The notes under the pieces: model-generated
What the model saw: only the letters and a program-made list of their open reading frames with translations
The model's database searches: none
Told to the model about the DNA's origin: nothing
Program-made: the position numbers and the translations under genes
Assembly (NCBI GenBank): GCA_037447655.1
Contig: JBBHKE010000830.1
Span: forward strand, 1-41,921
Direction of reading: 5' to 3'
Source: Zygnema cylindricum
Lineage: Eukaryota > Streptophyta > Zygnematophyceae > Zygnematales > Zygnemataceae
Length of the DNA stretch: 41,921 nucleotides
Part shown: positions 1 through 41,921 of the stretch, one piece after another
Position numbering within the stretch: position 1 is the first letter of the stretch
Layout of the letters: every line of letters begins with the position of its first letter

Positions 1-120
1 GAGGGAAAGGGAGGGGAAGAGGGAGGGGGAGGGGAAGAGGGGGGGGGGGGGGAGGCGAAGGGGGATCGGGAGAGGGAGAGGGAGGGGAGGAGGGGGAGGG
101 GAGAGGGAGAGGGGAGCAAT
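1..120. repeat. (GAGGGA)n purine tract
   Basis: Imperfect GAGGGA/GGGGAG purine run on the plus strand, including a run of 14 G at about 39-52. It lies in the importin intron after exon 12 or further downstream. Expected to favour triplex or G-quadruplex structure and slippage. Confidence 0.9.
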
Positions 121-545
121 TTAGGATGAAAGGATGTGAAAACAAAGAAAAGTCTGGAAAACTGTAATATTTTTGATACATGGAAAATATATATTATACA
201 ACTTTTTAATATAGATCTCAAAGATACTAGTTTTAAATGGAATTGTATCGACAGTTTTACTGAAAAAGCCTTTTTCCTGACATACCTTACAGATTTAACT
301 CATTACTTCACATTATTGAACTAAATCGTAAGCTTTCTTTCTAAATTTCTAACAAATAAAAAAATAAAAGTCCAATTACAATTACAAGTTACAATTTCCT
401 TTTTTTATCCGTTTACTCAGGCCGTCAGAAATGGACAGAACACAAACACAAATCTAAAATTATACACAAACATTTTCTTTGTGATTTATTAATGTCAGCA
501 TTTAAAATAAAAAAATTAACGCAACTAGGTTACATTTGTAAAAAA
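121..545. other. AT-rich intron sequence, nothing recognised
   Basis: I looked on the minus strand for the next importin exon (expected to follow SAIKP with a YLEES-type segment) and did not find it, so this is read as intron. A weak echo of the exon-12 edge repeat (ACACAAA...TTTTCTTTG) may extend to about 440-482. Confidence 0.5.
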
Positions 546-735
546 AAACTTACCGTTTTACTGCAACTTTTGTATATAGAATTAAAAATAAAAACACAAA
601 TACTTTTATCTTTGTCAAAAATATCTTTGCGGTACTATCGCAGCTTTTGTGCACAGAATCAAAAATATAAACACAAATACTTTATCTTTGTAAGAAATTA
701 ACTTACGGTTTTATCGCAGATTTTGTATACAAAGC
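546..735 (-). repeat. Tandem copies of the exon 12 donor edge
   Basis: The last 24 or so coding bases of exon 12 plus its donor (700-735) recur at about 625-661 and 546-584, each with the same downstream A-rich intron stretch (ACACAAATACTTTTATC), period about 75-80. The middle copy has GC in place of GT at the donor position. The far copy keeps a perfect GTAAGTT donor and would encode YTKVAVK in place of YTKSAIK. Confidence 0.8.
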
Positions 736-954
736 ATAACATCCAAGAGCTTGAGTCGCCGCGGCTTTCTCGTCCAAAACTCCGGTTCTCACGCTTACAT
801 TTCTAAACCTTTTTTCGTCTTCATCTTCTTCTTCGTCAGACGAAACTCCTCCGTCTTCTCCCGTCTTTTCGTCATCCGAGTCTCCAAAATCCACCACAGT
901 TCCATCGTCCATGTCACAACTCGATATCGCAAGAGGGACCACTCGAGGCAAAAA
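707..954 (-). CDS. IMB4: Importin-4 exon 12 (residues 593-675), last exon in window
   Basis: Acceptor CTCCCTCCAG/TTTTTGCC at 955, donor AAACC/GTAAGTT at 706. It encodes FLPRVVPLAISSCDMDDG, an acidic loop (DSDDE, SSDEEEDEDE), then NVSVRTGVLDEKAAATQALG and a final YTKSAIKP. The (CT)n microsatellite just upstream acts as the polypyrimidine tract. Both ends of this exon are repeated in the flanking introns. Confidence 0.94.
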
Positions 955-3900
955 CTGGAGGGAGAAAGAGAGAGAGGGAGAGGGAGGGAGAGAGAGAAAG
1001 GGGGAGAGAGGGAGGGAGAGGGAGGGAGAGGGTGGGAGAGAGAGGAAGGAGTGAGAAGGCGGAGGAGAAAAGCAAAAACATAATCCACCACAGTCCCATC
1101 GTCCATGTCACAACTCGATATCGCAAGGGGGACCACACGAGGCAAAATCTTGAGGGAGAGGGAGAGAGCAGGAAGGGGGGAGGGAGAGGGAAGGAGAGGG
1201 TAGAGGAGGCAGTGGAGGAGGAGGAGAAGGAGAAGAACAGAAAAAATTTCAAGCAAAAAACTGAAGTAAAATCCACTACTGTTCCATCATCAATATCACA
1301 TCAGATACGATATTTGATCAAAAGATTCCAAAAAAAAATGTCAAATTCTTACCTGAACAAAATCTCCCTCCAATAATTGGCTCATTTGTCCAAAGAATCC
1401 ATGACTGTACTCTCTGAGCTCACTGTGATCCAATGTGAAACCCTAAAACAAAAACATCAATTTGCACAACAATTAAAAAAACAAAATCAATTCAATACAC
1501 CGAGCTTGGTTCAGTTCAGTTCAGTTCTGTTCAGTTCTGTTCGTTTCGGTTTCAATTTGGCTCGGTTCCGTTCCATTCAGTTCGGTTCTGTTCTGTTCTG
1601 TTCTGTTCTGTTCTGTTTTTCATTTCATTCCATTTTAATTGAGATTTATTCAACTAACTTCGGTAAGTAATTTACACAATTCAATCCACTCGAGTAATTA
1701 AATTCAATTCACTTGAATGTATCATTCAGATTCCTTTCAAGCTTTAAGCTTATCAGGCCACAATCTCATGCCTCTTGTGAAACCACAAGCAAAACCATCA
1801 ATGTTGTTATATTTCATCAGCAAAAACATATGCATATATATAGACATAAGCAATTGCACCAAGCAAAATTAGCAAACAAAAGAAAAAAACATCAAAACAA
1901 ACAAAACATAAAGAACGGAGGACAACATTGGAAAACAACAAGGAGAAGACAAGAACATATTAATATAGAGGGAGAATAAACTGACTTGAATTGCTGCCTC
2001 AATAAATTGCGGTAAGTGTTGCTCAACTCCTTCTCGTCCACACGCTAAACCCACAATTCCCACTAATTCTAAAGCCTGTAAAAAAAAACAAATAAAAGAA
2101 AACAAAAAACAATTAGAACAACATTAACCAAACGTCCCCTCACCATTTTAGTATATTCTTCCTTCCTTCGTCTTCCTTTCTTTCACTTTTATATTTAACA
2201 CTTGCTAATAATTTGCTTCATCAAACAATAGAAGAAAAAGAAACTACAAATTTGTTCCATTTTGTTGCAATCGTTACAATCGTTAAAAATTTGTTAAACA
2301 TGTTGCCTGGATGCTCACACAGATTTCAGCCATAATACTAAAGATATGTTGGAAAACAAAAGACGAACCTTTGCTCGTACAGAGAGGTCCTCGTCTTTCT
2401 GAGACTCCATCACCGGTTTCATAAGTGTGAGTAATCCCTCCGCATAAGGCAAAAAGTCCTTCTCTGCAGCAGCCGCTACCGATCCAATCGCAGACTGCAA
2501 GACCCTAATTAGCGCGGATTAGCTTTTACTGGAAAACCATATTTAGTGTGGATAAGTTCATCAATCGCAAACTACAAAACCCTAAAGAGCGTGGATCAGT
2601 TGTTCGACTGGAAAACCATATTTAGAGTGGTTAAGTTCATCAATCACAGACTGCAAAACCCTAAAAAGCGTGGATCAGTCGATTGCAACGGAAAACCAGA
2701 TTTAGTGTGGACAACTTCATCGCAAAGGTCCTAAGCAGTGTGGAATGATCGATCGTACTACACATACGCCTTAAAAATAGTTCGCCTTTTAATACTCCAA
2801 AGAACCAGGTCTCTTAGGATTCACAAAGGTATTTAGAGGGTGCTGGGCTTCTTAAAGTTTTAGGGCTGTTTTAAGGTTTTTTTAGGGTTATGCAGGGATT
2901 TCACGGTTGTTTATAGTTTTGTAGGTCCCGGGGTTTTAAAACCTCTCTACAGAAAAAGTTAAGTCAATTACCAGAGAGATTTCTTGCAGATCTCTCCTAC
3001 TGCTTTGGAGAGATTTGAGCAACATTTTCATCAGTGGTTCCATGTATGGTAAAATTTCCGTTCCGAGATTTTCACAAAAAGCCGCCAACGCATAACATGC
3101 TTTTTCCTGCAAAAAAAAAAATCAAACAACAATCCAGAAATTGTGATATTTGCATTGGATTTTTTGAATTCTTGTCACATTCTCCAGCTGTCCAAAATTT
3201 GATGTCGCCTGATCTGGTTGAACATATTATGCCAGCTGTCCTGAAGCAAAACAAAAAACACCTTTAACTTCTTGAGCTTCATCTTTTGTTTAGTCAAGCA
3301 ATACAACTAAATTAAGGACCAACTTTTCCAGTTTGTTTCCAGATCTATTTTTAGTTTTCATAATGAATTGACTCTTACCTGTACGACAGTGGAATTGTCA
3401 TCGAGTACCGCAAAAATTGCAGGTAACACTTGTTCAAAATGTTCGGCCATATCTGGTTGAACATATTCGGCCAGCTGTCCTAAAGCAAAACAAGAAGCTC
3501 CTCTAACTTCTTGGGATCCATCTTTTGTCACGGGAAGAATGAGACTCAATACATCTTTTAGATTTTTTCGTACAAGTTCCCTGCATAAAAATCACCAAAT
3601 TTCCTCAGAAGAAAAAAACGGTTTTTCACGCTAATATTCACGTTATATTGCGTGTTATTACCAGGGTAACTATTACAGTTGATGTTAGGGTAGCTACTAG
3701 GGTTATTGTTAGAGTTACTTTAAGTGTTACTATTAGGGTAACAATCAGGGTTACTATTGAGGTGACTATTAAGGTTACTTTTACTTTTTATTAGAATTGC
3801 TAATAGGGTAACTACAAGGGTAACCAGAAGTGTTACTATTAGTGTAACTATTAGGGCAACTGCTATGGTAACTATTAGAATTACTATTAGGGTTATTAGA

Positions 3901-6655
3901 ACTTAGAGATGCGTATCGCATCACGTCAGTACACCGTGTATGGCTATTAATGTTAATAGTTTTTTCGCCACTTAAAACATCTTTTCTTCGTAACACTTTG
4001 TCTGATTTTCACATGGAGACCGCCAATTGGAAGATGAGAATCTTCGCTTTCAATTGCAACCGTCAGATCCATAATCCGACAATCGTGTACGGAGAAAAGA
4101 TGTTTGAAATGGCAGAAAAAACATTAACACCAATAGCGATACACGGTGTACCTGATTAATCAGATTCCTGGTGCGGGAAAAGATAAGTATCTGTTGGTCT
4201 CTGATGCGATGTGACGATACTATATGTTTAACCGATTACAAACCTACCACCTTTTGATCTGTAAAAAGGTAATTTGCTCGTCGCCAACCCAGGTGGTTTG
4301 AGTCTCCAACTTTCTTTTACTTTTAAGTGCAAGTGTTGTAATCATTTCGGACAAAAAATGAATGTTTAAGCCCCGCAATAAAATTAGAGAGCGAGAGAGA
4401 GGGAAGGAGAGAGAGAGAGGGAGGGAGGGAGAGAGAGAGAAAGGGAGGGAGAGAGAGCGAGAGATAATGTTGCATCGCTGTACCATAAAATCGGAATACC
4501 GGATATATCGGTTCAATGCTGTAACGAATCGCAACAGCAAATTGGTATCGGCACATTTGGCAAAAAAAAAATACAACAGTTTCAGTTTCTTTTTTTTTAT
4601 TTTTTTCTTTTGTGTTGTATTTATTAGTGTTGTGTATCGGTAGCCATTCGCCGATAACCGATATGTACCTTTTTTTGGCGTACCGATAAAAAATATATTG
4701 GTTCGATATATCAATAACGGAATTATCGTGATAAAAAACCGACAAAACACAATAAATTACCGATAAATATCAGGCCCGATAACTATTGGCAATAATTGTA
4801 CGGTTCAGACCGTACAATTGTACTGTTTTTGTACGGACGCCATGACGTGGCATGCCACACTATCTAATGTGTAAAATATAATACAATAAAGCATAAAGTA
4901 CTATGATGTAGTATACTAAATTTTTTACCCTTGTCGGCGATAAAAAAATTGTTGGTTTGGGTGCTATATATCGGGACCCCTCACCGTTCGAAAACCGATA
5001 ATTATCGTTATCGGTTTTATCGCGATAAGTTTTTTCCCGATACACAACACTAGTATTTATCCAGCAGACATAAATATATATAAATAAAAATAAAAATAAT
5101 TTGCATCGGCACATTGAGTATCGGATAATCTGATACAATACGCATTAGTATTAGTAATGTCTGTATTAATGTTTAACAACAATAAATAAAATTAAACAGG
5201 CTGTCATCAAGAAAAAGAATAAGCTCAATGTGAAATTTTGAAACATAGAAAGCGTTGAGAAAGGGAATATTCAAAACCAGAATCAAAAATTCAATTAATG
5301 AAAAAGAAAATAATCACACGCATTACGAAAGTTGGTATGAAAAAAACACAGCTCCGCTCTCCATCTCCCTCTCCCCCTCCCCCTTCCGCTCACCTCCCCC
5401 TCCACCTCACCCTCCCCCTCCCCACTTCTTCCACCTCCCCCTCCCCCTCTCCCTCCCACTCACTTGCATCCCTCGGTAGTCGCCGCCAACGCCATCAAAG
5501 AAGCTTCTCTCTGTTTCGAATTTTGACTCGCGATATTTTCTCGAGAAAACGCAATAATTGGGAGAAAAATATGTTTTTTGGGAAGTCCCATAGCCATGGC
5601 ATCGATAACTTGCGCCACAAATTTTGAAACGGAAAGGTCTTCCATGGAACTATTGTCGTTTACAACGGATTGGGAGGATAAAAGAGGACAGAGAATGTTT
5701 AAAATGGGAGGAACAAGTTTTTGTTTCACGAGAGCTTTCGGTTTCCATCTCGCCATCCATGCAATCAGTTCAACTGCCTGGAAAAAATGAATCGATTTTG
5801 TACAAAAGACAAAAGTTAAAGAAGAAAGTTAAGTTTATAAGTGATAGATGTTGTCATAAGACATAAGTTTTGTGATAAAGTTTATCATAAGATTGCCATA
5901 AGTGGAATAAGTTCCGCATACGTTTTGTCGTAAATTTTGTTATAGGTTCTGTCATAAGTTTTGACAATGCTCTTATAAATTTTGTCAAAAAAAATTGCCA
6001 CAAATGTTGTCATGAAGTTTTGTCATACGTGTTGTCATACGTCTTACCATAAGTTTTTTCAGTATCCATACACATAGGATTTGTTATCCATGCTATTTAC
6101 CAGATACAGCATCCTTGAATTTTCTGGAATATTTTATTTTCTAGGCTTTTTAAGGGTATTTTCATATTTTTCAGGTTCTGTTGTATGAATAGTATCAATG
6201 GAACTTGTCAAATACAATATGGATGAAATATTATCATAAATTCTCGCTCTCACCATCTCCCTCCCTCTCACCCCCACATTTTTGAATCCCGATCGATGTG
6301 AAATGGTAAGAAACAAAGAAATAAAAAACGAAGAAAGCGGAAACAAAGAAAATAAATAAAAAAAACAAAAAGAAATACCTGGTGACGAGTAGTAAGTTCC
6401 AACGACTCATTTGCTGTGAGCTCTAAGGAAAATTGAACAATGGAGGCCAATGTTGATCCCATTGCAGCCGAAGGAAGCTCCATAAACTCATCCAGGATCT
6501 CACAAGCTTTTACAGCCACTGATTCGTCTCCAATGGAGATACAGTATCGAGCAACGTCTAACATTGGACCAATCAACTCCCGAAACATGGCCTATTCACA
6601 AAGTTTAATCACCATACAGACGGAGAGAGAGAGTGAGTGAGAGAGAGAGAGTGAA

Positions 6656-6686
<31 letters not shown>

Positions 6687-6710
6687 AAAAGAAAGAACGA
6701 AAGAGAGGGA

Positions 6711-6775
<65 letters not shown>

Positions 6776-6821
6776 AGAGAGATTGAGGCTTACCACTTCT
6801 TGCTCTGACTCTATATACTCC

Positions 6822-6862
<41 letters not shown>

Positions 6863-9800
6863 AGAGAGATTGAGGCTTACCACTTCTTGCTCTGACTCTA
6901 TATACTCCAAAAGTGCACCTACAGCTCTGCATTTAAAAAGCATATAAAAAAAAATTAGAAAAAGTCCCAAAAAAAAAGGGCGGAAGGAAAAAAAAATTCG
7001 GTAGGAGATACTAGAAATTCCCACAAACCAGCAAATTCATAAAAAAGAACAAAATTCCAAAAAAAAATCATAAACTAACACGTTCATCTAAAAAGTATCT
7101 GAGAGGATTTGAGATTGTGAAATTATCCTATTAACCACAAACGCGGGAGAGGGAGAGGGAGAGGAAGAGGGAGAGGGAGAGGGAGAGGGAGAGGGAGAGG
7201 GGGAGGGGGAGGCAGGGAGAGAGGGAGAGGGAGAGGCAGGGAGAAAGGGAGAGACAAGGAGAGGGGGGGGGGGGGGAGAGGGGAGAGGGAGATGGGGAGG
7301 AAGGAGAGGGAGAGGGAGAGGAGAGAGAGAAGGAGAAAGAAAGAGAAAGAGGAAGGCAGAGGGATTGAGAAATGGAGAGGGAGAGGATTGCGAGAAAAGG
7401 GGAAGAAGAGGGAAAAGGAGAAGGAGAGGGGAAAGGAGAAGGAGAAATGTCGAGAAGGGATGGGGGAAGTAGAGGAAGAAAAGGCTCACTTCAGAGCTGC
7501 AATTCGCACTTTATTGCTGTGCTCGTCCCGTAAACCGCTCACAAATACCGAATGTAGAGTTGAAAAATGTGGTCGAAGAATATCTCCGATAGTTTCTGTC
7601 AGTGAACTGAACAAAATGAGGGCCACCTGCACTGAACCAGGCACGCAGGCATTTAGGGTTTTTTAGAGCTTTCTAGTTTTTTTTCAATTTAAAAAAAAAA
7701 CGGGTTTGACAACGGATTTAAAAACTGGTTTTCTTTACGGGTTTTTTTTACGAGTTTTTCTAGGTTTTAGAGCGGTTTTATATTTGGCGAGGTTTTGAAT
7801 TTGGCGAAGGTTTATATCACAAAAGCTGAATAAACGTAATTGTATGTGTAAGCTGAAAAACCCGTGTAAGTTGAAAAAAAGGGGGACATTAAAAACTAGA
7901 AAAACAAAAAGAGTTGCAAAGAATCAAGCCTAAAACAGAAAAATAATATTGTATATCTGTACATATATATATACAAATAATGAGCTCTAGAAAGTTTAAA
8001 GAAGTTTAAAAAACTTTGAAGGAGCTAAAAATCTTTTAAATGTTTATAATATGAAAGCTAAGCGAGAATACCCACTTAGAAATTTATAAATGTAGCGACA
8101 AATGCTCGTTACAGAAAAAAATGTTCTCATGGGTCCGGCAATAAAACAAAAACAATAAAAATAAGGAAAACAGAGAGGCTAGAATTCAGCTAAGTGAAGG
8201 TAATATGTTTTACATTCACTAGGGTAACAACTACAAATTTTCACCCAAAAAAACAAACAGGCAAACAAAAAGGAACCTTCGTGAAGACCAAGGTCAGCCC
8301 TATGTCAAAACCACTTACTGCACCTCAGTAAACAGAAAAAAAGGGGAAGGGGGGGAGGAGGGCAGAGGTACATCATATATCGCAATTAATAATATGCAAG
8401 TGTGCAAATGAGTTTAAAGGCCGAAAAAACTCTATTAATACTAATAGCGATACATGGTGTAGTCAGAAAAGATGGGACAGGGGGAGAGAGAAAGTGAGAA
8501 AGTGAGTGAGGAGAGAGAGAAAGAGAATAACAGACCAAGACAGTGAGAATGAGAGAGATATTAAGATACAGAGAGAGAGCGGCATTGTACCTCACGATGC
8601 TCTTCTTGAGGGCTTTGACTACATTGTAAAAGAAACTGAAGTAAAGCCGGCCACTCGCCATTTGGCACCGTGTGTTTGGCGATCACACTCACCACATCGG
8701 CAGAAGCTCGGCGGACCAAAGCACTGAAAACTCCCAAAGAAATAAACTTTAAAAAACTAAACTTCATTAAAGAACTATACTTTGTAAAAAAATAGACTTC
8801 AATAAAAACTAGATGTCATTAAAAGCTTCAAACATACATAAGTTTAACTAATACAGAACTAATACGGCAGAAATAACACTATAAATTTTTTCTTGCGTTT
8901 AGAAATAATTAGTATGAGAACTGTTTTATAATAACACTACTTCTGGTCAGAAAGCCGTGGATGAACTGCCTAAAGAATTAGCGCTGTAAATAATAATAAA
9001 AAGTATTGTTAACACCGCCTTATGTTTGGAGAGCAACAAAAACCATGGACTGAATAAGTGTTGGGAACGGTAACAGGGATTCACGGTGTATTTGAACTCA
9101 AAATTCCCAGATAACTTAGAACTGCAAATCGCACAAAAATTGGCTTCATGAAAAACCCTTAGACATACATAAGTTGGTGACCTTTTACATCATTTCAACA
9201 AGTTGCAACTCGCGCACAACTTAAATTATATGAATTCCTAACTAACAAAGACCTAGTTGAGCTCCAACATAACTTGAACTTGTTGTAACTCTTATATAAC
9301 ATAAACTTGTTAAATTCTTAAATAAACTAAACCTAGTGAACTCTTACATACGAAAGTGTTACTTAGACCTAGTTGAACAACTACATGACTCCAACCTCTT
9401 TGGCGAACTAGAGTAACAATTTTCACCAAGCAAGTTGCATAAGCTCAAAAAGAGTTTTTTTACGAAACCAAAAAGTACACAGTGAAACGCTATTAACGTT
9501 GAGAAATATGTAGTGTGAAGGGTCATTAATTATAATATAGGTCAGAGCAATGTGGCATTTCAACTGCTTCCTAAATTAGCGTTAAGAGAAAAAAGAGTTA
9601 ATATATAAACACTATTTTATGTTCAAGGGCAAAAATAAACCGGCACCGATTTGTGTTATTAATGCTAATAGCGATTCACTGAGTAGCTAAAACCAGTAAA
9701 TTTAGTGAATTCAAACTGAAAACGGGAGAAACAGGAATCGCATTATTCTTTGGAAACAATAGAAAGTTGCAAATTCGGGTGAATTGGAAGTTAAACTACA

Positions 9801-11146
9801 CCGCCCATCGCTGTTAGAGTTAGTGAATAATTAGTGTTAATACTTTTTTTTTAAATGACTACACCAAATTATGTCTTGTTGTATGGCTCATTATGGGCCG
9901 CCACACTCAATGGTGTTATCAACACTGAATGATTTTGAACCTCAAAAACATTCGCTCGAGTTAGAGTGGTCAACTCTAATTCCAGGTAATGTTTTTTTGA
10001 CCCGAAATCATATATTTTGTTAATAACACTATTTAAACTAATTATCCCCCAATAATCCACGTTGGCAAACATTTAGTGTAGTTAATTCTAATGAAGTGTC
10101 AACGTAAATAATTCACTAAGGCTTATACAAATTTTGGTGCAGTTAGTTTTAATAATGGGTCCATACTCTACTCTAATTTAAAATTTAAAATAGAATTAAT
10201 AATTCTATTTAAGAATTTGGGCAAAAATTTGGGGGCACCGAATTAGCGTTATTGACGCTAATAGCGATTCGCGGTGTACTGTAATACATAATTTAGTGAA
10301 GTGAATTCTAATAAAAAGCTAACGATAACAATGACCTAACGCTAATAACAATGGGCGGTTTACTTTTCATGGATTAAATGGTTCATGAAGCTAAAAAAAA
10401 TAAAAAATAAAAATGATGCCTACCGAGTCCTACCTTAGTTCCAATGGAGCTAAAAGGGATCAAATAGAAAAAAAATAAAACTAAAACACTTTTCATAATC
10501 TCCTCCACTATCTCAAGGCAAGTAGAAATTATGTCCAACATTATCGGTATTGTAAAAAAATTATAAAAATTCACACTAATAGGCATGTCAACCTAAAAGT
10601 TGAACGATGTTTATTTTATTTTAATCCAATTCAATGGAAAAATTTAACTGGAGATGGACGCACCAAAAATCACACAATAGTGGGCATGTCAAAACTGAAA
10701 ATTGACCCATTCGGTTTTACTTAACACCTTAATCGTCGTATTTTAAACACTTCAAAAAACGTATTTTTACTCAACCCTGTCAAAAAAAATTGTATAATCA
10801 TGTAAGCAAGAATGAAAAGTGGCTTAAACACATAAGCTAAACACGTGTCTACAAACCTTTGTTCAACGGCCACCGATTCCAAAAGAGATGACTTGAGGCT
10901 CTCCTGAATTTCCGGAGATAACTTCATCCAATGGCCAGAAATTTTTTTTCGGAGAATCACCGCTGCCAGCTGGCGCGAACCTAAGGAAGACGAATTTCGA
11001 ACCAAATGCAAGAGGGCGGGAACGATGGAAGGATCTCTTGCCAGCTGTCGAATGACTCCCTCGGCTTGTTTGCGAGTCGCATTGTCCGGCATCAAAAAGA
11101 GAGAGAGAAGACTCTCTAACTGCTGCATGTTGGAATTGAGGTCCAT
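707..11146 (-). CDS. IMB4: Importin-4-like karyopherin beta (partial, exons 1-12)
   Basis: HEAT-repeat nuclear import receptor. Importin-4 proteins bind cargo such as histones and ribosomal proteins in the cytoplasm and release it in the nucleus on RanGTP binding (family knowledge). I joined twelve exons: 11146-10857, 8723-8591, 7626-7490, 6926-6881, 6591-6379, 5777-5464, 3580-3379, 3106-2972, 2494-2369, 2075-1986, 1442-1353, 954-707. All introns are GT-AG, and each junction keeps the frame (cumulative 290, 423, 560, 606, 819, 1133, 1335, 1470, 1596, 1686, 1776, 2024 nt). The order and spacing of recognisable motifs match plant importin-4: MPDNATRKQAE and RQLAAVILRKKI at the N-terminus, ASADVVSVIAKH, REASLMALA, RGASCFALGQLAE, YALAAFCEN, SAIGSVAAAAE, an acidic loop at about residues 614-640, then SVRTGVLDEKAAATQALG. 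About 674 of roughly 1,050 residues are present. The last donor at 706/705 splits a codon (CC/T), so the 3' exons lie beyond the left edge. Confidence 0.95.
889..1313 (-). repeat. Triplicated 5' part of importin exon 12 with GA tracts
   Basis: The first about 65 bases of exon 12 (889-954) recur at 1083-1148 with only a few changes and, more decayed, at about 1270-1313. Spacing is about 194 and 188 bp. The two complete units each include a GA-rich tract, so the duplicated unit appears to be exon part plus microsatellite. Copy 2 still reads ILPRVVPLAISSCDMDDG and has an AAG acceptor behind a long pyrimidine tract. Confidence 0.9.
958..1052. repeat. (GA)n/(GGGA)n tract in importin intron 11
   Basis: Purine tract on plus strand, so pyrimidines in the importin transcript, directly upstream of the exon 12 acceptor. 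A sister tract is at 1151-1240. Confidence 0.9.
1353..1442 (-). CDS. IMB4: Importin-4 exon 11 (residues 563-592)
   Basis: Acceptor TTTTGTTTTAG/GGTTTCAC, donor GTTCAG/GTAAGAA. Encodes GFTLDHSELREYSHGFFG and QMSQLLEGDFVQ. SELREYSHGFF is a strong family match. Confidence 0.94.
1509..1616. repeat. (TTCAG/TTCTG)n pentanucleotide repeat in intron 10
   Basis: About twenty imperfect 5-bp units: TTCAG units first, degenerate TTCGG/TTTCG in the middle, then near-perfect TTCTG. Confidence 0.9.
1986..2075 (-). CDS. IMB4: Importin-4 exon 10 (residues 533-562)
   Basis: Acceptor TTTTTTTACAG/GCTTTAG, donor ATTCAA/GTCAGTT. Encodes ALELVGIVGLACGREGVE and QHLPQFIEAAIQ, 30 codons in phase 0. Confidence 0.94.
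2369..2494 (-). CDS. IMB4: Importin-4 exon 9 (residues 491-532)
   Basis: Acceptor GTCTTGCAG/TCTGCG, donor GCAAAG/GTTCGTC. Encodes SAIGSVAAAAEKDFLPYAEG, then LMKPVMESQKDEDLSVRAK. The acceptor end of this exon is repeated three to four times in the upstream intron (2486-2755). Confidence 0.94.
2486..2755 (-). repeat. Tandem copies of the exon 9 acceptor edge in intron 8
   Basis: The exon 9 start plus its acceptor (AATCGCAGACTGCAAGACCC on plus) recurs at 2563 and 2642, period about 78 bp, with a fainter fourth unit near 2700-2755. Each unit also carries GGAAAACCATATTTAGTGTGG or close to it. Copies 2 and 3 keep a pyrimidine-AG context on the minus strand (TTTTGTAG, TTTTGCAG). Confidence 0.85.
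2820..2945. other. Degenerate TTTTAGGG-like stretch in intron 8
   Basis: Scattered TTTTAGGG/TTTAGAGGG/TTTTTTAGGG words resembling the plant telomere unit, but not in a regular array. Most likely ordinary intron sequence. Confidence 0.4.
2972..3106 (-). CDS. IMB4: Importin-4 exon 8 (residues 446-490)
   Basis: Acceptor with a poly-T tract, TTTTTGCAG/GAAAAAG; donor CTCTG/GTAATTG. Encodes EKACYALAAFCENLG, then EILPYMEPLMKMLLKSL and RRDLQEISL. It is phase 0 at both ends and matches the CENMGEEIVPLL segment of the family. Confidence 0.93.
3188..3292 (-). pseudogene. Decayed copy of part of importin exon 7 inside intron 7
   Basis: Aligns over about 100 bp with exon 7 positions 3428-3530. On the minus strand it reads EVKGVFCFASGQLA, stop, YVQPD where the real exon has EVRGASCFALGQLAEYVQPD. 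The copy has an in-frame stop and no splice sites, so it is a dead exon fragment about 240 bp downstream of its source. Confidence 0.9.
3379..3580 (-). CDS. IMB4: Importin-4 exon 7 (residues 378-445)
   Basis: Acceptor TTTTTATGCAG/GGAACTT, donor GTACAG/GTAAGAG. Encodes KELVRKNLKDVLSLILPV, then EVRGASCFALGQLAEYVQP and HFEQVLPAIFAVLDDNST. A decayed copy of the middle of this exon lies in the next intron (3188-3292). Confidence 0.95.
3640..3905. repeat. Degenerate minisatellite in intron 6
   Basis: About 12-bp units of the type GGGTTACTATTA, on plus, with many substitutions. Confidence 0.85.
3930..4150. mobile_element. TA-flanked MITE, group A, in importin intron 6
   Basis: Left end TACACCGTGTATGGCTATTA and right end TAATAGCGATACACGGTGTA type (here CCAATAGCGATACACGGTGTA) are inverted repeats with TA at each edge. 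The interior contains CCGTCAGAT and GTGTACGGAGAAAA blocks shared with elements at 11909, 22848 and 33390. About 221 bp, no coding capacity. Confidence 0.88.
4388..4465. repeat. (GA)n microsatellite in importin intron 6
   Basis: GAGAGAGGGA-type purine run on plus strand. Confidence 0.9.
4625..5052. mobile_element. MITE with CGATAA-rich interior, group D
   Basis: Ends TAGTGTTGTGTATCGG and CCGATACACAACACTA are perfect inverted repeats. The interior is full of CGATAA/TTATCG words and carries GTGGCATGCCACAC. A longer relative (28945-29836) has the same ends. TA at both edges could be part of the repeat or a target duplication. Confidence 0.88.
5345..5462. repeat. (CCCTCT)n tract next to exon 6 donor
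   Basis: Pyrimidine-rich on plus, so the importin transcript is purine-rich immediately after the exon 6 donor. This is the opposite polarity from the other GA tracts in this gene. Confidence 0.9.
5464..5777 (-). CDS. IMB4: Importin-4 exon 6 (residues 274-378)
   Basis: Acceptor TTTTTTCCAG/GCAGTTG, donor TGCAA/GTGAGTGGG. Reads AVELIAWMARWKPKAL through VIDAMAMGLPKKHIFLPII to REASLMALAATTEGC. The donor runs directly into a purine-rich tract (transcript strand GGGAGGGAGAGGGG). Confidence 0.95.
5840..6060. repeat. Degenerate CATAAGTTTTGT repeat in intron 5
   Basis: Irregular 11-13 bp units of TTTTGTCATAAG type. No coding or transposon signature. Confidence 0.75.
6379..6591 (-). CDS. IMB4: Importin-4 exon 5 (residues 203-273)
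   Basis: Acceptor GTGAATAG/GCCATG, donor CACCAG/GTATTTC, 71 codons in phase 0. Begins AMFRELIGPMLDVARYC and ends LELTTRHQ. The region corresponds to the DVSRKCI...IVQFSLEV part of plant importin-4. Confidence 0.95.
6615..6860. repeat. Long (GA)n with embedded exon 4 copy
   Basis: Two (GA)n tracts (about 6618-6773 and 6826-6860) in intron 4, separated by a 53-bp sequence at 6774-6826 that is identical to 6861-6913. That sequence contains the last 33 bases of exon 4 and its donor. The offset between copies is 87 bp. Confidence 0.95.
6881..6926 (-). CDS. IMB4: Importin-4 exon 4 (46-nt micro-exon, residues 187-202)
   Basis: Acceptor AAATGCAG at 6934-6927, donor GTG/GTAAGCC at 6880. Encodes (K)AVGALLEYIESEQEV. 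The acceptor side is ordinary. The donor side runs straight into a duplicated copy of the exon's 3' part (6774-6826) and long (CT)n on the transcript strand. Confidence 0.92.
7142..7480. repeat. (GAGGGA)n tract in importin intron 3
   Basis: About 340 bp of imperfect GAGGGA units with a G14 run near 7264-7277. It abuts the exon 3 donor. Pyrimidine-rich in the transcript. Confidence 0.9.
7490..7626 (-). CDS. IMB4: Importin-4 exon 3 (residues 142-187)
   Basis: Acceptor GTGCAG/GTGGCC. Reads VALILFSSLTETIGDILRP, then HFSTLHSVFVSGLRDEHSN and KVRIAALK, a clear HEAT-type segment of importin-4. It ends AA/GTGAGCC, splitting a lysine codon. It is too short and interrupted to show as a long open frame. 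Confidence 0.93.
7640..8590. other. Importin intron 2
   Basis: AT-rich intron with scattered GGGTTT words. A short (GA)-rich stretch lies at about 8479-8580. No transposon ends, RNA gene or coding similarity recognised. Confidence 0.6.
8591..8723 (-). CDS. IMB4: Importin-4 exon 2 (residues 97-141)
   Basis: Acceptor TTTTCAG at 8730-8724. The exon encodes ALVRRASADVVSVIAKH, then PNGEWPALLQFLLQCSQS and PQEEHRE. It ends GAG/GTACAATG in phase 0. The first codon is completed with the AG of exon 1. Confidence 0.95.
8724..9475. other. Importin intron 1, 3' part
   Basis: AT-rich. Degenerate repeats of AACTTTAAA/ACTTCATTAAA type lie near 8745-8830, and AACTTGTTGTAACTC/AACCTAGTTGAAC type units near 9170-9400. 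Nothing coding. Confidence 0.6.
9476..9685. mobile_element. TA-flanked MITE in importin intron 1
   Basis: Left end TACACAGTGAAACGCTATTA and right end TAATAGCGATTCACTGAGTA are imperfect inverted repeats of the CACCG...CGCTATTAG group. About 210 bp, decayed. Confidence 0.75.
9797..10362. mobile_element. TA-flanked MITE(s), probably composite, in importin intron 1
   Basis: Left end TACACCGCCCATCGCTGTTA at 9797. Two candidate right ends: CGCTAATAGCGATTCGCGGTGTA ending at 10278 (last 20 bases matter) and a decayed CTAATAACAATGGGCGGTTTA ending at 10362. The second fits the CCCATCG of the left end better, so an inner element end may be nested at 10240-10278. Confidence 0.7.
10363..10856. other. Importin intron 1, 5' part
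   Basis: AT-rich intron. Two similar stretches containing GGGCATGTCAA or AGGCATGTCAACC (10580, 10681) hint at an old duplication of about 100 bp. No gene seen. Confidence 0.5.
10857..11146 (-). CDS. IMB4: Importin-4 exon 1 (residues 1-97)
   Basis: Starts at the ATG at 11146 (MDLNSNMQQLESLLSLFL) and holds the importin-beta N-terminal region: MPDNATRKQAE, RDPSIVPALL, RQLAAVILRKKISGHW. It ends AAAG/GTTTGTAG after two bases of a codon. The start is chosen because the family begins at this point and no in-frame upstream coding similarity is visible. Confidence 0.95.
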
Positions 11147-11908
11147 ATTTTCAAGAGGGGGAACTAATATGGTGTATGGTATATGGTGGAGAGGGAGAGG
11201 GAGTGGGAGAGGGAAAGGGAGAGGGAGAGAGGGAGAGGGAGAGGGAGGAGGAGGAGAGGGAGAGGCGGTGTATATGGTTTATGGTATTTGAACCCTGCGA
11301 AGGAAAAGAAAGGGCAGGAAAACTGAACAAGGTTAGGTTAAGCTCCCTCTCCCTCTCCCTCTTCCTCTCCCTCTCCCTTTTCCTCACCCTCTCCCTCTTC
11401 CTCTCCCTCTCCCTTTCTCTGTCTTTCTGCCTCTCTTTCAATGCATTTTTGCAAAAGGAAACCGAACCCTAAAAGTGTATTCGTACAAAGATTGTTTGAA
11501 AAGCACTTACCAGAAGAACAAAAAGAACAATCTCAGAAAAAAAATGTCATCGGAACAAATGCCACAGCGACTAAACTAAGAAATTTTGTTGCGCCTTCTG
11601 TTCAGAAAAGTGCAGTCTGGACTGGGTACAGGGTTCAGAATAATTTTTCGACAAAGGTCGCCGTACTTCGCCCTTAAGAGGTTGTTCCGTGTTGGAATCG
11701 GTTTTTATATCAAAGTATGCAATGGAATTTCTGTCTTTGAGGATTTCCATGTTTCTTGGGTCTAAGAAAATTCGTACATGGGACAGAGAGGCATTGCCCA
11801 ATCATTGTGGTCGCTCAGAATTTTTTTGAAATTCGTACGACGCTTAAAATTATGTGCAATCTTGTCTGCCATACATATGTATTGAAAATGCTTTGCGATA
11901 CGCACTTG
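11147..11908. promoter_or_regulatory. Importin-4 5' flank and leader
   Basis: Sequence upstream of the importin ATG on the minus strand. It holds a purine tract (11185-11270) and a pyrimidine tract (11341-11430) that can pair with each other, flanked by TATGGTGTATGGTATATGG-like repeats at about 11168-11188 and 11268-11290. No clear TATA box could be assigned. The regulatory role is inferred from position only. Confidence 0.5.
11185..11430. repeat. GA tract facing CT tract (inverted pair)
   Basis: GAGGGA-type purines at 11185-11270 and CCCTCT-type pyrimidines at 11341-11430 form a long imperfect inverted repeat about 70 bp apart, just upstream of the importin start codon. Confidence 0.85.
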
Positions 11909-12129
11909 TACACCGTCGATCGTATTTAGCGTGTATGTTTTTTTTTGTCTCTTAAAACATATTTTCTCCGTACATACATGTCGGATTGTGGATCTGACGG
12001 TTGCGATTGAAAGGTTTTATTCTCAGCTTACGAATGGCGGTCTTAAATTGAAAATTGGACACGTGTACGGAGATAAGTTGTTTTCAGTGGCGAAAAAAAC
12101 AATACACGCTAAATACGATCGACGGTGTA
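11909..12129. mobile_element. TA-flanked MITE, group A, between the two genes
   Basis: Perfect long inverted ends: CACCGTCGATCGTATTTAGC on the left and its complement at 12105-12127, with TA on each side. The interior shares ATCTGACGGTTGCGA and GTGTACGGAGA blocks with other group A elements. A G-box-like CACGTG lies at 12060-12065. 221 bp. Confidence 0.93.
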
Positions 12130-12145
12130 CTGTACCATATTTGAT

Positions 12146-12376
12146 ACAATTACAAAAATCTAGACGTCTACAACTGTCGCTATTTTTGTTGGCGTCACGA
12201 TTGTCGAAAGTTTCGTAGTCGTCTTCATCCGTCACAAAGTTGTCCCTACGTCTACAACCGTCACATGTCAAAGTTCCGATTTCATTTTCGCACATTGGGA
12301 CGCTCTTCAAAGTGGTACGGAGAATCTCACTACAGTCCAAAATACTTTGTCAAAGTACCGATTACATGAGGACATA
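12146..12376. repeat. Dispersed repeat G, copy 1
   Basis: About 230 bp closely similar to 32180-32410, in the same orientation (shared words include AAAATCTAGACGTCTACA, GGGACGCTCTTCAAAGT, CAGTCCAAAATACTTTG). I cannot see inverted ends, so the class is unknown. Confidence 0.88.
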
Positions 12377-12394
12377 CCTTCAAAGAGGAATTTT

Positions 12395-12484
12395 AGTATT
12401 TTGATTTTCCATCGCAACCGTCGGATTAATAAACCTACAAGTGTGCACGGAGAAACACTAAACGCTTAGAACGATACACGTGTA
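12395..12484. mobile_element. Right-end remnant of a group A MITE at the RBM34 promoter
   Basis: CATCGCAACCGTCGGATTAA, GTGTGCACGGAGAAA and a final CGATACACGTGTA match the right half of group A elements. It ends about 88 bp before the RBM34 start codon and includes a second CACGTG (12477-12482). Confidence 0.75.
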
Positions 12485-12572
12485 CCAGTTCCAGACTACA
12501 GTACAGTACACACTTTCAAATTTGGCAGTGTTTGCAATTTTCCAAAACCCTAACAAAAAGCTTGGGAGAACC

Positions 12573-12917
12573 ATGGAGAAGCTTATCGAACTCCATAAGC
12601 TGCAAAATGCCACTGCTCTAAGGGAGAGTGGTGGAAGACGGAGGAAAAGAAAGAGAGAGTTTGAGGAAGATGAAGAAGATGATGACATTGGAAAGAGAAA
12701 AACGTCAGGAGGTAAAGAAGGAGGTGGTGTTTTGGAGGAGGCAAAGAAGAAAAAGAAGAAGAGTGAAGTGACACCAGAAGAAGAGGCTGATAAAGCCAAA
12801 AGAACTATTTTTATTGGAAATCTGCCTATAGACGTTAAGAAAAAAACAATTTCTAGAGAATTGGCAAAATACGGTGAAGTGGAATCGGTGAGGATTCGCT
12901 CCGTACCTCTTGCTGAG
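12573..12917 (+). CDS. RBM34: RBM34 exon 1 (residues 1-115)
   Basis: MEKLIELHKLQNATALRE start, low-complexity charged region, then KRTIFIGNLPIDVKKKTI and KYGEVESVRIRSVPLAE. Donor GAG/GTAAGC, followed by a T16 run. Confidence 0.93.
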
Positions 12918-15900
12918 GTAAGCATACGTTTTTTTTTTTTTTTTGATAGGAAGAACTTTGGAGAAAGAATAATTTCGTCAAACAGATAATCTCCGCTTGA
13001 ATACTGGGAGAAATTATATTGATTTGTAACATTTTAAGCTTGAATATTTGTCACACAATTTCTTAGAATGTAAACATGAGTAAATGTACATGTTTATTTC
13101 AGTAAAAATGAGAAAGAAGCTTTTTTTGAAGCTTGTTTTACCCTCGTAAAATTTGTGAAATGCAAGGATTTTGAAGGATAGGAAGGTTCAGTACTTTCCA
13201 GTTTCAATGTCCGTTTTTCCGTCAGTTTCACATGCTTTCCATGCTTTTTTCTTTTTTCTTTTTTTTTGCTTTCTCAAACACGTGTAATTTGTTCATTAAC
13301 CTTTCCAAACACTGATTCGGTTTTAAAATTTGGTGTTATGGCGATAGCTGTTGTTCTAAACAAGCTATTTGTAGCTTGCTCCCATTTTTTTTGTAGGCTG
13401 TTTACTAAATTGCTGTGGATGAAAAGCCAAAGTGCAAATGTTTTCTATTTTTCCTTTAGTCGTTTGTGGACCCATATTCACATTTGCCCTCTTTTGATAT
13501 GCGACAAACTTGAAGCTCTAAAATTTGATAATAATTCATATATGGCATATGATAATAAATATTGTGTTGTGAAAAGAGTGCGCATTCATTTTGTAGGAAA
13601 GAGAAATGTTCAGAGAAATATTAGGGTTCAGTTTCAGGTTTGGCTTCCTTGGTGATGTGATTCAATATATTCTAACTCTGGCTCAGCTCATATCTCTTAT
13701 TTATTATTTTCTTAACCATAGACTCGGAAATGACCCGCGTCATACATATGCGTACTTTAACTTCACTTTCAATCCGTCAAATCTTATTAGTAAATTTTTA
13801 TGAACAATCTAATTGCTTCCAAGTCTTTTCAGCAATTTAATGGTGTCAGTAATTCTGCAAAAGGCAAAGGGAAAGCCTTCCCAAGTTTATTGAATAACTG
13901 TGAATAATTGTTTTTTTTTGTCAACCCAGACAAAAATGCCGAGGAAAGCGGCAGTTATTACTGGTCAACTCAGTGATGTTCGCCAAAGGTATTTATGATT
14001 TTCGTTTTAATCTATGGCTATATTTGCAAAAAGGTATCAAAACAATACATGTATCATACCTGTAATTAGTCTAAACATGTCTATAATGTGGGGTTACCAA
14101 ATATCTTGTTTCCATACCTCCGCATTTTTTTAACTCCTGGTGGACTGTTGACGATTGTCATTATAGCAACATGTTCTGTCGATCAACATTTTTGGGGTTT
14201 TACTTTCACCGACTCTCCATATGTATACGATGTGATTCCTTCATTGTATAGAATGAATTCACTCAACAAGTGTGATATCTTTATTCAAAGCTTTTTTATA
14301 GTTTATTGTGCTGTAGTTTTAAACATGGAGGTCTATGGTGTCCATGGTTTTTTGACTGTAACATAACGTCTATGGTGTTCATGGTTTTTTGACTGTAACA
14401 TAACTTTAACGGTTAAGTGTTTACATGAGTTCAGTGTCACTTTTTAGCTTTTGAATTTTCATATGCAAATGCAGTTTCTGAAGCAAGTTGATGAAAATCT
14501 ACCACCATAATTACCACGTATTCGGACGTCATATAAGTCGGCCCTAAAAAGTACAAAATAATTCTCTGAAAAACGTTCAATGTTTCAAAGTTTTCAGAGG
14601 GGTGACAAAAAGAAAATGTTGATGTATATAAAAAAAGGCTAAAACCTTCATAGGATCAAGTTTTTTCAACCACATCATGTCAGATATTTCCATGTTAAGT
14701 ATGGTAGCATGAGATTTTTTGTTCAAGATATGGATACGGTAGACACATATTTCATAAGTAGATATTTTGTAGTGTGTGATCTTCAAGCAGTAGAAAATCA
14801 AAACACCCAGTGTTTCCATCTTGCGTTTGAAACCTACATCGCTCATCGATATTAGTGTTAATAACACTAATTTTGCCACAGCTTTTTTTGGCCCAAAGTT
14901 ATAGATTAGTGTTGTTAACATTAAAATAGAATTAACGCTTATATGGAAAGTTTTCATATAGTGTTCACCACTTTATATTATGTTCGTAAAAATTAAGCCT
15001 GATGTACGACAAGTCTGTTTTCGTGCAGAACGTCCATGTGACATCTCATTTCTACATCGTTAAGTGCGTTTCGCATGTAATTAACTTTGAATACCTGTTA
15101 GCCGCCAAAAAAGCGGGAATATTACTGAATGTACGCAAAATGACGCTATTAACATTAAATTAGCATTTACTTTAATTTTTTTAACACTAATAACGATGAG
15201 TGGTGTACTTTGAACCAAAGTTTCGGCTGATTACCTGGCTCTTATCATTGTTCTAATCTGCGAAAACACATGGAAATGCTATATTTTACCCGGTACTATG
15301 TTTGCATTCTAACGGGGTAACCACAAATAGTGTTTCCATACGTTCTTGAATATTAAACTCTGGTTCTTTTCTGGGTAGAATTACCGTTTGATTAGATTAT
15401 TGATACCAGCCTTATGACTTTAAATTCGTTGTCAAGCAGCTCAAAATTATTTCTGATTCCTTTTGTTTGCAGTTGTAATGCTTATTTGGTGTTTAAGACG
15501 GAGGAATCAGCTATAGCTGCTTTAGAGAGCAACGCAAAAGAAGTAAGTGACAGAAGTCTCCCTTAAAAACCTTAAAATTCCTATATGGGTTCGTCGGGTT
15601 GTGTCTGCCGATTGTGAACTTCCTTCTTTAAATGGGGACTCTTTTAGGAATTTGACTATTATGTTTAGAGTTCAATTGGCCTTTGAATTTTGAATGTGAC
15701 GGTTGTCCAATTAATTAGCAGGCATGTGATAATTTGGTATCATTTTTTTGTTGTTTTCTTAAAAAAAAAATGTCTCTTATATGGACAAGAGACCTTAATT
15801 GGTCAATGTGTGTCAGCATACACCACTGCATCTTTGTTATGTTGAGATTATCATTCCATATAAAAATGCTTTTTCCAATCATCTCAGAATTTGAGGTTTG

Positions 15901-18900
15901 TATTATGGGTTGGACACTAACAGATGCTTCCTGTTTCAACTCTTTATTCAGACAAAATTGCCCGGAAATTATATTTTTCTCGAAGTTGTTCTTCTCTTTT
16001 GCACATGCAGTAATACTTACCGTAGGTCATTGGAATTACATCGTTTCATCGCCGTTAAGAGTACAAAACATTTCTTTGGTCAAGCAGTTTTTTACCAAAA
16101 ATGCTGAAAGTGGTTTTGATAACACCGATAAAGGAGCAAACAACATGCTATCACAAGTTTTATTGATTCTGACAATAATGTTGGTATTACTACTTAGAAT
16201 CAATAATAAATTTGATTATTCCATTGCTCTTCAAGGGATGGACCACACTGATTACGCATTACATGGAATTTGCATTTATTATTCAAAGTTTTCTGTATAG
16301 GAGAAGAATTACATTGTAAGTCACTTTTAAACGTAGTTGTTTGTTTTTGCAGTTTCTAGGGCGGCATCTTCGTGTGGATCGTGTTTCCGTTCAAACTAAA
16401 AATGGAGTTAAAGGTACAACTGGGAGTTCAGAGGTTGAGTACGATCGCATGCGTTCTGTATTTGTTGGAAACCTTCCATTTGATGTTGAGGTGAGTAAAG
16501 AGATTAGATGTATTTTCTATTTTTTTATTATTTTCCTGGCATTTGACAGTTATTTTACTGTTTTAATATGGTTTGATGGTCATATATGGGTAGAGGAATG
16601 AGGTTGGGAGAGGGAGGGGTGGATGTTCAGGCTTAGTAAGACAGAAATTTTGTGATATCGAGGAGGAAAGAATAGCATTTGTTTAACATCTTTAAAAGAT
16701 TTCATTTCACCTCAAGTTTCTAAATGTAGGGATGATAAAAACAATTTTTTGCCGGCTCTTTTTTTTAGAAGTGAAAGCCAATGTTCCCATATCATTTCCG
16801 AAAATTAGGATTTGTGTTTACATGTATCTATTTCACAGATTTCTGGGGTTTAATCGTTAAAGTTTGGCTTGAATCAGTTTACTCGTAGGCTCACATTATT
16901 GGAATTAACCTACATTTCATAAGTTGTTAAACAGGTTTATGAGTAATTATATGTACAATTACTCTCAGAACTGTACGAAAGTGTGTAATTATTCCATAAT
17001 TGTAAGAAAGTGTATAGTGGTTCTTGAAACTGTACAAAATGTGAGTAAACCTATTAGGATTCATAGTCATCTTTTTTTCAGGTCTTTCTATGTCCTTCTT
17101 GCCTCTCAATCTGAACACTTACTCTTGTTAGTTTTAAAGGGCAGGAAAAGAAGTCATGTTCTACATTCTTAATTTAAAAATTTCCGTGTAAAATTTAAAT
17201 CAAGCTATTAATTTTCAAATTACAAAAACGTCCGAAATGGCCACATATTTTTCCTCACCTGAGACGTTTGATACTTTAGGCTCATCTCTACTTTTTGTGG
17301 GTCCACACTAATTATGGTTGGATGACATAGTTTTGGATGAATTATTAAGAAAGTAGGAATTATGGTCGTTGTTGTTATTTTGGGGACAGGAAGAAGATTT
17401 GCATAAATTATTTGGAGGAGAGGAAGCTCCTGAGGAGATGAAGGGGTCAGTTGAGGCTGTGAGGGTAGTTCGCGATCGCCACTCTAATTTGGGTCGTGGG
17501 ATTGCTTTCGTCCTCTTTAAAACAAAGGTGAGATCATCTGATTTTCTTGCCTTTGAATGCACATTTATACCACATCGAAAGCACGTTTAAAGACATTTTC
17601 AAAGTTATTTAGAAGACATTTTTTTTGGGGTCATGGGATTGCTTCTTCTCTTTCAAAACAAAGGTGTGAAAATTTGAATTTCTTGCCTTTGAGAGCACAT
17701 TGTTATCACATCTAAAGCACATTTTAGAAGATTTTTAGAAGTCATTGAGTAAAAAAATATTGGAAGGCCATTTTGATTTAGGTCGGGGGTGGCTTTTGTT
17801 CTCTTTCAAATACTTCCCTCTCTTTTCTTAAAACACATCTGTTTTGGTGTAAGAACATTTCAATTTGGTCTATGAGACTACAATTATCCTTTTGAAAACA
17901 ATGGTAAGAACAAGATTTTCTCCCCCTTTTTATGAAAAAGAAATACATTTGCTTTGTGTAAGAACAGTTCAATTTTTTCTTTTGGGACTGTTTTTGTGCT
18001 TTTTGAAACAAAGGTGCAAACTTTCGAGTTAATAATTCGAGTTAATAAGCTTGTAACAGATACGGTTTAGGAGAAACTGTTCCTAAGTTCAATTATAAAG
18101 AAAAATGAACTTTCACTTTCTTTTACTTTACGTTCACTTTTTCTTTTACTTTTACTTTTACTCTTACGTTTACTTTTACCTTTATGAACTTCCACTTCTA
18201 CTTTTGTTTACCTTTGTCCTTTTTTTAACTTTATGAGCATTTACTTTTATTTTTTACTTTTATGCAAATTCTACTTTTTTTTGTGTGGAACAGAATAGTG
18301 AAGAACTGTGAATGTACAGTTTTATCACAGAACTTGTTATAATAGTAATCTACACTAAATCAAACCGAATTTTTGTTATTGTTAATAACAATACTAATAA
18401 TAATCATATTAATAATCATAATAATAATAGTTATTAATGTTATTGCATTTGCTACAAATTTTGCTGGAAGAAAGGAGGTATTTTTTTATTCTTACTTATA
18501 AAAATCAATACTGGAAATTTTGAGGTGGGAACAGAAAGCTGCAAAAAGTGTTTTGGAGACAAAAGACATAAAACTCCAAAAAAGGGTTTTGAGAATTTCA
18601 AGACCTTTAGCAAATTCAAAAAATAGTGGATCAAACACTGTTGACAAAACCTACAAAAAAGGGAATGAGACGAGCGACATAAAGGAAGGATTCGAGAGGA
18701 GGAAGGAGGAGGAGGAAGGAAAAGGTAAGACGGAAGGAGAGAGTGAGGGGAAGAAGAGAAAAAGAGAGTCATGGGAAGGTCTTAGATCCCAGAAAACGGA
18801 TGGAAAGATTGGGAAAAAAATTGGGAAGTCGATGAAACAACTTGGAGGTTTAGATGGGTCTTTTGGGGGAGAAAGTGGGGATAGAGGGAGAGGGAGAGGG

Positions 18901-19002
18901 AGAGATAGAAATATGCGAGGAGGAAAATCGGGGTGCCAAAAGACCGGCAGTTGCGGCGAGAAAACTTGCTTTGAAAGCTATGGCAATGAGAGGAAATTCT
19001 AA
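12573..19002 (+). CDS. RBM34: RBM34/Nop12-type nucleolar RNA-binding protein
   Basis: Predicted nucleolar protein of the RBM34/Nop12 family, which takes part in pre-60S ribosome maturation in yeast (family knowledge). Exons: 12573-12917, 13930-13988, 15473-15542, 16353-16490, 17390-17527, 18535-19002. All introns are GT-AG and frames join (345, 404, 474, 612, 750 nt, then 468 with stop), giving 405 residues. Residues 1-65 are basic/acidic low complexity (RRRKRKREFEEDEEDDD, KKKKKK). RRM1 follows with RNP2 IFIGNLP and RNP1 CNAYLVFK. RRM2 has RNP2 VFVGNLPF and RNP1 GRGIAFVLFK. The tail is Lys/Glu/Gly-rich with WEGLRSQK. The start ATG sits in AACCATGG after an AAACCCTAAC leader. An in-frame upstream ATG-like extension to 12480 runs into transposon sequence and is rejected. 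The C-terminal KRPAVAARK motif is out of frame (see finding). Confidence 0.93.
12918..13929. other. RBM34 intron 1
   Basis: AT-rich 1.0 kb intron with T-runs at 12929-12944 and about 13247-13268. No transposon ends or RNA gene recognised. Confidence 0.7.
13930..13988 (+). CDS. RBM34: RBM34 exon 2 (59 nt, residues 116-135)
   Basis: Acceptor TTTGTCAACCCAG/ACAAAA, donor CAAAG/GTATTT. Encodes TKMPRKAAVITGQLSDVRQ plus a split serine codon. The family has a PRKAAVI-type segment here between RNP2 and RNP1 of RRM1. Confidence 0.92.
14331..14404. repeat. 37-bp direct tandem duplication in RBM34 intron 2
   Basis: Two nearly identical units, GTCTATGGTGTCCATGG... at 14331-14367 and GTCTATGGTGTTCATGG... 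at 14368-14404, each ending GACTGTAACATAAC. They differ at one base. Confidence 0.95.
14835..15206. mobile_element. TA-flanked MITE, group E, in RBM34 intron 2
   Basis: Ends TACATCGCTCATCGATATTA and TAATAACGATGAGTGGTGTA (imperfect inverted repeats, followed inward by GTGTTAA). The interior (TGTACGACAAGTCT, CGTCCATGTG, GTTAGCCGCC) matches the remnant at 37272-37592. 372 bp. Confidence 0.9.
15257..15360. mobile_element. Small GGAAACGYTATA-type MITE remnant, group F
   Basis: AACACATGGAAATGCTATAT on the left and GGGTAACCACAAATAGTGTT/TCCATACGTT on the right form decayed inverted repeats like those at 19661-19804. Confidence 0.65.
15473..15542 (+). CDS. RBM34: RBM34 exon 3 (70 nt, residues 135-158)
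   Basis: Acceptor TTGTTTGCAG/TTGTAA, donor AAAGAA/GTAAGTG. Encodes (S)CNAYLVFKTEESAIAALES and NAKE, containing RNP1 of RRM1. Confidence 0.93.
15543..16352. other. RBM34 intron 3
   Basis: 0.8 kb AT-rich intron. It contains an open frame of 188 codons on the plus strand (15734-16300) with no recognisable domain. Its composition is that of the intron, so I do not call it a gene. Confidence 0.6.
16353..16490 (+). CDS. RBM34: RBM34 exon 4 (residues 159-204)
   Basis: Acceptor TTGTTTTTGCAG/TTTCTAG, donor GTTGAG/GTGAGTA. Encodes FLGRHLRVDRVSVQTKN, a short linker, then RMRSVFVGNLPFDVE (RNP2 of RRM2). Confidence 0.93.
16491..17389. other. RBM34 intron 4
   Basis: 0.9 kb intron. A degenerate repeat of GTGTGTAATTATT.../AACTGTACGAAAGTGTG type sits at about 16935-17040. 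Nothing else recognised. Confidence 0.6.
17390..17527 (+). CDS. RBM34: RBM34 exon 5 (residues 205-250)
   Basis: Acceptor TTGGGGACAG/GAAGAA, donor ACAAAG/GTGAGA. Encodes EEDLHKLFGGEEAPEEMKG, VEAVRVVRDRHSNLGRG and IAFVLFKTK. RNP1 of RRM2 is at the 3' end, and this end is repeated in the following intron. Confidence 0.93.
17485..18020 (+). repeat. Five copies of the RBM34 exon 5 donor edge
   Basis: The last about 40 coding bases of exon 5 plus donor recur in the intron: functional donor GT at 17528, copies with GT at 17664-17665, a donorless copy at 17771-17810, and copies with GT at 17904 and 18014. The words GGGATTGCTT and TTTCAAAACAAAGGTG in copy 2, and GGGACTGTTTTTGTGCT and TTTGAAACAAAGGTG in copy 5, show the descent. 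Copies 1 and 2 also share over 80 bp of downstream intron (TCTTGCCTTTGA, ATCACATCTAAAGCAC). Confidence 0.88.
18105..18290. repeat. (CTTTTA)n tract in RBM34 intron 5
   Basis: Imperfect ACTTTT/CTTTTA hexamer array on plus. Confidence 0.88.
18370..18450. repeat. (AAT)n-type AT-rich stretch
   Basis: AATAATAATCATAATAAT-type imperfect trinucleotide run in RBM34 intron 5. Confidence 0.85.
18535..19002 (+). CDS. RBM34: RBM34 exon 6 (residues 251-405), C-terminal
   Basis: Begins KAAKSVLETKDIKLQKRVLR, completing RRM2, with spacing from FKTK that fits the family. The acceptor GGGAACAG lacks a pyrimidine tract, so the exact boundary is less certain. The tail has KKRKRESWEGLRSQK, a Lys-rich stretch and RGRGRGR. 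In this frame translation stops at 19000-19002. The frame carrying KRPAVAARK stops at 19043-19045. Confidence 0.8.
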   Translation, partial: KAAKSVLETKDIKLQKRVLRISRPLANSKNSGSNTVDKTYKKGNETSDIKEGFERRKEEEEGKGKTEGESEGKKRKRESWEGLRSQKTDGKIGKKIGKSMKQLGGLDGSFGGESGDRGRGRGRDRNMRGGKSGCQKTGSCGEKTCFESYGNERKF

Positions 19003-19280
19003 GGGAGATGAGAGTGGTGGAGATATGGGCGGAGAAGGGAATTGAGATGGAGGGAGAGAGGAAGGAGGGAGGAGAATGGGGACTGTGAGGGGAGGAGAAG
19101 GAGGGAGCGGGGAAGGAGGGGGGGGGACGAGAGGAGGGGATGGAGGTGATGGAGGTGGTTTGTTTCCTAGTACTGGTGTTGATATCGGGGGCATTAACCT
19201 GGAGGGAGGGAGAGGAGGGAGAGGAGGGAGGGGAGAGAGAGGTGGGAGAGGTGGGAGAGGGAGAGGACGGGCGGATTGAA
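18880..19280 (+). repeat. GGA/GAGGGA-rich 3' end of RBM34
   Basis: Purine-rich region from the last coding part into the presumed 3' UTR. In the KRPAVAARK frame, after the TGA at 19043-19045, it stays open to 19279 and reads as Gly/Arg-rich (GGRGGRGGRGERGGRGG). This could be an RGG-type tail or only the translation of a GGGAGA repeat. Confidence 0.6.
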
Positions 19281-19660
19281 AAAGAGAAAGTTTTTGAGAA
19301 TGTTGGAGTGACAACAAATAATTTTTAGTTGCCCATTTTTATGAATGACATCGTTTGTCGACTTTTTTTGTTTTTTTTTTTAGTTTTTAAAGAGAATGAG
19401 AGGAGGGATGCGATAATTGTTTTTTGTCCATTTGTTGTGGCAAAAGTTGACAAGAAGTGTTTATGATTTTTTTTACGAGGAATCAAATTTTCCGATGAGA
19501 GTTTTCACACGTGTTTTATCAAATTCAAATTCAGTTTAGCGTTTTTCAGGGTTTTTGAAAACCTAATTGTCAAAAAATCGTTTCCCGATAATCGTTGAAA
19601 AATCAAATTCGTTTTCGGCGGTTTTGTGATACACGGTGTTTTCTGTGCATTTAGATTAAT
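19281..19660. other. RBM34 3' flank
   Basis: AT-rich, probable 3' UTR and beyond. A lone GATACACGGTGT at about 19628-19639 looks like a group A MITE end without its partner. No polyadenylation signal could be assigned with confidence. Confidence 0.45.
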
Positions 19661-19804
19661 AGGTTTACTGTGTGGAAACAATTGGAAACGTTATATGTTG
19701 GTTCTTCGTATAGTATGCGTACTAAATGTGTATTTCTTGTTTAGTATGTGTATTGTATGGGGTAACAACGTATAGCGTTTCCAGTTGTTTTTACACATTA
19801 AACC
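19661..19804. mobile_element. Small MITE, group F
   Basis: AGGTTTACTGTGTGGAAACA at the left and its imperfect complement at the right (CAGTTGTTTTTACACATTAA then ACCT), with GGAAACGTTATATGTTG/CAACGTATAGCGTTTCC inside. 144 bp. Confidence 0.85.
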
Positions 19805-19871
19805 TCTCCTCTCCCTCTCCCTTTCCCTCACCCTCTCCCTCTTCCTCTCCCTCTGTCTCCCTCTCCCTCCA
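19805..19871. repeat. (CCCTCT)n tract
   Basis: Pyrimidine-rich run directly abutting the group F MITE. Confidence 0.9.
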
Positions 19872-21036
19872 TTGAAAGCATATGTTGCAATTGTTAAACT
19901 TCGATTTGCTTCATATGTTGACTTCGGTCAACCAAAAAATCCTAGAAAACCTTCAGAATAAAATAGCAAAAGTGGTAGTTGGGTTATGACCATTTGTTTA
20001 AATGACTCTGGGTTGTTGTTTTATGTCCTTTTTTCCATAAATAGTACATAAATAGGGAAAATATTTTTAAGAACCCTAAAAAACCCTAAAAAACCCTCCC
20101 TTATTTCAATTTAGTTGAAAGTAGCTTATAGAAATCCTTGTTAAGTTTCTAGCTTTGTCTAAGAGTGAGAGAGGGAGAGAGGGAGAGAGGACACAAACAT
20201 GGAAGTTGTTCATGATGTACCAAGGCGTTTGTGAGATACGTTTAATTACGATTCTACCTCTAAGATGAACCAAAGCGCTCGTAAGGTTAAAATCGTGTGC
20301 AAATCACCAGAAGAGTAAAGGTGTAAACAAGATTTTTCCTTTAAATGTTTAAACGCTGCGTTGTACATTGTCCCCAGTCTCTACTGTGCATGATATTATC
20401 AAGCCTGGCAGCACTGGTCTTTTCTGGTTCTACGTCTCAGTTCCATTTGTTTATCATAGCTGATTTTGAGATAAGTAGGTCGGTTATCATAAGTTGAAAG
20501 TAGTCAACTTTGCATGCTGTCAGCTATTAGTAGGTCTGTACATATATCAAAAGAATTTGCGGCAAGCAAAGAAGGTATTTACGGCGAGTAAAAAACATAT
20601 TTACGGCAAGTGTTTTCCTTTTTCATTGTAAAGCCTACAACAGTCGAGTTTTGTAATAATTTACGCGAAACTCTGCGAGTTGTTTTTTCCTCTCAAGAGT
20701 GGTTTTGAATCGACGCAAGAGATTACGAAATTAATTTCAAACACGTGTAAAATCTGCACGAAAAGTCTATAAGTTTATGGCACATAACGTGTTAAAATCT
20801 GTCTGCTAGCCGGCAAATATTTTACTGCCAGAGTGCCGGTTTAGGTGGTTGCTTTCAGTAATAATCAGATAAGAAGTGGAATCGGGACATAGAACTAGAA
20901 ACCCTAAAACAGGTGCAGTCTGCTTTGAGCCATTAATGATAGTAAAAGCGTTAACATATAAATGATCGAGCTCAGGCCAATAGCTAAGCAGTGGAACAGT
21001 GACATATAAACGAAAAAATCTTAAAAAATTGTACAG
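19872..21036. other. Intergenic, no gene seen
   Basis: AT-rich. Contains AACCCTAAAAAACCCTAA at about 20073-20097, a short GAGAGG run at 20166-20192, and three imperfect TTTACGGCAAG/GAG units at 20560-20610. Confidence 0.6.
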
Positions 21037-21242
21037 TACACCGCAAATCGTTATTAGTGTTTAATAACACTAATTCGGTCGTGACTTTTTTTGACCAAAA
21101 ATCACACGATATAGTTAACAACATTATTTAAGGACGTGGACTACAATCTGCCACGTCTCCTTTTGCTCTAAACTAGTATTGTTAATTCTAATTTCGCATT
21201 AAAAAAAAAAAATCTCTAACACTGATAACGATTAGCGGTGTA
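21037..21242. mobile_element. TA-flanked MITE, group E-like
   Basis: Ends TACACCGCAAATCGTTATTA and TAACGATTAGCGGTGTA, inverted, with GTGTTTAATAACACTAATT inside the left end. 206 bp, no coding capacity. Confidence 0.9.
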
Positions 21243-22103
21243 GTTTGCTTTGAACCATTACTGAGAAAAACAAAACTGTGACACGGAATCACTAGGCAGT
21301 CGCTTGTGCAGTATACTTTTCGGGAAATGAATGATAAGTGCATGCATATTTTGGTTGGGAAAAGCAATTATATCAGTCTGTACGAAGCAGTACGTTATAC
21401 GTACGAAATAGCACACATTTGATACTGTAGTGGTATTAGACATTGGGGGGAGGGCTTATTTGGCGGGCGGCGGAGACCTTCGAGGAGGATTTTGGCCGGG
21501 CAATGTAAATCCCTCCTAGTACATGATAAGGACAGAAAATGATGGCGCGAAGCGCGGAGATTTTTTTTTAGGACTCTCCTCGGTGATTAGGTCAGATGGA
21601 CAAAAAAAAAAAAAAAAAAAAAATATAGGTTATTTTAAATAGTGTGGATAACGGACGAGGTCTGACCGTGCAGAATTGTACTTTTATAAGTAAAAAGGTA
21701 CAAATAATGATTTAATAGAATCGCGCTCGCACGTGAAATCGCACTAAACAAAAAGATCAATCACATCGGAAAAAAGCCGTTCGCATAACTCTCGTCCGTC
21801 GACAGCATCGTCGTCAGTGTGAACATTAACTGACATTCAATGCGACAAATATTATTAGCGTCATAATGACGTCAATACTATACCGGACTGACACATTTTG
21901 TACGTCTACGTAATTTAATGTTCATAATTATCGCGCACGTAATTATCGCCGACATAACCCAATATAGAATAACTAAATAAATTAGAGTAAACTTCATAGT
22001 TGAAAAAGCTCTATCACATAAATTAGCGTCAATTACTCTAATTATTTTTTTTGGTTTTTTTACTCTAATTTTTTCATTACTCTAATTACGATTCGCGGTG
22101 TAC
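21243..22103. mobile_element. Degenerate group B-like MITE sequence
   Basis: A right end TACTCTAATTACGATTCGCG + GTGTA closes at 22103. Inside, TTTAAATAGTGTGG, GGTCTGACCGT and AGTAAAAAGGTAC resemble, in reverse, the interior of the group B element at 30726. The left end was not found. A23 run at 21602-21624. The part before about 21630 is unassigned. Confidence 0.5.
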
Positions 22104-22324
22104 CAGCCGATTTTTAGGGCAAGGTTCATTATATCGCACGTCAGAAAACCGCCGTCAGTAGTAACGAGTGAAATAAAAAATTGAGACCGCACGTGTCACA
22201 TTATAACCACACGTGCAGAAAATAAAAAAACACCTATCGGGCAAACGTCCTCAAAATCTCTCCAAAAACGTCCTACGTGGCGAGTACAGCAGCTGGTGTA
22301 CTTTTGCACGAAAACGGCCAAATG

Positions 22325-22510
22325 TGGACGTTACAAAGTGCAAACAGTACATGTACGGACATTCATCTGTACCTGTATACGGCGGAATGACGTTACGAAA
22401 GTGCAAACAGTTCCAAGTACGGATGCTTCATCTGAACCGCTAATATTGTCGACGTTACAAAGTACAAAAAGTACATGAACGGACTTTCATACTTACTATT
22501 AATATCGTGG
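22325..22510. repeat. Three tandem units of about 60 bp
   Basis: GACGTTACAAAGTGCAAACA (22329), GACGTTACGAAAGTGCAAAC (about 22389) and GACGTTACAAAGTACAAAAA (about 22450), each followed by ...GTACGGA...TTCATCTG or close to it. Overlapping short open frames here are by-products of the repeat. Confidence 0.85.
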
Positions 22511-22847
22511 ATTGTTCGAAGCACATTTTTCTCGTGCGGTTCAATGGTACAAAAACGCGGTCATAAAAGTCAGCCGTGACAAGGACCACCGACAATTGGG
22601 TAGAGGTTGTGACGTCGGCGCGAGATCGTTTACAACCAATCAGAAATCCTTTCTGACACGTGTCACAAGTCAATTGAAGTCTCCACTACACAAGTGTTGG
22701 CTCATAACGGGATGCGACATGGATCACCACTATGGCTTGGTCACGTCTATTGTCACTTTCAGGTTAGACAGTTTAAACGTTTGTACGTTTAAACGAGTTT
22801 AACGCAAACTTAACGATGAAGATTCTGGGTAGTTTGTACGATAAAAG
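22511..22847. other. Intergenic, palindromic GTTTAAAC cluster
   Basis: Contains GTTTAAACGTTTGTACGTTT at about 22769, a near-palindrome. No gene recognised. Confidence 0.5.
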
Positions 22848-23036
22848 TACACCTTGTAGCGCTATTATTGTGCTTTTCTCCGTGCACACGTGTTCGATTT
22901 TCACTTAGAGATCGTCAATCGGAAGGCAAGAAGCTTATATTTCCATTGCAACCGTCAGATTAATAATCCGACACTTGTGGACGGAGAAAAATGAGTAAAC
23001 GCCGGAAAAGGCGTGCCTATATTGATACGCGGTGTA
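22848..23036. mobile_element. TA-flanked MITE, group A
   Basis: Ends TACACCTTGTAGCGCTATTA and ATATTGATACGCGGTGTA, imperfect inverted repeats. The interior has CTTTTCTCCGTGCACACGTG and CAACCGTCAGATTAATAATC, shared with the other group A copies. 189 bp. Confidence 0.85.
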
Positions 23037-25690
23037 CTTTCGTACTAAAATCCAATTGTTTCAATACCAGCTAGGTTATACTATGTGAAATCTTATGATA
23101 AATAGATTTTTATTGCCCACCATTTTATAACCCTAAGTTATTTGAAGGGGAAATAAAAAAGCCTCCAGGGTTTAAAAAAAACAAACATAAGTAGTTTGTA
23201 TATGCTATTGTCTTTTTAACATTCCAGCTTCACAGTTTTCTTTTTCATTTGCTGCTACATTATCATGGTTTTCTATGTGTATCGACAACCAATAGCAAAG
23301 AACCAAAAAAACCCTTTTTATATTATTATTACATTTTTTATTTTTCTGTCGCGCTAAGTTTTAATGATATAAAGAGCAAAAGAACCATGAGAAGAAAACA
23401 ATACATTTATAGTATTTGGAAGAGACATATAATGAGTTGAAGGATAAGTAAGACAAAGGGTTTAGACGTTTGAACAAGATACTTAACTGTTTAACAAATC
23501 CATTAGTACATCATTTAAACACACAACTGATCACTTTCTCCCATAGTTCCAAAAGTGGTTTAATTACAAAGGTGTAAAATACATTTTAATATTTTGCTAG
23601 ATGGGATATTTCTAATCTAGTAATACATGGAGCACACCATATTTAAAAGTTTATGTTGTCTTTTGACAAATTATTCTTCTATGTGACATTTAACAGCTAG
23701 CACGTGTGCAAAACTGGTAGGTTGCTGAAAGTTAAGGTCCTACGGACCCGTCAATAACTTGGAGGAGTGGTGTTTATTGGAAAAATACTCCACTATGAAT
23801 TTGACCGCATGTGACGACATCCACTGCGTCAACAAAATCGGTATATCACCGATGTAAAATCGGTAAGTTATTTTGACATCACCGTATCGTTTGCATCGTC
23901 AAATCATCAACATCGGCAAAATATCCTCAAAAGAAGACAACTTCAACATATAGGCATCGACTTCTCAGGTTATTTCTAAAAAAATCAGTTAAATCGTAAA
24001 CATAGGTAGACAGAACGTCTACCCGGATACTATCAAACGTCGGTATGATGCGATATGGCGCAACTCTAGATTTCACGATAATGGCTAGTGAAAAACGTAC
24101 CGGATGGCAAAATTTGATTTATGACAAAAGGACAAACTATAAACCAGATTGATAGATATTTCTACTTGTCGGAGTGCATAAAAGCCTTTTCTTGCGAGCT
24201 GAATTGAAGATTGTCAGTTGAATTAAACATTCATCAAAAGGTGGAAATTTATCGCACAATGGTGTTTCACGTGAGAAGCGACAGATGCAAGATGACGGAT
24301 TCATCTTACAGTCTTGGTGAATATCTGTAGGTTTTTTAAAACAAAAGATTAAAATGTTTTACATAACATTTCGCAATAGAATTGTCTTGTGGCATAACAT
24401 GAGCCCTAAGACAAGTAACTATAGAAAAGTAAATTTAAAAATCTGAATAACTTACTAAAATTGACGTTCTAACACTCTATTAGCTAATGTAATATGTTAC
24501 AACAAAACTCGCCACAATTTGGATTTTTAATTCAGATTTTGTTGATGTGTTTTCTACAGCCTTAAATATGTACTATACGTATCACTTTCGCATTAAACCT
24601 TTTTTACAAATTGTGTGCGTATAATATGGGCACACAGAATTGCAGTTCTTAAATATTCTTTGTCTTGGTACTAGCGTAGTTACCGAAAAAGGTTCTAAGT
24701 ATCAGGGTGGGTAAATGAATTCATGTATGTCTATGGAACCACCACATAAGGCTCAAAAAATCACGATTACAACCTGGAAATATTTAAAAAACAGTGACGA
24801 TTCTCCTTAGGCTCATACATTTTTGTGCAGCCTGTTACATACTCTTTTCTGTCAAAATTCTCCACGCCATAGTTTATACAAAACATTTTCACACTGGAAT
24901 TGTCTTCCAATTTCTTTGCGACCACGCCGATAATGTTAGATTTTTTCCCAGCATGTCTCCCAGATTTCAATCCACATGTGCATTTTTTGTTATATTCTCG
25001 TTGTGGCGACCCCCGAGCAACCTAAATCATGACGTAGGTTGTCAAATACAGATGACGGGTGTAAACGCCATTTAGACACAAAAATGCTCTTGATAGAACG
25101 GCGGTTGTTTGTTACATGGACTTGGGATAATGTTCACATAATCCCCATGTACTTGTTTTCCCTTCAAATGCGGGAATTCGGACACAAATCCGTAAGTAAT
25201 TTAATTAACAGCCGTACGTTTTCTCATGGAATGCCACTCTAAACTATTTTATAAAGCACTGTTGTGCCAGTTGACGAACTTTTTGAGAAGAAGAAAAACC
25301 AACCAATTGTGTCCTCTAGTCACAAATGATTGTTTTTTGTTTTATTACTTTTATCCATGCCGCTTAATTTTGGGTACGAGCCACCCTCTCAAAAGTTGAA
25401 AACACTGATATGACAAATTGACAAATCGATATATTTTGACAGCTCACTTAGACTAAGTTTTGCCAAGGGGAGCAAAAATGAGTCCCAGCGTAGAGGGGTC
25501 TTACTAAGAATGGAAAACTCAAGAAACACACATATACGAAATATGTGGTTTTGAAATAACAACGGACGAAGTGCAATCAACGACAGTCTTGGATATGACC
25601 ATTTTAACCTTGCGATTAACTCACTAACCTTGAAGTAGTGAAGGAAACCCGAGACACTACTCAATGTGCATTTTTTAAAAGTGCAATGAC
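23037..25690. other. Intergenic, nothing recognised
   Basis: About 2.65 kb of AT-rich sequence. All open frames are short, overlapping and without a domain I know. No RNA gene, no transposon ends. Confidence 0.6.
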
Positions 25691-25895
25691 TATGCAAAAT
25701 GTCCAATATCCAATGTTCAGTGTCCAATGTCATGAAAATGCCCAATGTCCAATCTCCCATGTCTAATGCACAATCTCCGTCATCAATATCCAATATCCAA
25801 TGTCTAGTTTCCATTGGTCATTGTCACATGTTCCATATCCAATGCCTAATGTATAATGTTCAATGTCCAATGTCTAATGCCGAATGCATAGTAGA
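25691..25895. repeat. Degenerate (TCCAATG)n heptamer array, block 1
   Basis: Units TCCAATG/TCCAATA/TCTAATG with many variants. Because the period is 7, every reverse frame reads the same heptapeptide theme (LDIGHWT). Confidence 0.9.
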
Positions 25896-26252
25896 AAAGT
25901 ACTGTCGTACAGTTCATACATTGTATAAATTTTGATTTTCTTAGTATGGCATTCAATTTATACGGGGTCGCCGCTAAGAACATTTTCCCAGTCAATCACT
26001 TGACTGACTACGACGTTTCCTTGCTTCTATTGTGATGTCGTCGTTTCGCTTTACATACTCGTTTTAAGCTTCCTTCCTTGTCTTAAGCTGTGGCGTTTCG
26101 AATTGGTATTTCAACATCCAACAGGTTAGAAAGACTCGTACAAAGAGAGATTTGTTTTATAGGACAAACTAAAAACTCGTACAAAGAAAGATGTGTTATT
26201 TAAGGACAAACTACGCGGTAAAGTAAAAGAGCTGTTTGTATGCTCTGCTCTA

Positions 26253-26345
26253 CTCCAATGTTCCATGCCCAATGTTCCATGTCCAATGTCCAGTGTCCAA
26301 TGTCCAATGTCCAATGTCCAGTGTCCAATATCCAATGTCCAACGC
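26253..26345. repeat. (TCCAATG)n heptamer array, block 2
   Basis: More regular copy of the same heptamer, about 360 bp after block 1. The segment between the blocks (25896-26252) shows a repeated ACTCGTACAAAGA(G/A)AGAT unit and no gene. Confidence 0.92.
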
Positions 26346-28364
26346 CTAATGACTGCGATTGACTACCAGTATCCAATGCCCAAGTCAAGGGTCAATATCA
26401 ACGTCCTCGTCTACCAAAATACTTTCAAAACAAAGTCCAAATTTGGCAATTTAAAATTCCATTGACCGTTTCTGAATTTTGGCACATATTACCTATCCTC
26501 CTCTTCCCCATCCCTGTCCTGTATTCGAAAATAAACTGTAAATCATCCAAATCCACAATACAAATGAACCAGAAAATTGGCTCACCTGCCACGTGTGGCC
26601 ACGCCGAAAAACGAAAGAGCGCTCAATGCTGCTGCCACGTCACACCTTCCCTCAGAATGTACTTCCACGTGTCACCTTAACCCTCTCTCTGTATTCTCAT
26701 CTCTCTCTCTCTCTCTCTTCCTCAGTATGGACGCCCAAAGGTTGCTCCTTTCCCTCGCCCTCTCCCTCTCCCTCTTCCTTTTTCTTTCTTTTCTTACTTT
26801 TTTTGCTCTCTCGTTTGATTGATATCAGAAATAGTCTTTCCCCTCACCTTTTCTTTCCTATCGCAATTTATATTTTCACCTCTTCTCTCTTCCTGTTTGA
26901 TTTATATATATTAATACATATACATATATATACTTGGCAGCTGATTATCTCAGAATAAAGAAAAGAAAAAAAAAAGTCAATAAATTTGTGCGTCTGGAAG
27001 TGCCACTTGGTCTTTTGTCCCAGACTTAGGTTCCTCGCACGTGTGAGGAAACTTCCTTCGCGCCCCTTCCCCGAGGGGGAAACCGAAAGAAATAAGCGAA
27101 TAGGCAGAGAGCAGGAAGTAAGAACATCCGTACAGTGAAACCGTGAAAGACAAAATAATAGGGCAGCAAAAGAAAAAAATGACAGAAAAAACAAATATAT
27201 GTACGTTTGGTACTAAACCGACATCCGAATCTTGTCCGCCTTCATTATAAAATGTTAGCAACAGAGACGTGGCATGAACGAGGTCCTCCACAAGTACAAT
27301 TACTTGCGTCACTCCGTACGACGTATGAACGTACATATTCTGTACGAATTGCCGTCATTTCCAATGTATGAAAGTACAGTACAGCTACAGTGCATGTCGG
27401 TGAGACAGACAAAAATTACGGCCGAAAGTTTACAACCTTCATTTTTACCTACAGAAATTATGTCTTACCTTATTTTGCCAATAGTGCGTACTTTTTTTCG
27501 AACTTTCTATGGGCTTAGGGCTGCGCTCTGCCAAACCCTAAAGCGGTCATTTCTGTCGCTTTCAATGATTGGCTAGTTTAAAGCCGTCGAGATCGTGATC
27601 CTACGGCCATAAACGTCCCAATAATTTAACAAAATCCCGAATGACTTCTTTTCGCCTGATGCAGCGCAGCCATGAGCCACGATTGGTCAATTTGGCGGTC
27701 AAAACGCTCTTTTTAAAAGTGACGCAATTAGTAAAAAAAGTCGACAGTGAAGAAAGATGATTTTATTGCCAAAACGAAAAAAAAAAAAAAAAAAAAAAAC
27801 TCGGGGGCGAACAGAAGACTCCGTTTCCTATTTTTCGGCGACAAAAAGGTTTCTTAAAAATATACGGACAATTTCAGTATTTTTTTGTTTTTCTCTTCGT
27901 TAATTCACACGTGTGACAAAACGACAAGTCACCTAATTCCTCACGGCTATCCCAATCGTTCAGCTTCTTGATAATCGTTATTATTCATAACGAGTATTTT
28001 TTTTTTACCCGCAAATTGGTCCAATGGCTCTAGCCCTTAGCTCTCGTAACGCACTTTTCGCTCCAATATGTCCTCTGTGTAAACGTTACTGCACGAAATT
28101 TCTGGGCAATTCCAAATTTCCAAAAAGTCGCACGAAAACTGCAAAGTCCGCAATATAAATTGAGCTCAAACAACACTAATTTGTGATACATAACTTTCTC
28201 CTATAAGGGCAGGTACACATGTCGACTACACCATAGATTTCACGCGTGCGTCTTCGCGCGTGTGAACAAAGCTACGTTCTTACAGCGGTTATTTACGGGT
28301 GAAAAGCCGTTATATTAACTCAAATATTAGGTCGGAAATGCCTTCCACGCGGACCGATATAACT
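26346..28364. other. Intergenic, nothing recognised
   Basis: Contains a CT-rich stretch (about 26684-26790), TATATA-rich sequence (26900-26935), and A24 (27777-27800). Short frames only. Confidence 0.6.
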
Positions 28365-28372
28365 GTTTACAA

Positions 28373-28675
28373 CATAGTTCAAATGCAGGCGTTTTTAGTA
28401 GGCCTTTGGTCGGCGCCTTTAGCGTAACTTGTGTTATGGGATTTTCATGTGATCTTCTTAGATCGCTATTTTGATCGGTGGCCGACCGATCGTCTGAATC
28501 TGACGGTGTAAACAATTTTTTTTGGTCCGAATGTTTTAATTGGTCCAATTTTTTGTCCGGATGTTTTAATTGCCAAATTTGGTCGAAATACAATATGGGT
28601 ATTAAGGTCATATTGTATGTTTTGCATACAATAGGCATATTGTATGCGCCTACTTTCCCCTAATTTTGAACTATG
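28373..28675. mobile_element. hAT-like MITE, group C, short form
   Basis: Ends CATAGTTCAAATGCAGGCG and TTTTGAACTATG. Flanked by GTTTACAA (28365-28372) and GTTTACAT (28676-28683), a 7/8 match consistent with an 8-bp target duplication. The interior (GTTATGGGATTTTCATGTG, ATACAATATGGGT, CATATTGTATG) matches the right part of the large element at 33782-36244. 303 bp. Confidence 0.88.
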
Positions 28676-28944
28676 GTTTACATTTCACGATCCCATTAAA
28701 ATATGTTCATAGGAGGTTCTCCTGCATTTCTGAACGTTAATTTTTATCCTTTCCCGTAGATTCGGTCAGAATCTTAGATTCTTTTATAATGTCTCATACG
28801 CATACGTGGCGACGAGGTCTAACCAAAATTGTCGGTGCATATGAACCGCAACATGCCGCCGTATTATATTTTTTCAAACTGCCCGCCGTCAGTTGGAGAA
28901 AATGTATTTTATTTAAAAAAATTATGTTCATTTTCAATTTTCTG
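28676..28944. other. Intergenic spacer between two MITEs
   Basis: Nothing recognised. Confidence 0.5.
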
Positions 28945-29836
28945 TAGTGTTGTGTATCGGTAAAAAACGTATCGCGATAACACCGATAACAATAGTTATC
29001 GGTTATCGAACGGTCAAAGGTTCCGATATATCGGTCTGAGACCAATAAATTCCATATCAGCGATAAAAAAAAAGTATAGTATGCATACAATAGTACTTTA
29101 TATCATACTGTATTATATCATTGACTTTATATAGCATGGCATGCCACATAAAAACCTGTTCCGTCTCCGCTTAACTGCAATGTATTACGGACAACGCAAC
29201 ACATAAACGTTGGCCGGTTAACTGCACAGCAATTTTACGGCAACGTACGGAATTTTACTGAAAAACTGGTGAAAATGGAACGGGAAAAAGGACGGCGGAC
29301 ACAGAGTACAATGGACACAAAGTAACATTCTGCGCGCCACCGTAATATAACAGAGGACTTATAATGAGAAAACACGAGCGGACGCGTTAACGTGAGCGCC
29401 GACATCTCGGAATGACTCTTTTGGCAGCTTATGCCATATAAAAATGGGTAGATTAACACGAGGTAGGTCCCCAGTGGATCTCAAAGAATAAAGGGACAAA
29501 GCCATGGCGTTGGATGTGAAAGGTAAATCATTTTTACTGGATCCGTATCAAAACCGTACAGATCTCATGGAGACTACTGTACTTTTTGTGCTTATAGACG
29601 TGCGAGGAATAACACGTACAGTTGAGTGTACGGGCCGTACATTCATATGTACGGTCTGTACAGTTGTCGCCGATAGTTATCGTTATCGGCATTATCACCG
29701 ATAAGTACTCGATATTATCGGCTTCTTATCGGCGATAAGACCGATGTCGATATATCGTACCAATAAATCGATTATCGAGAACCCAGTTAAAGGTCCATAT
29801 CGGTTATCGGTTAATCCTTACCGATACACAACACTA
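28945..29836. mobile_element. Group D MITE, long form, CGATAA-rich
   Basis: Ends TAGTGTTGTGTATCGGTAA and CCGATACACAACACTA, inverted. Both sub-terminal regions are dense in CGATAA/TTATCGG and can fold on each other. It contains GGCATGGCATGCCACA. The central about 500 bp (29150-29660) has no homology to the 428-bp form at 4625 that I can see, and no transposase. Confidence 0.85.
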
Positions 29837-30725
29837 ATTTTTTGGCTGCACCAAGATCCAAAAAAGAAAATATAGCATGGAGGGATAGCACGTCGCGATA
29901 AACTAAAAGACAATATTATTTCGTTTTATAAAAGATAAAGTGCGGCATGAAAATCGGTCCTAACATATGTTGTCCTTGTCTTTTATGACGCGACGACAAC
30001 GTTTTTTATACGTCGGCAAAGGAAAAAAAACTTTTTGGTTATGATTGTAGGGAGCCCTAACAAATCGACCGTACATGGTGTCCGTACAAAAGTCGCGTCG
30101 CCGTAAAAAAAAAAATCATAAAATGCAAGTATTAAGCTGTCCACTAGGGTCGACATGACAATCCGTACGTACAAGAAAGTCAGCGAGTAGGGGCGTGTTC
30201 CCATGTGTTCAAGTAAAGGTTTTCTTTCGTCGTTTTCACAAAAAATGAGACTTAAAACAAGAAAATAATACGGCGTACGAAAAATGGGCAAAAACACAAG
30301 TACATTTTGCGTCATCTTGGAACTTTGGAAGGTACGGCAATTTGGCTTAATTATCATCGCGACCCACTTCCAGTTCAACTTCACACTTGCACTGGAATCA
30401 TATCGCGACCTGATTTTAATAAAAATTCTACCCTATTGACGAATAGAAAACTGGATTGCATGCGTCAAACGTTTTCGATTTTTTTTTTACATGTGGGAGA
30501 GTACATGAAAAAATACTTGTTTGTCATTTTACAAACAATTCGTTTGTTTGTTTGGTTGTACGTTTTTTCGTCTGAATGGCGAATGATGTAATTGCGTTAA
30601 ATAGAAAAGCATAGAAAATGGCATCAGGCATCGGACAGGATCCGCCATAACTAAGCACATGGTAGTGAAAGAAAGCTCGACGTCTACAATGTCATGCTGA
30701 ACATTCAATGTCACTTTCACTACAG
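29837..30725. other. Intergenic, nothing recognised
   Basis: AT-rich with many GTACG words. Short overlapping frames on both strands without recognisable domains. Confidence 0.55.
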
Positions 30726-31278
30726 TACACCGCCAATCGCTATAAGCGTAGATGTTTCTTTAGCGTACAAGAATAATTACCATGATTTACGCTGATTAAG
30801 AATTTGAAAATTTTGAAAAATAACATACATTCTAATTGTTTAATAATTCTAAATTGGGTCTTTGAAAAAAACAAATGTCGGTCGCAAACATGATTACAGT
30901 AATATAGATACTTGTACAAAATCTGACAAATCGTACGTTCACACAGTCGAAACGTGGTTGCTGGACGAATATATGCGAACGTGATATTTGACAACCCGAT
31001 TTAATCCCCTTTTTAGAGCGCATATTCTCATGCGTCCGCATTTACTAAAACTCATTAATTATACTTTTTTACTTAAAAAAGTACAATTATGTACGGTCTA
31101 ACACGTACCGTACACCACACTATTTAAACAACAACGTATTTTCGTTTCGTACGGTACTTGGAAAATAACCCTTAATGCCATAAAGAAAAACATAGAATAA
31201 GCTACGTTAGTTGAGAATAAAAAAATAAAAAGCGGGACGGAATTAGCGTACACTACGCTAATAGCGATTGGCGGCGTA
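30726..31278. mobile_element. Group B TA-flanked MITE, uninterrupted reference copy
   Basis: Ends TACACCGCCAATCGCTATAA and TAATAGCGATTGGCGGCGTA, with GCGGGACGGAATTAGCGTAC just inside the right end. 553 bp, no coding capacity. It serves as the uninterrupted comparison for the copies at 33608 and 40837. Confidence 0.92.
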
Positions 31279-32179
31279 CTGTACAACCCATTTGTAGAAG
31301 TAGGCGATTGCTTATGTCGTCCACGTGTGGGGATCTACAAACGTGAGGAGCCAGTTGGCGTCGACAAATGTCCGCAGTTTGTTGGCGTCTACAGGTGTCG
31401 CAAGACATTGCAACGTCTACAACTATCACATATTCGAAGGAATGAAGGCGCAAGTAACAATTGACGTAGGGTACGTCCCCGTGTATTAAAGTACATACTT
31501 TTTCTGTCTTTTTGCCCTAAAATTCAGGGAACTTGGAAAAAAACTTTAACCGTTCGAGAAAATTATGTTTAACAAAAAAAAGTATTCTTCAATTCATACT
31601 TTCGATGTATGGCATGTTTGTCGTCATATGAATGCATTTTGGCATTTTCCCCTTTTCGACCCCGGGCAAGATAATCCAGCCCAAAAAAAAATTCACCCAA
31701 AATCACATCGAGGAGGTGATTTTAGTGAAGTACCGCCCAAACAGCGAATGAAAAACGAACCACGCACGTGCCACACGATTTGTAAAATTTTTGGACGAGG
31801 GATAGTCCTCGCTATTTTTCTCCGTACCCGTCACGCGCTATGTACGGAAAAAAAATTGCAGGGGTCTCGAACTTCCACTTGAATTCATGGGTCCTTTGCA
31901 TAATTTTTCGTCGTTGCGCCTCTCCTCTCTCCCTCTCACACTATCGCTTGTATCTCACACTTTTTAGAATGAGACACGACAATATTGGTATAAAATGAAA
32001 GATCTTTAATTTTTTATTTTTTTTTGTTTTTTACTTTTTTATTTAATGGCAAATCGAGTGAGAAAAGTAGAAAAAGCGAAATCGGAAAACTATGGCGGAA
32101 AGTTATTAAATCAGTGACGTCGACGTTGTCACAAGTGAGCGTGACGTCACAATATCACCAAACCCTAAACATCTACGAT
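31279..32179. other. Intergenic
   Basis: 31310-31440 has ACGTCTACAAC/GGCGTCTACAGG/GGCGTCGACAAA units that recall dispersed repeat G. T-rich 32008-32045. No gene recognised. Confidence 0.55.
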
Positions 32180-32410
32180 TTCACAAAAATCTAGACGTCT
32201 ACATCTGTCGCTGTTTCTGTTGGCGTCACTAATCGTTGGAAGTTTCGAAGTCGTCTTCAGTCGTCATCAGTAGAACCTTGCGTCTAAACCGTCACATTTC
32301 AAAGTTCCGATTTCATATTTGCACATAGGGACGCTCTTCAAAGTAGTACGGAGAATCTATACTACAGTCCAAAATACTTTGCCAAAGTACCGATTACATG
32401 GGGACGTACC
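32180..32410. repeat. Dispersed repeat G, copy 2
   Basis: Near-collinear with 12146-12376 upstream of RBM34, differing by scattered substitutions and small gaps. Confidence 0.88.
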
Positions 32411-33389
32411 CATGGGCACACTTTGAAAAGTACACCATCAAATTTGCACTAAAATCCAAAGTATCGTTTCAAATTTTCAGATACATGGGAACACGCCCTA
32501 ATTGTCTAGTTTAGTATTTGAAACCCGTGAAATCCACGTGTTATCAGACGCATGCAGATTTCCTAATATATTTTTTGTATTTTTTGTTTTATTTAAGAGC
32601 ATTTTTTTTCTGTCATTTTAGAGCAGTTTATTCTAAAGACAGGAAGATCCCGTGAAGGATTGAAAAATTTCTCCGGCCGTACAACTGCTATTGTTGTCGA
32701 CCTTTGACCGCCAGAAATTTTGTCCGTCTGTGCAATAACATCATTTTGTCACATAGGACAGAATGTTGAAACCCGCCGGGCCACTATTGGACCGACAAAT
32801 ATTGAAGATCTCGGGTCCGATAGCGCGGTGTTACACCAATAATACAGAACAATAAATCATAGACAGGCACAGTTCGTCCGTTCCCAAAAGAAACAGAAGA
32901 AACAATACACTTTAGAATGACTCAAAGGCGACTTAGAGATGACTCCCATGGAAGATAAAAAGTTGAAGGACAGACCTCGGTTTCTAGAAAAGACAAATGG
33001 TTGTACAGAAATTAAATCGTCGATTCGATTCTGTTGCAATCTGACGGATTAGCTGCTGACTTCGCAATGTACTTTGACAAAAACACGCCAGCCAATTTCC
33101 AACTGTATTTCTGACAAGGATGAAAATCCACGACAAAAAACGTAGGGTGCGTGATGCTTATCCGTAAAATCAAATATACGTCCGTAATATCGCTAGGATT
33201 TTATACGCACAATCTAAAATAGCGAACGAATTTGTTACTGCCACGTGTTGGTACAGAGTACAGACTGACAATGTGACATGGACGGTCGGCCAAGTCTCTC
33301 GGAGTCACATGGCGCTGACGGCCAACATTCCGTTTAAAACTGCGGAGCATGGGGCGAGGCTACGACCAATGTACCACAACCAGTGAATG
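32411..33389. other. Intergenic, nothing recognised
   Basis: No gene, RNA or transposon ends seen. Confidence 0.55.
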
Positions 33390-33604
33390 TACAGCGTGTA
33401 TCGCTATTAGTGTTAATGTTTTTTTTGTCGCTTAAACATTTTTTTCGTACACACATGTCAAATTGTAGATCTGACGGTTGCGACTAAAGGGTAAGATTCA
33501 CATCTTCCAATTGGCGGTCTCAAATTGAAAATCGGAGTGTGTACGGAGAAAATATGTTTTGAGTGGCGAGAAAATTATTAGCCCTAATAGCGATACACGG
33601 TGTA
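33390..33604. mobile_element. Group A MITE, TA-flanked
   Basis: Ends TACAGCGTGTATCGCTATTA and TAATAGCGATACACGGTGTA. The interior shares TAGATCTGACGGTTGCGA with the copy at 11909. Only 3 bp separate it from the group B element that follows. Confidence 0.92.
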
Positions 33605-33781
33605 CAGTACACCGCCAATCGCTATTAGTGTACAGGTTTCTTTAGCGTATAGGAATAATTACAGTGATTTACGCTAATTAGGAATTTAAAAACTTTCACA
33701 AAAAACATATATTCTAATTGTTTACTAATGCTAATTTGGGTCCTTGAAAAAATAAAATGTCGGTCGCAAACATGCTTACAC

Positions 33782-36244
33782 CATAGTTCAAAAGTAGGCT
33801 TTTTTATGGTAGGCCTTTGGTAGGCGCACAAAACTTTGCACAAAACTCTCGCAACGTAGGCATACTGTATGTGTGTGCGTCATGCACACTCCTGTACGAA
33901 CGTCCGAATCTGACGTAAGATCAAAGTACAGCGCACACCGCAGGACGGAATTTTTTAGCGAACTGACACGGCGTAGGATGACATTCCGTGGGAAAAAAAA
34001 CCGGGAAAATTCTCAAATAGCGTAGTTTACTCTATATTTTTCATTACTCTAATTAGTGCTATTTTCTAAGTACCGTAATAAATGAAAGTACGTTGCCTCT
34101 TAAATAGAGTGGTGTACCTCAGGATAGCCAAGGTAGCCATGGCTCTAGCTTCCTCTCCAATTTCTCAGTGACTGCGACAAGTTTGAGATTTGGAGAGAGA
34201 AGTTAGAGGTAGACTGCCTCGGCTTCTTTCTATATTTCTATTCAGACCTAGAAAATACTAATAAAACCATTAGTTTCTACATTCCTCTCACCTCCTCATG
34301 TGGGTGTTAGCGGCGTTTATGAAAGATGATCACGATGTCATATTTCCTACATGTGGATTGGGAATCTCTTCAGCGAGAGCATACAGGTCAATTAATTACC
34401 CATTTGTTTCCCATCCTCCACGTGAAGTTCCATTTTTTACCTTTATGGCTCATATGCGTCTATTTACGTACCTTGAGAGGTGTGGCCAACTCTCTCGTGT
34501 CGCGCAGGCACTTCAGCCTTTTACGCCACCACCAATGGATGACACTCTTGTTTTGGCCCAAGTTCTTTGTCGAGTTGAAAAAGGGCTTATTATTAGATAA
34601 GAATCGTCATTGCCTGCTAGTTTAATTTCACCACGTAAGCCTCAAAACCATCTTCCCTCGTCATGGAATACCTCTCATTGACCCCATAATAGCCCGTTTA
34701 TCAAATAACCACTATGTATTAATCTTATTAAGGTATAAGTTTTTAAGGATGAAACACATGCTCGACTTTTCTCTTGGTCGAGGCCAAGTTACAAGAATTG
34801 GGTTTTTACTTCACCAATTTTTTGTCGGCCCACTAACCTTTCAAAAACTTTTTTGTATACCTCTATTGAAATTTAAATCTTTAGTTTAGTAAAAATAGGT
34901 ATTATGGACTTAGATTAATTTTTAGTCAGATTTAATTCTTACCAATTATAGTGTAACAGTAGCACATATGCAGTAAGTGTGTATTGTATGTCTGCACGGA
35001 CACGTGCCAAGATTTGAAGATGATACAGGTATTCCGGAGTAGCACAGACACCTACATACCCGTGTCAAAAATCGTACGGGGGGTTTTTGTGAATCGGACG
35101 GACGGAAACCAAGCCGAGTATCTGGGAGAATATTGCACAAAATCAAAGACAAATCGTCGATATGGAGCGGCTTCGACGGACGCGATTAGCGTGGGACAAC
35201 ATTGACTAATTACACCTTACGTGAGGACCACATTGACTGATTGTGCCGTACGCACCATTGTTCAAAAGTAGGCTTTTTTATGGTAGGGCTTAGGTAGGCG
35301 CACAAAACTTTGCACAAAACTCTCGCAACGTAGGCATACTGTATGTGTGTGCGTTGTGCACACTCCTGTACGAACGTACGAATCTGACGTATGATCAAAG
35401 TACAACGCACGCCGCCGGACGGAATTTTTTAGCGAACTGACACGGCGTAAGATGACATTCCGTGGGAAAAAAAACCGAGAAAAAAAAAATCCGGGAAAAT
35501 TCTCAAATAGCGTAGTTTACTCTATATTTTTCATTACTCTAATTAGGGCTATTTTCCAAGTACCGTAAAAAATGAAAGTACGTTGTCTCTTAAATAGAGT
35601 GGTGTACGGACAGTGTCAGACCGTACATAAATGTACCTTTTTGAGTTAAAAAGTACAATAAACTAGTTTTAGTAACCGCGGACGCATGAGAATGGGCTTT
35701 CTAAAAAGGGAAAAAAACCATGTCGTAAAAAATCCCGTTCACACACATTTTTCTAACTGCCGCGTTTCGATCGTGTGAACGCAAACGGGGTTGGTCCGTA
35801 GGTTTTGGTAATTTTTTTGGCAGTGTGGTATTTTTTTTTTTATCGTCCCATACGGCCTGGTTGGTCAATTTGAGGCCCTATTTTGTGTGGCCCTCAAAAT
35901 TGAAGACGCTAATATGACAGATTCTCCTTTCGTAAGTTGTGTTATGGGATTTTCATGTGTTCTTTTTAAAATCGCCTACTTTGATCAGAGACCGTCCGAT
36001 CGTCTAAATCTGACGGTTTAAATAAAAAGTCCCTCAAAACTCACATAAATATTTGTTTTTGTCCGATTTTTTTTCAAAATTTAGACATGTCGTTTAATTC
36101 TCTATCGATCGATGTGCAACTCAACCCTGTCCCTATTTTATTTCATTTTGCGGCCAATACAATATGGGTCTTAAGGGCATATTGTATGTTTTGTGTACAA
36201 TAGGCATATTGTATGGGCGTACGGTCACCTACTTTTGAACTATG
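33782..36244. mobile_element. hAT-like element, group C, large form with internal duplication
   Basis: Ends CATAGTTCAAAAGTAGGC and CCTACTTTTGAACTATG, flanked by perfect 8-bp GCTTACAC (33774-33781, 36245-36252). The first about 340 bp are repeated in the same direction at 35256-35608, bracketing 1.13 kb of unrelated sequence (34120-35255). 35609-35790 resembles an inverted piece of a group B interior. No transposase visible, so probably non-autonomous. Confidence 0.9.
34120..35255. other. Foreign segment inside the hAT-like element
   Basis: Less AT-rich than its surroundings and free of the MITE words seen around it. Two overlapping plus-strand open frames of about 100 codons (34298-34600 beginning MWVLAAFMKDDH; 34326-34625) are present. 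I do not recognise either, and both cannot be real. It could be a captured piece of a host gene or of another transposon. Confidence 0.5.
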
Positions 36245-36602
36245 GCTTACACTAATGTAGGTACTTGTACAAAATTTGACAAATCGTACGTTCACACAGT
36301 CGAAACGTGGTTGATGGACTAATAATATTGCGACATGATGTTGACAACGATTTATCCCTTTTTAGAGTGCATATTCTCGTCGTCCGAGTTACTAAAACTC
36401 ATTAATTATACTTTTCACTTACAAGGGTACAATTTTGTACGGTCTAACCTTACCACACCACACTATTTAAACGACAACGTACTACGTTTTACGCTAATTG
36501 AAAAACCTAAATGACGTAAAGGAAATAACATAATAATTTATGTTATTTAAAATTTGGAAGAAAGCGGGTAAGCGTTCAATACGCTAATAGCGATTGGGTG
36601 TA

Positions 36603-37271
36603 TAATGCCGCACTAAATCTTCTTAAGGGCATGTCATGGGCAGCGGGCGTGTGACAATACACAAACTGTAGTATTTAGTACGCTACAAAGTCAATTATAG
36701 AAGAAAGAGAAATAGCGATGGATGCGCTATGGAATGCCGACATATGGCATTGTTTATGCATTTTTATCGAGTAAATCCTTCCTTCGAAAAAGAGGTTCCG
36801 GTCATTATTGATCCAAACCGTTCAAATGAACATATCATAAGATCAAAATGCAATTGTCAGAATTAGCGTGTATTACCAATATTTGGAAACTACACAACCT
36901 TGTGAAACGTTTACATTTCTAAGTCCACTAAAATGTGAAACGCGATGTAATCACCCTGTTGGTATTTGACCATAGCTAAAGCTGCGTACCGCGTCGAAAA
37001 GTGTAGTTATAGATCAATGGGTGATCCTTGGAAGATTATGTCCGTTAAATCCCCTTTTATACAGTATATGGGATGCGATATATGACGATGGTTATCGCAC
37101 GATACGGTGAAATCATGCGAGATATGGTGACATTAGCATGCACATTTCTAGTTGACAACTCTAGCTATAGACACTACTATCTAACTTTTTACAAATGGCT
37201 AAAAGGTATGCATTACAACGTTCGTCGTAGGTCGATAACACCACAGTACTGTGCCCATTTGTGTCGCTGTG
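36603..37271. other. Intergenic, nothing recognised
   Basis: No gene or repeat end identified. Confidence 0.55.
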
Positions 37272-37592
37272 ATACACTTGAGAACATAGCTCATCGTCAA
37301 TAGTGTAAATAAATAATGTTAATAATTTCGTAGTGGCTCTTTGAGGCCCAAGATCATAAACTAGTGTTAATAGCATTCAAAATTAATTAAGGCTAAGATG
37401 GAAAGCTTTCCTTTAATGTTAACCACTTTCTGTTTTGCTCGTAAAGTCAACGCTATGTACGACAAGTCTATAGTACTTTCGTTCGAAACGTCCATGTGGA
37501 ATCTCATTTTCACAACGTTAAGTAAGTTTCGTATGTAGATAAACTTTCGATCCGTGTTAGCCGCCTGAAAAAAGCAGGAGCATTACTCAACA
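37272..37592. mobile_element. Group E MITE remnant without right end
   Basis: About 250 bp collinear with the interior of the element in RBM34 intron 2 (shared GTACGACAAGTCT, AACGTCCATGTG, GTTAGCCGCC). The left end is decayed and the right end is not found. Confidence 0.75.
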
Positions 37593-37883
37593 TAAAGCAA
37601 GAAATAGTGTATAAAAGCACAATCCTGTTAAGCTTTAATGTAAGGTCGTGGTTCCATGGGGAGGTCTTTGTAACTGTATGGACAACATTACTGTACTTTC
37701 TGTATCATTAACTTGTGGTGCAATCGGTTAATATCATGGAAGTCCTTTGCGCATAATACGCACGGATCAAACTAAGGATTACTACATACATTGCGCATCA
37801 AACGATTTCGGAATTTTAAAATTTGTACCTTATTTGACTCTTAAACTTCAAAAGTTTTAAATATTCAATACCCTAAAAAACGG

Positions 37884-38183
37884 AAAAGTTCAACTAACTA
37901 GCAGCGAGCGGCGGAATTTATGGCGTCTCTAACGGCGACTTTCTTCTGAAGACGGAGCGGAGGACAGATAAAAATACGCGCGCGCAAATGAAGCAAAACG
38001 ACTCAAGGAAGCCGCCGTTGGAGACGCCGTAAATCCCGCTCGGCGAGCGACGGAATTTATGGCGTCTCTAAAAAGTTCAACGAACTAGCGGCGAGCGGCG
38101 GAGTTTACGGCGTCTCCAACGACGGCTTTCTTCTAAAGACGGAGTGGAGGACAGATAAAAATACGCGTGCGCAAATGAAGCAA
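37884..38183. repeat. Direct 112-bp duplication with an inverted middle
   Basis: 37884-37995 and 38071-38183 are near-identical (AAAAGTTCAAC...GACAGATAAAAATACGCG). Between them, GCCGTTGGAGACGCCGTAAA is the inverse of TTTACGGCGTCTCCAACG within the copies. Notably GC-rich (GCGAGCGGCGGA) against the AT-rich flanks. May be a small transposon with GGCGTCTC ends that was tandemly duplicated. Confidence 0.85.
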
Positions 38184-38357
38184 CGTCTATTTTTTTAATG
38201 TCTGTACATCTTTCCATACAGTGTGAAACGTATGAAGTTTACGAAATTTACGAAACAAGCGAATACTACGTAATTTTCGGAAAAAAAATCAAATCCCGTA
38301 CGAATTGGACAACTATGGTTAATATTCATAACGCGACGTTCATGTTTTGAGTGCTGC

Positions 38358-38829
38358 TACACCGTGAATCGCTACTAGCGTAATAAAATATGTAGCGTAA
38401 TGAAACAATTAGCGTACTTTACGGTAAATTGGGTTTTTTAGGGTACACAACGATACTAATTTATCATTCACTCTGATTTGTAAATTGTTTTGTATTCATT
38501 GTCGGACCATAATATCTAAACACTAAAATATGTGTGTTTACGGAATTGTTCAAATCGTACGCCGTAGCGTTTTTGCGACATCCGCGTCTGCCGGAAAAAA
38601 ATATTTTTCTGTACTTTTATTTTTAAAAGGTACATAATAGTACGGATCCGACAGTCCATGCACCACACTATTTAAAAGTGCACTAAATTACAGTTATGAA
38701 CCGTATTGTGCGGGGTACCTCAAATAGCGTTCAGAAACACTTAGCGTACTTTATTCTATTTGAGAATTTGCCCAAAAAATAGAGGTACCCCAATTAGCCT
38801 CATGTACGCTAATAGCGATTCACAGTGTA
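38358..38829. mobile_element. TA-flanked MITE, group B-like
   Basis: Ends TACACCGTGAATCGCTACTA and TAATAGCGATTCACAGTGTA. The next inner stretch is rich in TTAGCGTACTTTA on both sides. 472 bp. Confidence 0.9.
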
Positions 38830-40836
38830 CCACGTAAGTTATGATATATAATACTTAAAATCGTCAAAGATATTACAAACCGACCAATTTCAGTGGACTG
38901 GAAAACCTTTACTTTCGTACAGTATTCTGTATGAAATATGCGTATTGCGCCATTGTACCTGTGAAACTCCTAGTATGCAGATGCTCTGCCTGCTTTTCCT
39001 GCCTTGTCGTTTCGAAACGACAACTCGAAGCGCGAGACACCGCGAGGTCGCAGGGAAGACAAAGGGAGCGTGACGTGATATCTTCCGGCAAAGACTTTCT
39101 GCTGGATTTTGGTGGATTCGGTGGTTTTCCATCGTTGCACGAGTTTACATCATCCACGTGTCATGTGGATATTCTAAGCGGTCTGTAACGGAGAAACGAC
39201 CTCCCCGAGGTGGGTACGACAGTGGAAAGATATCTTCACGGATGAAGACCTCGATGTAACCGAACGGTCAATTTCATTCGGACACTTGGAGAATCGTGAT
39301 CGGATTTTTTGTAATGCTCATATAAAAAGACAGAATAAGCAGTACGAAATGGTACGGTGAAGCTCGATTTTATGTTTGCACTTAGCAGCCTCACTTTTTG
39401 CGTGAAGGAAACCACCCTAATTTATGTAAAGCCACAAGTACGTATCTCGGCGAATGCTGTCTGAGCTGTCCACCTTTCGTGGAAATAGTGTTATGCCAGC
39501 TCAGCATGGACTGCAAAGTCGACACACTAAATGGCGTTAAGTGCCAAAATTTTGTTAATGTTTTTTTTCACGACAAAATACACAAAATAGCGTAATAAAT
39601 TAATAATTACTAAATTAGCTTTTACACTAATTTTTTCTAACACAAATAACGATGAGGGGTGTTAAACTGTTGCCGTGATTCTGCGCATGCACCGACAATT
39701 TCGAGGCAGCTTCGTCAAAATCTATGAGTTGGAGTTGACGGAAACTTGTGGATCCAAAGTTCCAAACAGTGTAAAAAGGCCGAATAAAACAGGTTAGGGT
39801 TAGAATCCATACGGAAAATAAAGACCTAAAGTAAGTTAATAACACTTTCGTTTGACTACAGTACTGTACTCATATAGCTATCATAGACAAAGACAGAAAA
39901 GGTAAAAAAACGTAACAAGGAAGTCGGGCGGATCTAAGAGACCCGATTGGTCCAAAATGCACACATGAAACGCGTTGATTTTGGCGCTACAAGGTCGGTC
40001 TTTGAAATTCCTTTCGTCTGACAACCTGCACGCTATATTCGACACAATAATATCTTTTTCCGGTATCCGTAACGGTCACAAAATTCTGACAGTCTGGACA
40101 TTCACATGTTTGCCGGCGTTTACAATGTGGTACGGTCCCTCATCAGGGAAATACTTTTGATTGGTTCTACACGTTTGGCTGTACTGTACTGTTCCAGCCA
40201 CTAAGGCAGCAATCCGCATAACGACAAAATGCACAGTGGTACTGTAGTAAAAGTAGTTCAAAAATGCGGTATTTATAAATTACAGTAAAATACGAGATAT
40301 ACGAAAACCAGTAGAAATGTGTGTATGGTACGGAGTATGATAGATGCCGTATGATGGCGTCACACCAACGATATCAGTTTCAATATGTAGGTCGGCAGAA
40401 TTGGCTTTATTTACGTCAATATGATGCCAATAAGACAAAACATTTTCACTGTAAGTCTTCTTTCGTATAGATATCGTGCTGACAAGCAAATCTACAATAC
40501 GACAACTCAAATGATGAAATGATCATTTATTTCCTTAAAACAAGGGTCTTTGGTAAACCTTCCATTTATTTGATTATTTCCTATATTTTACGAAAAACAA
40601 CAAAAATCTGCCAATTGATCTTATTTTCAATCATGATCCTGTTCACATACATTTTAACTCTAATTCAAATTTGACTATAATGAAATACTATTTACTGCGT
40701 TATCATACGAAATTTAGTAATTTACCATACATGACGTATAATGCTTTTTATCACACCGCATATTTTAACTATGGTAGACGCCAAGGACTGAAAGTCGCTG
40801 TGATAGGAGTACATATCTAACAGACATTCCGTGCAC
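38830..40836. other. Intergenic, nothing coding recognised
   Basis: A decayed MITE end (TTTTTTCTAACACAAATAACGATGAGG) closes at about 39664; its left partner may be near 39517. Remaining frames are short and overlapping. Confidence 0.55.
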
Positions 40837-41591
40837 TACACCGCCAATCGTTATTAGCGTGTAAGTTTTTTTTAGCGTTTACGAATAATTAGCGTGGTTT
40901 ACGCTAATTGGGAATTTGAAAATTTTCGAAGAAATCGTCTATTCTAATTAGGAATTAGTTTATTTTTAATATTGTGGATAATTATATTTGAGAAAAAAAA
41001 AAAAAAGCGGGACGGAATTACACCGTCGATCGTATTTAGCGTGTTGAACACTAACTCGGCGCCCCTAAATTTTGAGGGTTTTACCAAAATAGGGTAAATG
41101 ATTCTAATTTTTCCTGTACGCTAATTACGAGACGAGCAATTAGAGTACACCATTTTAATTTATGTGGAGTACGGAACGTGTCGGTGCGTCTAAAAATGTA
41201 CTTTTTCAATATACAACTACGGATAAATAGGATACAACCACGATTCGGTGTACGATTTATAATATTTCGTATTTGTACCTGTTTTAATGTACATTTATTT
41301 GTCGCGTTACTGAAATTAGAGTTGGGAATTAATTAAAGTGAAAGTTTGCGACAGTGTACATATTGTCAAAATTTGTACTTTTACCCATATTACTGTGAAT
41401 ATCCTCTCAACAAATCAGCTGTACCCGTATTGGCGTTCATTGAAAAATTAGAGTATAGCTTTTTTTTCGAAATTTTTCTAAGTCTAAATTAGTGCTCATG
41501 ACACTAAATAATTCTACACACTAATAATTTATACACACTAAATACGATCGACGGTGTAGCGTACACAACACGAATAACGATTGGCGGTGTA
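40837..41591. mobile_element. Group B MITE carrying a nested TA-MITE
   Basis: Outer ends TACACCGCCAATCGTTATTA and AATAACGATTGGCGGTGTA. The interior agrees with the group B copy at 30726 up to GCGGGACGGAATTA, where the inner element begins, and resumes with GCGTACACAACACGAATAAC after it. Confidence 0.92.
41019..41558. mobile_element. Inner TA-MITE nested in the group B element
   Basis: Ends TACACCGTCGATCGTATTTA and TAAATACGATCGACGGTGTA, perfect over at least 24 bases and the same ends as the promoter element at 11909, but with a different 540-bp body. Flanked by TA. Confidence 0.93.
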
Positions 41592-41794
41592 GTCGTTTTT
41601 CCAACTTCTGCGAAAGTCGTCGTTTTGTTCTTGCAAGTGGGCCTTGGAAAGTACCATGACGTGACGTGTGTACCAGCCGTACTGTATTGCCTGACAGAGT
41701 CCCACCCTTCAGGCTACCGCTAAAAGCTCGACAATTGGCGGCTCCCACAGCGAGGACCGACTATTCTTCAGCTAACGATATTTGGTCACTTTGT

Positions 41795-41921
41795 TACACC
41801 GCGCATCGTTATTAGTGTCAAGGTCACTAATTTGGGTTCTTAAAATTTTGATTTTTTTCCAAAAATAGTATACGTGATTTTAATTTTTCCTTGACGTTAA
41901 TTGAGGTTCCGTACAAATTAG
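41795..41921. mobile_element. Left end of another TA-MITE, cut by window edge
   Basis: TACACCGCGCATCGTTATTA followed by GTGTCAAGGTCACTAATTTGG, the usual left-end layout. The right end is outside the window. Confidence 0.8.

Follow-up and report, generated by a model that had tools for sequence, protein, structure and literature searches.

Copies of exon edges in two neighbouring genes of Zygnema cylindricum probably arose by ordinary local tandem duplication

Tandem duplications that carry splice signals, or that lie inside introns, have been described before. Passages of a report on the potato RdRp gene describe a tandem duplication of intron-exon structure, and also one of 83 bp that lies within an intron (PMC4974935). 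In an excerpted table of a review, the category of tandem genomic duplication comprises 188 events (PMC3443670), and intron-gain cases in Drosophila are attributed to tandem duplication in parts of a further report (PMC2891723). Finally, repair of DNA breaks with protruding ends yields small tandem duplications, according to sections of two reports (PMC8355091, PMC5730883).

We compared these systems with six places in two neighbouring genes of Zygnema cylindricum, where a piece of coding exon is present again in the adjacent intron. The window, meaning the whole stretch of DNA that was analysed, comprises 41,921 nucleotides. As in the potato gene, a local tandem duplication carries intron-exon structure together with splice signals, although the passages on potato concern the gain of a new intron and the Zygnema copies sit in existing introns (PMC4974935). 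The AGGT or proto-splice-site intron gains of Drosophila likewise involve duplicated sequence with splice motifs; in the part of the report consulted these are duplications within coding exons that become introns, whereas here existing splice sites were copied into introns (PMC2891723). New introns via AGGT duplication were considered and rejected, as the gene model requires none at any of the six places. The products of break repair, like the Zygnema copies, are direct repeats that measure at least tens of bases and lie beside their source, but the sections consulted demonstrate the mechanism in mouse cells, and here it could only be proposed (PMC8355091, PMC5730883). The kind of event is already in print, and the window is a good new example of it. 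The preliminary description had suggested that repeated duplication of splice junctions is a habit of this genome; our literature search, with most subscription journals outside its coverage, found no paper on such a habit.

Exon boundaries were defined from GT-AG sites and the reading frame. The importin-4 gene lies on the minus strand with 12 exons within the window, and continues beyond base 1. Its neighbour on the plus strand points the opposite way and encodes an RRM protein, a candidate RBM34 (the name used in the preliminary description). The starts of the two genes lie head to head, approximately 1.4 kb apart (11146-12573), and this interval contains GA and CT tracts detected by TRF. 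In Pfam searches, importin-4 exon 1 matched IBN_N and the RBM34 candidate protein matched RRM domains. The importin-4 protein itself matched land-plant importin-4. Among the best 120 of 413 hits, the top identity was 60% (Riccia, Diphasiastrum), Calypogeia and Sphagnum reached 59%, and no near-identical protein was found. These matches place the host among the streptophytes, as an early-diverging plant or a near relative among the algae.

Next to these gene models we set a self-comparison of the window (offsets 12-700, simple repeats masked, three shuffles as control). At a score of at least 18 there were 43 pairs, compared with 0, 0 and 0 in the shuffles, and at a score of at least 14 there were 74 pairs, compared with 0, 1 and 4. 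All six places were among the listed pairs. Further, the score of every edge was compared with a background of 604-3592 alternative placements on both strands of the window, and 12 of the 13 intron copies outscored all of them, which rules out chance similarity as the source of these 12. At all six places, self-comparison and gapped alignment revealed direct repeats on the same strand, adjoining their source. The duplicated units measured approximately 77-240 bp and crossed an exon edge, and TRF recorded plain tandem arrays at three of the six places. Searches for other sources of the repeats gave no Rfam matches at the gathering score and no tRNAs.

Self-comparison, gapped alignment and background scoring (12 of 13 copies) thus confirm the six duplicated places in two genes that had been proposed from reading the sequence. 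The copies also differ in age as proposed, since their identity to the exon spans 100% (importin-4 exon 4) down to 68% (RBM34 exon 5), and they do lengthen the introns and leave spare splice sites. It had been stated that each piece is present two to five times in the intron; the copies exist, but these figures include the exon itself, and the introns contain one to four. The statement that five of the six places include the splice site is correct, because at least one copy at each of those five places includes the junction; exon 7 is the exception.

Importin-4 exon 12 (707-954, minus strand) is duplicated at both ends. On the acceptor side, the first copy (1079-1230, minus strand) includes the pyrimidine tract, with AAG in place of the exon's CAG. 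It is 84% identical over 153 columns (94% over 65 columns in the exon part), and no background placement equals its score. The second, shorter copy of the exon start (1268-1307, minus strand; 80% over 41 columns) outscores 1816 background placements; its match is confined to the exon interior and stops short of the junction. The offsets in this array are 188-194 bp. On the donor side, the donor GT is lost in one copy (584-655, minus strand; 81% over 72 columns), while a second copy (509-576, minus strand; 77% over 69 columns) retains the donor GTAAGT. TRF detected the donor-side array at 535-731 (77 bp x 2.6 copies), including the copy at 584-655. Exon 9 (2369-2494, minus strand) has two upstream copies of its acceptor side within 2562-2704 on the minus strand, found by alignment and TRF (array 2485-2721, 79 bp x 3.0 copies). 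Both contain the AG, and they are 83% identical over 63 columns and 78% over 64 columns. A possible fourth exon 9 copy had also been mentioned. We rejected it, since its score of 26 was matched by 4 of 2346 background placements and was no better than background.

In the RBM34 candidate, exon 5 (17390-17527, plus strand) was modelled from GT-AG sites and frame and has an RRM match. Its donor end is followed by four intron copies found by alignment (17625-18016, plus strand), all of which outscore the background. They are irregularly spaced, at 17625-17749 (80% over 127 columns), 17767-17811 (78% over 45 columns), 17862-17934 (68% over 75 columns) and 17983-18016 (82% over 34 columns), and three of the four retain the GT.

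The best single item of the window is a perfect in-frame 87-bp duplication with two identical donors, at the donor end of importin-4 exon 4 (6881-6926, minus strand). The duplication occupies 6738-6913 on the minus strand, with the second donor after 6794; TRF gave an 87-bp unit in 2.0 copies at 100%, and the gapped alignment gave 100% over 74 columns. The frame between the donors, which lie 87 bp apart, is open, and use of the distal donor would add 29 codons in frame with no stop. The 29 additional residues (distal form 6794-6926) would be Ser- and Leu-rich owing to the GA tract. The proximal donor yields the importin-4 protein that we compared with the land-plant homologs, and these homologs presumably favour the proximal form over the longer one. 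As this is the sole duplication fresh enough for inspection of a breakpoint, we note that exonic CCAAAAG is joined to a GA run with approximately two bases shared, and that the GA run blurs the breakpoint. Such a breakpoint would be equally compatible with slippage and with end joining. The complete identity of the two units and the flanking GA runs could point to an assembly artefact, a reading that is plausible for exon 4 only and that we regard as most unlikely; the other five places carry diverged copies, which are not a product of misassembly. Provided that the exon 4 duplication is real, it offers a natural test of which of two identical donors, 87 bp from each other, is chosen.

The pair of identical exon 4 donors with an open frame between them might also suggest that selection maintains the copies because they regulate the genes as decoy or alternative splice sites. 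A GT also persists in three of the four RBM34 copies and, at exon 12, in one of the two donor copies, which points the same way. However, copies have decayed to 68-80% identity and some are without a splice site. Moreover, the offsets of 77, 79 and 194 bp are not multiples of three, and therefore use of these copies would shift the frame. We consider maintenance by selection very unlikely.

At exon 7 (3379-3580, minus strand) the copy has a different appearance. It lies in intron 7 (3189-3339, minus strand), is 74% identical over 152 columns and scores 130, compared with a background maximum of 34. Its alignment spans 140 of the 202 exon bases and includes neither splice site, and therefore the copy is most readily interpreted as an exon duplication that is old and has decayed. 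The exon and its copy adjoin within one gene, as in tandem exon duplication, but the copy is partial, and its alignment shows no splice site that can be recognised. A whole-exon tandem duplication with splice sites was thus not what we found, although decay could have erased the remainder.

Six exon-touching families in two genes, with exon 12 hit at both ends, could mean that exon-intron junctions are targets of duplication, for example through breaks that accompany transcription or splicing or that occur at pyrimidine tracts, and that junction copying is a habit of the genome. To assess the positions, we rotated the exons as a set within the gene region and applied three cut-offs. Five of 18 exons were hit, compared with 5.49, 4.35 and 3.92 expected (p = 0.695, 0.456 and 0.339, respectively). 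For junctions, 4 of 33 were hit, compared with 3.55, 2.96 and 2.70 expected (p = 0.487, 0.357 and 0.299, respectively). The exon 12 acceptor junction is absent from these four because its pyrimidine tract was masked; counted by hand it makes 5 of 33, and the p values refer to 4 of 33. Exon 12, matched at both ends, is one entry in the exon counts. RBM34 exon 6, with its start off by one base, was included only in this 18-exon rotation; an earlier rotation and the family-placement test used 17 exons. In the gene region, the 17-exon rotation gave p = 0.28-0.66 for exons and p = 0.31-0.52 for junctions. Rotation through the gene region is conservative, because this region contains the exon families themselves. 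Through the whole window, 5 of 17 exons were hit, compared with 3.49, 2.74 and 2.11 expected (p = 0.27, 0.11 and 0.068, respectively).

Each duplication family was also placed at random, at three cut-offs. Of the 16, 11 and 10 families, six touched an exon each time, compared with 5.53, 4.17 and 3.73 expected (p = 0.488, 0.197 and 0.121, respectively). When placements mostly inside exons were forbidden, the expectations were 4.19, 3.31 and 2.97 (p = 0.215, 0.063 and 0.038, respectively), and four stricter selections gave p = 0.162, 0.078, 0.048 and 0.045. The thresholds of the position tests were picked after the data were seen. In a simulation of decay, the rate at which exon copies change was set to 0.2 of the neutral rate; duplications in which one copy is conserved stayed detectable 1.65-1.68 times as long as those in which both are neutral.

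The rotation tests within the gene region showed no excess of hits at splice junctions relative to other positions. The excess in family counts (6 seen, 3.0-5.5 expected, p = 0.04-0.49) is weak at best, and the simulated detection bias of approximately 1.65-fold can produce an excess of similar size. What speaks for targeting in these tests is the family excess with p = 0.038-0.215; with no excess in the gene-region rotations, the longer detectability of exon families and thresholds selected post hoc, we consider directed duplication quite unlikely. A junction-specific genome habit, as the preliminary description had put it, is not supported, since junctions in the window were hit approximately as often as random positions. 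It is similarly improbable that exon edges are hot spots of tandem duplication in this lineage, for instance through breaks at transcribed junctions or pyrimidine tracts, and that introns owe part of their growth to copies of their own boundaries. A junction preference of up to approximately two-fold may be compatible with the window data and, if true, would link duplication to transcription or splicing and provide a steady supply of spare splice sites.

Similar duplications were present away from exons. Within the gene region, families that touched no exon made up 10 of 16, 5 of 11 and 4 of 10 at the three cut-offs, and the intergenic part contained 11, 8 and 4 families. For comparison, a 37-bp tandem duplication lies off the exons in an RBM34 intron (14331-14413, plus strand; TRF, 97%), and self-comparison revealed a 113-bp direct repeat outside both genes (37884-38183, plus strand; 91%). 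The latter region also contains a 35-base inverted repeat. Family density per kb was 0.91 in the gene region and 0.46 in the intergenic part, 0.62 and 0.34, and 0.57 and 0.17, respectively. Without the six exon families, subtracted by hand, the gene-region values fall to approximately 0.57, 0.28 and 0.23 per kb, near the intergenic ones; the higher density is thus mostly, though not wholly, due to these six families.

Other repeats were recorded in the window. A diverged array with a 12-base unit, about GTTACTATTAGG, lies in an intron at 3642-3904 (TRF, self-comparison), and outside the genes TRF recorded two arrays, at 25698-25879 and 26254-26342, whose 7-base unit resembles TCCAATG. The 20-base motif ACACCGCNAATCGNTATTAG, with at most 3 mismatches, occurs at 23 sites from 4130 to 41815 on both strands, compared with 0.03 expected. 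Several sites form facing pairs a few hundred bases apart, such as 14836-14855 (plus) and 15187-15206 (minus) within an RBM34 intron, and 38359 (plus) and 38809 (minus). Judging from this arrangement, the motif probably represents the termini of a short dispersed element with inverted repeats. Self-comparison pairs in 9649-10364 overlap matches to a dispersed element and are probably not tandem duplications. The main tests included them; of these pairs, just the one with a 593-bp offset is missing from the family-test rows with dmax 300.

We consider it likely that the copies come from ordinary local tandem duplication, of tens to approximately 240 bp, which affects non-coding DNA generally and in some cases spans an exon-intron edge. 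The copies lie as direct repeats, cover a range of ages and have counterparts off the exons. In the window, their frequency at exon edges barely exceeds what random placement together with detection bias would produce, and the process therefore looks like ordinary mutation. Against it stand the higher family density in the gene region (0.57-0.91 versus 0.17-0.46 per kb), p = 0.038 in one of six main versions of the family test, p = 0.045-0.048 in two of four stricter selections, and a whole-window rotation down to p = 0.068. Under ordinary duplication, local repeats would arise across non-coding DNA, and some would cross an exon-intron edge. These would be tolerated, because one working splice site stays beside the intact coding sequence, and the spare copy would turn into intron. 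The intron copies would decay afterwards, and some arrays would duplicate anew. The mutational source may be repair of staggered breaks or template slippage, perhaps aided by the GA tracts at exons 4 and 12; in plants, small tandem duplications from break repair have reportedly been studied by Schiml and by Vaughn and Bennetzen.

In summary, the window clearly illustrates how introns come to contain spare splice sites and decayed exon fragments through ordinary tandem duplication, and such remnants can mislead gene prediction.
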